From: an uncultured Eubacteriales bacterium
GTDB lineage: Bacteria > Bacillota > Clostridia > Lachnospirales > Lachnospiraceae
Reading direction: 5' to 3'
NCBI GenBank assembly: GCA_900314565.1
Contig: OMVU01000012.1
Span: 1-64,000, forward strand
DNA: 64,000 nt
The translations under genes and the position numbers were made by a program. Each line of letters begins with the position of its first letter. Positions within the stretch are counted from its first letter, which is position 1. The notes under the pieces were generated by a model that worked only from the letters and a program-made list of their open reading frames with translations, made no database searches and had not been told where the DNA came from. Of this stretch, positions 1 to 64,000 are shown piece by piece.

Positions 1-120
1 TGCGTGGCGATGGAGATACTTAACGGTAACCGGAACTAAGCAGAAGGCGTATCCGCAGGTGCCGGAGTCCGGCCGCCTAAAGCGGCCCTGAGGCGTAAGT
101 CTCAGATAGGAAGCACGTGA

Positions 121-954
121 ATTTATTCATGTGAGCTTCACAAACAGACCGTACTCCTGAACAGCGGATATGAGATGCCCATCATAGGTCTCGGCACATG
201 GACGCTGTCCGACGATGAAGCGGAGAATTCCGTTTATCATGCTCTGCAGTCCGGGATGCGTCTGATCGATACGGCCCGGTATTATGGCAATGAAGTCGGC
301 GTCGGACGCGGTCTTCAGAAAGCGATCGACGAAGGCGTCGTCACCCGGGAAGATGTATTTATCACCACCAAGATCTACGGCGGAAATTATGAACGTGCAG
401 GCGGGATCATCGATGATGCTTTGAAAGATCTGAATGTGGACTACATTGATCTGATGCTGATTCACCAGCCGGGTCAGGATGACGAAGGCGTTTACAAAGC
501 CATGGAGGAAGCCGTTAACGACGGAAAGCTTCACTCGATCGGAATCTCGAATTACTACACGAAGGAGCAGGTAGACGAAGTCTTATCATTTGCGACGATC
601 ATCCCGGCAGTCATCCAGAACGAAAATCATCTGTATTATCAGAACACAGACCTGCAGGAATATGTTCGCCAATACGGTATTGTGATCGAATCCTGGTATC
701 CTTTCGGAGGCCGGGGCCATACTTCCGAGCATTTCGATAATGAAGTGATCAGAGAACTTGCAGAAAAATACGGAAAGTCTTCTGCGCAGATCATACTTCG
801 GTGGCAGCTGCAGGCGGGCTTTATTGCCATCCCCGGTTCCTCCAATCCGGATCATATTGCGGAAAACTATGATATCTTCGATTTCGAACTGAGCGAAGAG
901 GATATGCAGATGATCCGCGGTCTTGACCGGCATGAGCGGTACGAGAACTGGTAA
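121..954 (+). CDS. Aldo/keto reductase with displaced or missing start
   Basis: NAD(P)H-dependent aldo/keto reductase of the AKR TIM-barrel superfamily, expected to be cytosolic. Counting from the ATG at 175, the catalytic tetrad is visible: D32 and Y37 in DTARYYGNE, K66 in TTKIYGG and H97 in LIHQPG. The C-terminal HERYENW is typical of the family. The family's N-terminal strand (VLLNSGYEMPIIGLGTW) begins before that ATG, at about 151, in the same open frame, which opens after a stop at 118-120. No ATG, GTG or TTG lies in frame between 121 and 175. Starting at 175 gives 259 residues and clips the first strand; family members usually have about 270-285. The natural 5' end has probably been lost or rearranged. 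The listed start is the beginning of the open frame, not a chosen start codon. A terminator follows at 1066. Confidence 0.85.
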   Translation: MYSCELHKQTVLLNSGYEMPIIGLGTWTLSDDEAENSVYHALQSGMRLIDTARYYGNEVGVGRGLQKAIDEGVVTREDVFITTKIYGGNYERAGGIIDDALKDLNVDYIDLMLIHQPGQDDEGVYKAMEEAVNDGKLHSIGISNYYTKEQVDEVLSFATIIPAVIQNENHLYYQNTDLQEYVRQYGIVIESWYPFGGRGHTSEHFDNEVIRELAEKYGKSSAQIILRWQLQAGFIAIPGSSNPDHIAENYDIFDFELSEEDMQMIRGLDRHERYENW

Positions 955-1065
955 AACAGTCGGAAACATCCAATCACATCTCAGTGTTCTTGCCGCGATC
1001 TGTGCAGCGCTAAACGCCTTCCATTGCGTGCATCTGCAATCCACAAAATCAGAAAATGAAAAAGT

Positions 1066-1108
1066 AAGCCGGAGCAGGAAAACGATCCGATCGCCTGCTC
1101 CGGCTTTT
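1066..1108 (+). terminator. Rho-independent terminator
   Basis: A 13-bp perfect stem (AAGCCGGAGCAGG at 1066-1078 pairing with CCTGCTCCGGCTT at 1094-1106) encloses a 15-nt loop and is followed by a short T run. It probably ends the aldo/keto reductase transcript. Confidence 0.8.
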
Positions 1109-1116
1109 CCTGTGTT

Positions 1117-1196
1117 CCGGCGAAAAAATGCTCTGATTTCTGTTTGCCGGGACTTTTGTTCTGACGAAAAAACGCTCTGATCCCTGTCTGCCGGGA
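1117..1196. repeat. Two tandem imperfect 36-bp units
   Basis: The units at 1117-1152 and 1160-1196 share the core CGAAAAAA(T/C)GCTCTGAT, followed by CTG..TGCCGGGA. They sit downstream of the terminator in a non-coding stretch. No function is suggested. Confidence 0.6.
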
Positions 1197-1315
1197 AATG
1201 AAGACGGTAAATCAACGGGGAAAACCATCAATAATGTGCTCGTATGAGAATTCTGTATCGAAAAAGTGAGTGATTTTATGTATAATATAGTTTGCAAAAT
1301 CTAATCTTATAGAAC

Positions 1316-1402
1316 ATGCTTTATCAACAATCCGAGGTTCTTCCGGAGGACTGGAAATGCCCGAGATGCAAACAGAACAAGGACAAGTTCAATAAAGCTT
1401 AA
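1316..1402 (+). pseudogene. Rubredoxin C-terminal fragment
   Basis: A 28-residue reading frame ends LPEDWKCPRCKQNKDKF, which matches the second iron-binding knuckle and C-terminus of rubredoxin or rubredoxin-like domains (consensus LPEDWxCPxCGxxKxxFE). The first CxxC knuckle and the N-terminal half are missing, so it cannot form the four-cysteine iron site alone. A possible -10 (TATAAT, 1281-1286) lies upstream, and the stop codon is 14 bp before a flavodoxin gene. Loss of the front half of a rubredoxin or rubredoxin-fused flavoprotein is the simplest reading. A tiny functional zinc-knuckle peptide is possible but less likely. Confidence 0.55.
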
Positions 1403-1416
1403 AGGAGGTCTGTAAC

Positions 1417-1830
1417 ATGAAAGTCGCAGTTAGATATTACACAAAGACCGGGAACACAAAGAGGCTTGCAGAAGCCGTTGCCGAAGCCGTCGGCACGCAG
1501 GCTCTGCCGATCAGTGTTCCCATCAGTGAGCCGGTCGATATTCTCTTTCTCGGGAATTCGTACTATGCCTTCAGCATCGATCCGGAGGTCCGTAAATTCG
1601 TGACCTCTCTTGATAAGAACCGGGTTGGAAAAATCGTCAATTTCGGTTCTGCAGCCATGCTGAACTCGACCTGGAAAAAGGTCAAGGCAGCGGCGGATAA
1701 GGTCGGCATTCCGATGGATGAGCGGGAATTCCACTGCAAAGGTGAATTCAAAGGTGTCCATAAAGGAAAGCCGGATGAGACGGATATGAAAGCAGCGGCG
1801 GAGTTTGCCAGAAAAATTATTGAGGGATAA
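1417..1830 (+). CDS. Small flavodoxin-like protein
   Basis: A 137-residue flavodoxin-fold protein, expected to bind FMN and carry electrons in the cytosol. The N-terminal strand is followed by the phosphate-binding loop YTKTGNTKRLAEA (about residues 8-20). A hydrophobic strand DILFLGNSYYAF and a second loop FGSAAMLNSTW lie where flavodoxins contact the isoalloxazine ring. It is slightly shorter than classic flavodoxins (about 140-150). The start has a strong AAAGGAGG site 8 nt upstream. It follows a rubredoxin remnant, which suggests the locus once held a small redox pair. Confidence 0.85.
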   Translation: MKVAVRYYTKTGNTKRLAEAVAEAVGTQALPISVPISEPVDILFLGNSYYAFSIDPEVRKFVTSLDKNRVGKIVNFGSAAMLNSTWKKVKAAADKVGIPMDEREFHCKGEFKGVHKGKPDETDMKAAAEFARKIIEG

Positions 1831-1843
1831 AACACTGCACGAG

Positions 1844-2034
1844 AGGGGCTGTCGCAATAAGCGTAAAGAAGTGCATAAATATTCATGAAGGGACATCCAC
1901 AGCGCCGGTACATTAAATTTTCAAACGAAAGTGCAGAAAATTTATTAGTACCGCTGCGCGAGGACTAAGCGCGAGCGGTCCCTGAATGAATTATTTATGC
2001 ATGGAATGCTTAATGCGACAGCCCCTCTTTCTAT
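1844..2034. repeat. Fold-back element about 190 bp long
   Basis: The two ends are an imperfect inverted repeat of about 50 bp. The left end GAGGGGCTGTCGCAATAAGCG pairs with the right end TTAATGCGACAGCCCCTC, and the pairing continues inward through TGCATAAATA / TATTTATGCA. A second inner pairing joins the GCGCCGGTAC region to GTACCGCTGCGC. It follows directly after the flavodoxin gene and could terminate transcription in either direction. The shape also fits a MITE-like insertion. Related GGCTGCCGCAT-ended foldbacks occur at 27219 and 39100. Confidence 0.7.
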
Positions 2035-2402
2035 GTTAATGACTGGAACCGGTGACATGGTATTTGGCCTCCGAAATTGTTCTGTGGGCGGTTCCGGATA
2101 CCCGCTCATCCGGGTGGTCCCGTTTTTTCGAACTGATAACTCCCCTCTTGATTTATTCCGTGAGCGGAATATAATAGAACAAGGTTAGATAATACAAACT
2201 ATGTTTGGCTGTCTTGCCCGGATGGCTGATGACAGAGGTGTATTACAGGCTTATTAGCGAGCAGGCTTTTTAACGAGCAGGCTAATCAACGAGTATGGCT
2301 GCAGACATGATCTGACTGTCGTCCATCTTTTGTCTATGCTGATATCCGTGCCGGATCTGTACTGCCGACTGACCGAAAACATCGAAAACAAGGGTAGATA
2401 AT
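2035..2402. other. Intergenic stretch without a recognised gene
   Basis: About 370 bp upstream of the thiazoline-hydrolase-like gene. Short direct repeats of GAGCAGGCT occur at about 2260-2295. No convincing coding frame, RNA motif or clear -35/-10 pair was seen. Confidence 0.4.
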
Positions 2403-3038
2403 ATGAAGTACATCGGTATGCCCATGGGAATGTGGGTGTTGTTCAGAAGATCTTTCCGGAAAAAAATGGTCTCTGTTCTCGGGTATGACGAGCGCAGAGC
2501 GGCTCGAATCACCCGGGAAGCAAAGCCCCGGTACAGGAAAATCATTGCCAAACTGCCGGAATTTGAGAAAGCTGATCGTTTTAAAATGAATATCGTGAAC
2601 TGTGCCATGCTCTCCGCCTTTCTGCTGAGTATGGAAACTAAGCCTCCTGTGGAACAGCTGACGGAGTACTACGGACAGGCCATGATGATCCGCCCGATGA
2701 AATGGTTCTGCAGGATGTCGGGAAAGAAGAAGTTCAGCGATAAGGATATTCGGGGAATGAAGGCCACGGCGGAGCTGAAAGCAGCCGACCGAAATCCCTA
2801 TTCCTGGAATATGGAGTTTCTGCCCTATCCTGACGGGAGCGGATATGAAGCCCGGTTTACAAAATGCGGTATCTGCACGCTGATGAAAGAACTGGGTCTA
2901 TATGAAATGGTACCGGCTATGTGCCGTCTGGACTATACCATGAGTGAGGCGGGCGGGGCGTCAGACTTTGTCCGGGAATATACTTTGGCCTCAGGAGGTC
3001 CTTACTGCGACTGCGGATACAGAAAGAAAAGAGGTTAA
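2403..3038 (+). CDS. L-2-amino-thiazoline-4-carboxylate hydrolase family protein
   Basis: A 211-residue protein resembling the ATC_hydrolase family (PF14196), named after an enzyme that opens L-2-amino-thiazoline-4-carboxylate on the way to cysteine. Most clostridial members have no tested substrate. The C-terminal half carries the conserved block KCGICTLMKELGLYE, then CRLDYTMSEAGGASDFVREY and the Cys-rich end GGPYCDCGY. The cysteines at KCGIC, CRLD and YCDC look suited to metal or redox chemistry. It is the first gene of a tight cluster with an HMA-domain protein 4 bp downstream and a methyltransferase. That context suggests metal or thiol handling, but the reaction is unknown. Confidence 0.75.
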   Translation: MKYIGMPMGMWVLFRRSFRKKMVSVLGYDERRAARITREAKPRYRKIIAKLPEFEKADRFKMNIVNCAMLSAFLLSMETKPPVEQLTEYYGQAMMIRPMKWFCRMSGKKKFSDKDIRGMKATAELKAADRNPYSWNMEFLPYPDGSGYEARFTKCGICTLMKELGLYEMVPAMCRLDYTMSEAGGASDFVREYTLASGGPYCDCGYRKKRG

Positions 3039-3042
3039 CGAC

Positions 3043-3291
3043 ATGATCAAAACAACGATGAAGATCGACGGTATGATGTGCGGGATGTGCGAAGCACATA
3101 TCTGCGACACGATTCGAAAGGCAGTTCCTGACGCAAAGAAGGTCTCTGCTTCCCGAAGAAAAAAGGAAGCCACCTTCCTGACGGAGACTGCAGCAGATGC
3201 TGCCGCCCTGAAGGAGGCAATCGACGCGACCGGATATACCTGTCTTGGTATTGAGTCAGCCCCCTATGAAAAGAAAGGGCTGTTCGGATGA
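3043..3291 (+). CDS. HMA-domain heavy-metal-associated protein
   Basis: An 83-residue stand-alone HMA (CopZ/MerP-like ferredoxin fold) protein. The metal site is GMMCGMCEAH, the family's GMxCxxC motif, in the first loop (C13 and C16). CopZ-type chaperones bind Cu(I), though other soft metals are possible. The start at 3043 follows the upstream stop by 4 bp. Its stop overlaps the next gene's start in an ATGA arrangement, so the three genes are probably co-translated. No metal-exporting P-type ATPase is present nearby, which is unusual. Confidence 0.85.
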   Translation: MIKTTMKIDGMMCGMCEAHICDTIRKAVPDAKKVSASRRKKEATFLTETAADAAALKEAIDATGYTCLGIESAPYEKKGLFG

Positions 3292-4124
3292 TGAAATACC
3301 ATATCGGGAAAAACACGGTGCAGGAGACCCTGGTCATTCCGCTGTTTGGGCGTGTGGTATGCTCCGAGCATTTTCCGGAGCTTTTTTCTGATCCGGAAGC
3401 AAAGCGGATCTGCGATTCACTGGATTATGACTTTGCGGGGAAGCGAAAGAAGATGAAGTCTCCGGCAGGGCTCTTCGGCGCTCTGGAAGTAGCCCAGAGG
3501 CAGTACGATCTTCGCTGCGAGGTCATTTCTTATCTTAGGGATCACCCGAAGGCTGCTGTGGTCAATCTGGGATGCGGGCTTGATGATACGTTCCGTAAAT
3601 GTGATAATGGTCTTTGCTGCGGCTATAACATAGACCTGCCGGATGTGATCCAGGTCCGGAATGACCTTCTTCCGGCAGGAGAACGGGAGCAGAACCTCGC
3701 GTATGATCTGAATGATGTCAGCTGGATGGACCGGATCGATGCCTCGAATGGTGCGGTGTTTTTTGCCGCAGGTGTTTTCTATTATTTCAAAAAAGAGGAT
3801 GTCAGGAAGCTGTTCTCCGCAATGGCGGAACGGTTCCCCGGCGCAGTGCTGGCCTTCGATACCTGCAACGAACGCGGCGCGAAGCTGATGCGGAAGACCT
3901 GGCTGAAAGAAGCCGGGATCACGGACGTCGGCGCTTATTTCTCCATAGAGGAGGAGTCTGCGCTTCGCGGGTGGAGCAATTATTTCGCCTCTGTCACAGC
4001 GAAAAGCTATATGCGCGGCTACCGGGATATCTACAAAAATGTCGGTCTGTTCCACAGGCTGATGATCCGCTTCTGCGACAGACTGGTGAAAATGAAGATT
4101 GTAAAGATTGTTTTCAGAGCCTGA
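3288..4124 (+). CDS. Class I SAM-dependent methyltransferase, LCMT/PPM1-like
   Basis: A 278-residue methyltransferase. Motif I is VVNLGCGLDDTF (about residues 91-102), followed by the acidic strand end NIDLPDVI that contacts SAM ribose. GVFYYFKKEDV and LAFDTCNERG correspond to later Rossmann strands. This arrangement is typical of leucine-carboxyl-methyltransferase-like (PF04072) enzymes, which methylate carboxyl or other oxygen groups on small molecules. The substrate is unknown. The ATG overlaps the HMA gene stop; a second ATG follows immediately at 3291. It ends 17 bp before the lipoprotein gene, so the run from 2403 to 4945 may be one operon. Confidence 0.8.
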   Translation: MMKYHIGKNTVQETLVIPLFGRVVCSEHFPELFSDPEAKRICDSLDYDFAGKRKKMKSPAGLFGALEVAQRQYDLRCEVISYLRDHPKAAVVNLGCGLDDTFRKCDNGLCCGYNIDLPDVIQVRNDLLPAGEREQNLAYDLNDVSWMDRIDASNGAVFFAAGVFYYFKKEDVRKLFSAMAERFPGAVLAFDTCNERGAKLMRKTWLKEAGITDVGAYFSIEEESALRGWSNYFASVTAKSYMRGYRDIYKNVGLFHRLMIRFCDRLVKMKIVKIVFRA

Positions 4125-4141
4125 GCGCTCATAGAAAATAT

Positions 4142-4945
4142 ATGATGAAAAGAATTCTTATAGCCCTGCTGGTGATATTTTCCATTGCCGGCTGCAGCAC
4201 GGAAGCGCAGAATTCAGACTATGGGGTGTTCCTCAGCGTAACGGAGGATCTCGATTCTCTGAAAGGCTTCAAAACTGTGGTCATTGACGCACAGTACTTT
4301 TCCAAAGAGGAGATCGATGCATTTCGGGCTGCCGGACACGAGGTCTACAGTTATATCAATGTAGGCTCTATCGAAGACTTCCGTGATTATTATCCTGAAT
4401 ACAGAGAGCTCACTCTGGGAGAATACGAAAACTGGGAGGAAGAGTTCTGGATCGATGTTTCTGACAGCCGCTGGCAGACTTTCCTGCTCGGGAGTCTGAT
4501 CCCATCTCTGCTGGAAAAGGGAATCGATGGGTTCTTCGTCGATAACTGCGACGTGTATTTTCATTTTCCGACAAAGCAGATTCTGGATGGGCTCGGTACG
4601 ATCATGCGTACACTGGTCGGCACGGGCAAAGCCGTTCTGATCAACGGTGGGGACGCCTTTCTGGACGCTTACTGTGCAAGCGGCGGTCAGTGGAAAGATG
4701 TGATCACCGGAATCAATCAGGAGACCGTCTTTTCTGAAATTCTCTGGGACGGAGACAAATTCGGTACTGCCTCGCGGGAAGACCGGGAATACTTTCAGGA
4801 CTATATCGAACGATATGCGGAAAAAGGCGCGGATATCTGTCTTTTGGAATATACGCGCGATAAACGTCTGATCTCTGAGATCCGTGATTACTGTCAGAAG
4901 CACGGATTTAAGTATTATATTTCGGACTCTCTTGAGCTCGACTGA
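4142..4945 (+). CDS. GH114-like lipoprotein (putative polygalactosaminidase)
   Basis: A 267-residue secreted lipoprotein. The signal peptide MMKRILIALLVIFSIAGCS ends in a lipobox with the modified cysteine at about residue 18. The mature part resembles glycoside hydrolase family 114 TIM barrels, named for endo-alpha-1,4-polygalactosaminidases of exopolysaccharide. Landmarks are YINVGSIEDFRDYYPE, FWIDVSDSRW, the probable active-site segment GIDGFFVDNCDVY (D134 in VDN) and VLINGGDAF. It would act on the outer face of the membrane on a GalN-containing or related polymer. The start is the first of two adjacent ATGs and has only a weak ribosome site, so translation may depend on the upstream methyltransferase. 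Confidence 0.8.
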   Translation: MMKRILIALLVIFSIAGCSTEAQNSDYGVFLSVTEDLDSLKGFKTVVIDAQYFSKEEIDAFRAAGHEVYSYINVGSIEDFRDYYPEYRELTLGEYENWEEEFWIDVSDSRWQTFLLGSLIPSLLEKGIDGFFVDNCDVYFHFPTKQILDGLGTIMRTLVGTGKAVLINGGDAFLDAYCASGGQWKDVITGINQETVFSEILWDGDKFGTASREDREYFQDYIERYAEKGADICLLEYTRDKRLISEIRDYCQKHGFKYYISDSLELD

Positions 4946-4960
4946 ACTGTAACTGAATAA

Positions 4961-6373
4961 CTGAAGAATACTGTCTGGAGTCGGGGAAAGTCGACACTCA
5001 TCAAAGTACTTACCGGTGTCTACCAGAGTGACGGCGGAGAGATTACAGTAGACGGAAAGAAGGTCACGATCCGTTCACCGCAGGATGCACAGAACAACGG
5101 GATCAGTACTGTGTATCAGGAAATAACACTGTGCCCCAATCTGACCGTGGCCGAGAACATGTTCATCGGCCGTGAGAGAGGTCCTTTTGTCCGGCAGAAA
5201 GATTACAAAAAGCGTGCCGCAGAACTGCTCGGGGAGCTCGGGATCCCTGCAAGAGGCACGCAGCAGCTCGGAGACTGCTCCCTTGCGGTCCAGCAGATGG
5301 TGGCAATCGCGCGTGCGGTCGATATGAAATGCAGAGTCCTGGTGCTCGATGAACCGACCTCTTCGCTGGATGACAAAGAGGTGAATGTTCTTTTCAATCT
5401 TATGAGGGACTTAAAGAGCAGGGGTGTCGGGATCATATTTGTCACCCATTTCCTGGAGCAGGTATATGCGGTATGCGACCGGATCACGGTCCTCAGGAAC
5501 GGTGAGCTCGTCGGAGAATATTTAACGGAAGAGCTGCCGCAGGTAAAACTTGTCGCGAAGATGATCGGCAAAGATCTTGAAGAGCTGAAATCCCTGGGTG
5601 AGGTGGAAGAGAAGAAATCAGATATTAAGGAAATATTCTACGAAGCAAAGGATCTCTCTTCGAGTGAAGCGCGTCCGTTTGATTTCAACATTCACAAAGG
5701 CGAGGTGAACGGATTTACCGGGCTGTTAGGCTCGGGCCGGAGCGAAAGCGTAAGAGCTGTTTTCGGTGCGGACAAAGTGACGGGCGGGACCGTCAAGGTG
5801 AACGGCAAAAATGTCAGAATTACAAAACCGATCGACGCAATGAAAAACGGGATCGGGTATCTCGCGGAAGACAGAAAACGCGACGGCATTATTGCAGACC
5901 TGAGTGTCCGCGAGAATATCATTCTTGCAGCACAGGTCATGAAGGGCTTTTTCAGGCCGATCAGCCGGAGCGAAGCGGAAGCTTTTGCGGATGAATATAT
6001 CAAAGTGCTCAATATCAAGACCGCAAGCCGGGAGACCCCTGTCGGATCGCTGTCCGGCGGAAACCAGCAGAAGGTCATTCTTGCCAGATGGCTTCTGACC
6101 CATCCCAACTACCTGATCCTGGATGAGCCGACGCGCGGCATCGATGTCGGGACCAAGCTGGAAATTCAGAAGCTGGTCCTGAAACTGGCTGAGGACGGAG
6201 TTGCGGTAACGTTCATTTCATCGGAGATCGAGGAAATGCTCCGAACATGTTCCAGACTGATTGTTATGAGAGACAGGAATATCGTCGGAGAACTGACAGG
6301 AGCGGATCTGAATGAAGCCCAGATAATGAAGACGATCGCGGGAGGTGAAGCTGCAAATGAAAAAGAAGTCTAA
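4961..6373 (+). pseudogene. Sugar ABC transporter ATPase (RbsA/YtfR type), 5'-truncated
   Basis: This is a double-nucleotide-binding-domain ATPase of the ribose/galactose/galactofuranose uptake family. In the same frame as the body, the first recognisable residues are WSRGKSTLIKVLTG, where intact proteins read GENGAGKSTL. The first 35-40 residues and the front of the first Walker A loop are therefore missing. The frame opens at 4961 with no start codon or ribosome site before it; a GTG at 5111 is the first possible start and lies after Walker A. The remainder is intact: VLVLDEPTSSLDDKE, the degenerate second P-loop GSGRSES, and LSGGNQQKV. The first domain normally carries the catalytic activity in this family, so the product is probably inactive. 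A deletion joining it to the GH114 gene is the simplest explanation. Confidence 0.8.
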
Positions 6374-7436
6374 AAGTATCTTTCAGGGCGGACTCGGCCA
6401 GCTTACGATTCCCGTTATAGCGATTGCCTTACTGGTACTGTTCAATCTGATCAGGGATCCGTCCTTTTTCAGCATCGGGATCACGCATAACAATGACGGG
6501 AATGCGGTACTGGCAGGCAACCTGATCAGTATTGTCAATTCTGCAAGTGAACTTGCCGTCCTTGCCATGGGAATGACGCTTGTCACTGCGGCCTGCGGCG
6601 GACAGGATATCAGTGTCGGTGCGGCCGCTGCAATCGCGGGAAGTACATTTGTAAAGGTGTTAAAATCCGGCGGATCGATTTCAGGACTCACGGTCCTTGC
6701 AGCATTTCTGATGGCCTGTGTCGTAGCGATGCTGTTCGGTACATTTAACGGTACGCTTGTTGCTGTGTTCAAAATACAGCCGATGATCGCGACCCTGATC
6801 CTGTATACATGCGGACGGTCTATTGCTTACTGGATCAACGGCGGCGCGACGCCTACCGTGAGCAGCCCGATCCTTACCGGGATCGGAAGCTTTATCCCGG
6901 GCATTCCGATCCCGACACCGGTCATCATCGTGGTCGTTGTGGCAGTCATCTTCAGACTTGTCTTCCACTTTACTTCACTTGAACTGTTCACGCAGTCTGT
7001 CGGCATCAACGGGAGCGCGGCAAGGCTGAACGGGATCAACGTGACCGGGATCAAACTCCTGTCCTTCATTATCCTCGGTCTGTGCGTCGCGGTCGCAGGC
7101 TGCATCGGCGTCTGCAGGCTCGGACTCATCAATCATGAAACTCTTTTGCTTGACGTCGAGATGGATACCATTCTTGCGGTAGCGATCGGCGGAAACAATC
7201 TGGGAGGCGGAAAGTTCAGGATCAGCGGTAGTATCATCGGAGCTTACGTAATTCAGATGCTTACCATCACACTCTATGCCATGAAGGTCTCTTCCACAGA
7301 CGTAAAGGCATACAAGGCCATCGTGATCATTATCCTTGTCGTGATCGGCTCTCCTGTCGTCAAGAGCCGGTTCGAAAAGATGATGAGGCAGAGACAGGAA
7401 CGTAAGGTGCCGGCAACTGCGAAAGGAGTGAAGTGA
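6357..7436 (+). CDS. Sugar ABC transporter permease 1 (YtfT-like)
   Basis: A 359-residue inner-membrane permease of the BPD_transp_2/RbsC family with about 8-10 hydrophobic segments. The family signature MGMTLVTAACGGQDISVGAAAAIAGS is near residues 65-90, and AIGGNNLGGGKFRISGS near residue 285 corresponds to the ATPase-contact region. The ATG at 6357 follows GGGAGGTGAAG and overlaps the ATPase gene by 17 bp. Having two different permeases in tandem is characteristic of YtfT/YjfF galactofuranose-type importers rather than the single RbsC of ribose systems. The substrate is inferred from this architecture only. Confidence 0.85.
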   Translation: MKKKSKSIFQGGLGQLTIPVIAIALLVLFNLIRDPSFFSIGITHNNDGNAVLAGNLISIVNSASELAVLAMGMTLVTAACGGQDISVGAAAAIAGSTFVKVLKSGGSISGLTVLAAFLMACVVAMLFGTFNGTLVAVFKIQPMIATLILYTCGRSIAYWINGGATPTVSSPILTGIGSFIPGIPIPTPVIIVVVVAVIFRLVFHFTSLELFTQSVGINGSAARLNGINVTGIKLLSFIILGLCVAVAGCIGVCRLGLINHETLLLDVEMDTILAVAIGGNNLGGGKFRISGSIIGAYVIQMLTITLYAMKVSSTDVKAYKAIVIIILVVIGSPVVKSRFEKMMRQRQERKVPATAKGVK

Positions 7437-7438
7437 CT

Positions 7439-8470
7439 ATGAAAAAAAGCAAAGATTTTCGCAGGGAACCGCTGACAGATACACAGCTTCTGATGACCAT
7501 TACCATCTGCATTTTCGTAGGGATGTATCTCCTTGCAATGTTGATTTTCAAGGGCGGGTTCCTTCACGCGCAGCAGGTCTTCGACATGCTCAATGACAAT
7601 GCCAGCCTGATCATCGTTTCCTGCGGGCTGACGGTCGTTATGATCGGCCGGGGCATTGATATTTCCGTCGGTGCGGTCACATCTTTTGTTGTCATGAGCT
7701 GTGTTCTGTATCTGAACAAAGGCGGCAGCCTGTTTGTATCCGTTCTGATCGCCCTGGGCATCGGCCTTGCTTTCGGCATTGTGCAGGGCTTCCTGATCAG
7801 CTATCTGGAAATTCAGCCTTTCATTGTCACGCTGGCGGGTATGTTCTTCGCGAGAGGAATGACAACGATCCTTTCCGTCAACCCGCAGAAAGCCGCGCAC
7901 GAGGGATTTGCAAAGCTGAGAGAGACAAAGATCGTCATACCCTGGCTGGGGTATATCGCGAAAAACGGAAAACTTGTTCCCGCGCGTGTGGAGCTGGGCG
8001 TTGTCGTCGCGCTCTGCTGTCTTTTAGCGGTCTTTCTGCTGCTGATGTTCCACAGACTCGGACGGGCCTTATACGCGATCGGCGGAAACCCGTCCTCAGC
8101 GCTGATGCTCGGAATTAATGTCAAAAGGACCCGTTTCCTTAGCTACGTGATCAGCGGGCTTCTGAGCGGTATTTCCGGATTCGTATTCATGATGCATACC
8201 GGTGTGGCAAATGCGACCAATGCGGCCGGTATGGAAATGAACGCCATCGCATCCTCCATTATCGGCGGGACACTTCTTACCGGCGGTGTGGGAAATGTGA
8301 TCGGCACTTTCTTCGGAACAATGACGCTGACGACCATCAAGAAGATCGTCGTCTCGAGCGGACTTAACGCTCCCTGGTGGCAGAGCATTACGACCGGAGG
8401 AATGCTGTGCTTCTTCATTCTGCTGCAGAGTGTGGTGCTCAGCCAGAGAGCAAGGAAGAAAAAAGCATAA
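7439..8470 (+). CDS. Sugar ABC transporter permease 2 (YjfF-like)
   Basis: A 343-residue permease of the same family, with MIGRGIDISVGAVTSFV near residue 70 and AIGGNPSSALMLGINVKR near residue 215. The ATG at 7439 lies 10 nt after GAAAGGAG; a GTG at 7433 is a weaker alternative. It overlaps the stop of the first permease only if that GTG is used. No periplasmic-type binding protein gene is found on either side of the transporter, although this family needs one. It was probably lost with the 5' part of the ATPase gene. Confidence 0.85.
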   Translation: MKKSKDFRREPLTDTQLLMTITICIFVGMYLLAMLIFKGGFLHAQQVFDMLNDNASLIIVSCGLTVVMIGRGIDISVGAVTSFVVMSCVLYLNKGGSLFVSVLIALGIGLAFGIVQGFLISYLEIQPFIVTLAGMFFARGMTTILSVNPQKAAHEGFAKLRETKIVIPWLGYIAKNGKLVPARVELGVVVALCCLLAVFLLLMFHRLGRALYAIGGNPSSALMLGINVKRTRFLSYVISGLLSGISGFVFMMHTGVANATNAAGMEMNAIASSIIGGTLLTGGVGNVIGTFFGTMTLTTIKKIVVSSGLNAPWWQSITTGGMLCFFILLQSVVLSQRARKKKA

Positions 8471-8516
8471 TGCCCCGCATGGACGGGCATCGGTCGGATT
8501 TCTGAACTAAGTATTT

Positions 8517-8564
8517 GAAAGGAACGCCTTGAAGCATTTGCAGATGCCTTGAGGCGTTCTTTCT
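8517..8564 (+). terminator. Hairpin terminator of the sugar transporter
   Basis: AAAGGAACGCCTTGAAGCAT pairs with ATGCCTTGAGGCGTTCTTT around a short loop, followed by TTC. The outer arms belong to the GAACGCC/GGCGTTC hairpin family scattered through the window. It lies 47 bp after the second permease. Confidence 0.7.
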
Positions 8565-8727
8565 GACTCTGCTCAGAATTCCCGTGAGCGGGTACTGAAT
8601 TGTGAGATGAATGCACATAGTGCTATGGACATTTATACAAAAGCAAAACATAATAAGCCGGAACAGCTTTCATTTCAGACCTTCGAGCGAGACTTGAATA
8701 AAACCATTACAGGAGGACATTTATATT

Positions 8728-9354
8728 ATGAAGCGTGTTATATGCAGAATCATTGCTGCGGTACTCTGTCTACTTATGATGACTGCCTGCGGCGCAAAAC
8801 CGGAACAGGAAGCGGATTCTCAGTCAAAGGATGCACCCTTCATTTATGAGCACGATCCCAGAGAAAATCCTGCGGCCATGGAGGACATCGTGGAGAACCC
8901 CGATGCCGTATACGGCTTTTCTCCGGATCCCAAGTCCCCGCGCCTGGGCAGTTTTGCGGACTACGACTGGACCGATCCGGAGGTCGTGGCCGAAGCGCAG
9001 AAAGAGCGCCGGGAGTATCATGAATCGATGGATACCATGACGGATATCCTTTACCGGATGAGAGACGAAGGCGCATCAATGGAGGAAATGGCGAGAGCGG
9101 TCTCAGAGGAGCGGAACCGTCTGCGCCTCGAGTCCTATAAGGATGATCCGAAAGGCCTTGCTGAAGTCAAGGAGAGCAATCTGAAGACCTATGGTCATGA
9201 AGAGGGACCGACGCCGGACCAGCTGTATGAGAAATACGGCTCATGGACCGTCGTCCTGCAGAAGGCCTTCAGTCCGAACATGGGAATGGATGCCTGCTGC
9301 GGGCTGTATGATGAGTATTACTGGCTCTATATAGAGCTCGGGTATGTTGAATAA
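8728..9354 (+). CDS. Lipoprotein of unknown function
   Basis: A 208-residue exported lipoprotein with signal peptide and lipobox MMTACGAK (C21). The mature part is acidic and mostly helical by composition, with PDPKSPRLGSFADYDW, a helix rich in Glu/Arg/Met (YRMRDEGASMEEMARAVSEE) and a C-terminal part ending in the aromatic stretch GLYDEYYWLYIELGYVE. A vicinal Cys-Cys (DACCGLYDEYYW) is near the C-terminus. The start has AGGAGGA upstream. I do not recognise a named family. No co-directional partner lies within 150 bp, so its role is open. Confidence 0.75.
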   Translation: MKRVICRIIAAVLCLLMMTACGAKPEQEADSQSKDAPFIYEHDPRENPAAMEDIVENPDAVYGFSPDPKSPRLGSFADYDWTDPEVVAEAQKERREYHESMDTMTDILYRMRDEGASMEEMARAVSEERNRLRLESYKDDPKGLAEVKESNLKTYGHEEGPTPDQLYEKYGSWTVVLQKAFSPNMGMDACCGLYDEYYWLYIELGYVE

Positions 9355-9450
9355 CGCCGAGGCGTACTTGATTGAGGAGAACTGAGGTATAAAAAAGTAT
9401 CGGCATTTCGGTGTGGCGAGCTGTATGTATGCTTATTTACGAATGATGGA

Positions 9451-9483
9451 CAAGAACGCTTCGGCGTTCTTGTTTTGTTTTTT
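9451..9483 (+). terminator. Perfect hairpin terminator
   Basis: CAAGAACGC-TTCG-GCGTTCTTG with a stable TTCG tetraloop, followed by TTTTGTTTTTT. It sits about 100 bp after the 8728-9354 lipoprotein gene and is a member of the GAACGC/GCGTTC hairpin family. Confidence 0.85.
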
Positions 9484-9515
9484 AAGGTTTGAAATCACAA
9501 ATATGCTGGTAGTGA

Positions 9516-9872
9516 TTGGGTTATGGCTATGGCTACGGTTATGGTTACGGCTACGGCTATGGAGGCGGCTACGGCTGTTATGGCTACGGAAGAAAGAAGA
9601 ATTACGGCTACGGGAGCAGCGATGATGAGCCGGAGGAGGATCTGGACGGTAAAGGGCAGACCATGCAGAAAGGAAAGACTGCACAGGGATCTGAAGGGAC
9701 GGGCGATTCCGCTTACGATAAAGGAGCGTCTGCTTTTGACGCGAAAGCAAATGAGGCTAAGACAACAGATTCGACTCCGCTTCCTGAGAGTCCGAATGTT
9801 TCGGATGTGGAAGTACTGATTCCGGGTGATGAGCTGATTTCGGGAGAAGGGACAGATAGAGAAGGGAACTGA
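9516..9872 (+). pseudogene. Gly/Tyr-rich tail, possible remnant of a tyrosine autokinase
   Basis: An open frame of 118 codons begins right after an in-frame TGA (9513-9515) with TTG and no ribosome site. The first 35 residues are a GYGYGYGYGYGYGYGGGYG stretch, then CYGYGRKKNYGYGSSDDEPEE, followed by an acidic, Ser/Thr-rich end. Alternating Tyr/Gly clusters at a C-terminus are the autophosphorylated tail of bacterial BY-kinases (CpsD/CapB/Wzc). The next gene is a CpsB-type phosphatase, the enzyme that dephosphorylates such tails. No kinase domain (Walker A/A'/B) is present upstream, and a terminator precedes the frame. It is most likely a leftover C-terminus. A free Gly/Tyr protein cannot be excluded. 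Confidence 0.5.
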
Positions 9873-10102
9873 ATGTCCTGTGGCTGATAAGAACGGAACC
9901 GCTTCCGGAGAGCTGCGTTTGCAAAATTTCTGATACAGACGGTCGTAAAAGGACTGGCGTCGGAAGAAAGAATAGCAGATAATAGTTCAAGAACGCCTTT
10001 GCGTTCTTGCCGTGCCGTACAGGGTACGGAGCAAGCCGCATTAAGATCAGCGGGCTCGCACAGCGGTTCCGATGTCAGAAAAAACGCAGGAGCTTATTTT
10101 AT

Positions 10103-10864
10103 ATGGTTGATTTGCATATTCACATTCTTCCGGGGGTAGACGACGGAGCGAGAGACTATGGGGATTCGATCCACATGGCGGCCATTGCTCTGGACTGCGG
10201 AGTCGATACGATTGTTGCAACGCCACATGCTAATCAGATGGGTCGGTTCGAAAACTTCTGGTCAGAGATGATGTATGAGCGCTTTCAGAAACTGCGCGCG
10301 ATCATTCGGGAAGAGCAGCTTCCTGTTCGGATCCTTACCGGGATGGAAATCATGGCGTCCAATGATATAAAGGAGAAGGTCCGGGACGGACGCCTGATCG
10401 GTCTGAATCATACCGACAGGTATCTGGTGGAGTTTCCTTTCGATGCACCGCCGGAATGGATCCGGCTTCGCCTTCGTGATCTTCTGAATCTTGGCAAGAC
10501 GCCGCTGGTCGCCCATGTTGAGCGATATTACTGTGTACAGGACGAACCGCTGCTGGTCGCAGACTGGCTAATGATGGGATGCTATACTCAGATCAATAAG
10601 GGAAGTATCGACGGTCGCTTCGGCACGCATGCAAAGCAGGCTGCCATGTTCCTGCTGGATCATGATTTCATCACATGTGTTGCCAGCGATGCGCATCGGC
10701 CGTATGTGCGGACGCCCTGGATGGGAGGCACGCAGGAAATTCTTGCAAGGCGCTACGGCGAGGAGCACATGCTTGATCTGTGCGAGAGAAATCCCCGAAG
10801 GATCATTACAGGAAAGAGTGTCCCTCGCCACGGGATTCAGCGGAGCCGTAATTTTGATGATTGA
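10103..10864 (+). CDS. PHP-domain tyrosine-protein phosphatase, CpsB/CapC type
   Basis: A 253-residue metal-dependent phosphatase of the PHP superfamily, which removes phosphate from BY-kinase tyrosine tails during capsule or exopolysaccharide control. Metal ligands are visible: H5 and H7 in DLHIHILPGVDDG, ATPHAN around residue 40, GMEI near residue 80, VAHVERY near residue 138, and the C-terminal ASDAHR. The ATG at 10103 follows a CAGGAG site. It lies downstream of the Tyr-rich remnant at 9516. No glycosyltransferases or other capsule genes are present in the window, so it seems to be a relic of a larger locus or to act on a kinase encoded elsewhere. Confidence 0.88.
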   Translation: MVDLHIHILPGVDDGARDYGDSIHMAAIALDCGVDTIVATPHANQMGRFENFWSEMMYERFQKLRAIIREEQLPVRILTGMEIMASNDIKEKVRDGRLIGLNHTDRYLVEFPFDAPPEWIRLRLRDLLNLGKTPLVAHVERYYCVQDEPLLVADWLMMGCYTQINKGSIDGRFGTHAKQAAMFLLDHDFITCVASDAHRPYVRTPWMGGTQEILARRYGEEHMLDLCERNPRRIITGKSVPRHGIQRSRNFDD

Positions 10865-10958
10865 TATTTAACGAAGAATTCCCGTACATAAGTCTATGGT
10901 GACTTTGTTTTGTACCGGTACAGCGAGGCAGGAACGCCAGGGCGTTCCTGATAAGAAA

Positions 10959-11003
10959 ACGGCAGATGTGGCAGCTCCCATGAAGAGCCGGCCCATCTGC
11001 CGT
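10959..11003 (-). terminator. Terminator of the PqqD gene (minus strand)
   Basis: GGCAGATG at 10961-10968 pairs with CATCTGCC at 10994-11001. Read on the minus strand it is followed by TTTTCTT. It lies just past the minus-strand PqqD stop. Confidence 0.7.
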
Positions 11004-11009
11004 GGAGGA

Positions 11010-11273
11010 TCATTCCTCGATCAATCCGTTTTTTATACACTGGTCGATAAAGACCGTCACGTCTCTCTGCGCAGTCGGCAGGTCGATCTCAAATTCCGTA
11101 AGCATCGCTTCTGCTATTTCCTCGCGGGACATGGTATCGACCCGCTCCCAGATGAAGCGCGCAGTCTCGGAAAGATGGATTGCTCCCGGGTATTTCTTTG
11201 CAGCTTCTCCTGTGGATACGAGCATATAAACGTCAGCCAGTTCTCTGAGCCGGAAATCTTTATTGGTCTTCAA
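11010..11273 (-). CDS. PqqD family protein (RiPP recognition element fold)
   Basis: An 87-residue stand-alone PqqD-like protein (PF05402). Family members adopt a winged-helix fold that binds leader peptides of ribosomally made modified peptides. Typical elements are the N-terminal strands DFRLRELADVYMLVSTGEAA, HLSETARFIWERVD and the helical end DVTVFIDQCIKNGLIEE. The start is TTG at 11273, 6 nt after AAAGGAGA on the minus strand. No radical SAM maturase of the PqqE/SPASM type or obvious precursor gene lies next to it. Stand-alone copies of this kind also occur in clostridia without a known peptide product, so a RiPP role is only a possibility. Confidence 0.75.
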   Translation of the reverse strand: MKTNKDFRLRELADVYMLVSTGEAAKKYPGAIHLSETARFIWERVDTMSREEIAEAMLTEFEIDLPTAQRDVTVFIDQCIKNGLIEE

Positions 11274-11462
11274 GGGTTCTCCTTTCCATCTGTGAGTGCA
11301 CTGACAGGCTTTTACGAATCTCCAGGAAATGCATTGTATCGCAAATGCCTGTGTGAATGCACAGATATTTAGAGTTTAAGCACGGTGTACAGATGTCGTG
11401 CTGCTTTGACTATACACCAACCGTTTCGGTTTCACAAGCCGACTTTCAGGAAGAAAAGGAAA

Positions 11463-11960
11463 ATGAAAAGCCTGGACGATAGAATTCTCATTTATATACA
11501 GGATCATATAAGGAATCCGGTCCTTGATCCTGTCATGATCGCGATCACGAATCTCGGAAACGGTCTGTGGTTCGTGATCGGTGTATATCTCTGGTTTTCA
11601 GGGGAAAATATTCCCGGCGGCAGGTACATCCTGATCAGCCTTCTCGTATCGTGGATCCTCTCAAAGATCTTCAAGGTGATCTTTGGGAGAACGCGGGCTT
11701 ATCACGCGATTCCCGGTCTTACGACGATCGTTCCGGAGCCGAAGGACAAGGCCTTTCCGTCAGCCCACGCGGCGACCGCTTTCGGCGGAGCCTTCGCAGT
11801 CCTTTTTCTTTTTCCGGGAATTTCCGGAGCTGCCTCGATCCTTTTTGCGGTACTCATCAGTTTTTCGAGAATGTACGTCGGCGTGCACTACCTGACGGAT
11901 TTGCTGGGAGGCGCAGTGACCGGGGCGATCGGTGCGGCGATCTGTCTATTGATACTATAG
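11463..11960 (+). CDS. PAP2-family membrane phosphatase
   Basis: A 165-residue integral membrane protein of the PAP2/undecaprenyl-pyrophosphatase-like superfamily, with about five hydrophobic segments. The catalytic motifs are mostly present: KVIFGRTRAY (motif 1; the usual RPR is RTR here), PSAHAA (motif 2, general acid His), and SRMYVGVHYLTD (motif 3, nucleophile His). Likely substrates are lipid phosphates such as undecaprenyl pyrophosphate or phosphatidylglycerol phosphate. The ATG follows AAGAAAAGGA. A paralogue with a canonical motif 1 lies at 50764. The altered motif 1 may narrow or shift activity. Confidence 0.85.
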   Translation: MKSLDDRILIYIQDHIRNPVLDPVMIAITNLGNGLWFVIGVYLWFSGENIPGGRYILISLLVSWILSKIFKVIFGRTRAYHAIPGLTTIVPEPKDKAFPSAHAATAFGGAFAVLFLFPGISGAASILFAVLISFSRMYVGVHYLTDLLGGAVTGAIGAAICLLIL

Positions 11961-12052
11961 AAAGAGCATTGTGAAACTTTTAGAAAGAGTATTGTGCTGC
12001 CTTTAGAAAAAAATAGTGCTGCTTTTAGAAAGATTATTTTGATACTTTCCGC
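11957..12052. repeat. Four degenerate tandem units of about 22-24 bp
   Basis: Successive units begin TAGAAAGAG/TAGAAAAAA and contain (C/T)ATTGTG or TAGTGCTG, ending in a CTTT run. The array starts at the stop codon of the PAP2 gene and ends before the next gene. It might be slipped-strand duplication of the 3' end of the PAP2 gene. Confidence 0.6.
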
Positions 12053-12088
12053 AGAGAACAGAATGGGAATGCGTCAGGGAGAACAGGT

Positions 12089-13381
12089 ATGCTGCAGGGA
12101 TTTTCCGTGGAAAACTTCAGATCGATCGACAACGTGAGCATCCCGGACCTGAGGATACCGGCTGTCTTCAGCGCAGAGAATGGGAGGGATCCGGGTGATA
12201 TCCGGGACAGCATTTTGCTCGCGGCACGCTCCTTTCCGGGCGGCAGAGACGGCTCGCACTTGCTGACAGAAGGAGTGTCTCCCTTTGAGGATTTTGCGGA
12301 GAATATGCGGGGGAGCACATCTCTCTCCGGGGTGTTCAGGGAGTGTGTGCAGGAGGGGCCATCCTTCTCTGAGCCGTTCAGGGAGTGCTCCCGGGAGGGC
12401 GCGTCTTTCATTTCCATGAGCCATACATGGGTTCTCATGAATCCGGAAAATGAAATTGTACCCGGCTTCGCAGATAAAAAGCGCAGCGGGGCAGGCGAGT
12501 TCCGTGAGATCTGCCGACTGTTCGGGGAACGGTTCGGAGTCGTCCGGCAGATCGTTCTGAAAAATGAAGTGACCTTTGAATCCCGGCCGCTCTCCGAAGC
12601 CGGGAACATCTTGTCCTACCAGATGCTTGAGGTCACCGTTGATCGTGCCTTTAAGGCTCCTATTACGGGGTTTTACGAGCTTGTCGTCTACCCGGGCGGG
12701 ACGAACTATGACCTTTACTGGGATACGCTTCCTGACGTGCACAGGATTCCTGTCACGGGGAGGGCAAAGGGCTGCAATATTCGCATGAGCGGACTGGAAA
12801 TTCGCAATATCGTAACAGACGGGGTGCAGGACGGGGCGGATTTCGATATGATCCTGCCGACGGTCATGCGGCTCTCGGAGTATCCGGGTAGGATGTTCAG
12901 AGGCCTTGTGCATGACGAAGCCGGATCCGGAGCCTCCGGCGGATCGCAGATGTGTGCAGTGGAAGGCGCAGACGCGCCGCGCACGTGGCGGCAAGAACGC
13001 CGAGGCATTCTTGAGTCCGGGTTCGGAAAGATCGAAGCGACTAAGAGAATCCCCTGGATTGCCCCGGACGGAGAGCTTGTCCACAGTGTTAGGGAGGAAG
13101 CCGTCGATACATGGCTCGCTTACATAAACGGGACGGACAGGGGAAAGTTCAATACACCCCAAAGCGCAGAGGAAGAGGGAGGCTGGATGAATGATGCAGC
13201 AGGTGTTGCTCCCGGTCTTCTTGCCGCGCTTCTTCTGGCTCCGGTCGGCGGAACGTTACTTCTTGAAGCACCGCTTTCCTCATATGAGAGCGGGGTGCGG
13301 ACACGGTTCCTTGCGTTTGCCGCCGCTCAGGCGAAACTTGAGAAAAGTATCCTTATAGCCGAGGGGCAGATGCGGAAATAA
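12089..13381 (+). CDS. Degenerate SMC/AAA-like ATPase homologue
   Basis: A 430-residue protein whose ends resemble AAA_15/AAA_21 (OLD/RecF-like) ATPases. The N-terminus GFSVENFRSIDNVSIPDL is the usual opening strand of that group. At the P-loop position it reads FSAENGRDPGD, without GxxGxGKS/T. Near the C-terminus GGTLLLEAPLSSYESGVRTRFL sits where Walker B and the D-loop (LLIDEPESSLHP) would be, with the catalytic Asp-Glu replaced by Glu-Ala. The protein therefore probably cannot hydrolyse ATP. DNA at 12929-13016 inside the gene matches an intergenic repeat of this window and adds about 29 in-frame residues. It may be a binding-only homologue or a decaying gene that still keeps a full frame. 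Confidence 0.6.
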   Translation: MLQGFSVENFRSIDNVSIPDLRIPAVFSAENGRDPGDIRDSILLAARSFPGGRDGSHLLTEGVSPFEDFAENMRGSTSLSGVFRECVQEGPSFSEPFRECSREGASFISMSHTWVLMNPENEIVPGFADKKRSGAGEFREICRLFGERFGVVRQIVLKNEVTFESRPLSEAGNILSYQMLEVTVDRAFKAPITGFYELVVYPGGTNYDLYWDTLPDVHRIPVTGRAKGCNIRMSGLEIRNIVTDGVQDGADFDMILPTVMRLSEYPGRMFRGLVHDEAGSGASGGSQMCAVEGADAPRTWRQERRGILESGFGKIEATKRIPWIAPDGELVHSVREEAVDTWLAYINGTDRGKFNTPQSAEEEGGWMNDAAGVAPGLLAALLLAPVGGTLLLEAPLSSYESGVRTRFLAFAAAQAKLEKSILIAEGQMRK

Positions 13382-13406
13382 GATTTCGTCTTTTTATGTT
13401 CGGTAT

Positions 13407-14306
13407 TTATGCTTCCCGGATCGCCTTTGTGAGCGTATTCAGGACTCTTTTCTTGTCAGCGCTCCACATCGGCCCGATCAGCTTCGATTTCGGTCCGTCC
13501 CCGGTCATCCGGTGGATGACGGTCTCCGTTGGGAGCATTTTCAAAGATGTCACTATGAGATCCGTGTACTCTTCCAGTGTGAGAAGAGGAAACGGGTCTC
13601 TTTTATATTGTTCTGCCATCTGCGTGCCTTCGAGAATGTGAAGGAGCTGGAGCTTTATTCCGTCGAGACGGGGGCTGAGGCCAGCCAGCCAGGCGACGGT
13701 TTCCAGCATATCTTCCCGGGTCTCCCCGGGCAGCCCGAAGATGACGTGAACAATGACAGTGATTTCGCGCTCTTTGAGGCGTTTGTAGGCATCTTCGAAG
13801 ACCGGGAGTGTGTAGCCCCGGTGGAAAGTATGAGCGGTGCGTTCATGGATGGTCTGGAGACCCAGCTCTACCCAGACAGGCTTTACACGGTTCAGGTCGG
13901 AGAGCATGTCGAGGATCTCATCCGGCAGACAGTCCGGCCGGGTGCCAATGGAGACTGCGGCAATCTCCGGAAAGGAGGCTGCTTCGAAGAAGAGATCCCG
14001 AAGGCGCGCAGGATCGCCATAGGTATTTGTGAAGGACTGGAAGTAGGCGATGTATCTGCGCTCATTTTCCGGAATCCGGGCGGGGAGCTTGGCATCTACC
14101 CGGCGTCGGGCATTTTTGATCTGCTCTGCGATGGGGGCGGGGGCTTCCGCGAAATCTCCGGAACCGCCCTCCGAGCAGAAGGAACAGCCACCGTATCCGA
14201 GCGTTCCGTCCCGGTTCGGGCAGGTGCAGCCTGCAGAGAGGGAGAGCTTATATACTTTTGTCCCGAAGGTCTCCTTCAGATGATCGGAGAGTGAGTGATA
14301 GTTCAT
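13407..14306 (-). CDS. TIGR01212-family radical SAM protein
   Basis: A 299-residue radical SAM enzyme of the YhcC/TIGR01212 family. The iron-sulfur motif lies in CPNRDGTLGYGGCSFC (C29, C41 and C44, with an additional C27). GTRPDCLPDEIL and LGLQTIHERTAHTFHRGY are typical of the Elp3-like radical SAM core, and HVIFGLPGETREDMLET follows. The biological substrate of this family is not established. On the minus strand its start overlaps the stop of the cobalamin-cluster ATPase by 4 bp, so it is the last gene of that operon. Whether it acts on corrinoids or tetrapyrroles is only a contextual guess. Confidence 0.88.
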   Translation of the reverse strand: MNYHSLSDHLKETFGTKVYKLSLSAGCTCPNRDGTLGYGGCSFCSEGGSGDFAEAPAPIAEQIKNARRRVDAKLPARIPENERRYIAYFQSFTNTYGDPARLRDLFFEAASFPEIAAVSIGTRPDCLPDEILDMLSDLNRVKPVWVELGLQTIHERTAHTFHRGYTLPVFEDAYKRLKEREITVIVHVIFGLPGETREDMLETVAWLAGLSPRLDGIKLQLLHILEGTQMAEQYKRDPFPLLTLEEYTDLIVTSLKMLPTETVIHRMTGDGPKSKLIGPMWSADKKRVLNTLTKAIREA

Positions 14307-15436
14307 GGGGTCCCTCCATGTGTGCCCGGGTGCACATAATTCGGACCGCAGTCCGTGAGCCCCAGGGATACAGCGAAGGAGCGAAGCTCCTCATTTCCCC
14401 GGTTCATCGTGCCGAATCTGTCCAGTGCACAGATATAGCCGGAGCAGGTCTTCATCAACGTTTTTGCGTAATCAATCCGTTCTTTCGAAATCGGCTCCCA
14501 GGCTTCCTCACCGACGACTTCCGCGGCGAGTGCCTCTGCGATGGGGAAATCGAGATCATTTTCGTGCAGGATGCCTGCATAAAACGCTTTTTCCTGACGG
14601 GCCAGTGCCCGATAGACCGGGATCCCGCTCCCGCCTCCCCCGATCACGAAGATCGAAGGTCTGCCTTCCGGGGCAGGGAGCTCTACGGATCCGAATTCCG
14701 GAAGGTAGCGTCCGCGGGTCATGCCGTAGAGCGTGCGGATGTAGGGTTCTGTCAGGATCTCATCGGGCCTTCCTTCACGGTCGATCTTTCCGTCCGCCAC
14801 ACAGAGGACAAAGTCGGAAAACTTCTGCGCGAGATCGATCTCGTGCAGGGCCATGAGGACGGCGATGTTTTTTGTGCGGACAAGATCTTTGAGGATGGAC
14901 AGGAGTTCCAGCTTATGGCGGATATCGAGAAAGGAGGAGGGCTCATCCAGGATCAGGACTTCCGGGTCCTGACAGATCGCTCGGGCGAGCAGGACCCGCT
15001 GGCGCTGGCCGTCGCTGATCTTTGTAAAATCACAGTCTGCGAGATCGGTGATCTTCGTGAGGGCCATGGTCTCCTCTATGATCTCCCGGTCACGGGGACC
15101 TGTGATCCCGAGCCTCCCCGTGTAGGGATAACGGCCGAGGGCGACGACTTCACGGCAGGTCATGAGCTCCGGATCCTGCCGCTCCGTGGTCACGACGGCA
15201 AGTGTTTTTGCGGTCTCTCCCGGCTGCATTGCGGCGAGATCTTCATTTTTTAAGAAGACAGTCCCTCCGAGCGGGGCGAGACGTCCGGCAATTGTAGCGA
15301 GAAGGGTAGATTTTCCTGCCCCGTTCGGTCCGATCAGGGTAAGGATCTGCCCCGGGGACAGATAGATGTTCACATTTTCAAGAATGAGCGCCCTGCCGTA
15401 CCCGGCATTCAGGCTGTCTGTGCGTAAGATCGGCAT
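14303..15436 (-). CDS. FecE/BtuD-type ABC ATPase with extra C-terminal domain
   Basis: A 377-residue ATPase of the siderophore/cobalamin uptake family. It has Walker A GPNGAGKST (residues 36-44), the signature ISDGQRQR, Walker B VLILDEPSS and the switch His in ALHEIDL. The ATPase core ends near residue 245. About 130 further residues follow, with a Rossmann-like FVIGGGGSGIPVYRAL and the segment ILHENDLDFPIAEALAAEVV; this extension is absent from BtuD or FhuC (about 250 residues). The start MPILRTDS at 15436 was chosen because the sequence further upstream belongs to a repeat. It is downstream of the permease in a cobalamin-riboswitch operon. Confidence 0.88.
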   Translation of the reverse strand: MPILRTDSLNAGYGRALILENVNIYLSPGQILTLIGPNGAGKSTLLATIAGRLAPLGGTVFLKNEDLAAMQPGETAKTLAVVTTERQDPELMTCREVVALGRYPYTGRLGITGPRDREIIEETMALTKITDLADCDFTKISDGQRQRVLLARAICQDPEVLILDEPSSFLDIRHKLELLSILKDLVRTKNIAVLMALHEIDLAQKFSDFVLCVADGKIDREGRPDEILTEPYIRTLYGMTRGRYLPEFGSVELPAPEGRPSIFVIGGGGSGIPVYRALARQEKAFYAGILHENDLDFPIAEALAAEVVGEEAWEPISKERIDYAKTLMKTCSGYICALDRFGTMNRGNEELRSFAVSLGLTDCGPNYVHPGTHGGTP

Positions 15437-15451
15437 GATTTTCTCCGTCAG

Positions 15452-15634
15452 AATATATCTCAGTGTGAGATGACCCCCGCCTCTATAGGCGGCGGGCAAC
15501 AAACTAGTCTCAGTGGCGGGTGTCAATCCCCCACTGAGATATACGCTCCGCGAGGATGCGCAGGGATTCGGTTTGGAAGATGTCAGCTAACGCTGACCCG
15601 AATCCCGCGCCAAGTCTCGCGAGCGAGACTTGAA
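15452..15634. repeat. 183-bp dispersed repeat, copy 1
   Basis: Nearly identical to 16712-16894. It begins AATATATCTCAGTGTGAGAT, contains a hairpin of TCTCAGTGGCGGG with CCCCCACTGAGA, and ends in the near-palindrome AAGTCTCGCGAGCGAGACTT. TCAGAATATA occurs at both flanks (15448-15457 and 15651-15660), a possible target duplication. It separates the permease and ATPase genes of one operon. Confidence 0.85.
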
Positions 15635-15686
15635 TTTTAGGACTTTTTCATCAGAATATAGTTTGCGTGATTTTCTTCGGCGAATT

Positions 15687-16694
15687 TTATCGTTTCTGTC
15701 TTCCCAGCATGATCGCGATCACTACCGGCGCTCCGAAAAATGCCGTGACCGTACTGATCGAAAGCTCAGTCGGCATAAAAAGCGTCCTTGCGATCAGATC
15801 GCAGAGGAGGCAGAAGAGAGCACCGCCTAAGAAAGCGGCCGGGATGATGACGAGAGGTTTTGCGGTTCCGAAAAGTTTTTTTATAAGATGGGGGACAGCG
15901 ATCCCCACGAAGGAGACCGGTCCCGCAAAAGCCGTGACACAGGCGGACAGGAGGGAGGAAAGAAGGATCAGGCGGAGCCTGAAGCGCGGGATATCGACGC
16001 CCATCGAGGCTGCGCTCGTCTCTCCAAGAAGGTATGCGCTGATGGGCTTGGAGAGGAGGAAGGCGAGGAGGAGGGCGATGGTGACGATCGGTACGAAGAA
16101 GCGCACGTTGGCCATTGTGGTTCCGGAGAAGCTTCCGAGAGACCAGCTGTGCAGGTTCACGATGTCAGAGTCGTTTGCAAAGGTGATGACAAAGTCTGTG
16201 ACAGCTGAACAGATATAGCCGATCATGATGCCGCAGATGACCAGAAGGGACATTTTCCGCGTGCGGCGCGAGATGAGCAGAATAAAGCCGGTGGATATGA
16301 GTGATCCCATAAAGGCGGCAAGAATAAGCCCGGGCGAGCCGGGAGTGAATCCATGTCTTAATGTCAGGATCAGAGTGAGAGCAACGACGAGCTTTGCACC
16401 CTGGGAGATTCCCAGAACGAAAGGACCTGCGATCGGGTTCGCGAAAAACGTCTGCAGCAGATAGCCGGAGAGCGAGAGCGCCCCGCCGAGAAAGATGGCG
16501 GCCAGGACCCGCGGAATGCGGATGCCCGTGATGATCTGCGCGTAGGTGCTGTCTGCCTGTCCGCCCGCAAGGACTTTGAAGATATCCCCGGCCGGGATGG
16601 AAATGCTGCCCGCCGCGATACTGACCCCCGAAAGGATCAGGAGAAGGGCGATGAGGGCTGTATAGGTGGTCAGATAGCGCAGTTTCTTATTCAT
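15687..16694 (-). CDS. FecCD-type ABC permease (corrinoid/tetrapyrrole/metal chelate uptake)
   Basis: A 335-residue inner-membrane permease of the FecCD/BtuC family with about ten hydrophobic segments. Typical elements are IPRVLAAIFLGGALSLSGYLLQT near residue 45 and ANPIAGPFVLGISQGAK near residue 70. FVGIAVPHLIKKLFG near residue 250 is the loop that contacts the ATPase. It is separated from the binding lipoprotein upstream by two repeat insertions (16712-17063), and from the ATPase downstream by another copy of the same 183-bp repeat. Despite these insertions the reading frame is intact. Confidence 0.9.
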   Translation of the reverse strand: MNKKLRYLTTYTALIALLLILSGVSIAAGSISIPAGDIFKVLAGGQADSTYAQIITGIRIPRVLAAIFLGGALSLSGYLLQTFFANPIAGPFVLGISQGAKLVVALTLILTLRHGFTPGSPGLILAAFMGSLISTGFILLISRRTRKMSLLVICGIMIGYICSAVTDFVITFANDSDIVNLHSWSLGSFSGTTMANVRFFVPIVTIALLLAFLLSKPISAYLLGETSAASMGVDIPRFRLRLILLSSLLSACVTAFAGPVSFVGIAVPHLIKKLFGTAKPLVIIPAAFLGGALFCLLCDLIARTLFMPTELSISTVTAFFGAPVVIAIMLGRQKR

Positions 16695-16711
16695 GTGGCT
16701 TCCTTACTGAA

Positions 16712-16894
16712 AATATATCTCAGTGTGAGATGACCCCCGCCTCTATAGGTGGGGGCAACAAAACAGTCTCAGTGGCGGGTGTCAATCCCCCACTGAGATA
16801 TACGCTCCGCGAGGATGCGTAGGGATTCGTTTCGGTATTATGTCAGCTGACGCTGACACGAATCCCGCGCCAAGTCTCGCGAGCGAGACTTGAA
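16712..16894. repeat. 183-bp dispersed repeat, copy 2
   Basis: Matches 15452-15634 over its whole length with few differences (for example GGTGGGGGCAAC against GGCGGCGGGCAAC). It lies directly upstream of the permease gene on the minus strand and abuts a MITE-like element at 16905. Confidence 0.85.
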
Positions 16895-16904
16895 CTCTCA
16901 GGCT

Positions 16905-17063
16905 CTTGCGAAAGTCTGTGCTGCATGGAAATTGTATGAACATTCAAACGGCTTCCGCGCCAGGAACTTCTAACATTCACTCAAGATGTGGAAAAACATT
17001 CGCAAAAAACGTTAACTCGCTTCGCTCAGACAGAACGGTTTTTGCTCATTCCACATCTTTCGG
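16905..17063. mobile_element. MITE-like element, family A copy 1 (one arm truncated)
   Basis: Starts CTTGCGAAAGTCTGTGC and contains ATTCAAACGGCTTCCGCGCC, AGATGTGGAAAAACATTCGC and the centre AACGTTAACTCGCTTCGCTC. It then turns back with TTTTTGCTCATTCCACATCTTT. It is the same element as 41938-42164 in the opposite orientation, lacking the outer part of the second arm. It lies 26 bp past the stop of the binding lipoprotein. Confidence 0.8.
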
Positions 17064-17088
17064 GGAGCCTGATTATATCTCTGCGGGT

Positions 17089-18282
17089 CTAATTCACTTT
17101 GTGGAAGAAACGCAGACTGTCCGCGTCCGCCTGCCCGGTGAGGATGAGATTCATTTCCCGGATCATGTCCGCGGTCCCTGTCGTCTGCTGGTAGAGGCTT
17201 CCGTCCGCGCACCACACATCCCCGTTCACAACGGCTCTGCAGTCCGCGAGGAGAGCGCACTTCTTTAAGAGCTGCTCTGTCCGGTCGATCTCTCCGCCGA
17301 TCGAGCTGCTGTAAATCATTATATCCGCATCCTTTGCGCCTGCATAGAAGGTTTCGAGGTCAATTGTCTGCGTCGCAGATGCGGAGGCGCCGTCCCCTGC
17401 GAGATCTGAAAAAATATAATCTCCGCCGGCCAGTTCGATCATGCGGGAAATGTAATCCCCGGGCCTTCTCACATTGGCGCTTCCGTTTGCGGTGATGTAG
17501 AAAAATGCGACGCTCTTTCTGCTTTCGTCCGTCTCCGTGAGACTTCCCCTGACTTCGTCATACAGCGCTGCCTGCCTGTCATAAAAAACGGAAGCCTGCT
17601 CTTCACATCCCAGAAGGAGCCCGTAGAGGCGGATCCACTCCATCCGGCCGAGGGGATGAGGCTCGTAGGAGGAACGGTCGACAAGGACCGGAATCCCCAG
17701 AAGCTCAAGCTGTTCTTTTGTCTTCGGCGAGTGGTGGATCATGGTGGATTCGATTGCGATCTCGCATTTTTCAAGGAGGATCTGCTCGTAGTCCGGCGTG
17801 CTGTATTTGCCGGTGTAGAGCATGTCCCCTGATTCGAGCGCGCTTACGACTTCGGGGAGGCTCCAGTCCTCTTTTTTTGTGGAGGTGAGGCGAACGTGAT
17901 CCAGCGCGCCCAGAGCACGGAAATAATCCATGGCGGAAGAAGCGGCCAGATAGACATTTTTCGGGTCCTGACGGAGAACGGTGACATCGTCCGGAACTCC
18001 GGAGGGAGCGCTGCTTTCCGGGGGAATGAGGAGAAACCGTCCTTCATCCTGAATTGTGATCATGGCGAGTCCTCCTTCATAGTAGTCGACAGCAAAGCAC
18101 TCTGCGTAGTTCCTGTCCATGGAACCTGTCTTTTTGAGATCGGAGAAGTCCGCCGGGGCATCTGATCCGCCGGCAGAATTTCCCATTAATTGGGCAGACC
18201 CCTGCCCTCCGCATGCGGAAAGGACAAGGGTCATTGAAATCAGAATCGATATGAGAACTGTCTGAGTACGGTTTTTCTTCAT
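17089..18282 (-). CDS. TroA/FepB-type ABC substrate-binding lipoprotein
   Basis: A 397-residue lipoprotein with signal peptide and lipobox LVLSACGG (C24). The body matches the periplasmic-binding-protein 2 family (PF01497) used for cobalamin, haem and siderophores: DDVTVLRQDPKNVYLAASSAMDYF, YEQILLEKCEIAIESTMIHH, LLGIPVLVDRSSYEPHPLGRMEWIRL, and ELAGGDYIFSDL near residue 285. In a Gram-positive cell it would be tethered outside and deliver ligand to the 15687 permease. Its start overlaps the stop of the upstream lipoprotein gene by 4 bp (ATGA), so the two are translationally coupled. The riboswitch context favours a corrinoid or a related tetrapyrrole. Confidence 0.88.
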   Translation of the reverse strand: MKKNRTQTVLISILISMTLVLSACGGQGSAQLMGNSAGGSDAPADFSDLKKTGSMDRNYAECFAVDYYEGGLAMITIQDEGRFLLIPPESSAPSGVPDDVTVLRQDPKNVYLAASSAMDYFRALGALDHVRLTSTKKEDWSLPEVVSALESGDMLYTGKYSTPDYEQILLEKCEIAIESTMIHHSPKTKEQLELLGIPVLVDRSSYEPHPLGRMEWIRLYGLLLGCEEQASVFYDRQAALYDEVRGSLTETDESRKSVAFFYITANGSANVRRPGDYISRMIELAGGDYIFSDLAGDGASASATQTIDLETFYAGAKDADIMIYSSSIGGEIDRTEQLLKKCALLADCRAVVNGDVWCADGSLYQQTTGTADMIREMNLILTGQADADSLRFFHKVN

Positions 18283-19232
18283 TTTTCTGCCTGTGTGATC
18301 GTTTTGGAATCAAAGAAGAGCGTGTATTCGATCTCGTGCGGCGTGCTCATCGCGGTCGTATCCGCGATGACCGGCATCGCATAGTCGAAACCGTCGACCG
18401 GGATCTCAAATACGGAATGTTCCTCAGTGCTGACCGGGTCATAGCGCACGTCGGCCACCTTCATATAGTCGTATTTGTTACTGGACCAGATGATCTCTGC
18501 GGTGACAGTGCCGTTTTCCACAGTGAGTCTTGCCGGCGATGCGACCTGTGCTTTGCCGGAGCCGCCCTGCAGGGTCACCTCAGCAGTGTACTGTCCGTCA
18601 GCAAGTGCCAGCGATTCGATTTCTGTCTTTGAAAATGAAAGCAGCGCATCATCAGGCAGCGAGTCAGAGCGGACCAGGAGCGTGCGGTCGTACCACTGTT
18701 CCTTGCGCTTGCTGTAAGCAGCGCAGGGAAAGCCTTCATCCAGCGCCTTGACAGGAATCGTGAAGGTGTGCGCACCGTTCCCATCCTCCTCGAAGGGGAT
18801 AAAGTCTGCCTCGTCCGCCTTCGCGGCCTGCTCCGCGGTTCCCATATAGACGTACAGATAGCCTGTTCCGTTCATGGTCAGACGCGCAGTCATCGAATCA
18901 TCGGATACGGTAAGGACACAGTCTTTGATCTTGAACATGGACGAGCTGGAATCGACGGCAGCCTGATAGACGCCGTTCACGACCCCGTCGGGCCCGATCG
19001 GTGTCATCCAGTCCTCGCCGACAGGGTCGACATCCGTCATATCGGAGGCGTCTGCAGTCTTTCCGTAATCCGGTGATTCCGCGGATGAGGAACCGGAGTC
19101 CTTCGTCACTGCTCCGGAGTCGGCTTTACTTCCTGTGCTGTCCGCAGAAGCGGCAGCACCGCAGCCGGTCAGGGAGGAGATGAAGAGGACCGATGTTATG
19201 AGTAATGAAGCAAATGCTTTTTTATAGTTCAT
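18279..19232 (-). CDS. Two-repeat surface lipoprotein (NEAT-like?)
   Basis: A 317-residue lipoprotein with lipobox SSLTGCGAA (C24), then a Ser/Asp-rich linker. Two similar beta-rich repeats follow: GVYQAAVDSSSSMFKIKDCVLTV to about residue 205, and GQYTAEVTLQGGSGKAQVASPA to the end. Each repeat passes through a xYxYM/YDYMKV strand, a FxIPV strand and a late Tyr-containing strand (YSKRKEQWYDRTLLV; EIEYTLFFDSKTI). This pattern recalls NEAT or related immunoglobulin-like ligand-binding domains, but I cannot confirm the family. Under a cobalamin riboswitch and coupled to the binding protein, it could capture corrinoid, haem or metal at the surface. This is the least understood gene of the cluster. 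Confidence 0.65.
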   Translation of the reverse strand: MNYKKAFASLLITSVLFISSLTGCGAAASADSTGSKADSGAVTKDSGSSSAESPDYGKTADASDMTDVDPVGEDWMTPIGPDGVVNGVYQAAVDSSSSMFKIKDCVLTVSDDSMTARLTMNGTGYLYVYMGTAEQAAKADEADFIPFEEDGNGAHTFTIPVKALDEGFPCAAYSKRKEQWYDRTLLVRSDSLPDDALLSFSKTEIESLALADGQYTAEVTLQGGSGKAQVASPARLTVENGTVTAEIIWSSNKYDYMKVADVRYDPVSTEEHSVFEIPVDGFDYAMPVIADTTAMSTPHEIEYTLFFDSKTITQAEK

Positions 19233-19341
19233 TTTTTAATTCCTTAACATATACATAGGTGCTTATATACTGCCCGGCTTCCGCTGGTGAAGCCGGGCGG
19301 ATGTTCCTGATCTTTTATCGCCAGGACTCTTTCTGATATTT

Positions 19342-20415
19342 TTACTCAGAGGCTCTTTCGATCGCTGCACGGGAATGCTCGACATAGATGCCGCGGATGG
19401 CTTCGTTTTCACCGAGACCCTGAAGAAGGCACTCCACCTCATAGCCTGCATTCTCAAATTCTTTCTTCCAGGAACCGTCTTCATCGCCTGCCATATCATT
19501 GTTCGCGTGATCTCCGGCGACGACCATGAGCGGCTCAAGGACGACTTTTTTGTAGCTGCCCTGCTTTACGAGCGCGAGAAGATCCTCGAGAGAAGGCGAA
19601 GCTTCCACTGTTCCGACGTAATAGTTCGCGAAGCCCCTGTCTGTGAGAAGCGTCTGCATTTTCGAGTAGACCATGTTGGATTCGGCTTCCGTCCCGTGAC
19701 CCATGAAGCAGATCGCCGTCTCTCCGTCGTCATACTGTGCTGTTGCCTCAGTGATCGCAGTGGCGACCGCCTCAAAATCTCCGTCTTCCGTGAGAAGCGG
19801 CTCCGCGATTTCGAGGTGTTCGAAGGCATCCGCATAATCGGCGATTTCGTTGACGAGATCCGTATACTCGAGGCCGTCCTTCATGAGGTGGGTCGGCTGG
19901 ACTACGAGCGTTTTCACATTGTTTGCGACCGCCCGGTCGAGCGCTTCCTTCACGTTGTCGATTTTGACTTTGTCGCGGGACTGGACATGGTCAATGATGA
20001 TCTGGCTGGTGAATGCACGGCGGACGCTGTAATCCGGAAATTCTTCCGCAAGTTTCTTCTCGATCGCGCCGATCGTGAGCCTGCGGCTGTCATTGTAGCT
20101 CGTGCCGAAGCTGACGACGAGAAGCTCCTTTTCGCCGATTCCGTCCGCGTTCAGCGGATCGTCCAGAGATGCGTCACCGGTGTCATAGTTCTCCTCGTCC
20201 GCTTCCTCTGCTGTGCTCTCCGGTCTGCTCTCTGCTTTGCTTTCCGTTTTGGCTTTACTTTCCGCCTTTGTTTCTGCCGGAGCGCTCTCCGCCGCTGATT
20301 CTTTGGCAGAGGATGTGCCGGAAGAAGCAGTCCCGGAAGAAGCGCTTCCACCGCATCCGGCGAGAAGTCCCGTTGTCATTGTTAGGACGGCAATCATTGC
20401 AAGTAACTTTTTCAT
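19342..20415 (-). CDS. cbiK: Exported CbiK-type sirohydrochlorin cobaltochelatase
   Basis: A 357-residue lipoprotein form of CbiK, which inserts Co2+ (or Fe2+) into sirohydrochlorin. Signal peptide and lipobox GLLAGCGG (C21) are followed by a long Ala/Glu/Lys/Ser linker, and the chelatase domain starts near residue 95. Landmarks are LLVVSFGTSYNDSRR, VVQPTHLMKDGLEY with the likely metal-binding His, AICFMGHGTEAESN with the second His, and VVAGDHANNDMAGDE. Cytosolic CbiK has no signal peptide; exported forms are known from sulfate reducers. The start at 20415 has AAGGAGAACCAC upstream, and sequence before it is MITE DNA. A cobalamin riboswitch lies about 480 bp upstream. Outside the cell it may load, unload or buffer metal rather than synthesise B12. 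Confidence 0.88.
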   Translation of the reverse strand: MKKLLAMIAVLTMTTGLLAGCGGSASSGTASSGTSSAKESAAESAPAETKAESKAKTESKAESRPESTAEEADEENYDTGDASLDDPLNADGIGEKELLVVSFGTSYNDSRRLTIGAIEKKLAEEFPDYSVRRAFTSQIIIDHVQSRDKVKIDNVKEALDRAVANNVKTLVVQPTHLMKDGLEYTDLVNEIADYADAFEHLEIAEPLLTEDGDFEAVATAITEATAQYDDGETAICFMGHGTEAESNMVYSKMQTLLTDRGFANYYVGTVEASPSLEDLLALVKQGSYKKVVLEPLMVVAGDHANNDMAGDEDGSWKKEFENAGYEVECLLQGLGENEAIRGIYVEHSRAAIERASE

Positions 20416-20450
20416 GTGGTTCTCCTTTCTTGTGTTAACGCATGAGGCTC

Positions 20451-20588
20451 CTGCGAAACTCTGTGCGAAATGGAATTGTGTGAACAATTCAAACAATCTG
20501 CACAAGCCTTAGAACTTCTTCATGAACGAAAGATGTGGAATGAGCAAAAAAATTCCCATGAAGCACAGACTTTCGCAATTACCTGGCC
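20451..20588. mobile_element. MITE-like element, family A copy 2
   Basis: Left end CTGCGAAACTCTGTGCG and right end GCACAGACTTTCGCAATT are terminal inverted repeats. The body (GGAATTGTGTGAACAATTC, AACTTCTTCATGAACGAAAG) matches 28173-28291, and the central palindrome of copy 4 is missing. ACGCATGAGGCTCC flanks both sides (20439-20452 and 20589-20602), consistent with a target-site duplication. It lies in the leader between the riboswitch and cbiK. Confidence 0.8.
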
Positions 20589-20602
20589 GACGCATGAGGC
20601 TC

Positions 20603-20638
20603 CTGCAAAACTCTGTGCAAAGCGCAGACTTTTGCAAC
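20603..20638. repeat. Family A mini-copy (terminal repeats only)
   Basis: CTGCAAAACTCTGTGC-AA-AGCGCAGACTTTTGCAA is just the two ends of the family A element joined nearly back to back. It lies directly after the right-hand direct repeat of copy 2. Confidence 0.7.
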
Positions 20639-20896
20639 TATCAGAGATATAATGGAGCATATCAGGATCTGTACAGGAAAAGCCGGATTCGGGCTGCACG
20701 AAAGAAGAGGAGGACCATGGATGACGTTTTGCGGATTCCGTATTTTTCTTCTGAAAGAACCATGAAGGGACGGGGAAAAAGACACAGCAAAAAGAACTCA
20801 CGAATGTGATACCGGACCACAGGCTGATCGGTATGTGCGTGAGTGTCAGAATGGTACGGCCAAGTCCTCGTAGCCCGGAGCGGCAGTCTCCTGTAC

Positions 20897-21076
20897 CGGC
20901 AGCAGGCAGGTTTCCTGGCTTGCGGATCATCACGAAAGGACGTCTTCCCGGATGTAAGGTCCAGTGACAATAGTGTCCTTCATTTCCCGCTTACAGTGAC
21001 GAGATCGTACAGGATTTGCACCTGTTTCCCTTTTGACTTCGGACGGAAAAAAGTTCCGTCGTCGGCACCTGCTGTC
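20897..21076 (-). ncRNA. Cobalamin riboswitch
   Basis: Read on the minus strand, the conserved aptamer blocks appear in order. CAGGTGCC is at the 5' side, followed by AAAGGGAAACAGGTGCAAATCC, then CACTGTAAGCGGGAA, and the B12 box AAGCCAGGAAACCTGCCTGC near 20900-20920. This is the standard adenosylcobalamin-type aptamer layout. The next minus-strand gene is cbiK, about 480 bp downstream, with MITE DNA in the leader. High cobalamin is expected to switch the cbiK-lipoproteins-permease-ATPase operon off. The expression platform could not be assigned with confidence. Confidence 0.9.
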
Positions 21077-21092
21077 ATTTTTTCGTTTTACA

Positions 21093-21121
21093 AGTATAGC
21101 ATTTGACAGAAACGTGTGCAA
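21093..21121 (-). promoter_or_regulatory. Promoter of the cobalamin-regulated operon
   Basis: On the minus strand TATACT (21093-21098) is preceded, after a 17-nt spacer, by TTGCAC (21116-21121). Transcription would start about 10 nt before the riboswitch aptamer. Confidence 0.6.
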
Positions 21122-21173
21122 TATGAAAGAAAAATGCGGCAAAGGACGCAGTATATTCTTTCATTTTTTAAGG

Positions 21174-21203
21174 TTGCTAACCGGGAAAGAATTCATGTAT
21201 AAT
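21174..21203 (+). promoter_or_regulatory. Promoter of the first L,D-transpeptidase gene
   Basis: TTGCTA (21174-21179), an 18-nt spacer, then a perfect TATAAT (21198-21203), 77 bp before the start codon at 21280. The spacing and both hexamers fit a housekeeping sigma factor. Confidence 0.65.
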
Positions 21204-21279
21204 AAGCTGATTATCGCTCTTAAGAAGAAACAAGTCTTCGCCGACTTCAGAAGCGGCGTGTTTTGAGAAGGTATGATAC

Positions 21280-22998
21280 ATGAGTTTGGATGAAAACAGT
21301 TTCGTTCCGGATGGATTTACGGACGATTCGTTTAAAGGAGAAGAACAGAACGGCGCTCCGGTGTACGGCACAAGGCCGGCCCCCTGGAATGGTTCGCCCG
21401 AGGAAGGTACAGGCCGTTCTTACAACGTGGTCCCTGATATGGGAGCTGCGCCTTATACGGCGGAAATTTCGACCGTGGATGAGGAGCCTCAGAAAAAAGA
21501 AGAAAAAAGCGATGCTCCCGAGTCTTCAATGGAGGAAACAGAGCGGGAACCGGAAGACGGAAAGAAGAAAAAGAAGTTCCCGGTCTGGCAGATCGTTGTG
21601 CTTTGCCTGGCGCTCATTACAGCCGGGCTGGTCGGTGCTTTCCTGTACGTAGCAAGCACCTATGAGGACCGGTTCATAGAAGGAACATATATCAACGGCA
21701 TCTATGCGGGTGATAAAGGCGTAGAGGAGATCGAACAGGAGATCCGTCAGCGCGTGGAGGATTATTCGATAGAAGTCACGTTCCGTGGAGGAGCGAAGGA
21801 GACGATCGACGGAAAGTCGATCGGATATGAATATGTCTCCTCCGGAGGTGTCGCAAAGCTGCTTGAGGAGCAGGATACGAAGGAATGGCTCAGCGGAAAG
21901 CTGGGCGCGGAAAAGACCTTCACTGTTTCAGAGGCGACAAAGTATGACCAGGAGAAGCTTTCCGCAGTGCTCAGAGCGCTGCCGGAGATGCAGGCCGGAA
22001 ATTATCTGGCTCCGACGAATGCTTTTCTGGCGATCGAGAACAATGCATTCACGATCGTTCCGGAGACACAGGGCAATACGCTGATCTATGACGAACTCTT
22101 TGCCAGGGTCTCTCAGGCTGCTGCCGGAAGTGCCCTGACAGTGGATATCGGAGCAGATGAAAATGCCTATGAGAAACCGGTGGTCTATGCGGACAATCCG
22201 GACCTTATATACCAGCGGGATAATCTGAACGGTTTTCTCCAGACGGTCATTACGTATGATCTGAAGGACGGGACGACCAGAACTCTTGACGGATCAACAA
22301 TGATCAACTGGATATCTCAGGACGAGAACGGTTGGTACTATGTTGATGAGGGCAACGTCATGGCGAACGTAGAGGCGTATGTCACGGCACTTGCTGCGGA
22401 AGTGGACAATGTCAGGACAGGCGTCGACTTCCATTCGAGCGCGTTGGGCGTTATAACACTGCCTACCGCCACATACGGACTCCAGATCGGGAAGGATCAG
22501 GAGGTCGCTCAGCTCTTCACGGAGATCATGGAGCGGACGACGACCGAGAGAACACCGATCTATTCCATGGATTACACGATCACTCTGGCTGATCTGGGAA
22601 TCGGGAATACCTATATCGAGATCGACATTCCGAACCAGCATCTCTACTACTACAGGGATGGGGCTCTGATGCTCGAATCCGATATCGTATCGGGATCGGA
22701 GTATACGTCTCCGACGCCGAGAGGTATTTTTTATATTCAGAACAGAGAGCAGAATGTCACGCTTCTGGGTCCGTACCTCGCGGACGGAAAGACCCGGTCT
22801 TATACGACGCTGGTCAAGTACTGGCTGCCCTTTGACATCGCAAACGGTGTCGGACTGCATGACGCTTCCTGGAGAGCGGAGTTCGGAGGAGATATATACC
22901 TCGGCGGCGGTTCGCACGGCTGTGTAAATATGCCGGAGTCGGTCGTGGCCAATCTGTTCTATATCGTGAGCGTCGGCACACCGGTGCTTGTATTTTGA
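21280..22998 (+). CDS. Membrane-anchored L,D-transpeptidase 1 (YkuD)
   Basis: A 572-residue cell-wall enzyme that forms 3-3 peptidoglycan cross-links or attaches proteins to the wall. A Glu/Lys-rich cytosolic N-terminus precedes one transmembrane helix (about residues 102-126, VWQIVVLCLALITAGLV). Outside are PG_binding_4-type repeats (FIEGTYINGIYAGDKGVEEIEQEI and following), then the YkuD catalytic domain YIEIDIPNQHLYYYRDG. The active site is SHGCVNMP with H546 and C548, and GLHDASWR lies upstream. Similar proteins at 23291 and 31269 share this layout. GAGAAGG lies upstream of the ATG, and a terminator follows at 23008. Confidence 0.93.
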   Translation: MSLDENSFVPDGFTDDSFKGEEQNGAPVYGTRPAPWNGSPEEGTGRSYNVVPDMGAAPYTAEISTVDEEPQKKEEKSDAPESSMEETEREPEDGKKKKKFPVWQIVVLCLALITAGLVGAFLYVASTYEDRFIEGTYINGIYAGDKGVEEIEQEIRQRVEDYSIEVTFRGGAKETIDGKSIGYEYVSSGGVAKLLEEQDTKEWLSGKLGAEKTFTVSEATKYDQEKLSAVLRALPEMQAGNYLAPTNAFLAIENNAFTIVPETQGNTLIYDELFARVSQAAAGSALTVDIGADENAYEKPVVYADNPDLIYQRDNLNGFLQTVITYDLKDGTTRTLDGSTMINWISQDENGWYYVDEGNVMANVEAYVTALAAEVDNVRTGVDFHSSALGVITLPTATYGLQIGKDQEVAQLFTEIMERTTTERTPIYSMDYTITLADLGIGNTYIEIDIPNQHLYYYRDGALMLESDIVSGSEYTSPTPRGIFYIQNREQNVTLLGPYLADGKTRSYTTLVKYWLPFDIANGVGLHDASWRAEFGGDIYLGGGSHGCVNMPESVVANLFYIVSVGTPVLVF

Positions 22999-23007
22999 TC
23001 CATAGTT

Positions 23008-23058
23008 AACTGCGGAGTACTGTCATCCATCCGGATGACAGTTTTCCGCAGTTTTTTA
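23008..23058 (+). terminator. Terminator after L,D-transpeptidase 1
   Basis: AACTGCGGA...ACTGTCATCC pairs with GGATGACAGT...TCCGCAGTT in a long two-part stem, followed by TTTTT. It lies 10 bp after the stop codon. Confidence 0.85.
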
Positions 23059-23290
23059 CGTATTTTTTATATAAGATGTTTATTGCATTTTGGTGAGCAA
23101 GTGCGTATTATAACTTTGTATGCTTGGAGCGACATGACGAAATCGACGGGGCTGTCCGACGGGACAGAGAATACTGCGGAGAGTAAGGCAGTCCGGACGA
23201 TCCGCTCTTTGGCCATACATGTTTTACGGGAGTATGTTTTTTCTCCGGCTGCAGGAGTCCGTGACTTCGAGCCGGATCTGGAGGGAAAGA

Positions 23291-25057
23291 ATGAGCGATC
23301 GGGTAGATCCAATCACTGAGGAAAAGGAATCAGAAGTCAAGGCTCAGGATCTGCAGGAGGATGCAGCTGAAAAAGAGGAGACGCAGGAGGTCCTGAAGAC
23401 GGATGCTCTGGCAGAGATTCCTGCAGATGAAATTCCTGACGAGGATTTTTTGGCGGAGCCTGCGGAAGATGAAATTGTAAAGGAAGAAGAACTTCTTAAA
23501 GCAGAACCTGAAGCTGAAACTGAAACGGAAACTGCTGCGGAATCCCCTGCAGAAGCTGTTTCCGGGGAAGCTCCGGAAGAGAGTGCCACGGAAGAGGGAA
23601 GCAGTGGTCTCACGAAGAAACTGGCTGCCTTCTCAAACATGAGTCTCCGCAAAAAGATTGCCGTGGGATGCGGCGCGGCAGCCTGTGTGCTGGCTGTCGT
23701 TTATATCGGCATCGCGCAGACATATAAGACGAAATTTATAGAGGGCACGAGCATCAACGGAATCGACGCCGGAAAAAAGACTGTCTCGGAGGTCGAGGAC
23801 GAAATTGAGAAGACAGTCGAGAATTATTCCCTGAAGCTTTCTTTCAGAGACAACCGGACGGAGACGATCGACGGGGATGCTTTCGATTATCAGTATGTCT
23901 CGGACGGCGGAGTACAGAGACTTCTCGATGAGCAGAATATCTATACCTGGATCGGAGGCGCACTCTTCGGAAGTGAGAAGAGTTATACTGTAGACGAGGA
24001 TACGCAGTTCAATGAGCAGAAGCTCGTGGAAGGGCTCTCGAACCTGCCTGAAATGAAGTCTGAGAACCAGGTCGCTCCGACAGACGCATATCTACTTCTG
24101 GACGAAACCACAAAACGCTATAATATCGTTCCTGAAACAGAGGGGAATGTCCTGAACGTCGAGGCGGTCCAGGCGTATGCGAAGTCCGCTGTAAGCGGAA
24201 GCGTAGAGACAGTCGACCTTGCCCAGGCGGCAGACACATATGCTGCACCGGCCATTCGTGCGAATGACGAAGGTCTGAACAGTCAGCAGGCTGCTTTGAA
24301 TGCATTTCTCTCCACCAGCATCACGTACACGCTTCCGGAGGGAACGCAGGTCCTTGACGCCAATGTGCTGGACGGCTGGATCTCGGTGGATGACAACGGA
24401 TACCGATATGTGGATGAAGAACATATCGCCGAGTGTGTGGATCAGTATGTCGCTGATCTGGCGTCGGCCGTGGATGTTGAGAAGGAGACGTCCACATTCG
24501 CTTCGACCAACAGAGGAATGGTCGAAGTAGACAATACTGAATATGTCATCAAGATCAATCAGGATGCCGAGAAGGAAAAACTTCTTGAGGAGGTCCTTGG
24601 CAATACGGTCACACAGAGAGAGCCGGTCTATTCCAGAAAGGACGAGACACAGGATCCCACATTCGGCGGGACCTATGTGGAGATCGATATTGATAACCAG
24701 ACGGTCTATTACTATGAGGACGGTCAGTGCCTGGTGGAGACACCGTGCGTGACAGGGACCGGATCGGTTCCCCGCCGCTCGACGCCCACAGGTGTCTTCC
24801 ATATTTATGATAAACAGAGAAGCAGAACCCTGTATGGTGACATTCAGCCGGATGGTTCCTACGGATATGCTTCCTTCGTGAACTACTGGATGCGCTTCTG
24901 CGGCGGATGCGGTCTGCACGACGCTACCTGGAGAGATTCTTTTGGCGGAGATATCTACTGGGACAGCGGTTCTCACGGCTGTGTCAATCTTCCGTATGAG
25001 GCAGCCGCTCAGATGTATGAGATCGTGGAAGAGGGAACGCCCTGTATAGTATTCTGA
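23291..25057 (+). CDS. Membrane-anchored L,D-transpeptidase 2 (YkuD)
   Basis: A 588-residue paralogue of the preceding gene. The first 110 residues are strongly acidic (Glu-rich, with AEPEAETETETAAESPAEA). One transmembrane helix follows (about residues 121-143), then PG_binding_4-type repeats starting FIEGTSINGIDAGKKTVSEV, and the YkuD domain YVEIDIDNQTVYYYEDG. The catalytic motif is SHGCVNLP with H562 and C564. The ATG at 23291 follows GGAGGGAAAGA. It has its own upstream region of about 230 bp after the terminator of gene 1, so the two copies may be expressed under different conditions. Confidence 0.93.
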   Translation: MSDRVDPITEEKESEVKAQDLQEDAAEKEETQEVLKTDALAEIPADEIPDEDFLAEPAEDEIVKEEELLKAEPEAETETETAAESPAEAVSGEAPEESATEEGSSGLTKKLAAFSNMSLRKKIAVGCGAAACVLAVVYIGIAQTYKTKFIEGTSINGIDAGKKTVSEVEDEIEKTVENYSLKLSFRDNRTETIDGDAFDYQYVSDGGVQRLLDEQNIYTWIGGALFGSEKSYTVDEDTQFNEQKLVEGLSNLPEMKSENQVAPTDAYLLLDETTKRYNIVPETEGNVLNVEAVQAYAKSAVSGSVETVDLAQAADTYAAPAIRANDEGLNSQQAALNAFLSTSITYTLPEGTQVLDANVLDGWISVDDNGYRYVDEEHIAECVDQYVADLASAVDVEKETSTFASTNRGMVEVDNTEYVIKINQDAEKEKLLEEVLGNTVTQREPVYSRKDETQDPTFGGTYVEIDIDNQTVYYYEDGQCLVETPCVTGTGSVPRRSTPTGVFHIYDKQRSRTLYGDIQPDGSYGYASFVNYWMRFCGGCGLHDATWRDSFGGDIYWDSGSHGCVNLPYEAAAQMYEIVEEGTPCIVF

Positions 25058-25220
25058 TCTCTGACGCGGAATACCCGTGACGGGATGTCCGTCACGTCAG
25101 GAACGCCGAGGCGATTCTCATAACAGAAGAAGGAGAAGCCTGTACTTCCCGGAGGGCAAAAAGCCCTCCGGTCTTGCGTTCTTGATGAATGAATTTGTAT
25201 TGACAGAGGAGGAATGCTGC

Positions 25221-25565
25221 GTGCACGAGCTTGGGGTCGTATTCAATGTGATCGAGGCGGTCGAGGAGATCGCAAAGGAAAATGAACTGAAGAAGATCGA
25301 GTCTGTTACGCTCGAGCTGGGGGAAGTTTCCACGGTCATTCCGGAGTATCTCACGGACTGCTGGGACTGGGCTGTCAAACGCAATGTCCTCTTTGGAGAT
25401 ACGAAACTTCTTCTCGAAAAGATCCCTGCCGTCACTTTCTGCGAAGACTGTAAAAAAACATATCCTACAGTCCTGCACGGAAAGATCTGCCCGCACTGCG
25501 GGAGCGGCAGGACATATCTGGTCCAGGGGAATGAGTTCATCATCAAGGAAATTTCGGCGGAGTAA
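25221..25565 (+). CDS. hypA: HypA hydrogenase nickel-insertion protein
   Basis: A 114-residue nickel metallochaperone that delivers Ni2+ to [NiFe]-hydrogenase precursors, and in some bacteria to urease. The start is GTG at 25221, 8 nt after AGAGGAGG, because this gives the family's invariant MHE N-terminus (H2 binds nickel). The zinc site is C74xxC77 and C90xxC93 (FCEDCKKTY...KICPHCG). The length is standard. No hydrogenase structural genes or hypBCDEF lie in the window, so it is an orphan here. A CapA-like gene follows 30 bp downstream. Confidence 0.92.
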   Translation: MHELGVVFNVIEAVEEIAKENELKKIESVTLELGEVSTVIPEYLTDCWDWAVKRNVLFGDTKLLLEKIPAVTFCEDCKKTYPTVLHGKICPHCGSGRTYLVQGNEFIIKEISAE

Positions 25566-25595
25566 GGGAAACTTCTTCAAAATGGGGATGGAGCA

Positions 25596-27023
25596 GTGAA
25601 AAGGTTAAATGATATCAAAAGCCTTCTGATCGGTGCTGAGGCTGTGCTTGTGATTGTAGTCATCGTACTCGGATTTCGGGCGATCTACGGGGAACCGGTG
25701 AAATGGGTCGGGGACGAATACGAGGAGATCACGGAGGAGAATGTGGAAGCCTGCATCAGAAGCAGCGCGAAATCGGCGGAGACCGCTGTTTTGGCCGCGG
25801 AAACTGCCGGTGCGGAGGCGCAGAAGGTCACAGCAGCGTATCAGTCGGCACAGAGGCAGATCGCATTGGGCGCGGAGGAAGAGCGGATCAGTGCTCTCTA
25901 CGATACGGGCTGGTGGGCTTCGGCGGATTTCGACGAGGCAGGAGAAGCCCTGTACAACGGGGGAGCTGCATCGCCGGATGAAACGAGCATTACGATCCTC
26001 GGTACGGGCGATAATCTGGTGCATTCCGCGATCTACCAGAATGCCATGACAGGCAGCGGATATGATTTTACGCCGTATTATGAGTACCTTAAGGGGTTCA
26101 TTTCCTCTGCGGATATCGCAACGGTCAACCAGGAATCTCCGATCGCGACGAGTATCCTTCCGGTGTCCGGATATCCTGAATTCAATACGCCCGAGGAGGC
26201 CGGCTATGCGCTCCTCGACGCGGGCTTTGACGTCATTAACGAGGGGAATAATCATATCATGGATCAGGGGACGGAGGGAGCGCTCGCGACCCTTGACTTC
26301 TGGGATTCGCTCGGAGTCCCCTATGTCGGTTTCTATCGGAATGAAGAGGACCGGGATACGATCCGCGTGGTCGAGAGGAAAGGCATTAAGGTGGCTTTCC
26401 TGGGTATCGTCGAGATGCTGAATTATCCCCTGTCCGACTCGAATACCTGCAAGGTCATCTGGACAAAGGATGAAGACCGCATCCGGGACCTTCTCACGAA
26501 GGCGTCGTCCATGGCGGACGTCGTCGTTGTCCATGTACACTGGGGAGAGGAAAACGAGAGCGAAGTAGAGGATCATGTCATGGAGCTCGCTCAGAAGATG
26601 GTCGACTGGGGAGCTGACATAATCTACGGCAATCACCCGCACCTGCTCAGGGACATTGATATCCTGACGAGAGAAAGTGACGGAAAGAAGTGCCCGGTGG
26701 CCTATTCCCTGGGCAATTTCCTGAACGGACAGACAAATCCGTGGCAGGTGGTGAGCGGTCTCATGACCGTCACCTGCGTCAGAAATCAGGTCACGGGAGA
26801 GGTCGACCCGCAGTACATGAGCTTCCTGCCGGTCATCATGCATTACTCGGGGAACCGTACAAATGGCAGGCTCTATCCGATCTGTCTGTACAGTTCGGAT
26901 CTGGCGGCCTCTCACGGCGTCGCCAGGTACGGGTCGTCCCTGTCGATGAGTTATATCATGAATATTCTGGAGGATAAGGTTCCGGAGGAGTACAGGAACA
27001 GGGTAGGTCGGATACCGAACTGA
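25596..27023 (+). CDS. CapA-family (PGA_cap) membrane-anchored phosphoesterase-like protein
   Basis: A 475-residue protein of the poly-gamma-glutamate synthesis CapA family (PF09587), which has a calcineurin-like metallophosphoesterase fold. One N-terminal transmembrane helix (about residues 8-30, LLIGAEAVLVIVVIVLG) anchors it outside the cell. The family core begins SITILGTGDNLVHSAIY and continues with TVNQESPI, NEGNNHIMDQG, VVVHVHWGEENE and IIYGNHPHLLRDI. These carry the Asp, Asn and His residues expected to bind metals. No capB/capC polymerase genes are nearby. Such stand-alone copies are common in clostridia with unknown substrates. The start is GTG. Confidence 0.85.
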   Translation: MKRLNDIKSLLIGAEAVLVIVVIVLGFRAIYGEPVKWVGDEYEEITEENVEACIRSSAKSAETAVLAAETAGAEAQKVTAAYQSAQRQIALGAEEERISALYDTGWWASADFDEAGEALYNGGAASPDETSITILGTGDNLVHSAIYQNAMTGSGYDFTPYYEYLKGFISSADIATVNQESPIATSILPVSGYPEFNTPEEAGYALLDAGFDVINEGNNHIMDQGTEGALATLDFWDSLGVPYVGFYRNEEDRDTIRVVERKGIKVAFLGIVEMLNYPLSDSNTCKVIWTKDEDRIRDLLTKASSMADVVVVHVHWGEENESEVEDHVMELAQKMVDWGADIIYGNHPHLLRDIDILTRESDGKKCPVAYSLGNFLNGQTNPWQVVSGLMTVTCVRNQVTGEVDPQYMSFLPVIMHYSGNRTNGRLYPICLYSSDLAASHGVARYGSSLSMSYIMNILEDKVPEEYRNRVGRIPN

Positions 27024-27218
27024 AGGGCTCCTGTTCAAGAATGCGAGGCGTTCCTGGGACACCGCCTGCAGAAGCAGGGGATTTTCCTACACTGAATTCA
27101 AGAACGCCTCAGCGTTCTTGCCGCGCCGCGCATGGTGCGAAGCACCTTCCTCTTTGCGCGGCTGCGATCCGCCGGAGGCTTTTATTCTTCATCGATCACG
27201 AGGATTGCGCGATGAAGA

Positions 27219-27334
27219 ATAAAAACAAAGGCTGCCGCATAAGGCGTTAACGGCGCAGATCCAGCAGATTCGGTGAATACTGTCTGCTGTACTGTGGCCA
27301 TACGTCTTAATGCGGCAGCCTTTGTTTTATTTGA
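27219..27334. terminator. Fold-back element acting as terminator (convergent genes)
   Basis: AAAACAAAGGCTGCCGCATAAG (27219-27240) is inverted at CTTAATGCGGCAGCCTTTGTTTT (27308-27330). It lies between the convergent CapA-like and YlmH genes and partly covers the end of the latter. T runs at both ends allow termination in both directions. The ends resemble those of the elements at 1844 and 39100. Confidence 0.75.
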
Positions 27335-28136
27335 AGATCCTGATACGGATAAAATTCCGGCCTTTTTTTGTCGGGGAGAGCACGCCGTCATAAATGAACT
27401 TGCCGTGTCCCTTCACAGAGACGCGCGCTCCTTCCCGGAGCACGGCTCCCCCGCTTCGGGCCGTCCGCCCGTCTACAAAGACATCCTCCCGCGCTATGAG
27501 CTCCTGCGCCTTATTTCTTGCGAGGCGCAGGACAAAGGCCAGCACGGCGTCCAGCCGTTCCGAGGCGACGGATCCCTCGCGGATCTCGAAGGCCGGTCTG
27601 ACGGTGCACTGTGCCGGAGGAACTTCCTCCGCGGAAACGCTTGTATGGCGGACACGGACAAGCTCCCGGCAGACGATTTCCGCAATATTTCTGAAAATGT
27701 AAATATAGGCAGAATGATCCTCCCGGTCGATCAGGATATCTCCTGTCCGGTCCCGCTCAATGCCGAGGCTCATGAGCGCGCCGAGATAATCCCGATGCGT
27801 GAGAGGATCAGCAAATTTTTTCTGCAGGGGACTAATGTGCAGGCAGGTCAGAATATCCGGGTCAGTCTGCTCGTTCCTGATGAAGGTCTCCGTATCGAGC
27901 CAGGAGGGGAGAAAGAAGGCAGCCCGGCGTTCCGCGTCGTCGTATCCTCCCTGCAGGGTGAAACGGACTCCGAAGGCACGGTCGGACTCCGAAGGGACAC
28001 CGAGCTTCTTAAGGGCATCGTAAAAGGAAGCCTGCTCCGAGACGGAGAGAAATTCGGTATGGGTCGTGTATTCATTTTTATAGGCGCGGTCCGCGAGTTC
28101 ACGGATCCGGCTCTCAAGAAAATCAGTTCCTGACAT
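27327..28136 (-). CDS. YlmH-like S4 RNA-binding protein
   Basis: A 269-residue protein like B. subtilis YlmH, which is linked to ribosome rescue and cell-division gene clusters. The N-terminal two-thirds (AYKNEYTTHTEFLSVSEQASFY; LGVPSESDRAFGVRFTLQGGYDDAERRAAFFLPSW; DPDILTCLHISPLQKKFADPLTHRDYLGALMSLGIERD) match the family. The C-terminus is an S4 domain, SERLDAVLAFVLRLARNKAQ to VSVKGHGKFIYDG, which binds structured RNA. It is usually beside divIVA or ylmG; here it stands alone between a CapA gene and a MITE copy. Confidence 0.88.
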   Translation of the reverse strand: MSGTDFLESRIRELADRAYKNEYTTHTEFLSVSEQASFYDALKKLGVPSESDRAFGVRFTLQGGYDDAERRAAFFLPSWLDTETFIRNEQTDPDILTCLHISPLQKKFADPLTHRDYLGALMSLGIERDRTGDILIDREDHSAYIYIFRNIAEIVCRELVRVRHTSVSAEEVPPAQCTVRPAFEIREGSVASERLDAVLAFVLRLARNKAQELIAREDVFVDGRTARSGGAVLREGARVSVKGHGKFIYDGVLSPTKKGRNFIRIRIFK

Positions 28137-28172
28137 GGGTGACTCCTTACGTACGTATGGAAAGAACAGGCA

Positions 28173-28291
28173 CTTGCGAAACTCTGTGTGAAATGGAATT
28201 GTGTGAACAATTCAAACAATCTGCACAAGCCTTAGAACTTCTTCATGAACGAAAGATGTGGAATGAGCAAAAGCACAGACTTTCGCAATTG
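28173..28291. mobile_element. MITE-like element, family A copy 3
   Basis: Ends CTTGCGAAACTCTGTG and CACAGACTTTCGCAATTGC form terminal inverted repeats; the middle matches copy 2. The 14-bp sequence GTATGGAAAGAACA occurs at both sides (28155-28168 and 28296-28309), a clear target-site-like duplication. It lies between ylmH and the histidine kinase gene. Confidence 0.85.
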
Positions 28292-28461
28292 CCTGGTATG
28301 GAAAGAACACCGAGGCGTTCCCGAACGCCTCTTCCTGCGGCACTTTCGATAAAAAGTATTGTACCATACAGGACAGGAAGGACAAAAGACGGATTTGTTC
28401 TGACTGCCGGAGGACGGTCTGTCTTATCCCGGGTTTTGTTTTTATTTTCAGCGTATTGGTG

Positions 28462-28467
28462 TATACT
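28462..28467 (+). promoter_or_regulatory. -10 element of the hybrid kinase gene
   Basis: TATACT is preceded by TTGGTG, with TG in an extended -10-like position, 40 bp before the start codon. No good -35 was found. Confidence 0.4.
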
Positions 28468-28506
28468 TGTAGTGAGCGAAGGAAATGCGCGAAGGAGGCG
28501 GTAAGT

Positions 28507-31122
28507 ATGAAAAAAAGACTGAAAGACCGGCTGTTGAACATCATGTTGGCACAGTACGTACGTATCTATGTCGTGGATATTCCCGGCGACCGTATTGAAG
28601 CACAGATGCACGCGGACAGCAGCGGAGAGTTCATACCCGATCCGGTGCCGGAGATCTCTTTTTTTGATTATATGAAAAACTTCTGCCGTGCAAATCTGGA
28701 TCATGCCTACTGGGCCTGGTTCGAGGCCAGCATCAATCCGGACAACATGCGCTATGTCCTTCGGGGGAAGGAATCCTATGAGCTGAAGTGCCCTCTGAAA
28801 GGAGCGGGCTGGCGGATGTTCGAGGTGCGCCGCTACGAGATGCGGAACGGTGACCCGGTGCGGGCGCTGATCGGTGTCTGTAAAAATATTCCCGGAGAGG
28901 AGCCCGTCACGATCACGGATGCTCCCGAAATGAGGACTGAGTTCGAGCGCTATCTCACGGCACTGCAGAATGACCTCTTTATGAAGGGGCAGTATGAGGG
29001 CGCTCTCTCAACGGAGACTATCGCTAATTTTGAGGTGGACGTCACGGACAGCAAGGTACTTCGGAGTTCTTTTAAGAATCCTGATGTCTTCGTGCCGATC
29101 CCCGGAATGGGAAACCCGGGGTCGCTTCGGGCGATGACAACGGCATGGTCGAGACGAATGGATGGGTTTTCCGTGGAGGAATATCTTCATTTTATGTCGT
29201 CGGAAAATCTTTCCGCATCGTATGAAAACGGAATCACCGCTCCCTCGATCGAGTACAGGATCACGGACCGGAATCTTAAGAAGATCTGGCTGAGACAGAC
29301 GGTGCTCCTGACCAGAGATGATATGAGCGGGCATATCATGGGCCTTATGTCCGTGCGCGATATCACGGAGAGCAAGGAGATCGAGGAGGAGAACAGACGG
29401 CGGCTTGACATTATCGATGGGATGACCAGGGAGTATGTATTCCTGGATCTTGTTAATCTGAGGACCGAGCAGCATCTGATCTATCGTTTCAGCGATGAAC
29501 TCAGAAAAAAGTATCTTGAAGTGCTTCTGCCGAAATATTCTGACGCCATGGAGGCGTACTGCAAGGCCGGTGTCTTCGAGAAAGACCGTGAGGAGTTCAT
29601 TCGGATCATGAGTCCCGATCATGTGCGTGAGGCGCTGAAGGGGAAAAAGGAGCTGAGCTTCCGATACAGGGCCATAACAGACCGGGGTGTACAGTATTAC
29701 AGGTGTAAGATCGTAAAAATCGGAGAGGTCTGGTCTGATCCCAAGGAAGTTCTTGTCGGACTGGCGAACGTTCAGAATGAGCTTGACACGGAGCTCAAAC
29801 AGAAGATCATTCTGGAGAGTGCGCTTGAGAAGGCGAGAGAGGCTGAGAAGGCCAAGACGATCTTTCTGTCCAATATGTCCCACGATATCCGGACTCCGCT
29901 CAATGCAATCATAGGGTTCGCCACGCTTGCGAGACTGCACTCGGAGGATAAGAAGGAGGTGGATGAGAGCATCAGCCGTATTCTTGAATCCGGGGAGCAG
30001 CTCCTGATCCTTATCAATAATATTCTTGACATCAGCAGGATCGAGAGCGGAAGAATGGATCTGAACGAAGCGCCCTGCAGTCTGCGGGAGCTGATCGAGG
30101 GCGTACACGTCCTCTTCCAGCCGGAGATTGAGCAGAAAAAACTGTTTTTCCACTGCGAGATCGACAGCTCGATCGAAGATAAGGTCTACTGTGACAATGT
30201 GCGCATGACGCAGCTCTTTACGAATCTTCTGGGAAATGCGGTAAAGTATACGGAAAAGCACGGACATGTTGAATTTATTCTTCGGCGTGAGGGAAACAGC
30301 TCGTCCGGACGTATGGGGCTTCTTCTGATCGTCCGGGATGACGGGATCGGGATCAGTCCGAAGTTCCAGAGCCGGATCTTTGAGCCGTTCGAGCGGGAGG
30401 ATACGTCCCTTATAGGAAGAGTTCCCGGCAGCGGGCTCGGGATGCCGATCTGCAAGGCGATCGTCGACAGTCTTGGAGGGACGATCTCCGTGCGCAGCCG
30501 ACAGGGAGTGGGAACCGAGTTCATCGTTCATTTTGCGCTGAGGCTTCAGGAGGACAGAAAAAAGACTCCCGGAAAGAAGACAGTCTCAAAATATCAGGTC
30601 TTCTCGGAGACAAAGAGATTCGGTCACTCAGTTAAAAGAGTGCCGAGAGTGCTCCTGGTCGAGGACAATGTGATGAACCGTGAGATTGCGGCCCGTCTGA
30701 TCAGGCATATCGGCTATGACGTTGACCGCGCTGAAGACGGTGAGCAGGCCTGCGATATACTGGAACACGGGCGTATGTTTTATGATGCTGTGCTCATGGA
30801 TATCCGCATGCCGGTCCTTGACGGGTATGCAGCCACCAGACAGATTCGGAAAAGCAGAGATCCTGCTGTCCGTTCGGTCCCGATCATTGCGATGACGGCG
30901 GATGCTTTCGACGAGGATATCGAGAAGGCCCGGGAGGCCGGAATGAACGCGTTCATCTCAAAGCCGGTGGAGCTCGAGACACTTCACTGTGTACTTGGGG
31001 AATTCCTGAACATGCCTGAGACAGAGAAAGAGGACGACCGGCAGAGTAAAGACACAGAGGAAAATAAGGACGGCCTGCGGGATGAAAGCAAAGAGGAAGG
31101 GGCAGACGGCGGTCAGAGCTGA
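28507..31122 (+). CDS. Hybrid sensor histidine kinase/response regulator
   Basis: An 871-residue, apparently soluble hybrid kinase. The first 440 residues contain two or three PAS-like sensor segments (one around YELKCPLKGAGWRMFEVRRYEM, another around LSFRYRAITDRGVQYYRCKI) and no transmembrane helix. The dimerisation domain has NMSHDIRTPLNAIIGF with the phospho-accepting H459. The ATPase domain has NLLGNAVKYTE, DDGIGI and GSGLGMPI. A C-terminal receiver starts at VLLVEDNVMNREIAARL with D765 in VLMDIRMPVLDG. A Glu/Lys-rich tail follows. There is no separate output protein nearby. The ATG at 28507 follows GAAGGAGGCGG. Confidence 0.92.
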   Translation: MKKRLKDRLLNIMLAQYVRIYVVDIPGDRIEAQMHADSSGEFIPDPVPEISFFDYMKNFCRANLDHAYWAWFEASINPDNMRYVLRGKESYELKCPLKGAGWRMFEVRRYEMRNGDPVRALIGVCKNIPGEEPVTITDAPEMRTEFERYLTALQNDLFMKGQYEGALSTETIANFEVDVTDSKVLRSSFKNPDVFVPIPGMGNPGSLRAMTTAWSRRMDGFSVEEYLHFMSSENLSASYENGITAPSIEYRITDRNLKKIWLRQTVLLTRDDMSGHIMGLMSVRDITESKEIEEENRRRLDIIDGMTREYVFLDLVNLRTEQHLIYRFSDELRKKYLEVLLPKYSDAMEAYCKAGVFEKDREEFIRIMSPDHVREALKGKKELSFRYRAITDRGVQYYRCKIVKIGEVWSDPKEVLVGLANVQNELDTELKQKIILESALEKAREAEKAKTIFLSNMSHDIRTPLNAIIGFATLARLHSEDKKEVDESISRILESGEQLLILINNILDISRIESGRMDLNEAPCSLRELIEGVHVLFQPEIEQKKLFFHCEIDSSIEDKVYCDNVRMTQLFTNLLGNAVKYTEKHGHVEFILRREGNSSSGRMGLLLIVRDDGIGISPKFQSRIFEPFEREDTSLIGRVPGSGLGMPICKAIVDSLGGTISVRSRQGVGTEFIVHFALRLQEDRKKTPGKKTVSKYQVFSETKRFGHSVKRVPRVLLVEDNVMNREIAARLIRHIGYDVDRAEDGEQACDILEHGRMFYDAVLMDIRMPVLDGYAATRQIRKSRDPAVRSVPIIAMTADAFDEDIEKAREAGMNAFISKPVELETLHCVLGEFLNMPETEKEDDRQSKDTEENKDGLRDESKEEGADGGQS

Positions 31123-31155
31123 GGGCAGAAAGGAGATGGACAGGTCGTAAAAAGT

Positions 31156-31197
31156 GGAGACAGCAGGCGGCGGGGAGAAAGCTGCTGTCTTTACATT
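31156..31197 (+). terminator. Terminator after the hybrid kinase
   Basis: GACAGCAG...CTGCTGTC followed by TTTACATTT, 35 bp after the stop codon. Confidence 0.65.
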
Positions 31198-31268
31198 TGA
31201 ATAAAAGCGTGTTATTCTACTATGCATTGATGGTTTATTGAGCTTTAAGGCTCTTTCAGAGGAGTATT

Positions 31269-32639
31269 ATGATTAATAAGGAGAAAAAAGTCGCGATCGG
31301 AGTCGCTGTCGGTGCCTGCGCTGTGTTTTATGCGCTGGGCGTTGTGCAGTTTGACAAGGTGCTTTACCCGAATACATTCATAAACGGGGAATGTTATGAT
31401 ATGGATGATCCTCTGCCGGTCAGTGAGGGGCTGATCGACAATACGAAGTCTTTCAGTATCAAAACACTTCAGGGCACAGAGAAGATCGATGGGGAGGAGA
31501 TCGGATGGAGCACGAAACTTTCTCCTTCCATCGAGGAAATTCAGGAGAGCCAGTCACCATGGGCCTGGCCGATTGCCCTCTTTCAAAAGCACGAATACAG
31601 TACGAAAGAAGTGCACAGCTATGACAAAGAACTTTTGTCAGGCAAGATCGACAAACTGAAGTTCATGACAAAGTCGACGGAATTTCCGGTCGATGCGCAT
31701 ATTGAGAAGACAGAGGAAGGATATGTGCTTGTTCCCGAGTCCGATGGAGATACGCCGATCGTGGAGAAGGTGCATGAGGTAATTGCCAAATGTCTGGACG
31801 AGGATCTGGATAAGGTGAATCTGGACGAAGAGGGCTGTTATTATAAAGCTGAGATACGGTCGGACAACCAGGAGCTGCTCGACGAATACGCGCGGATCGA
31901 TGAGATCCAGAACATGGTCGTCACGATCGACCTCACCGATTCGGCTGAGGAGCTTGACAAGAGCGTGTTCCTCGACTGGACTTCCTATGAGAACGGTGAA
32001 CTGAACTTTGACTATGACGCAGTGGACGGCTATGTCAAAGACCTGGCAGATAAGTACGATACGTGGGAGCAGTCAAGGCCATTTACGACGCACAGCGGCG
32101 CACAGATCTCTGTCGGCGGCGGAGGATGGGACACATACGGATTCCTCATGGATCGGGAGACGACGATCGACCTCATCAAGGGCGCGATCATGTCCGGCGT
32201 CTCTCAGACCGTCTCACCGGTGTGGGTCCACACAGGACTGACGAGGAATACCGAAAACTCGGATATCGGGTCGACCTACGTTGAGATCAGCATTGCCGAA
32301 CAGCATATGTGGTATTACGAAAACGGGAACCTTATGCTGGATACGGATGTTGTCACGGGCATGGATATTCCGAGCAGGGCGACGCATCCCGGTGTTTTCA
32401 GGGTCCGCTGGAAGGAGACGGAGCATACGATGACAGGGTCTTACGGATCTGCATTCGTCCATTACTGGCTGCCTCTTACGGAGGACGGTATTGGTATCCA
32501 TGACGCTTCCTGGAGAGGCTCCTATGGTGGAACGATTTATATAAGCAACGGATCCCACGGCTGCATCAATACTCCTTACAGTAAGATGCAGGAGCTCTAC
32601 AATATGATCAGTGCGGGAACGCCGGCGGTCATTTACTGA
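31269..32639 (+). CDS. Membrane-anchored L,D-transpeptidase 3 (YkuD)
   Basis: A 456-residue, more diverged third paralogue. It has a very short cytosolic end followed at once by a transmembrane helix (about residues 8-28, VAIGVAVGACAVFYALGVVQF). A shortened PG_binding_4-like region follows, then the catalytic domain YVEISIAEQHMWYYENGNL. The active site is SHGCINTP with H430 and C432, and GIHDASWRGSYGG lies upstream. The long acidic N-terminus of the other two copies is absent. GAGGAGTATT precedes the ATG. A terminator follows. Confidence 0.92.
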   Translation: MINKEKKVAIGVAVGACAVFYALGVVQFDKVLYPNTFINGECYDMDDPLPVSEGLIDNTKSFSIKTLQGTEKIDGEEIGWSTKLSPSIEEIQESQSPWAWPIALFQKHEYSTKEVHSYDKELLSGKIDKLKFMTKSTEFPVDAHIEKTEEGYVLVPESDGDTPIVEKVHEVIAKCLDEDLDKVNLDEEGCYYKAEIRSDNQELLDEYARIDEIQNMVVTIDLTDSAEELDKSVFLDWTSYENGELNFDYDAVDGYVKDLADKYDTWEQSRPFTTHSGAQISVGGGGWDTYGFLMDRETTIDLIKGAIMSGVSQTVSPVWVHTGLTRNTENSDIGSTYVEISIAEQHMWYYENGNLMLDTDVVTGMDIPSRATHPGVFRVRWKETEHTMTGSYGSAFVHYWLPLTEDGIGIHDASWRGSYGGTIYISNGSHGCINTPYSKMQELYNMISAGTPAVIY

Positions 32640-32664
32640 AAAACCAAAAGATATTCTGACATAG

Positions 32665-32704
32665 TTAGGCGCGTGCATGTGCGGTCATGCATGCGCCTTA
32701 ACTT
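32665..32704 (+). terminator. Terminator after L,D-transpeptidase 3
   Basis: AGGCGCGTGCATG pairs with CATGCATGCGCCT around a 6-nt loop and is followed by TAACTT. The T run is weak. Confidence 0.6.
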
Positions 32705-32733
32705 AAAAAGACAAAGCAGAGAGGAAAAAACTG

Positions 32734-33339
32734 ATGGGAATGAATATTGTATGTCTTGATATGGAGGGTGTCCTTGTACCGGAGATCTGGATCGCTTTTT
32801 CGGAGGCCAGCGGAATCCCCGAACTTCGGAGAACGACCAGAGATGAACCGGATTACGACAAGCTGATGAACTGGAGACTCGGCATTCTTCGCGAACATGG
32901 GCTCGGACTGAAGGAAATTCAGGATACGATTGCGACGATCGATCCGCTCCCGGGCGCAAAGGAATTCCTCGACGAGCTCCGGACCATGACCCAGGTCATT
33001 ATCCTGAGCGATACGTTCACGCAGTTCGCACAGCCGCTCATGAAAAAACTCGGCTGGCCGACGCTCTTCTGCAATACGCTTGAGGTCGCGCCGAACGGAG
33101 AGATCACCGGATACAGGATGCGCTGCAGGAACTCCAAGCTCACGACAGTCAAGGCGCTCCAGTCGATCGGTTTTGAGACGATCGCGGGCGGTGACAGCCA
33201 CAATGATCTCGGCATGATCCGCGCCTCGAAAGCCGGTTTCCTCTTCAAGAGTACGGAGCAGATCAAGGCGGATAATCCGGACCTTCCGGCGTTCGAGGAA
33301 TTCGATGAATTCCTCGAAGCGATCAGGAAGGCGCTGTGA
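32734..33339 (+). CDS. thrH: ThrH-type phosphoserine/homoserine phosphotransferase
   Basis: A 201-residue HAD-superfamily enzyme closely resembling Pseudomonas ThrH, which dephosphorylates phosphoserine and can transfer phosphate to homoserine. The N-terminus CLDMEGVLVPEIWIAF carries D9 and E11; ThrH proteins share this DxE in place of the usual DxD. VIILSDTFTQFAQPLMKKLG holds the Ser of motif II, and GGDSHNDLGM is motif III/IV. The family's TTRDEPDYDKLM segment is present. It ends with TGA overlapping the start of maf, so the two are probably co-transcribed. Confidence 0.92.
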   Translation: MGMNIVCLDMEGVLVPEIWIAFSEASGIPELRRTTRDEPDYDKLMNWRLGILREHGLGLKEIQDTIATIDPLPGAKEFLDELRTMTQVIILSDTFTQFAQPLMKKLGWPTLFCNTLEVAPNGEITGYRMRCRNSKLTTVKALQSIGFETIAGGDSHNDLGMIRASKAGFLFKSTEQIKADNPDLPAFEEFDEFLEAIRKAL

Positions 33340-34034
33340 TGGCCATGAATGAGATCATCATACTTGCCTCCGGTTCTCCGAGAAGACGTGAGCTGCTCAC
33401 TCAGATCGGGATCCCTTTCAAGGTCATTCCCGCCCTGTCTGAGGAACGGACGCAGTCCTGCGATCCGGAGGAGATCTGCAGGAGCCTTGCGACTGTGAAG
33501 GCAGAGGAAGTGGCGAAGCGGATCATGGATGCCCGGGCGGTGTACAATGCACGGGAGACGGAAATCTGCAGGGACAGCTGTGACGGAGTGACGGCAGAGG
33601 GCAGCAGCCTGTACGGTGAAATTCCCAGGGAGGTCGCCTCTTCCCGGAGAGTACGGATCATCGGTGCGGATACGATCGTTGTCCTTCGACGGGAGATCCT
33701 TGGAAAACCGAAGGATGCAGAGGATGCTGCACGGATGCTCACGGAGCTTTCAGGCTGCGCGCATGAGGTCATGACCGGCGTCTGCGTGATCGATCTCTGT
33801 GAGGGCAGAAGGGTGTCGGTGGCTTCATTTTCCGAGTGCACAAAGGTCTTTGTGAGCGAGCTGACACCGCAGGATATCGAAGACTATATCGCGACGGGAG
33901 AGCCCTTCGACAAGGCGGGCGCTTACGGAATACAGGGAATGTTCGCCAGATATATCGAAAGGATCGACGGGGATTACAATACTGTCGTCGGTCTGCCGGC
34001 CGGCCGGCTCTTCAGGGAGTTCCTTAAAGAGTGA
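33339..34034 (+). CDS. maf: Maf-family nucleotide pyrophosphatase
   Basis: A 231-residue house-cleaning enzyme that hydrolyses dTTP/UTP or modified nucleotides. Conserved parts are ILASGSPRRRELL (substrate-binding Arg cluster), SLATVKAEEVA, IGADTIVVL, LGKPKDAEDAARMLTELSG and GEPFDKAGAYGIQG. About 30 extra residues (roughly 68-100) lie between the second and third motifs, lengthening the protein beyond the usual 190-200. The ATG at 33339 overlaps the ThrH stop, and AGGAAGG is 8 nt upstream. Confidence 0.92.
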   Translation: MAMNEIIILASGSPRRRELLTQIGIPFKVIPALSEERTQSCDPEEICRSLATVKAEEVAKRIMDARAVYNARETEICRDSCDGVTAEGSSLYGEIPREVASSRRVRIIGADTIVVLRREILGKPKDAEDAARMLTELSGCAHEVMTGVCVIDLCEGRRVSVASFSECTKVFVSELTPQDIEDYIATGEPFDKAGAYGIQGMFARYIERIDGDYNTVVGLPAGRLFREFLKE

Positions 34035-34155
34035 CCCCGCAGGCATCTCACGACTTTTAAGTCAGGAGAATTCAGCATCAGAGATTAAAAAGAAAAGAAG
34101 TGAGAAAGGGAGATCAGGAGCCCTTAAAGGGCAGTTGGATCTATGGTGTTATGAT

Positions 34156-35649
34156 ATGAACAGAAGAAATGTATGGGCTTCCTACACCAGAGAGCAGGAA
34201 AAAGCGGCAATGGAGTTCGCCGAGGAGTATAAAGCATTTTTGAACGTCTCCAAAACGGAGAGAGAGTGCATTGACACGATCGTGAACGAGGCGGAAATGA
34301 ACGGCTTCAGGGAGCTTTCCGAGCTCATTCGGACCGGCACTCCGCTGCAGACGGGCGACAAAGTCTATTCGGTCTGGATGAATAAGACCGTCGTGCTCTT
34401 TAAGATCGGATCGGAGCCGCTCGAGAAGGGCCTGAATATTCTCGGCGCGCATCTCGACTCTCCGCGCATCGACGTCAAGCAGAATCCTCTCTACGAGGAC
34501 AGCGGGCTCGCTTACCTCGACACGCACTATTACGGGGGGATCAAGAAATATCTGTACGTCACGATTCCGCTCGCACTGCACGGTGTGATCGTGAGGAAGG
34601 ACGGGATGACCACGATCCTCAATATCGGTGAGGATGAGGATGACCCGGTGTTCTTTATTTCAGACCTTCTGATCCACCTGTCTCAGGAGCTCATGCAGAA
34701 GAAGGCGTCCGGCGTCGTTGAGGGAGAGGCTTTGGACCTGGTCGTTGGCCATAAGCCGTTCATTATCGATAATACAAAGAAGGATGACGAGGACGAACCG
34801 TACGATGAGACGCTCACGGACGGCCAGCGGATCACCGTCAGGAAAGAGAAGGAAGAGGGTGCGGAGAAAAAGAAGCTCAGCGGAGCCGTAAAGCGCGGGA
34901 TCCTCGCGATTCTCAGAGACGAGTACGGGATCTGCGAGGAGGATTTCATCTCTGCGGAGCTGGAAATCGTGCCTGCCGGAAAGGCCAGGGATGCGGGATT
35001 TGACCGGTCCATGGTGCTCGCGTACGGTCAGGATGACCGTGTCTGCGCATTCCCGTCGCTGCGTGCGATCGAGGAAGTGGGGGATGTGGAGCGGACAGCC
35101 TGCTGTATTCTGGTCGATAAAGAGGAGATCGGATCCGTCGGCGCGACGGGCATGCAGTCTCATTTCTTTGAAAATGCCGTCGCCGAAGTCATGAACCTGA
35201 CCGGCGAGTACAGCGAGCTCAAATTAAGACGCTGCCTTGCGAATTCCTGCATGCTCTCCTCTGACGTGTCGAGCGCGTATGATCCGAATTACGCTTCGGC
35301 CTTTGAGAAGAAAAATACAGCTTTCCTGGGAGGCGGACTGGTGTTCAACAAGTTCACGGGCGCCAGGGGAAAGTCCGGCTCCAACGACGCGAATGCCGAG
35401 TACATTGCCCATCTTCGCGCGGTCTGTGAGGAGGCTGAGGTCATTTTCCAGACGGCGGAGATCGGCAAAGTCGATCTCGGAGGCGGCGGAACGATCGCCT
35501 ACATCCTTGCGCTTTACGGCATGAATGTCATCGACAGCGGTGTTCCGGTGCTGAATATGCACGCACCGTGGGAGGCGACGTCGAAGGCGGATATCTTCGA
35601 GGCGAAGAGGGGATACATCGCGTTCCTTGAGAAAGTTAAGTCAGTTTGA
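34156..35649 (+). CDS. M18-family aminopeptidase (aspartyl aminopeptidase type)
   Basis: A 497-residue zinc aminopeptidase of family M18 with GAHLDSPRIDVKQNPLYE (zinc-binding His and Asp), THYYGGIKKYLYV, DKEEIGSVGATGMQSHF (Glu general base and zinc ligand), SSDVSSAYDPNY and the late zinc His in LNMHAPWEATSKADIFEA. A charged insert DTKKDDEDEPYDET to KKKLSGA (about residues 215-255) is longer than in many members. The start is uncertain: the ATG at 34156 lacks a good ribosome site, while a TTG at 34135 follows AAAGGG and would add 7 residues. Confidence 0.92.
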   Translation: MNRRNVWASYTREQEKAAMEFAEEYKAFLNVSKTERECIDTIVNEAEMNGFRELSELIRTGTPLQTGDKVYSVWMNKTVVLFKIGSEPLEKGLNILGAHLDSPRIDVKQNPLYEDSGLAYLDTHYYGGIKKYLYVTIPLALHGVIVRKDGMTTILNIGEDEDDPVFFISDLLIHLSQELMQKKASGVVEGEALDLVVGHKPFIIDNTKKDDEDEPYDETLTDGQRITVRKEKEEGAEKKKLSGAVKRGILAILRDEYGICEEDFISAELEIVPAGKARDAGFDRSMVLAYGQDDRVCAFPSLRAIEEVGDVERTACCILVDKEEIGSVGATGMQSHFFENAVAEVMNLTGEYSELKLRRCLANSCMLSSDVSSAYDPNYASAFEKKNTAFLGGGLVFNKFTGARGKSGSNDANAEYIAHLRAVCEEAEVIFQTAEIGKVDLGGGGTIAYILALYGMNVIDSGVPVLNMHAPWEATSKADIFEAKRGYIAFLEKVKSV

Positions 35650-35789
35650 TCTCTGACGCAGAATTTCCGTGAGATCAATCATGAGATGAATGTGCAAAGC
35701 AAATCTTTTCTCTGTCGCAGAATTCCCGTGATCCGGGCAGTGAGGGACGTTCTTGATAAAATCCTTCGGAACAAAATAACGCAAACGTA

Positions 35790-35836
35790 AAAGAGAGCGC
35801 ACAGGCCGTTAAAACCGCGGCACGTGCGCTCTCTTT
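35790..35836. terminator. Bidirectional terminator between convergent genes
   Basis: AAAGAGAGCGCAC pairs with GTGCGCTCTCTTT; the A and T runs allow use in both directions. It lies between the convergent M18 and patatin genes. Confidence 0.85.
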
Positions 35837-35850
35837 ATGTGTGTTCATTT

Positions 35851-36708
35851 CTATTTGCCGAGAAATTCCCTGAGCCGGTCTATCTCCGCAGACATTGTTT
35901 CCCGTCCGGTCTCATAGACGCGGATAAGCTCCATCGGATCATGTTCCGTCGAGCTTATGCTGAGCGCCTTCGGCGGGCGGATGACGAACACGTCACCGTC
36001 CTGTTCGCGCTTTCTGATATAGGCGATTTCCCTGTTATACCTTCTGTAGCGGGTCTCGATCGCGTGGACGACGGCCGGGTAGTCGGAAAGCAGCCTGCGG
36101 ACTGCGCCCATGTGCGACTGCGGTTTTTTGCGGTATTCGATCGGCTGGGTCAGAATGACCACATTTCTCGTATAGCCTTTCTTTTCCATAAAGGCCAGCG
36201 GGACGGCGTCGCTTATTCCGCCGTCCAGGAGTGTCCAGTCGCGGATCTTTACCGGTTTTGAGACCAGGGGCATTGAAGCGGAAGCCCGCAGCCATTCGAG
36301 ATCCTCCCCCAGTCCGGTCTTTATTTTCCGGAAAACGGGAAGCCCGGTATTGAGATCAGTACATCCGACATAGAAGTCCATCGGATTTTTCATATAGGCT
36401 TCGGTATCAAAACGGTCGAGTTCACCCGGAAGCCGGTAGTAGCAGAAATCGACTCCGTAGAGGTCGCCTGTGCGGATGAGGGATCGAATCGATCTGTATC
36501 TCCAGTCCTTTACAAAGCGAAGGTTGTAACGGATCGTCCGCCCGTGCTGCCTGGATTTATAATTAATTCCAAAGCATGCACCGGCAGAGATGCCGATCGC
36601 TCCGTCAAAATCTGTGATACCGTGTTCCATGAGGACGTCAAGGACGCCGGCGGTGAAGATGCCTCGCATCGCGCCGCCCTCCATGACGAGTCCGGTCTTT
36701 CTGTTCAT
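35851..36708 (-). CDS. Patatin-like phospholipase
   Basis: A 285-residue serine lipid hydrolase of the bacterial patatin family (YjjU/RssA type). The oxyanion-hole segment is VMEGGAMRGIFTAGVLDVL, the nucleophile is S41 in GISAG, and the dyad Asp is in LLDGGISDAVPL. Bacterial members of this type are cytosolic or membrane-associated and hydrolyse acyl esters of phospholipids; the substrate is unknown here. The start at 36708 was chosen because GGAGAGG lies 6 nt upstream on the minus strand; an ATG 15 nt earlier has no such site. Confidence 0.9.
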   Translation of the reverse strand: MNRKTGLVMEGGAMRGIFTAGVLDVLMEHGITDFDGAIGISAGACFGINYKSRQHGRTIRYNLRFVKDWRYRSIRSLIRTGDLYGVDFCYYRLPGELDRFDTEAYMKNPMDFYVGCTDLNTGLPVFRKIKTGLGEDLEWLRASASMPLVSKPVKIRDWTLLDGGISDAVPLAFMEKKGYTRNVVILTQPIEYRKKPQSHMGAVRRLLSDYPAVVHAIETRYRRYNREIAYIRKREQDGDVFVIRPPKALSISSTEHDPMELIRVYETGRETMSAEIDRLREFLGK

Positions 36709-36815
36709 GTAATACCTCTCCATGTGGCAGCCCGTTGGATGGGCCTGTCAGTTTCCTGAATGTTCGTTCTGTTTTGCTCTCTGACACAAAATTGCCGTGA
36801 AGGTCCGGTACGGTA

Positions 36816-38006
36816 TTACGCCCTGGTCAGAGTAAAGGCGATAAATTCCATCGCCTCCTTCTCGCTGCCGAGCTTAGCGGTATACATCTGATTTCCCATC
36901 GCTCCGGAGAGAATCTCGGGAATCCGTTCGCACATCACCATATCGGCACCGTAACGGGCGAGGATCTCTTCATGCGAGTGCACATACGTCCTCCCGTCGC
37001 GGCGGCTGGCGTATACGCAGCAGTATTCTTTCTCCGAGGACGGGAAAATGCGGCTGTCCGTGGTGACCATATCCGCCCAGATCTGATAGACGTCAATGCT
37101 GTGGGCATAGTTCATCATATCCGGCGTGTATCCGCCTGCAGGACGCATGTTGACCTCGAGGCCGACAAAATCACCGCGTTTTCCGATACCGGGCTTATCC
37201 GCCGTGAGACGGAAGAATTCCAGATGGACGAACCGGCGGTCAGCGCCGAACGCTTTGACCGTCGCGCGCCCTGCCTTCCGAAGTCCTTCCGGGACATCCC
37301 CAGCCACGTAGTAGGCGAGTTCGAGCTCGTCGTTCACGATGTCCATGATCGAAGGCGGCCAGCTGGTCATGGATTCGAAGAGCGGGTCTCCGTGCGAGTC
37401 GGTGATCGCATCGTAGGAGAGCAGGTCGCCCTCGATGAATTCTTCCATGAGATAGGAGACCGGTCGGTCAATGGAGAAGAACTCTTCGAGTTCCCTGTCA
37501 TTTGTTATTTTGTGTGTGTCGGATGCACCGACACCGATGTCCGGCTTAATAATGATCGGATAGCCGACCTCGCGGACGAACTGCAGAGCGTCCGGCAGGG
37601 TCGTCGCGAGATGGCAGCGGGCAGACGGGACACCGGCCTTCCGGTAGTTCTCCTTCATTGCTGATTTGTGCTTAAAGCTTCCGATCCGGTCGTACTGGAT
37701 TCCCGTCGTGATATGGAAATCCGTGCGCAGACGGGCATCCTGTTCAAGCCAGTATTCGTTGTTGGATTCGAGCCAGTCGATCTTTCCGTATTTGAAGGAA
37801 AAGAAAGCGACTGCACGGAAGACTTCGTCGTAATTTTCGAGCGAGTCCACCTTATAGTATTCCGTCAGGGAATTTTTCAGACAGTCCTCGAGCGAGTCAT
37901 AGGGGGAATCGCCGATGCCGAGAACATTTACGCCATTCCTCTTGAGCCGGTCACAGAAATTCCAGTAGGTATGGGGGAACTGCGGAGATATGAAAATGAA
38001 ATTCAT
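36816..38006 (-). CDS. ATP-grasp ligase (carboxylate-amine ligase type)
   Basis: A 396-residue ATP-grasp protein. After an N-terminal Rossmann-like part (FIFISPQFPHTYWNF), the ATP-binding core contains VGYPIIIKPDIGVGASDTHKI, LMEEFIEGDLLSYDAI and the metal-binding GLEVNMRPAGGYTPDMMN. Members join a carboxylate to an amine or thiol through an acyl phosphate. The substrate cannot be read from sequence. The ATG at 38006 follows AAGGAGGAGAAA. It is divergent from a MarR gene across a repeat-rich 490-bp region, which suggests possible regulation by that MarR protein. Confidence 0.85.
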   Translation of the reverse strand: MNFIFISPQFPHTYWNFCDRLKRNGVNVLGIGDSPYDSLEDCLKNSLTEYYKVDSLENYDEVFRAVAFFSFKYGKIDWLESNNEYWLEQDARLRTDFHITTGIQYDRIGSFKHKSAMKENYRKAGVPSARCHLATTLPDALQFVREVGYPIIIKPDIGVGASDTHKITNDRELEEFFSIDRPVSYLMEEFIEGDLLSYDAITDSHGDPLFESMTSWPPSIMDIVNDELELAYYVAGDVPEGLRKAGRATVKAFGADRRFVHLEFFRLTADKPGIGKRGDFVGLEVNMRPAGGYTPDMMNYAHSIDVYQIWADMVTTDSRIFPSSEKEYCCVYASRRDGRTYVHSHEEILARYGADMVMCERIPEILSGAMGNQMYTAKLGSEKEAMEFIAFTLTRA

Positions 38007-38130
38007 GAAATTTCTCCTCCTTATCATATATTGACACATTTATATGCTGTGTACAGCGGATGAACATTGATCAAAGACGGGCAGAGGCAAACGTGGACCC
38101 GGATATGCCTGCCCGCCGGAGTCGTTGATA

Positions 38131-38345
38131 TTATAGCTTATCGGAAGCTGCAAAGCAACTTCCGATAAAAGGCCGATTGATCGGCCGTAAATCTGATGCT
38201 TGGGTTCGCGGAGCGGTTCCAAGCATATAGCTTATCGGAAGCTGCAAAGCAACTTCCGATAAAAGGCCGATCTATCGGAAGCAACTTCCGATAAAAGGCC
38301 GATCTATCGGCCGTAAATCTGATGCCTGGGTTCGCGGAGCGCAGA
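38131..38345. repeat. Tandem hairpin array between divergent genes
   Basis: Two long units (38133-38216 and 38227-38342) each contain CTTATCGGAAG-CTGCAAAGCAA-CTTCCGATAAAAG, a strong hairpin, then GGCCGAT(T/C)(G/T)ATCGGCC, a second palindrome, and GTAAATCTGATGC(T/C)TGGGTTCGCGGAGCG. A partial unit is duplicated inside the second copy. It lies in the 5' region of both the ATP-grasp gene (minus) and the MarR gene (plus). Confidence 0.85.
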
Positions 38346-38499
38346 TAATAAGAGAAAATGCCGGTTTATGGAAAAAGACAGCCGGTTATTTATACATTTC
38401 ATGTCCAAAACGGACTTTCCTATGATATACTGATATAAAAGCAAAATTTGGCTGATTATTCACAATATTTTACTGATTAGTGAGACCGGGGGAGATAAT

Positions 38500-38967
38500 A
38501 TGACTTGTGAACAGGCATTTATAGATGTTTATACCAAGTTCAAGATGCACTTTTACAGAGAGGTGTTCGGAGAATTCAGAGACAGGGAATCAGGGCTGAC
38601 GACGGTGGAAACCTTCTGTATGGAAGTGATTTTCGCTATGGACAGGCCGACGATCAATGAGTTCTCTAATTATATCAGGATCTCTCAGCCCAATGCCGCA
38701 TACAAAGTCAACAACCTTGTGAGAAAAGGATATCTTAGGAAAGTACAGTCTAAGAAGGATAAGCGGGAATATTTTCTTGAAGTGACTCAGAAGTATCTGG
38801 ACTATCAGGATATCAGCAGCAATTTTATGCATCTGGTGGAGCAGCGGATGCAGGAGAGACTGAGCGAAGAGCAGCTGGCAAATCTCACCGAGACGCTTGA
38901 GATCATTTCTCAGGAGCTGATGCCCGAGGTGCCGGCTTATAAAAAGAAGAGAGACGGGGACGAATGA
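38500..38967 (+). CDS. MarR-family transcriptional regulator
   Basis: A 155-residue winged-helix regulator. The helix-turn-helix lies in PTINEFSNYIRISQPNAAYKVNNLVRKGYLRKV (about residues 48-80), followed by the wing SKKDKREYFLEVT. N- and C-terminal helices form the dimer interface. It probably controls its own promoter and perhaps the divergent ATP-grasp gene. The ATG is preceded by GGGGGAGATAAT. A possible -10 TATACT lies about 75 bp upstream. Confidence 0.88.
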   Translation: MTCEQAFIDVYTKFKMHFYREVFGEFRDRESGLTTVETFCMEVIFAMDRPTINEFSNYIRISQPNAAYKVNNLVRKGYLRKVQSKKDKREYFLEVTQKYLDYQDISSNFMHLVEQRMQERLSEEQLANLTETLEIISQELMPEVPAYKKKRDGDE

Positions 38968-39099
38968 CCTGTGCTGCGAATGCAGCGAAGCATTACGGAG
39001 ATGATCAGGGGGACTTGTCGGTCTGGATCCGCCGGAGCCTTCATTCTGCGCATTCACCGCAGACTTACATCACGGAAATTCTTTTTCAGAGATTCATGA

Positions 39100-39200
39100 A
39101 CGGACTGCCGCATCAGAGCGCGGGACGACGGTATGTGGAGGGCATCGACTGCGATGTCATCCATATAGACGTCCTGTTTTCTGATGCGGCAGTCTGTTTT
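39100..39200. terminator. Fold-back terminator between convergent genes
   Basis: GGACTGCCGCATCAG (from 39100) is inverted at CTGATGCGGCAGTCTG and followed by TTTTTT. It separates the convergent MarR and DUF2974 genes. The arms resemble the GCTGCCGCAT arms at 27219. Confidence 0.75.
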
Positions 39201-40352
39201 TTATGCTTCCTCTTCTGCGGCTGCCTCGCCGATCGGGAGATGCAGCGTCTTTCGGATACTGTATCCCTGTTTCTCGACCCACTGTGAGAAAAGGAGCTTC
39301 AGAAGGGATATCACAGCGTCACGTGTTTTGGGAGTCAGCGTGTTCAGCTTTCCGAGCATGGAGGTATAGGCTTTCATTCCCCGTTCTCCGATGTGGCTGA
39401 GATGCTGTTCGCCGGAGGCTTCAAGGACAGAGAAGAGATCATTGACGAAGGATTCCCTGTCACGGAGATCGATCGAATCGATCCAGTCATTGAATGTTGA
39501 TTCAAAAAGAATGGAGGTCTTTCCGCGCTCCGGAGCTTCCGTAAAGTCTGCACCGATCACATCCCAGGTCATGGGATTGTGCTGATTCAGGCCCATTGCG
39601 GTACTTTTTACAACACGGGGATCCACCTTGTGGACCAGGAGGACACCGATAAATGAGGAGACCGGAATGACGCGGCGGACCCGTGAGGTGATTTTGTCCA
39701 GTGCCCCGTTCTGAATGAACATTTTGTTAAATCCGGGACCGTCAAAATTGTAGATGCTCTCGATTCGGTCTCGGATCGTCCTGGTACACAGGGCAGCAGC
39801 GCAGACAGCCAGATGTCCTCCCTTGGAGTGCCCGCCGATGCGCACGGGCGTTCCGGTGGATTTCTGCACGCGGTTCAGGTAGGTGACGGAGACCGCCTCA
39901 GCCGGAACGGTCTCAAAGCTCAGGTTAAAGTCTTCTTTCCAGCCCACGACGGTGTCATCCGTTCCCCTATAGGAAATGAACGGCACACCGTCATCCGTTA
40001 TGATCTCAATTGCAGAGAACTGCAGGGATGACATCGTATCGACAATATCAATATAGTTTTTCAGTACGGCATTTTTGAACCGGGCTGATCCGGCCATGCC
40101 GCGAAGGATCGTCGGAGCCCAGTTGATGAAAGATTTGTCTGCATCAAGCTCCTCCTGAGAGTGCATTTCGAAAAAGAGATCGGATGCTGCGGCGAGCGTG
40201 ATTTCGTCGTCCGGATCGTCCGGCCCGGGAACGATTCCTCCGAAGTCTGCGTAAGACAGGGAGGAGAGGAGGAGTGCATCGATCTGGTTGAACGGAGCCT
40301 GGGAGAATGTAAGGTCGCCTCTCCAGTTAAGATAATCAATTATGTTTCCCAT
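39201..40352 (-). CDS. DUF2974 (Mbeg1-like) alpha/beta hydrolase
   Basis: A 383-residue member of the lipase-like DUF2974 family (PF11187). The start MGNIIDYLNWRGDLTFSQAPFNQIDALLLSSLSYADF is the family hallmark. The nucleophile elbow is GGHSKGGHLA, SYRGTDDTVVGWKEDF holds the oxyanion region, and YNFDGPGFN follows. It is probably a cytosolic serine hydrolase of unknown substrate, common in clostridia and lactobacilli. The C-terminus ends in an Ala/Glu-rich tail. Confidence 0.9.
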   Translation of the reverse strand: MGNIIDYLNWRGDLTFSQAPFNQIDALLLSSLSYADFGGIVPGPDDPDDEITLAAASDLFFEMHSQEELDADKSFINWAPTILRGMAGSARFKNAVLKNYIDIVDTMSSLQFSAIEIITDDGVPFISYRGTDDTVVGWKEDFNLSFETVPAEAVSVTYLNRVQKSTGTPVRIGGHSKGGHLAVCAAALCTRTIRDRIESIYNFDGPGFNKMFIQNGALDKITSRVRRVIPVSSFIGVLLVHKVDPRVVKSTAMGLNQHNPMTWDVIGADFTEAPERGKTSILFESTFNDWIDSIDLRDRESFVNDLFSVLEASGEQHLSHIGERGMKAYTSMLGKLNTLTPKTRDAVISLLKLLFSQWVEKQGYSIRKTLHLPIGEAAAEEEA

Positions 40353-40887
40353 AGAACTTCTTTCCGTGTTTATTGCGGTCAGCCGGCTGCGAAAGTCAGC
40401 ATGAAAGTGAATCGGATGAACAATTCATTGAATGTGTACGGTTTCGCAGGCGTCTGCCATTCCAATAGGGACAGTACCATCATAGCACCGCCTTTCCCGG
40501 GGCGGCAATATAAGAAACGGAAAGTACCCGCTTCTGCGATCGGGGAGGCTCCCGGAATAAATGCTGCAGCGTCCTGCTGTCCTCCTTTGGAAATCATCAG
40601 AAACAGAGAGACCGTGCATGTTGGCTGTCCATCCCGCAGAAGAGTGTGTGAGGAGGACGGATCCTTTGTGAAGTGAGACGCAAAAAAGGTTACTTTAGGC
40701 CTGATGTGGAAGAAACGGATTGTCTCTTTAAATCAACGTGTGATATGATGTTTTTCGACTGTAATTCTCAGGTGAAGTAATCTGCGGTCCGGGAGCGGAA
40801 AAATTGAAGGAGGGTGCAGGCAGGTCTCACGGTTTCGCAAAAGGATCATAGGAAAAAGCTTTCACCGGGACAGTCATGGAGGATATT
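40353..40887 (+). other. 535-bp intergenic region
   Basis: It holds no convincing gene or recognised RNA. A plausible promoter for the EamA gene is TTGTCT (40720-40725), an 18-nt spacer and TATGAT (40744-40749). That leaves a leader of about 130 nt, which could be regulatory, but no known riboswitch consensus was matched. Confidence 0.45.
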
Positions 40888-41790
40888 ATGGAAAAGAAGC
40901 TGGATAAACGGGGAGAGCTCCTGCATACGCTGGCCCTTCTCGTCTGCGCAGCTATCTGGGGATCGGCTTTCGTCGCTCAGAGCGTCGGAGCGGAATATGT
41001 AGGCGCTTTTACATTTCTCGCGGTCCGCAACTGGATCGCGGTCGCATTTCTCATACCTGTTATTTTTGTCCGGGATACGATTCTGAAAAAGAGAGGGAGA
41101 CCCTCTGTCAGGCCTGCCAACAGGACACAGAGACGCTTTTTGCTCATGGGAGGAGCGGCCTGCGGATTTTTCCTGTGTGCAGCCAGCGCATTCCAGCAGG
41201 TCGGGATTCGATATACGACGACCGCCAAGGCAGGGTTCATCACTGCTCTTTACGTTGTGATCGTGCCGATTCTGTCTGTTTTCTTCGGGAAAAGTGTAAA
41301 GAGCAGGATCTGGATGTGTGTCGCGCTGGCAGTTCTGGGACTGTATTTACTTTGCATGCGGGGAGAACTTTCACTGTCCTTCGGGGACGGGGTCGTGCTT
41401 GTGTGTGCGTTCCTTTTTGCGTGCCAGATCATGACGGTCGATTACTTCGCTCCGCAGGTGGACACGGTCAGGCTTTCTCAGACGCAGTTCCTTGTCACAG
41501 CGCTGCTGTCCACGGTCTGCATGCTCCTTTTTGAGGATCTGAGTACCGATTCGCTCATCAGGGCGCTGCCGTCCATTGCCTATGCGGGCGTGATGAGCAG
41601 CGGGGTCGCCTACACGCTGCAGATCATCGGACAGCAGAATCTGAATCCGGCGATCGCTTCGATCACGATGAGCCTGGAGAGCGTTTTTGCAGCACTTGCC
41701 GGCTGGATCGTTCTTGGTCAGTCGATGACGGTCAGAGAACTTGCCGGCTGTGTTCTGATGTTTGCCGCGATCATACTTGCGCAGCTTTAA
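40888..41790 (+). CDS. EamA/DMT-family membrane exporter
   Basis: A 300-residue drug/metabolite transporter with ten predicted membrane segments in two EamA repeats, the first starting ALLVCAAIWGSAFVAQSVGAEY and the second at GVVLVCAFLFACQIMTVDYF. The conserved end of repeat 2 is NPAIASITMSLESVFAALAGWIVLG. Family members export amino acids, nucleobases or toxins; the substrate is unknown. The ATG at 40888 was preferred because GGAGG lies 6 nt upstream; an in-frame ATG 12 nt earlier is possible. Confidence 0.9.
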   Translation: MEKKLDKRGELLHTLALLVCAAIWGSAFVAQSVGAEYVGAFTFLAVRNWIAVAFLIPVIFVRDTILKKRGRPSVRPANRTQRRFLLMGGAACGFFLCAASAFQQVGIRYTTTAKAGFITALYVVIVPILSVFFGKSVKSRIWMCVALAVLGLYLLCMRGELSLSFGDGVVLVCAFLFACQIMTVDYFAPQVDTVRLSQTQFLVTALLSTVCMLLFEDLSTDSLIRALPSIAYAGVMSSGVAYTLQIIGQQNLNPAIASITMSLESVFAALAGWIVLGQSMTVRELAGCVLMFAAIILAQL

Positions 41791-41937
41791 TTTCTGACGC
41801 AGAATTTTTTACAGGTGCATTTTTCGTCCGTGATCTCTGATGCGGGCGGGAATCCCGCACTTCCGTCTCACAGGTGAGACTTGAGCGGACAGATGTTTCG
41901 CTATTACCTGACTTGAACAGAAAGCTGCTTGCGAAAC

Positions 41938-42164
41938 TCTGTGCGTAATGGAATTGTGTGAACAATTCAAACAATCTGCACAAGCCTTAGAACTTCTTCA
42001 TGAACGAAAGATGTGGAATGAGCAAAAACCGTTCTGTTTGAGCGAAGCGAGTTAACGTTTTTTGCGAATGCTTTTCCACATCTTGAGTGAATGATAGAAG
42101 TTCTTGGCGCGGAAGCCGTTTGAATGTTCACACAATTTCATGAAGCACAGAAATTCGCAATTGC
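41938..42164. mobile_element. MITE-like element, family A copy 4 (full length)
   Basis: The most complete copy. Two arms of about 100 bp are imperfect inverted repeats: CTTGCGAAACTCTGTGC... against the inverse of ...AAGCACAGAAATTCGCAATTGC. They surround a centre containing GAGCGAAGCGAGTTAACG. GACTTGAACAGA flanks both sides (41910-41921 and 42168-42179). It has no coding capacity for a transposase. It lies between the EamA and cardiolipin synthase genes. Confidence 0.88.
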
Positions 42165-42197
42165 ATGGACTTGAACAGAGGAGGAAAGGAGCAACAG

Positions 42198-43757
42198 ATG
42201 AAAAGTACACGGACTGTTGAAGAAAAAAGTGAGGTCAGGAACGGTGTATTCAGGTTCCTTTTTGTGGGAATTGCGGCGATCATCCAGATCGGGTGGGTTG
42301 CCTTCCTTCTTTCATATGTCGTCGAGAAGTATCCGATCGCGGTCGTGGTCATGGACTTTTTCGCGCTGGCGGTCGTGATCGCAATATACAGCCGTCATGT
42401 CAATTCAGCGATGAAGATGCCCTGGATCATGCTGATCCTTTCCTTTCCCCTTCTGGGACTGGTCTTCTATCTGGAAGTCGGCATGTCCGGTGCGCATAAG
42501 GCGATGGAGCGCCGTTTCAGCCGGTGCAAAGAGGTAATAGAGCCTCTTTTCCCTGACCGGCATGAGGTCGTGGATAAGCTCTGTGAACAGAATCTGACGG
42601 TAGGCAACCAGTTCAGATATCTGCAGAATATTGCCGGATTTCCCGCATATGACAATTCCGATGTGGAATTTTTCGCGGAAGCTTCTGATGCGTTCGAGCG
42701 GCAGAAGGAGGAGCTTCGGAAGGCAGAGCATTTCATTTTTATGGAATACTTTGCGATCGAGGACGCCGAGGCATTTGCCGGGGTGCATGAGATCCTCAAA
42801 GAGCGGGCAGCCGCGGGTGTTGAAGTACGTCTTTTCTACGACGATGTGGGAAGTATCAGCTTTATCAACACAGACTTTGTGGACCGCATGGAGGCGGACG
42901 GGATCCATTGCCGCGTGTTCAATCAGCTGTTCCTGCTCTTTAATATGTTCATGAATCACAGGGATCACCGCAAGATGACGATCATCGACGGAAAGGTGGC
43001 ATTCACGGGCGGTTATAATCTTGCGAATGAGTACTTCAATATTACCCATCCGTTCGGGCAGTGGAAGGATACCGGTGTCATGATCCACGGCGACGCGGTC
43101 CAGAGCTTTACCATCATGTTCCTGGAAATGTGGAATGCGATCCGTTCCGAGAGGCTTGACGAAGCGAGCTTCCAGAATTATTTCCCGAAGGTCGAGTATG
43201 AATCGAAGGAAAAGGGATATTTTCTGCCTTACTGGGACAGCCCGATGGACGAGGAGCGCATCGGTGAAAATGTCTACATGAACGTCCTGAACGGAGCGGA
43301 GAGGTACGCCTATTTCACCACTCCATATCTGATCATCACGGATGAACTCTCCCAGGCCTTTGCTCTGGCTGCGAAGCGCGGCGTGGATGTAAGGATCATC
43401 ACCCCGGGAATTCCGGATAAAAAGCTCATCTTTTTGATGACAAGGTCCTTCTATGGCCAGCTTGCAGAAGCCGGCGTCCGGATCTTTGAATACAGTCCCG
43501 GTTTCATTCATGCTAAGCAGTCCGTTTCGGACGACAGGGTCGCGACCTGCGGCACGATCAATATGGACTACAGAAGTCTTTACCATCATTTTGAGATGGG
43601 GACGCTCATGCACGGGTTCAAGGCCATCGATGATATGAAGCAGGATTTTGATAATCTCTTCGAACAGTGTGAAGAAATCACGGAAAAGTACCGCAACATA
43701 TCGACCGTAAGGAGGATCGTTCAGCTCATACTCAGATTGATCTCTCCGCTGGCCTGA
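42198..43757 (+). CDS. cls: Cardiolipin synthase (phospholipase D superfamily)
   Basis: A 519-residue membrane enzyme that condenses two phosphatidylglycerols into cardiolipin. Two or three N-terminal transmembrane segments (IAAIIQIGWVAFLLSYVV; FFALAVVIAIYS; WIMLILSFPLLGLVFYLEVG) precede two HKD catalytic motifs, HRKMTIIDGKVAFTGG and IHAKQSVSDDRVATCGTINMDYRS. The length and order fit clostridial ClsA/ClsB-type enzymes. AGGAAAGGAGC lies upstream of the ATG. Its promoter region has been displaced or replaced by the MITE copy ending 34 bp before the start. Confidence 0.93.
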   Translation: MKSTRTVEEKSEVRNGVFRFLFVGIAAIIQIGWVAFLLSYVVEKYPIAVVVMDFFALAVVIAIYSRHVNSAMKMPWIMLILSFPLLGLVFYLEVGMSGAHKAMERRFSRCKEVIEPLFPDRHEVVDKLCEQNLTVGNQFRYLQNIAGFPAYDNSDVEFFAEASDAFERQKEELRKAEHFIFMEYFAIEDAEAFAGVHEILKERAAAGVEVRLFYDDVGSISFINTDFVDRMEADGIHCRVFNQLFLLFNMFMNHRDHRKMTIIDGKVAFTGGYNLANEYFNITHPFGQWKDTGVMIHGDAVQSFTIMFLEMWNAIRSERLDEASFQNYFPKVEYESKEKGYFLPYWDSPMDEERIGENVYMNVLNGAERYAYFTTPYLIITDELSQAFALAAKRGVDVRIITPGIPDKKLIFLMTRSFYGQLAEAGVRIFEYSPGFIHAKQSVSDDRVATCGTINMDYRSLYHHFEMGTLMHGFKAIDDMKQDFDNLFEQCEEITEKYRNISTVRRIVQLILRLISPLA

Positions 43758-43838
43758 CAGCCGGTTGAAGTCCCGCGGGCGAGGCTCAAAGCGGGAAAAA
43801 TACACGCACGGATAGAGGAAGGATGCCGGAATTTAAAA

Positions 43839-44549
43839 ATGGATGAATTTAGTGCAGGAATACAGGGACCCGGCGGGGACGCCGGGGAGCAGAGCGGAGA
43901 ACGTTCGGAGATCGAGATCTTTGATTTTGTGAACCAGAAGCCGGACCTCACGACGATGGACAAAGGGCTTTTCATAGAGAGCGGTGCCAGGAACCTTCCG
44001 AAGAGAACGCAGGATTCGGGAGAGCCCGGGCCCAGATATGAAAATGCGTGGGAGGAGATCGAACTTCGGGACACTGAGCGGAGAGCAGAAGAAAAACGCA
44101 GGGCAGAGTCCGTAAAGAAGAAAAGATCGGGAACACGCAGTACAGAGGGCGGAAACGGGAAGAAGCACAGGTCCGGAGCGCGCGGGACAGGAGCCGGAGA
44201 CGGAAAGAAGCGTACGGCCGGAATTCACGGGTCCGAGACCGGGAGAAAGCATGCGGATGTGAAGCGTGCGGGAGAGTCCGGGAAGAGGCGCGTGGCCGGT
44301 AAGCGCAGAGCGCAGAGGATCGACAGAATGAGACGGGAACGGGCTGTAAGGATCCGAATCGTGTTGATCGCGGCACTTGTTCTTATCTGCGTTCTGGCAG
44401 GGATCTTCTTTGCGCGGAAAAAACGCGAGGATACGGCGATTCCCGTGACGGTCCGGAGAGAGCCGGCCGCTTTCGTATCAATTCCGGAGGAATTGAGCGG
44501 CAGGAGCGCTCCGGCTTTCCTGATGGAGGAGGTCTGTCTATGGGAATGA
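43839..44549 (+). CDS. Basic, single-span membrane protein of unknown function
   Basis: A 236-residue protein with an acidic N-terminus (SEIEIFDFVNQKPDLTTMDKG). A long basic low-complexity stretch rich in Arg/Lys/Gly (residues about 75-165, with repeated GAxGTGAGDGKKR-like units) follows. One transmembrane helix (IRIVLIAALVLICVLAGIFF, about 172-191) and a short extracellular end complete it. The basic region could bind DNA, RNA or acidic lipid next to the membrane; this is inference. Its stop overlaps the start of the following SDR gene, so they are co-transcribed. I do not recognise the family. Confidence 0.7.
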   Translation: MDEFSAGIQGPGGDAGEQSGERSEIEIFDFVNQKPDLTTMDKGLFIESGARNLPKRTQDSGEPGPRYENAWEEIELRDTERRAEEKRRAESVKKKRSGTRSTEGGNGKKHRSGARGTGAGDGKKRTAGIHGSETGRKHADVKRAGESGKRRVAGKRRAQRIDRMRRERAVRIRIVLIAALVLICVLAGIFFARKKREDTAIPVTVRREPAAFVSIPEELSGRSAPAFLMEEVCLWE

Positions 44550-45313
44550 CAGCTGTGGTCACAGGAGCCTCCGGCGGATTCGGATATGAATTCGCAAAGC
44601 TCCTCGCGAGGGATGGATATGACCTCGTACTCGTTGCGAGAAGCGGAGATAAACTGAAGAAAATAGCAGACCATCTTTCGCGCCGTTTTGGCGTAACGGT
44701 CTATGTGTTCGAAAAGGATCTGTCGGAGAAGGATGCCGCGGAGGAAGTGTTTTCATTTGCCGCGGAGAAAGATCCGTCGCCGGAGATCCTGATCAATAAC
44801 GCCGGTTTCGGGGATTACGGAAGCTTTGCGGATGGGGATTATGAGAAGCTGACGCAGATGGTCGATCTCAATGACCGGACACTCATGCAGCTTACACACC
44901 TGTTCCTTCAGCCGATGATTGCTTCGGGAAAGGGAAGGATCCTCAATGTCGCCTCGATCGCATCCTTTATGCCGGGCCCCAATATGGCGCTTTATTATGC
45001 CACGAAGGCTTTTGTCCTTTCCCTGACGGAAGGGCTCGCCGAGGAGCTTCGGGGAACAGGTGTAACGGTCACAGCTCTCTGTCCCGGGCCCACAGACACG
45101 GGTTTTGTGAAGAGGGCGAATATGCCGGGCTCACGCTTTTCTGATATATTCCGATTTACGAAGCCCTCGGGGGTGGCGAGGGCCGGGTACGGGGCGCTCA
45201 TGAAGGGAAAGACAATTGAAGTTCCGGGCGCTCTCAATTATCTTGCATCGGCCGGTGTCCGGCTGCTTCCCAGAGGGCTTGTCCGGAGGATCGTATACCG
45301 GTTCCAGAAGTGA
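44540..45313 (+). CDS. Short-chain dehydrogenase/reductase
   Basis: A 257-residue classical SDR. The cofactor loop is TGASGGFGYEFA, NNAGFGDYG is the structural motif, the catalytic Ser is in LNVASIASF, and YYATKAF supplies YxxxK. LCPGPTDTGF follows. The arginine after the first strand (LVARS) favours NADPH. The substrate is unknown; it resembles the DltE/YqjQ-like reductases of firmicutes. GGAGGAGG lies upstream of the ATG, inside the preceding gene. Confidence 0.92.
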   Translation: MGMTAVVTGASGGFGYEFAKLLARDGYDLVLVARSGDKLKKIADHLSRRFGVTVYVFEKDLSEKDAAEEVFSFAAEKDPSPEILINNAGFGDYGSFADGDYEKLTQMVDLNDRTLMQLTHLFLQPMIASGKGRILNVASIASFMPGPNMALYYATKAFVLSLTEGLAEELRGTGVTVTALCPGPTDTGFVKRANMPGSRFSDIFRFTKPSGVARAGYGALMKGKTIEVPGALNYLASAGVRLLPRGLVRRIVYRFQK

Positions 45314-45367
45314 ACTTAAGCTCTGACAGCTGCTGCGGCCATTCAGACAGGAAAGAGATGAACAGTT

Positions 45368-46378
45368 TTGCGGAAATATGAAGAAGTCAGGCAGCCGGAA
45401 CATGGCCTTCAATCCAGACGGGTCTTTACCTGGACGGCCGGTCCGGAGGATGCCGGGCGCCCGGTGAGAGATATCATTTTGTATAAATGGAAGCTCGTCT
45501 CGCACGATGTCGCCCGGGCGAAATATGAGACAGACCATGGCATCACGGTCAACGGGGAGACGGTCTTTGTAGACCGGCGTCTTCGGGAGGGGGATACGCT
45601 CCGTGTCGTGCTCACGGACTGCGCGCCCGAAAAGATCGTTCCGACGGACGAGCCGATAGAAATCGTCTATGAGGACGAGGATCTGATCTGTCTGAATAAG
45701 CCTGCGGGCGTCGTTGTACACCCGTCTCACGGGCATTTTGCGGATTCGCTCGCGAACCGGCTGGCTTTTTATTTTCAGAAGAAAAATGAACCCCACGAGA
45801 TCCGTACGGTAGGACGTCTCGACAAGGACACCTCCGGACTCATCTGCTTTGCGAAAAGCCGGTCGGCGGTCGCGAGGATGGATGATCAGGCGGAGAAGGG
45901 CATCAGAAGGAAAATATATTATGCCCTCTGTGAGGGGATTTTTGATGCGCAGGAGGGGGTCATTGAGGTTCCGATCGAGCGGGAATTTGCCGGAAAGCAG
46001 AAGCGGACTGTGAGGGAAGGCGGAGATTATGCGCTGACCGGATACACGGTGCTGCGGCAATACGCCGGGTATGCCCTTGTAAGAGTCGAGATCCGGACCG
46101 GTCGGACGCATCAGATCCGCGTGCATATGGCGCATATCGGCCATCCGCTCCTTGGCGATCCCCTGTACGGACGGGGAAAGAATCCGGATCCGGTCCTAAA
46201 GGACGCGGATACCGGGCTTTGCCGGGCCGCGCTGCACGCGGGAGAGATTCTTTTTCTCCAGCCGTTTTCGGGGGAAAAGATCTGCCTTCGGGCTGCCCTG
46301 CCGGAGGATATGCGCGCGTTCCTTGAAGGGACGGAACCGCCTCTTTTCTTTTCCGAAGGGACAGCAGATACGCCATAA
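45368..46378 (+). CDS. RluA-family pseudouridine synthase
   Basis: A 336-residue RNA pseudouridine synthase. An N-terminal S4-like segment (LYKWKLVSHDVARAKY; ITVNGETV) precedes the catalytic core IVYEDEDLICLNKPAGVVVHPS and GRLDKDTSGLICFAKS with the catalytic Asp. ALVRVEIRTGRTHQIRVHMAHIGHPLLGD follows. This resembles RluD/YlyB-type enzymes acting on 23S rRNA, but the exact site is not readable. The only start upstream of the conserved part is TTG at 45368. Confidence 0.9.
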   Translation: MRKYEEVRQPEHGLQSRRVFTWTAGPEDAGRPVRDIILYKWKLVSHDVARAKYETDHGITVNGETVFVDRRLREGDTLRVVLTDCAPEKIVPTDEPIEIVYEDEDLICLNKPAGVVVHPSHGHFADSLANRLAFYFQKKNEPHEIRTVGRLDKDTSGLICFAKSRSAVARMDDQAEKGIRRKIYYALCEGIFDAQEGVIEVPIEREFAGKQKRTVREGGDYALTGYTVLRQYAGYALVRVEIRTGRTHQIRVHMAHIGHPLLGDPLYGRGKNPDPVLKDADTGLCRAALHAGEILFLQPFSGEKICLRAALPEDMRAFLEGTEPPLFFSEGTADTP

Positions 46379-46443
46379 AGCGCATGCGGAATTCCTGTCT
46401 GCTTTGGGCTGACCGGGAGGATTCCCAGAGAAAGGTATTTCAG

Positions 46444-47466
46444 ATGATTATTATATTGAAGAACGATCCGGATCCCTGGCAGCTCGAGGATCTGACAGGC
46501 TGGCTGCGCGATCTCGGACTGACGGTCTGTCCGACGGTGGGTGTGGGGCAGACGATCCTCGGTCTTGTCGGAGATACGAGCCGTGTAGATGCGGATCTGA
46601 TCGCCGCCCTTGATATCGTTGAGGACGTAAAGCGCGTCCAGGAGCCTTTTAAGAATGTGAACCGGAAGTTCCACCCGGAGAACACTGTTGTTTCAGTCGG
46701 GCAGGCAGTTTTCGGGGACGGTTCGCTTACTCTGATCGCCGGTCCCTGTGCCGTGGAAAATGAAGAGCAGATCTTATCCGCGGCTTATGCCGTAAAAAAT
46801 GCGGGCGCACAGATCCTGCGGGCAGGCGCGTTCCGGTCAAGGACATCCCCTTACTCCTTTCAGGGGCTGAAAGTCGAAGGCATGCGTCTTCTGCTGAAGG
46901 CCGGCGAGGCGACGGGGCTTCCCGTTATGACAGAGATTCTCGACGCTTCACAGCTTCCGCTCTTTAAGGACGTGGATCTTATTGAAGTGGGCTCCGGCAA
47001 TGTCCGCAACTATCACCTTCTGACCGCGCTCGGCAGGATCAAAAAGCCGGTTCTCTTAAGGCGCGGCCCGGCTATGACCTACGAGGAGTGGCTGATGAGC
47101 GCGGAATATATTCTCGCGGGCGGGAACGGCCGGGTCATACTCTGCGAGAGCGGAATCAGGACATTTGAAAATTACACAAAGAATACGTTTGATATAACAA
47201 GCATACCGGTCCTTAAGGCCCTCACACATCTGCCGGTCGCAGCGGATCCGTGTCAGGCATCGGGAAAGTACAGCCTTGTGCCGCACCTTGCCTCCGCAGC
47301 CTGTGCAGCCGGTGCGGACGGGCTCGTCATGGAGGTGCATCCGGATCCCCAGCATGCGCTCTGCGAGGGGGAACGGCAGCTTGAGTTCGATAAGTTTTCG
47401 GCGCTTGCCGGGAAGCTTTTCGCACTGCATGGGACTGTACGGGAAGGAGAAAGGGAAGATGAGTGA
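46444..47466 (+). CDS. aroF: 3-deoxy-7-phosphoheptulonate synthase, type I-beta
   Basis: A 340-residue enzyme of the first shikimate-pathway step, joining phosphoenolpyruvate and erythrose 4-phosphate. The N-terminal 70 residues (MIIILKNDPDPWQLEDL) form the ferredoxin-like regulatory domain of the beta subtype. The barrel has LIAGPCAVENEEQIL, RAGAFRSRTSPYSFQGL, EIGSGN-like EVGSGNVRNYHLL and RRGPAMTYEEW. The late metal-binding residues include PVAADPCQASGKYSLVPHLA and GADGLVMEVHPDP. It overlaps pheA by 8 bp, placing aromatic amino acid genes together. Confidence 0.95.
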   Translation: MIIILKNDPDPWQLEDLTGWLRDLGLTVCPTVGVGQTILGLVGDTSRVDADLIAALDIVEDVKRVQEPFKNVNRKFHPENTVVSVGQAVFGDGSLTLIAGPCAVENEEQILSAAYAVKNAGAQILRAGAFRSRTSPYSFQGLKVEGMRLLLKAGEATGLPVMTEILDASQLPLFKDVDLIEVGSGNVRNYHLLTALGRIKKPVLLRRGPAMTYEEWLMSAEYILAGGNGRVILCESGIRTFENYTKNTFDITSIPVLKALTHLPVAADPCQASGKYSLVPHLASAACAAGADGLVMEVHPDPQHALCEGERQLEFDKFSALAGKLFALHGTVREGEREDE

Positions 47467-48343
47467 CAGGATCATGATAGCCGGGACGGAATATACGCTC
47501 CTGGAAAACACTGCGACGTTCCCGAAAGTCGGGAGTGTGGCCTGTCAAGGCGTTCGGGGTGCTTATTCGGAGCAGGCTGCGAAGCGCATTTTCAATACGA
47601 CGAGACCGATGTTCTTCAAGACGTTCGGAGCGGTCATTCATGCCGTAAAATGCGGCATGTGTGAATTCGGAGTCCTTCCGATCGAGAACAATTCCTACGG
47701 TTCGGTGCGGGGCGTCTATGAAGCTCTGCGCACGGCCGGTGTGCATATCGTTCACGGAGACCGCATCCTGATCCGGCATCAGCTGCTGGTCAAGCCCGGA
47801 ACGAAATTTGAAGAGATCACAAGCATCCGCTCTCATGAACAGGCGATCGGGCAGTGTGCAACCTTCCTTCGGGAGGTCGAAGATCACATTCATGTAGTAC
47901 CTGTTCTCAACACGGCCGTTGCCGCGCGGTATGTCGCAGAGACGGATGATCCCGGCGCGGCAGCGATCGCCTCCCCTGAGGCGGGGGCTGTCTACGGACT
48001 TCAGTCGCTCGAGAACAGGGTCTCGGACAGTGACAATAATTATACCAGATTCGTCTGTGTGACGACGAAGCCCGTGATTTACCCCGGTGCGAACAGGATC
48101 TCCATGATCCTCTCAGTCAGCCATACGCCCGGCGCGCTCTATGAGACGATCGGCAGATTTGCGAACCGCGGGGTCAACATCATAAAGCTGGAGAGCTGCC
48201 CGATCGTCGGACGCGACTTTGAATTCCGCTTTTTCCTTGACGCGGAGGCGTCCTGTGCGGATCCGGAGGTGGCCGCGATGATCAATGAGCTGAGTGAGAC
48301 CTGCCCGGAATTTGTATTCCTGGGGAATTATGCCGAGGCCTGA
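47459..48343 (+). CDS. pheA: Prephenate dehydratase with ACT domain
   Basis: A 294-residue enzyme converting prephenate to phenylpyruvate for phenylalanine synthesis. The catalytic part has CQGVRGAYSEQAAKRIF, VLPIENNSYGSVRGVYEAL and NYTRFVCV with the essential Thr-Arg-Phe. The C-terminal ACT domain begins MILSVSHTPGALYETIGRFANRGVNI and reads LESCP where the phenylalanine-binding motif is normally ESRP. An upstream part of 25 residues before the first core strand is longer than usual. The ATG at 47459 follows GGGAAGGAGAAAGGG. Confidence 0.93.
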   Translation: MSDRIMIAGTEYTLLENTATFPKVGSVACQGVRGAYSEQAAKRIFNTTRPMFFKTFGAVIHAVKCGMCEFGVLPIENNSYGSVRGVYEALRTAGVHIVHGDRILIRHQLLVKPGTKFEEITSIRSHEQAIGQCATFLREVEDHIHVVPVLNTAVAARYVAETDDPGAAAIASPEAGAVYGLQSLENRVSDSDNNYTRFVCVTTKPVIYPGANRISMILSVSHTPGALYETIGRFANRGVNIIKLESCPIVGRDFEFRFFLDAEASCADPEVAAMINELSETCPEFVFLGNYAEA

Positions 48344-48462
48344 TGCCGTGGTGATGCCGGAGTGATGAGGGCAGAAAGCTTCTGACTTTCAGTCTGACAG
48401 AAAGTTCTTCACTTTTGGTCTTTTCTTTCAGGAATGCCTGTGCTATAATAACACTCGTCCGT

Positions 48463-48535
<73 letters not shown>

Positions 48536-48538
48536 TAT

Positions 48539-48588
48539 AAAAAAGTCCGATTTCACCGGTGTTTATCCGGAAAATCGGACTTTTTTAT
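48539..48588 (+). terminator. Terminator after tRNA-Ala
   Basis: AAAAAAGTCCGATTT pairs with AAATCGGACTTTTTT around an 18-nt loop, starting 4 nt after the tRNA. Confidence 0.9.
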
Positions 48589-48796
48589 TCTTCTCTGTTT
48601 TTGTTCGCTTTTCCTCCCTGTGAAAGATGATACGGTGCCTGAAACTTCTTTGTACACTCCCTCAGTTGTGTTATACTGGTAGAATAGTACGTGTTCCGTG
48701 AATGTCGGAGACAGTCTGACTGTCATGAGCGCATGCTGTTCTGAAAGATCCGGGCACCGTCTTTTCAGGCAGTGGTGTCCGTTATGGGGGGATAAA

Positions 48797-49765
48797 TTGA
48801 AGAAAAGCAATCATACAGGCAGCCTGCCGCCCGCAGGGATCTGGGCAGGAATCGTTCTGGTCTTTCTGATCGGGATCCTTCTCGGTTTTCTTCTCGGGCG
48901 AAGGACCGGGGCTGACCGCAAAGCGGAGACGGTTTCCGCCGAGACATCTGTCGGGTCCGCGGCGGGTGCAGCCGGAGAGCCGGATCTGCCTCCGGCAGCA
49001 GTGACGCCGGAAGCCGTGGTGACCGCTTCGCCGTCGTCGGATGTGACCGCAGTCCCGACTGAGGGACCGGCACTTTTGACGGATATCACGGCACTGCCGC
49101 CCGGTTATGTTTTTGCAGACGGTGAGTTTGATTTTGAATCGATCGACGGTTATTTTGTGATCAGGGAAATTGTACCCGGAGACGGAATCTTTGAGAGGAT
49201 CAACGGAAAGTCTTATTATGAGAATGACAACGTTGCACTTTCGGATCTGCGATATCTGATGGTCCCGCATTATAATTTTGACGGGAAGATACAGGTCGGA
49301 GAGATCATCGTCAATGCCCGGCTGGCTGAGGAGTTCATTCAGATATTCAGGGAATTCTTCGCGATCGGATATCAGATAAAATCCATGTATCTGATCGACA
49401 ACTACTGGCAGCCCAGCGGGGATCCCGATGACGCTGATACCGCTTCGATCAACGAGGACAACACATCTGCGTTCAGCTATCGCGTCATCACGTACGGTAC
49501 GAACCTGTCCCGTCATGCGTATGGCTGCGCGATCGATCTCAATCCGCTTGAAAACCCCTATGCCACCGTCTCGGAGGACGGAAGCCTGTACACGATCCAT
49601 GAGGAATCGCGTCAATATCTGTACAACAGATCGTCCGCAATGCCCCACGTGATCACGCACGAGGATCCCGCTTATCAGATATTTGTCATTGAGCACGGGT
49701 TCACCTGGGGAGGGGACTGGGATAACGTAGTAGACTATCAGCATTTTGAAAAAATGGTCCAGTGA
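48797..49765 (+). CDS. M15-family D,D- or L,D-carboxypeptidase-like membrane protein
   Basis: A 322-residue anchored peptidase. One transmembrane helix (GIWAGIVLVFLIGILLGFLLG, about residues 12-33) is followed by a Pro/Ala/Thr-rich linker and a C-terminal M15 zinc peptidase domain. LSRHAYGCAIDLNPLENPY supplies zinc His and Asp, HVITHEDPAYQIF follows, and DYQHFEK holds the last His. Such VanY/CwlK-like enzymes trim peptidoglycan stem peptides. The start TTG at 48797 was chosen because GGGGGG lies just upstream and the membrane helix then falls at the N-terminus; an in-frame ATG at 48698 would add 33 residues. Confidence 0.88.
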   Translation: MKKSNHTGSLPPAGIWAGIVLVFLIGILLGFLLGRRTGADRKAETVSAETSVGSAAGAAGEPDLPPAAVTPEAVVTASPSSDVTAVPTEGPALLTDITALPPGYVFADGEFDFESIDGYFVIREIVPGDGIFERINGKSYYENDNVALSDLRYLMVPHYNFDGKIQVGEIIVNARLAEEFIQIFREFFAIGYQIKSMYLIDNYWQPSGDPDDADTASINEDNTSAFSYRVITYGTNLSRHAYGCAIDLNPLENPYATVSEDGSLYTIHEESRQYLYNRSSAMPHVITHEDPAYQIFVIEHGFTWGGDWDNVVDYQHFEKMVQ

Positions 49766-49776
49766 GAGGAAAGCTT

Positions 49777-50736
49777 ATGAGATGTCCTTATTGCGGAGGT
49801 GAGACAGACGCGAACAGACCTTTCTGCAGGCATTGCGGAAAGCGGATCGATTCCATACAGGTCGAGCCTGTGCCAACAGGCCAGACAGGAGGGGAACGAT
49901 CGCCATACGGACAGGGAAGAGGAAACAGCCCGGCTCCTTATCCCGGCCGCGGAAGGGAGAGCAGGTCCCGCGGGGATATATTGATGATCGTGATCGGAGT
50001 GATCCTTGCCCTCGCAGCAGTGGGGATCGCGGTATTCATTCTGACGCACATGATCGGAGACGGGACTGCCGTGAGGAGAAAGGAGTCCACTGTAACCGCG
50101 GAAAGTAAAAAAACTGAATCGAAAAAAACGGAGAGCAGGACCGCGGCGAACGGAGGGGCTGAATCACAGGAGGCCGGGACGGAAGCTGTGGCACCGTCGG
50201 GGGACGTGACGGCAGAACCGACGGCGGCTCCGACAGAGACGCCGCTCCCGGCACTGTCCGCATCGTATTCCTGCGGAAGCATGCCCGGAGAGATCGCTTC
50301 TCTTTTCAAGATCATGATCACAGGCGGTGAGGCGTCTTCAGAACTCCATCAGAAGGAAGGAATTTACGATAATTCTCCGCAGATGGTATACGACGGTGAT
50401 CCGGTCACATCCTGGCAGCACGGAACAGAGGGAAACGGGACCGGTCAGCAGCTTCGGTTCACTTTTAACACTGCCAGTGTCCGGGCGATCTGTTTTAAGC
50501 TCGGCAATTGGAGGACTCCTGATCTGTACCGTCAGAACAGCAGGCCCAGCAGGATGCGTCTGACCCTGGGCGGAGAGACGGTAGATGTGTCCTTCACAGA
50601 TAACATGCAGAATCATTATATTGTCTTTAACAGGCCTGTCCCTGCAGCGGATATTTTGATCACCATCGCAGCAGCATATGACGGCACTGATTACAATGAC
50701 TGCTGTATCTCGGAGATGGAGCTCTACGCAGAGTAA
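49777..50736 (+). CDS. Zinc-ribbon membrane protein with NADase-type glycan-binding-like domain
   Basis: A 319-residue protein. It starts with a zinc ribbon CPYCGGETDANRPFCRHCGK (four Cys), then a flexible segment and one transmembrane helix (ILMIVIGVILALAAVGIAVFIL, about residues 68-90). A Lys/Thr/Glu/Ser-rich linker with SKKTESKKTES repeats follows. The C-terminal 150 residues form a beta-sandwich with YDGDPVTSWQHGTEGNGTGQ and KLGNWRTPDLYRQNSRP. Discoidin-like NADase-type glycan-binding domains look like this. Probable role: binding wall glycans outside while the zinc ribbon stays inside. Confidence 0.8.
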   Translation: MRCPYCGGETDANRPFCRHCGKRIDSIQVEPVPTGQTGGERSPYGQGRGNSPAPYPGRGRESRSRGDILMIVIGVILALAAVGIAVFILTHMIGDGTAVRRKESTVTAESKKTESKKTESRTAANGGAESQEAGTEAVAPSGDVTAEPTAAPTETPLPALSASYSCGSMPGEIASLFKIMITGGEASSELHQKEGIYDNSPQMVYDGDPVTSWQHGTEGNGTGQQLRFTFNTASVRAICFKLGNWRTPDLYRQNSRPSRMRLTLGGETVDVSFTDNMQNHYIVFNRPVPAADILITIAAAYDGTDYNDCCISEMELYAE

Positions 50737-50763
50737 GCAGTATCATTTTTTTGGAGGGTTATC

Positions 50764-51336
50764 ATGGAACATTTACAGCAAATCGAAGACAGCATTATGC
50801 TGTTTCTGCAGAGTATCCGCGATCCGGTCCTTTCAGCGATCCTTGTTCCGATCACAAAGAGCGGGAATCACGGTTATATTATGATCGCGCTGATCCTTCT
50901 GACCCTGCTTTTTAAATCTGAGAGAAAGACTTTCTTCACTGCCGCCCTGGGACTTATTCTGGGATCGCTCGTCACGATACTATTCCTGAAGCCGTTTTTT
51001 ATGCGCCCGCGTCCCTATGCGGCGATCGAGGGGCTCGTTGCACTTGTCAAAATGAAAAAAGATCCGAATTCCTTCCCTTCCGGTCATACGACCGCGGCAT
51101 TTGCCATGGCCATGGGATGGCAGCTCGCCTCGGAGAAAAAGTGGCTGAAGACCTTCGGATGGATATTTGCGGTCCTCATGGGATTTTCGAGGCTTTATGT
51201 CGGAGTTCATTATCCGACGGACGTGCTTGCCGGAGCCCTGATCGGGACGATGGGATCGGTGGTCGCATGGCAGATCGTGAAGAGGGTATTCGCGGCATTG
51301 GAAAAACGAAAGCGTGAGAAAAATGAAGGCATATAA
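50764..51336 (+). CDS. PAP2-family membrane phosphatase with canonical motifs
   Basis: A 190-residue membrane phosphatase with about five hydrophobic segments and the full acid phosphatase signature: KPFFMRPRPY (motif 1), PSGHTTAAF (motif 2) and SRLYVGVHYPTDV (motif 3). Undecaprenyl-pyrophosphate phosphatases of the BcrC/YbjG type look the same, so lipid-carrier recycling for cell-wall synthesis is likely. GGAGGGTTATC precedes the ATG. It overlaps the next gene's start. Compare the paralogue at 11463 with its altered motif 1. Confidence 0.92.
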   Translation: MEHLQQIEDSIMLFLQSIRDPVLSAILVPITKSGNHGYIMIALILLTLLFKSERKTFFTAALGLILGSLVTILFLKPFFMRPRPYAAIEGLVALVKMKKDPNSFPSGHTTAAFAMAMGWQLASEKKWLKTFGWIFAVLMGFSRLYVGVHYPTDVLAGALIGTMGSVVAWQIVKRVFAALEKRKREKNEGI

Positions 51337-52891
51337 AATTCTTTCGGCAGTCCTTGCGGCCGCTCTTCTTTCAGGGTGCGGAATGCCAGAGATGTCCTAC
51401 GAGAACGTTGATTCCCCGTTCTTCAAGGAGGATTCCGGGAAAGAGAGCGCCAAGGGCGAGGAGGGGAACGGCTCGTCTGGGCCTGCTGTGACGGACAGCG
51501 GAGGATCGACGGAATCCGGGACTGCGCAGGGAACAGCGGAATCCGGAAAAACGGAGTCGGGAAAGACCGAGAGCAAAAAGACCGAAAGCGCAGAGACGGA
51601 AAGCGTAAAGACCGAGCCGGAGAAGGTCTATAAAGACCCGGAAAGCGCCTCCGCGATCTCTCTTTCCAGGATCGTCACTGTGAAGGACGGAAAGACATCC
51701 TGTGAACTTACCGCGATCTCGACGGAGACGAACGAGGCTTCTGCGGAATACGGGAAGCTGAACACAGCGCTCAAAAAGATTCCTGAAGGGGAAGCCCTGC
51801 CGGTTCGGGCGGACACCAATGTCGTGAGCCTTATTATCCGGGAAGAGGCGGGGAGCATGGAGTTCTCATCCGTCAATATCGACACGGAGACAGGTGATTT
51901 CCTGACGATTTCCGATATTTTTTCCGATACGGAAAAGCTTGCGTCCGCCCTTAAGATCCAGTACGGAAAGGATCATCCGGATCTCCCGGCCCTCACGGCA
52001 GAAGAGCTTATTCCGGAAGAGTACGTGTGGGCGCTGAGTCCGGATGGGTGTGTCTTTTATTTTCCGGATCCGGAAAATAAAGATATGGTGACCGGGACGC
52101 TTCTGCTTCGGTCTGCCAATGAAGAACTGTTCAGGGAAAAGGGGACTGCTGTTCCGGAATCCTTCGTACGGTTCCTTGAGATCAATGAGGAGTATTTCTT
52201 TGACCGGGATGGTGACGGGACGAATGACCGAATCTGTGTTTCAGCCAGTCCTGTGAACGGGCGGTACAAAAAGGCGGAAATATCTTTGAACGGACAGTCC
52301 GTTACGTGTTATGCTTCGGCGGACAGATTTGTTCCCATGATCATGGAGACGGGGAACAGCCGCTGGCTGTATCTTGCCTGTGAGGAAAATGAAGGGCCTG
52401 GAAACATTGCGGTAGTTGATCTTTCAAAAGAGACTCCGGCATTTCTGGGAATTCCGCTCCAGGAGACCGGCATCCCGTATCTCACAAATGAGGACGGCTG
52501 GGCAGAGACATTGCCCGGGGATCCGAAGACGTTCCTTCTTGAGTCGACCGTGAATCTCATTACAGCATTTCCCGCAGTCACGGAATACAGAGTCGGACCC
52601 GAAGGTGCGCCGGATGTGACCGGTAAAGTCTACATGGCAATCGGAGAGACGACCCTTAAAGCGCTTGCGAAAATGAAAGCAGATCTGATCGATCCCGAAA
52701 CGGGCGAGACAGTGGAAAAAGGCAGGACTTTCGAAGCCGGCTCGCTATGGACGGTATTTCGCTCAGACGGGGAGACATATATTGATTTCGATGTGAATGG
52801 AGAGGGGCTGGTGCGGCTGTCCGGAGATCCGTCCGGGACATGGCCGGAAAAAATCGGCGGGACCGCTGTGAATAAACTTTTTGATATCTGA
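51323..52891 (+). CDS. Lipoprotein with RsiV/DUF3298-like domain
   Basis: A 522-residue lipoprotein with lipobox ALLSGCGMPE (about C20). A Ser/Gly/Glu linker holds a string of KTES-like repeats (about residues 70-100). The central part (TVKDGKTSCELTAIS; VVSLIIREEAGSMEFSSVNIDTETGDFLTISDIF; EYVWALSPDGCVFYFPDPE) resembles the DUF4163/DUF3298 pair of RsiV-like proteins, some of which bind lysozyme. The C-terminal half (FFDRDGDGTNDRICV and beyond) looks calcium-binding but is not clearly assigned. The ATG at 51323 was preferred over a GTG at 51314. The stop codon itself is part of a TCTGACGCAGAATT repeat. Confidence 0.7.
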   Translation: MKAYKILSAVLAAALLSGCGMPEMSYENVDSPFFKEDSGKESAKGEEGNGSSGPAVTDSGGSTESGTAQGTAESGKTESGKTESKKTESAETESVKTEPEKVYKDPESASAISLSRIVTVKDGKTSCELTAISTETNEASAEYGKLNTALKKIPEGEALPVRADTNVVSLIIREEAGSMEFSSVNIDTETGDFLTISDIFSDTEKLASALKIQYGKDHPDLPALTAEELIPEEYVWALSPDGCVFYFPDPENKDMVTGTLLLRSANEELFREKGTAVPESFVRFLEINEEYFFDRDGDGTNDRICVSASPVNGRYKKAEISLNGQSVTCYASADRFVPMIMETGNSRWLYLACEENEGPGNIAVVDLSKETPAFLGIPLQETGIPYLTNEDGWAETLPGDPKTFLLESTVNLITAFPAVTEYRVGPEGAPDVTGKVYMAIGETTLKALAKMKADLIDPETGETVEKGRTFEAGSLWTVFRSDGETYIDFDVNGEGLVRLSGDPSGTWPEKIGGTAVNKLFDI

Positions 52892-52990
52892 CGCAGAATT
52901 CTCGTGATGTAAATCTCTGATGAATGCGCAAAGAGAAGGGTGCTTCGCACCCTGCACGTCGTGGCAGGAACGCCTCGGCGTTCCTGATAA
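52887..52990. repeat. Composite short-repeat block
   Basis: It contains, in order, TCTGACGCAGAATTCTCGTGA (overlapping the upstream stop codon), GATGAATGCGCAAAGAG, a GGTGCTTCGCACC hairpin and CAGGAACGCC-TC-GGCGTTCCTGATAAG. Each block recurs elsewhere in the window, alone or in combination (8568, 25059, 27099, 35651). Confidence 0.8.
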
Positions 52991-53030
52991 GTATCTGATA
53001 ATACCTGAGTTTGTAGGAGGGTAACAGCAT

Positions 53031-53378
53031 ATGGCACAGTATGATGAGAAAAGAAGACGATCGTCCGGCACGGGGACCCGTTACAGGGAGCCCGATTATT
53101 CCAGAGACCAGATGTCCGAGGAGGAGGAACGCGCAAGAAGGGCTGAGCGCCGCAGAAAAAGAAGGGAGCAGGAGCGCATCAGGGCCGAAAGACAGCGCAA
53201 TCGGCTGATTTATATCGGCGTTCTTGCCGTCATCTTTATACTTGCCATCGTTATAGGATATATTGTTGGCAAAAGAGACGGGAACAATGCGGGGACAGCG
53301 TTCATTTTGGCGGGGAATTTTTTTAAGACTCGGATTCTTTCTTATAGCAGTGCTTTCATGCGTATGCTATACTTATAA
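53031..53378 (+). CDS. Small basic single-span membrane protein
   Basis: A 115-residue protein with a charged N-terminal half. A helix with alternating Arg/Glu (SEEEERARRAERRRKRREQERIRAERQRNR, shown here only by composition) probably forms a coiled coil. It is followed by one transmembrane helix (LIYIGVLAVIFILAIVIGYIVG, about residues 59-80) and a short tail. GGAGGGTAACAGC precedes the ATG. I do not recognise a family. A weak -10 (TATACT) overlaps its 3' end and may serve the next gene. Confidence 0.65.
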   Translation: MAQYDEKRRRSSGTGTRYREPDYSRDQMSEEEERARRAERRRKRREQERIRAERQRNRLIYIGVLAVIFILAIVIGYIVGKRDGNNAGTAFILAGNFFKTRILSYSSAFMRMLYL

Positions 53379-53525
53379 CAGCCGGTTCACTTACGTAAAC
53401 AGATCTTAAGTAAGAGGACTGCGTCTTTACGAGACAAACGGTTCGGGGAGGACCGTGGCTTCGTCAGGTCAGGGGAGGGCGTGACGAAGAGATAGAAGTC
53501 GGGTAATTATTCGGGGGAAGTATAA

Positions 53526-53861
53526 ATGATAATAAGTGAGCGAATCTTTGAGCTGTTGAAGGAGCGCGGCATGTCTCAGCGTGAGTTTTCTATCCGAACC
53601 GACATTTCGCAGAGCGCTATCAGTGACTGGAAGAGAAAGAAGACGAATCCGTCCGCTGAGAAGATCATGCTGATCTGCAATGTTCTGGAAGTTACGCCGT
53701 ATGAGCTGCTTGGGGAGGCAGAATCGAGAGCTGAATCGAGAACAGAACATGTTCTGATCGATACCGGTTCTGATGAATATGATCTGATCGAGAAGTACCA
53801 CAGGCTGCCGAAATCTAAGCGCATGAGGATCCTCGGATATCTTGACGCGCTTTTGGAGTGA
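53526..53861 (+). CDS. XRE-family transcriptional regulator
   Basis: A 111-residue DNA-binding protein. The helix-turn-helix is MSQREFSIRTDISQSAISDWKRKKTNPSAEKI (residues about 16-47), the standard Cro/C1 pattern. A short linker (AESRAESRTEH) and a C-terminal helical segment DLIEKYHRLPKSKRMRILGYLDALL follow, probably for dimerisation. It is 12 bp upstream of a UPF0158 gene and probably shares its transcript. Confidence 0.88.
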   Translation: MIISERIFELLKERGMSQREFSIRTDISQSAISDWKRKKTNPSAEKIMLICNVLEVTPYELLGEAESRAESRTEHVLIDTGSDEYDLIEKYHRLPKSKRMRILGYLDALLE

Positions 53862-53873
53862 CGGAGGAATTCA

Positions 53874-54299
53874 ATGAAAGTCAGACTGCAGGACGTCGTG
53901 GACGGTATCCTGTACGCGAACGCGGAGACACAGTTTTATTATCATACAGAGAGCGAGTCCGTCGTGATGCTGCTCGATTCGATCTATGGCGTTGGAAAGG
54001 ATAAGAAGCTGAATGCGGATATTGATGCACATCCGGATCAGTATCTGCCGCTTCCCAATGAATATGAAGTGGACGAGACAGCGATGATGGCTGATTTTGT
54101 CGACCAGATCGATGACAGCACGATCGCGTCTGCTCTGTTCAGGGTCCTGGATGAGGACGGGAACAGGGCGGCCAGGCAGTTCAAGCAAATGATCAGGTCA
54201 TTTGAGATGGAGTCAGAGTGGACAGAGTTCCGCGATGCGTGCTACGAGGAGATCGCACGGATGTGGTGCGATGAGAATGAAATAGAAGTTGTGAAGTGA
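53874..54299 (+). CDS. UPF0158 family protein
   Basis: A 141-residue acidic protein resembling UPF0158 (PF03682), whose function is unknown. The family features are an N-terminal VVDGILYANAETQFYYH, the LPLPNEYEVDE segment and a C-terminal FRDACYEEIARMWCDENEI. GGAGGAATTCA precedes the ATG. It lies downstream of an XRE regulator and ends at a terminator (54305). Confidence 0.8.
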   Translation: MKVRLQDVVDGILYANAETQFYYHTESESVVMLLDSIYGVGKDKKLNADIDAHPDQYLPLPNEYEVDETAMMADFVDQIDDSTIASALFRVLDEDGNRAARQFKQMIRSFEMESEWTEFRDACYEEIARMWCDENEIEVVK

Positions 54300-54304
54300 T
54301 GAAG

Positions 54305-54347
54305 AGGGGCTGTCGGAGAGGGTGATATGATCCGGCAGCCCGTCTTT
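54305..54347 (+). terminator. Terminator after the UPF0158 gene
   Basis: GGGCTGTCGGA pairs with TCCGGCAGCCC around a 14-nt loop, followed by GTCTTT. Confidence 0.7.
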
Positions 54348-54435
54348 GCGGTCTGGGAAAAGTACCGCGAAGGCCGGATTCCGCTCATGAGATCAGCTGA
54401 CGGAAAACCGGCACTGTATATGGAGGAAAGAGCAC

Positions 54436-54729
54436 ATGACGGTCGATGAGATACTCACGAAAGTGAGAGAGATGGCAGGTCAGGATGAGGAGCTTTTGCA
54501 CCGTATCCTTCAGACAGCTTCCGGGGAACACCCTGTGGATTCTTTCTGTTCGCTTTGCCGTGATCTTGGATTTACGCTGTATGCGATGGACCTTGTTGAT
54601 GCCGGGGAGGAGGCGTATGCCGCGATCCGGAGGAGTACGAACGGAGGCGGCGAGAATTCTCCGATGCTTGCGGGAGCGGACGACTACTATGAGATGTTCC
54701 TGGCAGAGTTGAAGAAGAGATATCTTTGA
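54436..54729 (+). CDS. Small acidic protein with tandemly duplicated 3' end
   Basis: A 97-residue protein of unknown family: MTVDEILTKVREMAGQDEELLHRIL, a Cys-containing middle (DSFCSLCRDLGFTLYAMDL), then RSTNGGGENSPMLAGADDYYEMF. The layout (a helical N-terminus, DPVxxFCxLCRxxGF-like core, then NGGG) is loosely like Nif11-type leader or carrier proteins, but this is tentative. The last 39 bp encode EMFLAELKKRYL plus the stop and are repeated twice more directly downstream (54691-54807). GGAGGAAAGAGCAC precedes the ATG. Confidence 0.6.
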   Translation: MTVDEILTKVREMAGQDEELLHRILQTASGEHPVDSFCSLCRDLGFTLYAMDLVDAGEEAYAAIRRSTNGGGENSPMLAGADDYYEMFLAELKKRYL

Positions 54730-54807
54730 GAGATGTTCCTGGCAGAGCTGAAAAAGAGATGTCTTTGAGAGATGTTCCTGGCAGAGCTGAAAAAGAGACG
54801 TCTTTAT
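54691..54807. repeat. Three tandem 39-bp copies spanning a stop codon
   Basis: GAGATGTTCCTGGCAGAG(T/C)TGAA... repeats three times with a few substitutions. Copy 1 is the last 13 codons of the upstream gene including TGA, copy 2 again ends in TGA, and copy 3 reads TTATGAG at that position. The first stop hides the duplicates from translation. Confidence 0.9.
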
Positions 54808-54848
54808 GAGCGGTTCCGGAATGGATAGAGTCAGTTTCCGCCTGCTGC

Positions 54849-54878
54849 TTGCTATGCGTCGGAGCAGTATGGTATACT
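54849..54878 (+). promoter_or_regulatory. Promoter upstream of the acidic repeat protein
   Basis: TTGCTA (54849-54854), an 18-nt spacer and TATACT (54873-54878). The same hexamer pair type and spacing is used at 21174. It leaves a leader of about 140 nt before the start at 55028. Confidence 0.55.
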
Positions 54879-55027
54879 TTACGAATTGAGGCGGGATGTG
54901 CTGAAAGCGGCGGCACAGACCGACCGGCAAAATGCAGGAGGAAACGCTGGAAAAGCAGCGACGGATACTTCCATCCGCGATTAAAAGAGGGAGGAGACCG
55001 GGGCAGGAACTGCGCCGGAGAAAAAGC

Positions 55028-55405
55028 ATGAGCAGAGTGAACGAAGAAGTGCCTGAGATCGCCGAAGAATTGATGCCGGAACTGGAAGACGGATTTTTTG
55101 ATGAAGATCTGTTCGACGAAGAAGAGTTCAGGAACCGGTTCAGCGTTATGACCGGAGAAGAGCTTGACCGGGAGGCTGCCGGCGAAGATGCGTTTCCCTG
55201 GGATTATGCCCTGGAATGGGAGGAGGAGTTCGAACCGGAAGATTTTCATCCGCTGACCGGGGAAGAGCTCGATCAGGAAGCTGCCATAGAGGACAGCTTT
55301 GAAATCGGGGAAGATGAAGAGGAGGAATTCGATCCGGAAGATTTCCATCCGCTTACGAAGGAAGAATTAATGACAGAAGGCGGCCGGTACTTCGAGGAGG
55401 AATGA
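55028..55405 (+). CDS. Small acidic repeat protein
   Basis: A 125-residue, strongly acidic protein of unknown family. It contains imperfect repeats of FEPEDFHPLTGEELDQEAA / FDPEDFHPLTKEEL (about residues 68-90 and 102-118) and a related VMTGEELDREAAGEDAF at about 40-56. No signal peptide or membrane helix is seen. GCCGGAGAAAAAGC precedes the ATG at 55028; an upstream in-frame ATG at 54932 would add a basic 32-residue stretch and lacks a good site. The acidic composition echoes the giant protein at 59515, but the repeats differ. Confidence 0.6.
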   Translation: MSRVNEEVPEIAEELMPELEDGFFDEDLFDEEEFRNRFSVMTGEELDREAAGEDAFPWDYALEWEEEFEPEDFHPLTGEELDQEAAIEDSFEIGEDEEEEFDPEDFHPLTKEELMTEGGRYFEEE

Positions 55406-55432
55406 GCCTGAATCATCACCAGAACGTATATT

Positions 55433-57409
55433 ATGGGGGAAAATAAAGTGCCAGACAACCCGCAGAAGCGCGATCTGTTCGCAGAATTATCTGAGATGTC
55501 TGTCCGGGAGGTGGAGTCACAGATCCCGGGGACAGCAGAGAGAGGGACAGAGGAGACAGAAGAGTCTGCGCAGAGGTCGTGGAAGAATACGATCAGGACG
55601 ATCTCACAAAGGAAAACAGCGTGGACAAAAGGAGCTGAGGATACATCCGAAAGCTTGTCAGATGCTTTTATTACTGAAGAAAAAAACCAGACAGCAGAGA
55701 ATGCTGTCAAGTCAGAGCCTGATTCCGGGAAGTCCGGAATCAGCGCCGGTTCCGTACAGACAGGAAGCCCTGATGCAGTCAGAACGAAGGCTGATCCTGA
55801 TCATTCCGGGATCGGTGCGCTCGAGAAGGAACTTCTCGGAGCCACCAAAAATCATGTGGAAGAAGATGCGAAAACGATCTCTTCGCTTGATCTGGAGCGC
55901 GAGCTCCTGTCTGTCAGAGCAGAATCTTCCTCCAGATCAGAAAAGGATGCACGTCCGGATCTCAGTGGGATCAGTCTGGAATTTGAGAAGAACAATGAAC
56001 AGAGTACATCCGCCGGAAAGGTCAGACCGAACGGGAATGTACTTTCAGACGAGGATACCTTCTATGCAGATATCGCCGCAAATGATATCGAGACAAGAGG
56101 ACCTGTCAACGAACCGCTCAGGGGTGAGCGCTATGATCCCCTGGAGGAGGAGCGGGAGCGCAGGGAAAAAAAGGACCGTCTTATAAGGATCATACTTTTC
56201 TCGGCTCTGATGCTGGTGGCAGGAGCCCTGCTCACATATGTTACCTTTATCCGTGATTCGGGAAAGAAACCCGCAGACTCCGTAAAAAGTGCGACTGCCG
56301 GTACAGGGAAAAACGACAGTCTGCCGTCGGAGTCATCCGGCACAGGAAGCGGAGGATCTTTGACCGACAGCGCTTCGAAAGAAACCGTGGAGGATATCAG
56401 CACGGAAGATCTTTCGGTCTATCTCTCCGAGATGCCTGCGGAGGGAACCGAAATCGTCAGCACTGCCGATGCGCTCTACAGTTATGAACAGATGGTGAAG
56501 GATCTGTATTTTCTGACGAACAGATATCCGGATATCATCAGGACGAACATTGCGGCAACGACGCTGGATCAGCGCGCTGTCTATGAAGTACTTATTGGAA
56601 ATCCAGACGGATCCATGCATGTCGTCGTGCAGTACGGAATGCGCGGAAGCGAATACATCACGAGCCTTCTTGCGATGCGGCAGCTTGAGTATTACTGCCA
56701 GGAGCGGTCGAAGGGCAATGTGTACAGGAACCACAATTACAAGGAGATCTTCGCGGATGTCTGTATCCATGTTCTCCCGATGGTGAACCCGGATGGGGTG
56801 ACGATCAGCCAGTTCGGGATCGATGCCCTCCGGACCAGGGCCGCAAGGGATTCCGTGAAAGCCTGCTACGAATATGACAAGGCGGCAGGCCTGACGGATC
56901 AGTCTATGGATGCGTACCTTCTGACATTCGGAGCCAATGCAGCAGGCGTTGACATCAGCAAAAATTTCCCGGCCGGCTGGAGCAGGTATACCGGCGGAGC
57001 CGTGCAGCCTTCCTATCAGGGCTACAAGGGGCCTTCCGCGGGGAGTGAGCCGGAGACGCAGGCCGTCATGAATGCTGCGAACGACAAAACGAAGGGAGTC
57101 GTCATTTACCGGGCGACAGGAAATGTGATCTACTGGGACTACGGTTCGGAGGGGACTGTACACGAGGAAGGTCAGCATCTTGCCGAGTCGCTTTCCACGA
57201 GGTCGGGATATCCGCTCACTGTGCTGCCGAAGTATGATTCGACGGATGCGGGCGGATGCGCAGACTATTTTATTGAGGAAGGGATCCCTGCGGTCAGCCT
57301 CGTCGTCGGGGAGGGAACATCCCCGGTCGATATTTCGGCATTCCCGGATATCTGGACCGCGAATCTCAATATCCTTCCGATGCTTGCGAATCTTTACACT
57401 AATGGCTAA
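55433..57409 (+). CDS. Membrane-anchored M14 peptidase homologue, probably inactive
   Basis: A 658-residue protein with a long Ser/Glu-rich cytosolic part (residues 1-245), one transmembrane helix (about 250-270, RIILFSALMLVAGALLTYV) and an external M14 carboxypeptidase-like domain. The fold is recognisable: MVNPDGVTISQFGID, NAAGVDISKNFPAGW, PSAGSEPETQAVMNA and GTVHEEGQHLAESL. The zinc motif HxxE reads R404-G-S-E407 (YGMRGSEYIT). The third zinc His position appears as IYR560ATGNVIYW, and the catalytic Glu region reads AVSLVVGEG. Loss of these residues suggests a non-catalytic, peptidoglycan- or peptide-binding role. Relatives of this type normally cleave gamma-D-Glu-diamino acid bonds. Confidence 0.8.
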   Translation: MGENKVPDNPQKRDLFAELSEMSVREVESQIPGTAERGTEETEESAQRSWKNTIRTISQRKTAWTKGAEDTSESLSDAFITEEKNQTAENAVKSEPDSGKSGISAGSVQTGSPDAVRTKADPDHSGIGALEKELLGATKNHVEEDAKTISSLDLERELLSVRAESSSRSEKDARPDLSGISLEFEKNNEQSTSAGKVRPNGNVLSDEDTFYADIAANDIETRGPVNEPLRGERYDPLEEERERREKKDRLIRIILFSALMLVAGALLTYVTFIRDSGKKPADSVKSATAGTGKNDSLPSESSGTGSGGSLTDSASKETVEDISTEDLSVYLSEMPAEGTEIVSTADALYSYEQMVKDLYFLTNRYPDIIRTNIAATTLDQRAVYEVLIGNPDGSMHVVVQYGMRGSEYITSLLAMRQLEYYCQERSKGNVYRNHNYKEIFADVCIHVLPMVNPDGVTISQFGIDALRTRAARDSVKACYEYDKAAGLTDQSMDAYLLTFGANAAGVDISKNFPAGWSRYTGGAVQPSYQGYKGPSAGSEPETQAVMNAANDKTKGVVIYRATGNVIYWDYGSEGTVHEEGQHLAESLSTRSGYPLTVLPKYDSTDAGGCADYFIEEGIPAVSLVVGEGTSPVDISAFPDIWTANLNILPMLANLYTNG

Positions 57410-57523
57410 AGTGTCCGGAAACGCATTCAGTGTGTTGAAAAAGCCGGGATCATCGGCTAAGATGGTGCTGTTCCGCAGTGAACAGTCGATAAATACCTTT
57501 AAAAATTGAGGAGGAAAAGACAG

Positions 57524-57748
57524 ATGCTGCAGGATATTATTGATGTGCTGGCACAGTATACGGATGTACCGGCGGAGGAGATCAATGAGAGCTCTGATCT
57601 CATTGAGGATCTTGAACTTAATTCATTCGATGTCATCACGATCGTAAGTGATTTCGAGGATCAGTACGGGATTCAGATCCCGGACGATCAGATCACGGAA
57701 TTCCGTACGGTCGCGGATATCGAAGCATATCTGGAGAAGGAAAAATGA
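57524..57748 (+). CDS. Acyl carrier protein
   Basis: A 74-residue carrier protein that holds acyl groups on a phosphopantetheine arm. The attachment site is S34 in EDLELNSFDVITIV, where typical fatty-acid ACPs read LGADSLD. Acidic helices and the C-terminal IEAYLEKEK fit the fold. The ATG at 57524 follows TGAGGAGGAAAAG. Its stop overlaps the start of an acyl-ligase gene, so the carrier and ligase form a dedicated pair. Comparable pairs occur in D-alanylation (DltC/DltA) and specialised acyl-transfer systems. Confidence 0.9.
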   Translation: MLQDIIDVLAQYTDVPAEEINESSDLIEDLELNSFDVITIVSDFEDQYGIQIPDDQITEFRTVADIEAYLEKEK

Positions 57749-59307
57749 AAAAATACCCACCTTATAACCCGCCGGCAGTTGAAGACCTGCGGCAGATGAT
57801 CGTTTCAAAGGCAGAGAGCAACCCGGATGGCATCGCGTTCATGTACACCGGGGATGACGGCTCAGTTCAGACAGTTACATACGCACGTTTCCGTGCGGAT
57901 GTGGATGCAGTCGGGACCTATTTCCATGAGCAGGGAATCGTGGAAGGAAAGCATGTGGCGCTGCTCGGCGTCAATTCCTATGAATGGCTAGCGACATTTT
58001 TCGCGCTGGTCAACGGCGGAAATGTAGTTCTTCCGCTGGATGCCCGCCAGCCCGTGGAGAACCTGATCCGCCTGCTCTGGGACGGAGACTGCGCAGTGCT
58101 TGCGTATTCAAAGGAATTTGAGCCTGCGATTCCAGCCTTTGCGGCTTCACTGAACGACAGCCCCGCTGCGGATGCGAGAGGATTCCTTCCTCTTCCGCTC
58201 ACTTCATTTTCCGATTGGGTCAGAGAAGGTGAGAAGCTTATTGCACTGGGCGACCGGTCGTTCATCGACTGCGAGATTGATGTACATGATATGTGCGCGC
58301 TGGTCTTTACTTCCGGGACGACCGGAAAGCCGAAGGGCGTCATGCTGAGCCAGGATAACATTGCGGCGAACATTTACCAGGCGAGCCAGAGCTATGTTCT
58401 TGAAGGCGTAGGACTCTCTCCGCTTCCGATGCATCATATGTTCGGACTGATCGTAGGACATCTGATGGTATTCAACTACAACAGGCCCTGCTATATTGTG
58501 AGAAATATCCGCAACGTCATGAAGGACATTCAGATCGCGAAGCCGACCTGTCTCTTTGTCGTCCCGATGATCATCGAGACATTCGCAAAGCAGTTCCGTA
58601 TCATGGCAAAGCGCACGGGCACGCAGATGACGCCGGAGATGGTAAAGACAGCCCTCGGCGGAAATCTTACGGATATTATCTGCGGCGGAGCTCCGCTTCC
58701 GGTCATGTATGTGCAGCTGTTCCGCCAGTTCGGTATCAATCTGCTGAACGGATACGGCATCACGGAATGCTCACCGGTCCTTGCTGTCAACAGGGTCATG
58801 GATTACTGTGACGGTTCTGTCGGTCCTGCGCTTTTTGATACCGAGGTCATGATCGACGAGGACGGAGAAATTCTTGCCCGCGGCCGCAACGTCATGCTGG
58901 GATATTACAAGGATCACGACGCGACAGCGGAAGCCATGAAGGGCGGCTGGTTCCATACAGGCGATCTCGGCAAGATCGAGGATCATTATATCTTTATCAC
59001 GGGCCGCGCGAAGAACCTGATCATCACTTCTTCCGGTGAGAACATTTCTCCGGAGGAACTGGAAGACAAATTCCTGGCTGATCCGGCTGTCGCTGAGGCG
59101 ATCGTCTATGAAAAGGACAACAATCTGGCGGTGCAGATCTTCCCTGAGAAGGAGGCCGGTGCCCCGGAGGAATACTATAAGGCCCTGCTTGCAAAGATCA
59201 ATTCCGGAGAGCCGGGTTACAGGCAGATCCGCAGTCTTATCATAAGGACGGAGCCGTTCGTCCGCAATTCGACCGGCAAGATCGTCCGCACGATGATAGA
59301 AAAGTAA
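57745..59307 (+). CDS. AMP-dependent acyl ligase (acyl-CoA/acyl-ACP synthetase)
   Basis: A 520-residue ANL-superfamily adenylating enzyme. Motifs: LVFTSGTTGKPKGVMLSQDN (ATP-binding A3), NGYGITECSPVLAVN (A5), GWFHTGDLGKIEDHYIFITGRAKNLIITSSGENISPEELE (A7-A8), and NSTGKIVRTMIEK with the C-terminal Lys (A10). MHHMFGLIVGHLMVF and LFVVPMIIETF resemble long-chain acyl ligases rather than DltA. With the preceding carrier protein it probably loads a carboxylic acid onto that ACP. No acyltransferase or MBOAT gene follows immediately; the next gene is the giant acidic flavoprotein-like gene. Confidence 0.9.
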   Translation: MKKYPPYNPPAVEDLRQMIVSKAESNPDGIAFMYTGDDGSVQTVTYARFRADVDAVGTYFHEQGIVEGKHVALLGVNSYEWLATFFALVNGGNVVLPLDARQPVENLIRLLWDGDCAVLAYSKEFEPAIPAFAASLNDSPAADARGFLPLPLTSFSDWVREGEKLIALGDRSFIDCEIDVHDMCALVFTSGTTGKPKGVMLSQDNIAANIYQASQSYVLEGVGLSPLPMHHMFGLIVGHLMVFNYNRPCYIVRNIRNVMKDIQIAKPTCLFVVPMIIETFAKQFRIMAKRTGTQMTPEMVKTALGGNLTDIICGGAPLPVMYVQLFRQFGINLLNGYGITECSPVLAVNRVMDYCDGSVGPALFDTEVMIDEDGEILARGRNVMLGYYKDHDATAEAMKGGWFHTGDLGKIEDHYIFITGRAKNLIITSSGENISPEELEDKFLADPAVAEAIVYEKDNNLAVQIFPEKEAGAPEEYYKALLAKINSGEPGYRQIRSLIIRTEPFVRNSTGKIVRTMIEK

Positions 59308-59412
59308 AAATAAGAGAGCATCGGTACAGGTGCTTTGCAGCGCTCCCTTTGGGCAGTACGCGTATTTTTCCACGCTGATCTGCTCCGGGGAGCGTTACTT
59401 TTTTCAGAAACC

Positions 59413-59441
59413 TTGTTTGATTTGACAAATTCGTTTATACT
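59413..59441 (+). promoter_or_regulatory. Promoter of the giant acidic protein gene
   Basis: TTGTTT (59413-59418), a 17-nt spacer and TATACT (59436-59441). A TTGACA also occurs at 59422-59427 but is only 8 nt from the -10. The start codon is at 59515. Confidence 0.6.
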
Positions 59442-59514
59442 TAGATGGAGTACGATGTCAGGAGTGCCGCAAAAAACGGCGTCCAATCAACATGTTATTC
59501 GTGAGGCGGGGAAA

Positions 59515-62500
59515 ATGGCGAAATCACTGATTTTATACGATGGAAAAATGAGCACAACAGAGCGTGTTGCGACCACGATCGGACATATCGTAGGCAACGT
59601 CCGGATCTGTGAGATAGCAGAAGCTCCGTCGGACATCTCCATGTATGACGGATTCTGTTTTATTTTCAATTTTTACGGTGCGCTCACGGCGGGAAAGACA
59701 AAGTCCTTCCTGAATACAAGGAAAGAACAGCTCATCGGCAAAAGGATCGCTTTTGTCGGCCTCGGTTTTTCCGATAAGGGCTTCACGAAGTATGTCGTTG
59801 ACATGGAATTTGCTCTGGGCGGAGACCTGTCTATCACAGGCATGTTCATTGAAAATGAAAAGACAACGACCGAGGTCGGTTATCAGATCGCGAAGAAGCT
59901 GCGTGAACCGGTGCGGCGCATGGATGAGGCGGAACTCATGGCGGAAGTCGGCAGGTTTATTGAGGACCATCATGTTCTCGTTATTGCGACGGGGACAGAT
60001 GATTTCGTGCGTGCGACGCCGCTGGAATATATATATCTGAACGGTGTGTTTTATGTGATCACTGAGGGCGGTCTGAAATACCGGTCTATTCTGGAAAACG
60101 GAAATGCGTCTGTGACGATTTTCGATCGATTCGACGGCTCTTTTGAGCATATAAGAAGTCTGCAGATTTTTGGAAAGGCACAGCCTGTCAAGTCTCAGAC
60201 GAAAGAGTACAGTGAGATCCTCGCACGCAAAGGCATCACTGCGGATGCGCTTGACAAAATGGATGTCTGTCTCTTTGTGCTCCGGATCATGCCTCTGACC
60301 ATTGAGTTCCTGAACTCGGATTTCACGGCACAGGGATACGACGCGCGCCAGCTTGGCGATACGGAATTCAGAAAGCAGCTGTGGGAACAGGGAAGTGCGT
60401 TCGTCCGCGACAGTTTTGAAATTGCAGGCAGTACCTGTGCCAAAGTCCAGAGTCAGCCGAAGGAATCCGGACTTTTTGGAAATGAACCGGAAACAGCCGG
60501 CAAAAAAGTCAGTGTGGCTTCCGGTGAGGACCGTATGGCCGGTGACGGAGTATCAAAAGAAGACAGTGAGACCGGTATGGATCTGACGGGAGATTCTGAT
60601 GATACGGATCTGTCCACGAATGCAGGCAGTGGATCGCAGCCGGCAGATACCGAAGACGGCTCTGAAGGGATCTCTGCCGCTGAGGGCAGCCCGGACGGAG
60701 AAACGGAAGGTACAGGCTCCCGCAAAATGTACAGCGCATTTGATTTTGGCGGAGAACTTCTTCTGGAAGATGAAGAAGAGGAAGCTGTGGAAGAGGCGGA
60801 GAGAGAGCCGGACGAAGAGGATGATCTTTCATTTTATGGAGACGAAAAGGAACCCGTCTACGAGGGGCTCGCTGCTGAGAGCCGTAACATGGCGGAAGAA
60901 GTTCGTCGCATGATGGAACTTCGGAGCAGCGAAGACGCTCCTCAGGAAGAGGAAGAAGAGAAGAAAGTTCCGGATGAGAAGGAACTGGAGGAGTATCGGG
61001 ATCTCTTCGGCGGGGTGGAAGATCTGCACCGCGACGAAGTGAAAAAGACCCCGCTCATCGAGCGCGAGGGAAGAGTCGATCTCAGAGAGTATCTGGATGA
61101 GATGGATATCGATGAGGAAGACCCGGAAGCGGAAGAGGACGGGGAAGAAGAGAAAGAAGAGGATTATCTGGAGAGAAAACGTCCGAAGAGAGCGAGAAGA
61201 CGCGGTTTCTTCGCTTCGGGATTCGGAAAAAGCCTCAGCCGTCTGCTCGGCATTGATGACGAGGAAGAGGATGAAGACGAAGATGAAGACGAGTATGATG
61301 ATGACGAGGAAGACGGGGAGGAGACATACAGAGAATCCTGGATGGAACGCTTCCGCGCCCGGAGAGACGATGAAGAGCTTATGGATGAACTGCGGGCTGA
61401 CAGCGAAGAGGAGCCGGATGAGCTTGACGAGCTTCTCCTGAAATACGGATCGGACGACGAAGAGGACGAAGATTCGGATTCGTACGATGATGAATATGAA
61501 GACGATGAGGAAGATTCGGATCCGTACGATGATGAATATGAAGACGATGAGGAAGATTCGGATTCGTACGATGATGAATATGAAGACGGGGAAGATTCGG
61601 ATACGTTCGATGATGAGTATGAGGACGATGAGGAAGATTCGGATACGTTCTACGATGAGTATGAGGACGACGAAGACGACGATTCGGATGACGGGTACGA
61701 AGAGGACGAAGACTCGGATGACGATTATGATGAAGAGGATGAAGATTTCGGGGATTCGGATGATTATGAAGAGGACGAAGAATACGAAGATTCCGATGAC
61801 GGGGAATATGAGGATGATGAGGAACCCGATAGACGATCGGGAATGAAATCCGGTGAAAGCTGGATAAAAAGGATCATAAGGCTCGGGCTTGGCGGAAGAA
61901 GCCGTGAAGACGAGGATTCGGATGAGGACGAAGAGGACGAAGACGAATACGATTATGATGAATCGGACGAAGACGGATATGAATATGAAGAATCGGACGA
62001 AGATGAGTATGAGTATGAAGAATCGGACGAAGATGAGTATGAAAATCCGAACGAAGACGAGTACGAATATGAAGAATCGGACGAAGATGAGTATGAGTAT
62101 GAAGAATCGGACGAAGATGAGTATGAAGAATCAGACGAGGATGAGTACTCTGATGAAGAGGAGTATGAGGACTCGGTTGAGTCCGGGGACGAGGATGCGG
62201 CTGAAGACGAGTATGAAGAGAGTATCACGGCCTCCCCTTCCGGAGAGCCTGAAATCAGCATAGAAGCTTATGCGAAAGCGCATGCAGATGACTCGGAGGC
62301 TGATGAAAAAGCGATCGAGGCTCGCGCTGTGTTCGAGAACAATCTCCGTGATGCTGTGTCAGCCGGGGAAAAGAAGATCGATGTTCCTGTGCCTGCCGAG
62401 AACGAGAAAATCGTGGAAGAACGCGTCTCACAGGAAGCTTTTGAGACAGTTGAGAACGCAGAGCCTGATGAGGCAGCCGGGATTCCGGTGATCGAGGAGG

Positions 62501-64000
62501 AAATTGAGACACCGGTAATCGAGGAGTCGATCGAAGTTCCGGTGATCGAGGAGGAAATTGAGACACCGGTAATTGAGGAAGCAGTCGAGACACCGGTCAT
62601 CGAAGAGGAAGTTGAGACATCGGTAATTGAGGAGTCGATCGAGGTTCCGGTGATCGAGGAGGAGACTGAGACACCGGTAATTGAGGAAGCAGTCGAGACA
62701 TCGGTCATCGAAGAGGAAATTGAGACACCGGTAATTGAGGAGTCGATCGAGGTTCCGGTGATCGAGGAGGAAACTGAGTCACCGGTAACTGAGGATGTGA
62801 TTGAGACTTCAGTGATTGAGGATGTAATCGAGACACCTGCAATTGAGGATGTGATCGAAATGCCTGCAATTGAGGATGTGATCGAAATGCCTGCGACCAG
62901 GAAGACTCAGGCAGCGGAAGTTCCTGAAGTTCCGGAATCCCGGGAGACAGAAGAGGCAGAGGCTCCTGAAGTGCCGGAGACTGAGACCGCTGAGCCTGAC
63001 AGAGAGGCTGAGATACCGGCAGAGCCTGTTGAGCCTGACCGGGAAGCTGAGATACCGGCAGAGCCTGTTGAGCCTGACCGGGAAGCTGCGATACCGGCAG
63101 AGCCAGTCGAGCCTGATATGGAAAATGAAGTGCCGGAGAAAAAGGATACTTCCGGTGAGTATAAAGCTTCCGGGAGATTCTGGTGGGATTCTGATTACAC
63201 GGATCTTTCCGGAGAGGATATTACGGACTTCCGGGAAGTCATTGAGGAGGAAGAAACAGTTTCTGAATCCGTAGCCGGCCTGAAAAAAGAGTCAGATCAT
63301 GAAGAATATGATCTGAGTGAAGACGATGATTCATACGATTCGGACGAGTGCGAGGAAAATGAGTACCAGGATGACGATGAGTATGAAGACGATGGCGAGT
63401 ACGAAGACGATGGCGAGTACGAAGACGATGGCGAGTACGAAGACGATGGCGAGTACGAAGATGATGGCGAGTACGAAGATGATGACGAGTACGAAGACGA
63501 CGAGTACGACGATTATGAAGACGCTGAATATGAAGAAGAGGAAGAATCTGACGAGGATACAGGCTCTGATCTCGGCAGCCGGATAAAGAATGTTTTCGGA
63601 CGTCTTTTCGGTCGGGGATTTGCAAAGTCTTCGGATGACGAGGATGAGTACGAGGATGACTCGGATGAGTACGACGAAGAAGATGAGTACGATGATGACG
63701 AGGATGAATACGACGAAGACGACGAGTACGACGACGAGTATGATGACGATGAAGACGACGAGTACGACGAAGAGTATGATGACGCCGCCGACGAAGAAGA
63801 CGAAGAGTATGAGGACAGCTCCGTAGACGGCGGGTATGAAGATGACGATGATTACGAGGAAGATGAGAACACACAGAGCCCTGCAGGATTCGGCGAGGTC
63901 ATTAAAGCAGAGGATCAGGGGCCTTCCAATGTAAGAAACAAAAGCGGAGAGATTGATCTGCCGGGCAGTTCGGCTTCAGATACCGTGGATTTGGAGGTGC
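59515..64000 (+). CDS. Giant flavodoxin/PNPOx-like protein with acidic repeat tail (runs off the window)
   Basis: At least 1,495 codons without a stop. Residues 1-150 resemble a flavodoxin domain, with YDGKMSTTERVATT as the phosphate loop and VGLGFSDKGFTKYV later. Residues about 150-250 resemble a PNPOx-like FMN-binding split barrel: HHVLVIATGTDDFVRATPLEYIYLNGVFYVIT...GGLKYRSILENGNASVTIFD. After a helical linker, the rest is extremely acidic: 14-residue units like DSDSYDDEYEDDEE (61471-61678), 10-residue EYEYEESDED units (61975-62145), PVIEEEIET/VIEESIEV units (about 62484-62920), 13-residue DREAEIPAEPVEP units (62998-63115) and EYEDDG units (63379-63486). Three short basic, amphipathic segments interrupt the acid (554-580, 773-798, 1353-1373). 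GAGGCGGGGAAA precedes the ATG. No signal peptide. The tail's role is unknown. Confidence 0.8.
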   Translation, partial: MAKSLILYDGKMSTTERVATTIGHIVGNVRICEIAEAPSDISMYDGFCFIFNFYGALTAGKTKSFLNTRKEQLIGKRIAFVGLGFSDKGFTKYVVDMEFALGGDLSITGMFIENEKTTTEVGYQIAKKLREPVRRMDEAELMAEVGRFIEDHHVLVIATGTDDFVRATPLEYIYLNGVFYVITEGGLKYRSILENGNASVTIFDRFDGSFEHIRSLQIFGKAQPVKSQTKEYSEILARKGITADALDKMDVCLFVLRIMPLTIEFLNSDFTAQGYDARQLGDTEFRKQLWEQGSAFVRDSFEIAGSTCAKVQSQPKESGLFGNEPETAGKKVSVASGEDRMAGDGVSKEDSETGMDLTGDSDDTDLSTNAGSGSQPADTEDGSEGISAAEGSPDGETEGTGSRKMYSAFDFGGELLLEDEEEEAVEEAEREPDEEDDLSFYGDEKEPVYEGLAAESRNMAEEVRRMMELRSSEDAPQEEEEEKKVPDEKELEEYRDLFGGVEDLHRDEVKKTPLIEREGRVDLREYLDEMDIDEEDPEAEEDGEEEKEEDYLERKRPKRARRRGFFASGFGKSLSRLLGIDDEEEDEDEDEDEYDDDEEDGEETYRESWMERFRARRDDEELMDELRADSEEEPDELDELLLKYGSDDEEDEDSDSYDDEYEDDEEDSDPYDDEYEDDEEDSDSYDDEYEDGEDSDTFDDEYEDDEEDSDTFYDEYEDDEDDDSDDGYEEDEDSDDDYDEEDEDFGDSDDYEEDEEYEDSDDGEYEDDEEPDRRSGMKSGESWIKRIIRLGLGGRSREDEDSDEDEEDEDEYDYDESDEDGYEYEESDEDEYEYEESDEDEYENPNEDEYEYEESDEDEYEYEESDEDEYEESDEDEYSDEEEYEDSVESGDEDAAEDEYEESITASPSGEPEISIEAYAKAHADDSEADEKAIEARAVFENNLRDAVSAGEKKIDVPVPAENEKIVEERVSQEAFETVENAEPDEAAGIPVIEEEIETPVIEESIEVPVIEEEIETPVIEEAVETPVIEEEVETSVIEESIEVPVIEEETETPVIEEAVETSVIEEEIETPVIEESIEVPVIEEETESPVTEDVIETSVIEDVIETPAIEDVIEMPAIEDVIEMPATRKTQAAEVPEVPESRETEEAEAPEVPETETAEPDREAEIPAEPVEPDREAEIPAEPVEPDREAAIPAEPVEPDMENEVPEKKDTSGEYKASGRFWWDSDYTDLSGEDITDFREVIEEEETVSESVAGLKKESDHEEYDLSEDDDSYDSDECEENEYQDDDEYEDDGEYEDDGEYEDDGEYEDDGEYEDDGEYEDDDEYEDDEYDDYEDAEYEEEEESDEDTGSDLGSRIKNVFGRLFGRGFAKSSDDEDEYEDDSDEYDEEDEYDDDEDEYDEDDEYDDEYDDDEDDEYDEEYDDAADEEDEEYEDSSVDGGYEDDDDYEEDENTQSPAGFGEVIKAEDQGPSNVRNKSGEIDLPGSSASDTVDLEV

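Follow-up and report, generated by a model that had tools for sequence, protein, structure and literature searches.

The gene under study starts with an ATG at position 59515 on the + strand of the window, the 64,000-nucleotide stretch that was analyzed, and its frame stays open through the window end to a stop codon at 65308–65310 on the same contig (G000:C138). The N termini of its relatives agree with this start. The full protein comprises 1,931 residues, of which the window covers those up to 1495; the downstream sequence thus bears out the initial annotation, which had described a protein of at least 1,495 residues running past the window. An NCBIfam scan of the long protein assigned no family. 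Three genes upstream on the + strand were identified by profile and are syntenic neighbors in part of the genus, encoding an M14 zinc carboxypeptidase-like protein (55433–57409; Peptidase_M14, 87 bits), an acyl carrier protein-like protein (57506–57748; PP-binding, 53.4 bits), and an AMP-binding, acyl-activating enzyme (57745–59307; AMP-binding, 203.6 bits). The next gene on the same strand encodes a DUF3810 membrane protein. Counting only complete relatives for which 1 kb or more of downstream sequence is available, and including the window, this arrangement is seen in 16 of 22. A literature search found no paper mentioning DUF3810. Plasmid and viral origins were rejected, as a plasmid collection gave no match, viral contigs held no confirmed relative, and the head of the protein matched no PHROGs family at E 0.01.

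Profiles and modeling support an N-terminal head in which two flavin-type folds are joined in one chain, as had been proposed from the window. The flavodoxin-like domain (residues ∼1–133; 59515–59913, + strand) is followed by a PNPOx-type FMN split-barrel domain (residues ∼134–290; 59914–60384, + strand). PNPOx_N (PF01243) scored 30.3 bits against a cut-off of 28.1 when the 305-residue head was scanned alone, and 27.3–27.7 bits, just under the cut-off, within the long protein. Flavodoxin_5 (PF12724) scored 16.7 bits for the head, below its cut-off of 27. An AlphaFold2 model of the head (pLDDT 90.5, pTM 0.78) matched FMN split-barrel proteins in Foldseek, with a best E of 2.7e-9 (2iab), as well as Helicobacter pylori flavodoxin (E 1.1e-7; 2w5u/1fue, E about 1e-7), and a profile search of A1 returned 2bmv (E 2.2e-4), in agreement with a flavodoxin fold. 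Residues Arg166, Thr168, Gly185, Gly186, and Lys188 of the split barrel are invariant in 28 heads. Flavodoxins possess a phosphate-binding loop with the usual Gly/Thr pattern. Most heads contain a YDGKMSS(A/T)ER-like sequence, with YDSKYGFTER at the same place in an outgroup protein (G164).

The acidic tail occupies residues 300–1495 in the window (60412–64000, + strand) and continues to residue 1931, making it even longer than the long, acidic, repetitive tail that had been described. Asp and Glu make up ∼45% of the tail and Lys and Arg 7%. From residue 241 on, the composition is 23.7% Glu, 20.2% Asp, 7.7% Ser, and 5.7% Tyr, so that the dominance claimed for Asp and Glu holds, and that claimed for Tyr does not, since Ser exceeds it. 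The peak Asp/Glu fraction of 0.76 over 100 residues ranks first among 565 ORFs sampled from the same genome, the second being SepF (0.46). All five kinds of tandem repeat reported previously were located by TRF on the + strand: a 14-residue acidic repeat (61468–61670; period 42, 4.9 copies, 91% matches), a 10-residue acidic repeat (61935–62126; period 30, 6.6 copies, 81% matches), a VIEE-type repeat in a 9/18/36-residue register (62483–62859; periods 27, 54, and 108), a 13-residue repeat with the sequence EPDREAEIPAEPV (62991–63116; period 39, 3.2 copies, 93% matches), and a 6-residue EYEDDG repeat (63379–63500; period 18, 6.8 copies, 96% matches).

The two-domain head was found in 27 of 42 genus genomes; a search for the domain order in other Lachnospiraceae was among the checks that the initial annotation had proposed. 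Among the 23 relatives that could be read through to a stop codon, 22 carry an in-frame tail of 146–1,648 residues and one (G311) has none. Repeat number and type vary between sister species with the frame kept, in agreement with the suggestion of repeated slippage that selection tolerates or favors. An assembly artifact, named at the outset as a possible refutation, was rejected: of the 23 complete relatives 22 have tails, and one of these proteins (796 aa) is encoded on a single contig of 3.27 Mb. The exact repeat number in any single assembly is not assured and may be wrong. Named, independent MAGs are among the tail-carrying relatives. In four of the relatives the Lys/Arg and Asp/Glu fractions of the tail are roughly equal (Lys/Arg versus Asp/Glu: L067, 0.26/0.26; L070, 0.22/0.21; L071, 0.21/0.21; L068, 0.19/0.25), and two relatives (L077 and L078) have no Pfam split-barrel match yet possess an acidic tail with islands and a DUF3810 neighbor. 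The initial observation is confirmed with respect to frame, head folds, repeats, and acidic tail, and its interpretation is supported in part.

Within the tail lie short basic, hydrophobic islands resembling GFFxRLGxxIGxxLxIDDEED, which the initial annotation had missed. Nine relatives have one such island near the C terminus, and long tails contain several at internal positions. An HMM was built from these nine relatives (tails of 146–506 residues, island 7–29 residues from the C terminus) and run on 18 other tails. In the window protein it identified residues 564–585 (GFFASGFGKSLSRLLGIDDEEE; 61204–61269, + strand) at 10.7 bits, compared with 1.0 for the best of 100 shuffles of the same tail. 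Two more islands lie in the window, at residues 773–800 (containing ESWIKRIIRLGLGGRS; 61831–61914, + strand) and 1349–1375 (containing SRIKNVFGRLFGRGFAKSS; 63559–63639, + strand), and a further two, residues 1626–1650 and 1745–1765, lie beyond it. Overall, 8 of the 18 tails contained an HMM island scoring above every one of 100 shuffles of the same tail, with stronger islands (4.9–12.8 bits) in L034, L033, L053, L054, and L066 and weak ones (1.2–3.6 bits) in L055, L056, and L060, and no island rose above all shuffles in the other 10. A six-residue pattern, written post hoc after both the tails and SepF had been seen, gave 25 matches in 17 of 27 tails (shuffles, mean 0.5 and maximum 4) and was absent from 10. 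Two relatives with complete, acidic tails (L063 and L069) have no island by either a composition rule or the pattern.

Island sequences vary strongly between relatives. In four sister pairs, the islands consistently show higher conservation than the acidic spacers, with identities of 0.70/0.47, 0.92/0.60, 0.84/0.66, and 0.80/0.57 (island/spacer; circular-shift p 0.0025–0.010), and the gap persists when only residues other than Asp and Glu are counted. Helical periodicity was significant in 21 of 127 islands (p < 0.05 against within-island shuffles, ∼6 expected); this test has little power, because it flagged none of 29 SepF helices. The mean moment of the islands peaks at 100° and exceeds that of shuffles from 60 to 120°. 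An AlphaFold2 prediction for a relative with a C-terminal island gave a six-residue helix, with an island pLDDT below 50.

By the post hoc pattern, an island followed by acid is also the layout of SepF in the same genome. SepF was found by phmmer in all 30 fetched loci, and the six-residue pattern has 49 matches in 27 of 29 N-terminal parts of genus SepF, 48 of which are followed by an acidic window. By the same pattern, island-then-acid is found for 3 of 4 matches in the window protein, 19 of 25 in the family tails, and 2 of 87 in the sample from its own genome, both of the latter in SepF. Of 564 sampled ORFs, SepF alone displays this layout by the post hoc pattern. The likeness depends on the rule used, because an earlier composition-based rule, later replaced by the sequence pattern, gave six occurrences in the window protein and a single one in each of two further ORFs of the sample, and missed SepF. 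HMM cross-scoring of the islands against SepF was driven by acidic runs and demonstrated no homology. The protein is not SepF itself, as PF04472 matches a single gene of the genome, a different one, at C94. FtsA and MinD gave no match in the genome over curated cut-offs, and thus were not used as in-genome anchor controls.

The reading that we tentatively favor, at somewhat less than even probability, is that the protein is a cytosolic two-domain flavoprotein whose SepF-like, multivalent tail acts as a membrane tether. It draws on the modeled head folds, on the recurrence of the islands in the genus and their conservation relative to the spacers, and on the SepF-like layout. The extended, acid-rich tail would keep the flavoprotein against the inner face of the membrane by means of the islands, of which most relatives have from one to about five. 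Each island may fold into an amphipathic helix that lies in the plane of the membrane, comparable to the N-terminal helix of SepF, and bind lipid, with the acidic spacers acting as flexible linkers that keep the tail extended. A single helix would bind weakly, with several per chain providing avidity, and we infer that the head binds flavin and acts on a substrate. Counting against a tether are the two relatives without islands, the relative without a tail, the tails in which the pattern or the HMM detected nothing, and the low confidence of the modeled C-terminal island. In addition, the acidic flanks of the islands, which are also present in genus SepF, should repel an anionic membrane.

It is less probable, although by no means negligible, that the islands serve as peptides for docking a partner such as DUF3810, a cytoskeletal protein, or the acyl carrier protein, with the acidic spacers as linkers. 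Short motifs that stay conserved within a variable region are as compatible with docking as with tethering, and the recurrence of DUF3810 as the adjacent gene on the same strand would supply a partner. However, no DUF3810 match was found in eight head-bearing genomes (G303, G305, G307, G323, G324, G325, G326, and G333; assemblies incomplete), the gene is absent beside five relatives although downstream sequence is present (L071, L069, L067, L062, and L074), many relatives have no carrier protein or ligase gene next to them, and the great variation in island sequence also speaks against a docking role. Docking as shell cargo is unlikely, since encapsulin (PF04454) and BMC (PF00936) families gave no match in the genome of the window, as compared with matches in 3 and 2 of 14 control genomes, respectively.

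The alternation of oppositely charged blocks and the presence of aromatic residues would suit a coacervate-forming scaffold, a reading close to the phase-separating scaffold suggested in the initial annotation, in which acidic blocks and basic islands attract one another within or between chains and concentrate the flavin domains. We regard this as improbable, given that the excess of acidic over basic residues in the window protein's tail favors expansion, and that the islands have a common hydrophobic pattern and are not merely basic. Still less probable is that slippage produced the tail as a largely neutral by-product, which persists because it is nearly harmless. The variable repeats, the wide range of tail lengths with one relative lacking a tail, and the two relatives without islands are what such a process might leave, but the tail is retained in frame in all but one of the complete relatives, the alignable tail codons of four pairs have a dN/dS of 0.07–0.31 (dS saturated in one pair), and the islands are better conserved than the spacers in each pair. 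Finally, the earlier proposals, in which the acidic mass serves as a cation store or buffer or as a nucleic acid mimic, are very hard to credit, with nothing but composition in their favor, no account of the conserved basic, hydrophobic islands, and about as much Lys/Arg as Asp/Glu in four of the tails.

If the membrane-tether reading is correct, the genus offers a natural series, from one island near the C terminus to about five in tails of ∼1,600 residues, in which the influence of avidity, charge, and linker length on peripheral membrane binding could be studied. A flavin-type protein would then be located at the membrane in uncultured Lachnospiraceae of the rumen and gut. The tail also illustrates that the conserved part of an extreme low-complexity region can be short islands between repeats, which composition-based annotation misses. 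A bolder form of the proposal, which we consider rather doubtful, is a hitherto undescribed kind of bacterial membrane tether, namely one extended chain in which weak amphipathic anchors are arrayed along an acidic polyelectrolyte that evolves fast. The array would have been lengthened at least twice within one genus, would hold a two-flavin unit as a brush on the inner membrane, and would follow the same grammar as the anchor of the division protein SepF in these cells.

Among known systems, the head has its fold and profile in common with PNPOx-like FMN split-barrel proteins (PF01243), and the PDB neighbors of its split barrel include the HugZ/HutZ heme proteins and a NimA/NimC-family protein. 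The window protein differs from them in carrying a flavodoxin-like domain and a giant tail on the same chain, and any activity is putative. The novelty implied by the initial annotation does not extend to the two-domain head: a 286-residue protein in G164 has the same domain order with both domains over the Pfam cut-offs (Flavodoxin_5, 39.1 bits), and a 278-residue protein in G265, where only PNPOx_N exceeds its cut-off, aligns over the same length. Both differ from the window protein in having no acidic tail, and none of the 15 neighbor genes tested was found beside them. Among the papers listed for flavodoxin with PNPOx or split-barrel fusions and tails, for SepF with an acidic disordered linker, and for bacterial acidic repeats, none dealt with this architecture, and no paper was found uniting membrane targeting sequence, amphipathic helix, FtsA, MinD, and acidic residues.

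As proposed, the islands would resemble the membrane-targeting helix of Noc, which is short, conserved, amphipathic, and weak alone and requires assembly (PMC4331003); Noc differs in bearing a single N-terminal copy on a DNA-binding protein. The N-terminal helix of Corynebacterium SepF binds membranes and vesicles but remains cytoplasmic when fused to a monomer, and therefore avidity is needed (PMC7118173). SepF of the same genome and genus has a short Phe/Ile/Leu-rich segment with Arg/Lys followed by a long Asp/Glu/Tyr stretch, as in the window protein, and in many cases another basic island, RFFxRF, with further acidic sequence. Unlike in SepF, the islands of the tail are C-terminal or internal, with several in the long tails, which reach 1,648 residues.

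The reading frame that begins at ATG 59515 stays open past the end of the window and closes with a stop at 65308–65310 of its contig (G000:C138), giving 1,931 residues in all, in agreement with the initial annotation, in which a protein of at least 1,495 residues ran off the window. The next gene encodes DUF3810, a membrane protein (372 amino acids, Pfam 304.7 bits), and its listed start overlaps the target stop, an arrangement that fits coupled translation of the entire target frame. From residue 241 to the end the composition is 23.7% Glu, 20.2% Asp, 7.7% Ser and 5.7% Tyr, so that the dominance ascribed to Asp, Glu and Tyr holds for the two acids and not for Tyr, which falls below Ser; each of the five kinds of tandem repeat claimed was detected by TRF. 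A further slippage-prone repeat near the target is the long Ala/Gln/Glu low-complexity stretch of a downstream protein (11292–12890 of locus L002). A second acid-rich protein of 157 amino acids is encoded upstream on the same strand as the target (window positions 54932–55405) and has a counterpart, among the compared loci, only in the sister species L053.

The 305-residue head scored 30.3 bits against PNPOx_N (cut-off 28.1) and 16.7 bits against Flavodoxin_5 (cut-off 27). When solved structures were searched with a profile built from 28 heads (A1), the matches included a flavodoxin at E 2.2e-4 and a split-barrel protein at E 7.8e-4. With the AlphaFold2 model of the head (pLDDT 90.5, pTM 0.78) as query, Foldseek matched FMN split-barrel proteins (best E 2.7e-9) as well as flavodoxins, the latter at E about 1e-7. 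The predicted flavodoxin and split-barrel folds, as originally proposed for this head, are well supported by these searches. The phosphate loop of the flavodoxin domain looks altered relative to an outgroup protein from G164, being YDGKMSS(A/T)ER-like in most heads and YDSKYGFTER in the outgroup. Within the split barrel, R166, T168, G185, G186, and K188 are invariant in the 28 aligned heads, and residues of this kind presumably mark a putative cofactor site.

Among 299 genomes sampled across the family, 28 matched the head at E ≤0.001 and, among the matches listed, open frames longer than 298 residues occurred only in the two genomes of the window's genus. Within this genus 30 of 42 genomes match the head, 27 of the 42 over at least 200 of its 305 residues, a positive outcome for the search for the same domain order in other Lachnospiraceae; partial matches cover the flavodoxin part only (G304 and G312) or the split barrel only (G308). 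In four of the 27 the frame runs off its contig (G307, G315, G323, and G336), and 22 of the remaining 23 complete relatives carry a tail of 146–1,648 residues past position 290, G311 having none. A scan of named genomes with the same profile revealed 22 loci; all their titles read uncultured Lachnospiraceae, Clostridiales or Clostridia, and three name goat or sheep ileum as the source. The observation is confirmed: the protein is genuine, is conserved within a single genus, and is stranger than an ordinary acidic tail would be.

The tails are punctuated by islands, short basic and hydrophobic patches separated by acidic spacers and defined by composition as 15-residue windows whose net charge is positive and which contain four or more large hydrophobic residues. 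A total of 127 islands was found in the scored tails; L065 has one, unlike the rest, and the complete tails of L063 and L069 have none by this criterion. Nine relatives with tails of 146–506 residues have one island located 7–29 residues from the C terminus (e.g. GNVFSRLGMGIGKILQLEDEEE), two of the nine lacking four mid-island residues, about one helical turn. An HMM built from these nine islands was applied to the 18 other tails, each compared with 100 shuffled versions of itself, and in eight a recognizable island scored above all 100 shuffles (bits: L053, 12.8; L034, 10.7; L033, 6.7; L066, 6.6; L054, 4.9; L060, 3.6; L055, 1.5; L056, 1.2), with another segment outscoring that island in L055 and L056. 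In L057 and L058 one shuffle in 100 equaled the score, and none was recognized in L059, L063, L065, L069, L076, L077, L078, and L045. A six-residue pattern, devised after inspection of both the tails and SepF, gave 25 matches in 17 of 27 tails (shuffles: mean 0.5, maximum 4). All these counts exaggerate the number of separate cases, because sister species are not independent.

Comparison of four sister pairs revealed identities of 88–97% in the head, 70–92% in the islands, and 47–66% in the spacers. Under circular shifts of the island mask the gap between islands and spacers had p values of 0.0025, 0.0090, 0.0050, and 0.0100, and it persists when Asp and Glu are left out of the count. The dN/dS of alignable tail codons, which rests on uncertain alignment inside the repeats, was 0.07, 0.19, 0.13, and 0.31, with dS saturated (4.03) in the first pair. 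From these identities and ratios, the tail appears to be maintained at the protein level, and its islands to be constrained more tightly than its spacers. In the head tree the long-tailed pair L033/L066 nests in a starred group (95/92) whose other members have shorter tails, away from the window's group, a placement that suggests two lengthenings of the tail; repeated shortening is the alternative, and L076, L079, and L080 are long branches in this tree.

Relatives in G304 and G312 (6986–8617 of L077; 11274–12989 of L078, minus strand) match the flavodoxin part weakly and have a flavodoxin-like start followed by an island-bearing acidic tail, before DUF3810. A Pfam scan of both at E 1 found no domain, including the split barrel, and their ACP, AMP-ligase, and DUF3810 neighbors are all kept. 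G319 has no head match, yet the gene preceding DUF3810 (3–1412 of L177, its start outside the sequence seen) ends in a tail similar to theirs. Thus, tail and neighborhood can outlast the split barrel. DUF3810 is directly downstream in 16 of the 22 complete relatives with at least 1 kb of downstream sequence (window counted), the window's copy having an HELSH motif; eight head-bearing genomes have no DUF3810 match, five of which do have the downstream sequence but no DUF3810 in it. The window's relatives L053, L055–L060, and L075 have ACP and AMP-ligase genes upstream, as do L077 and L078; beside many other relatives among the compared loci these genes were not found. These neighbors hint at an envelope or lipid setting and do not fix the substrate.

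SepF (PF04472) is encoded elsewhere in the same genome, with MGFFDRFLDAIRLNDDYDDDDFLDEEEDDYDD at its N terminus and KPRKRFFDRFSKKNKADDYDDYDDEDD further on. Thirty SepF loci were fetched from the genus (L105, with SepF at 1435–2070, to L134), giving 29 readable N-terminal parts with script-chosen starts, one misplaced; the six-residue pattern is present in 27 of the 29, in 26 at residue 2 and in 22 again at residues 41–59. The N-terminal part is often bipartite in the genus, the usual helix and an acidic stretch being followed by another basic island, RFFxRF-like, and a further acidic stretch. The background sample from the target's own genome comprised 564 mechanical ORFs of at least 90 residues (177,923 residues, target excluded, one stretch picked for holding SepF) and contained 87 pattern matches, two followed by an acidic window, both in SepF. 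Of 565 ORFs ordered by peak acidity, the target comes first (0.76) and SepF next (0.46). Two results speak against the resemblance: an earlier island-then-acid rule based on composition alone picked six cassettes in the target and a single one in each of two other ORFs but missed SepF, and HMM cross-scoring of the islands against SepF was driven by acidic runs and gave no sign of homology. The likeness is one of layout, perhaps convergent. As neither FtsA (TIGR01174) nor MinD (TIGR01968) was matched in this genome at the curated cut-offs, SepF may be its main FtsZ membrane tether.

In Corynebacterium the SepF N-terminal helix binds to vesicles but remains cytoplasmic when fused to a monomeric protein, so that avidity is required (PMC7118173), and the helix of Noc is also weak and depends on assembly (PMC4331003). 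Several islands of the SepF/Noc type in one chain would supply their own avidity, and we infer, testably, a membrane role for the island array. By this analogy, a cytosolic flavin-type protein could be tethered at the membrane by a multivalent SepF-like tail, the leading reading, which we hold tentatively and would hesitate to call probable. Against it, in the AlphaFold2 model of a relative pLDDT stays below 50 over the C-terminal island, two complete tails lack islands, and one relative lacks a tail. Helical periodicity, too, is only moderately enriched (21 of 127 islands at p<0.05), in a test of little power that flags none of 29 SepF helices. That the tail represents a new kind of tether, an array of weak amphipathic anchors in a fast-evolving acidic chain with a grammar common to SepF, appears rather unlikely. 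The initial annotation considered the whole architecture novel; however, tail-less proteins in G164 and G265 align over the whole head, and Pfam passes both domains in G164 and PNPOx_N only in G265. The joining of flavin-type domains is consequently not new in itself, and the new part is the array of SepF-like islands inside a giant acidic tail.
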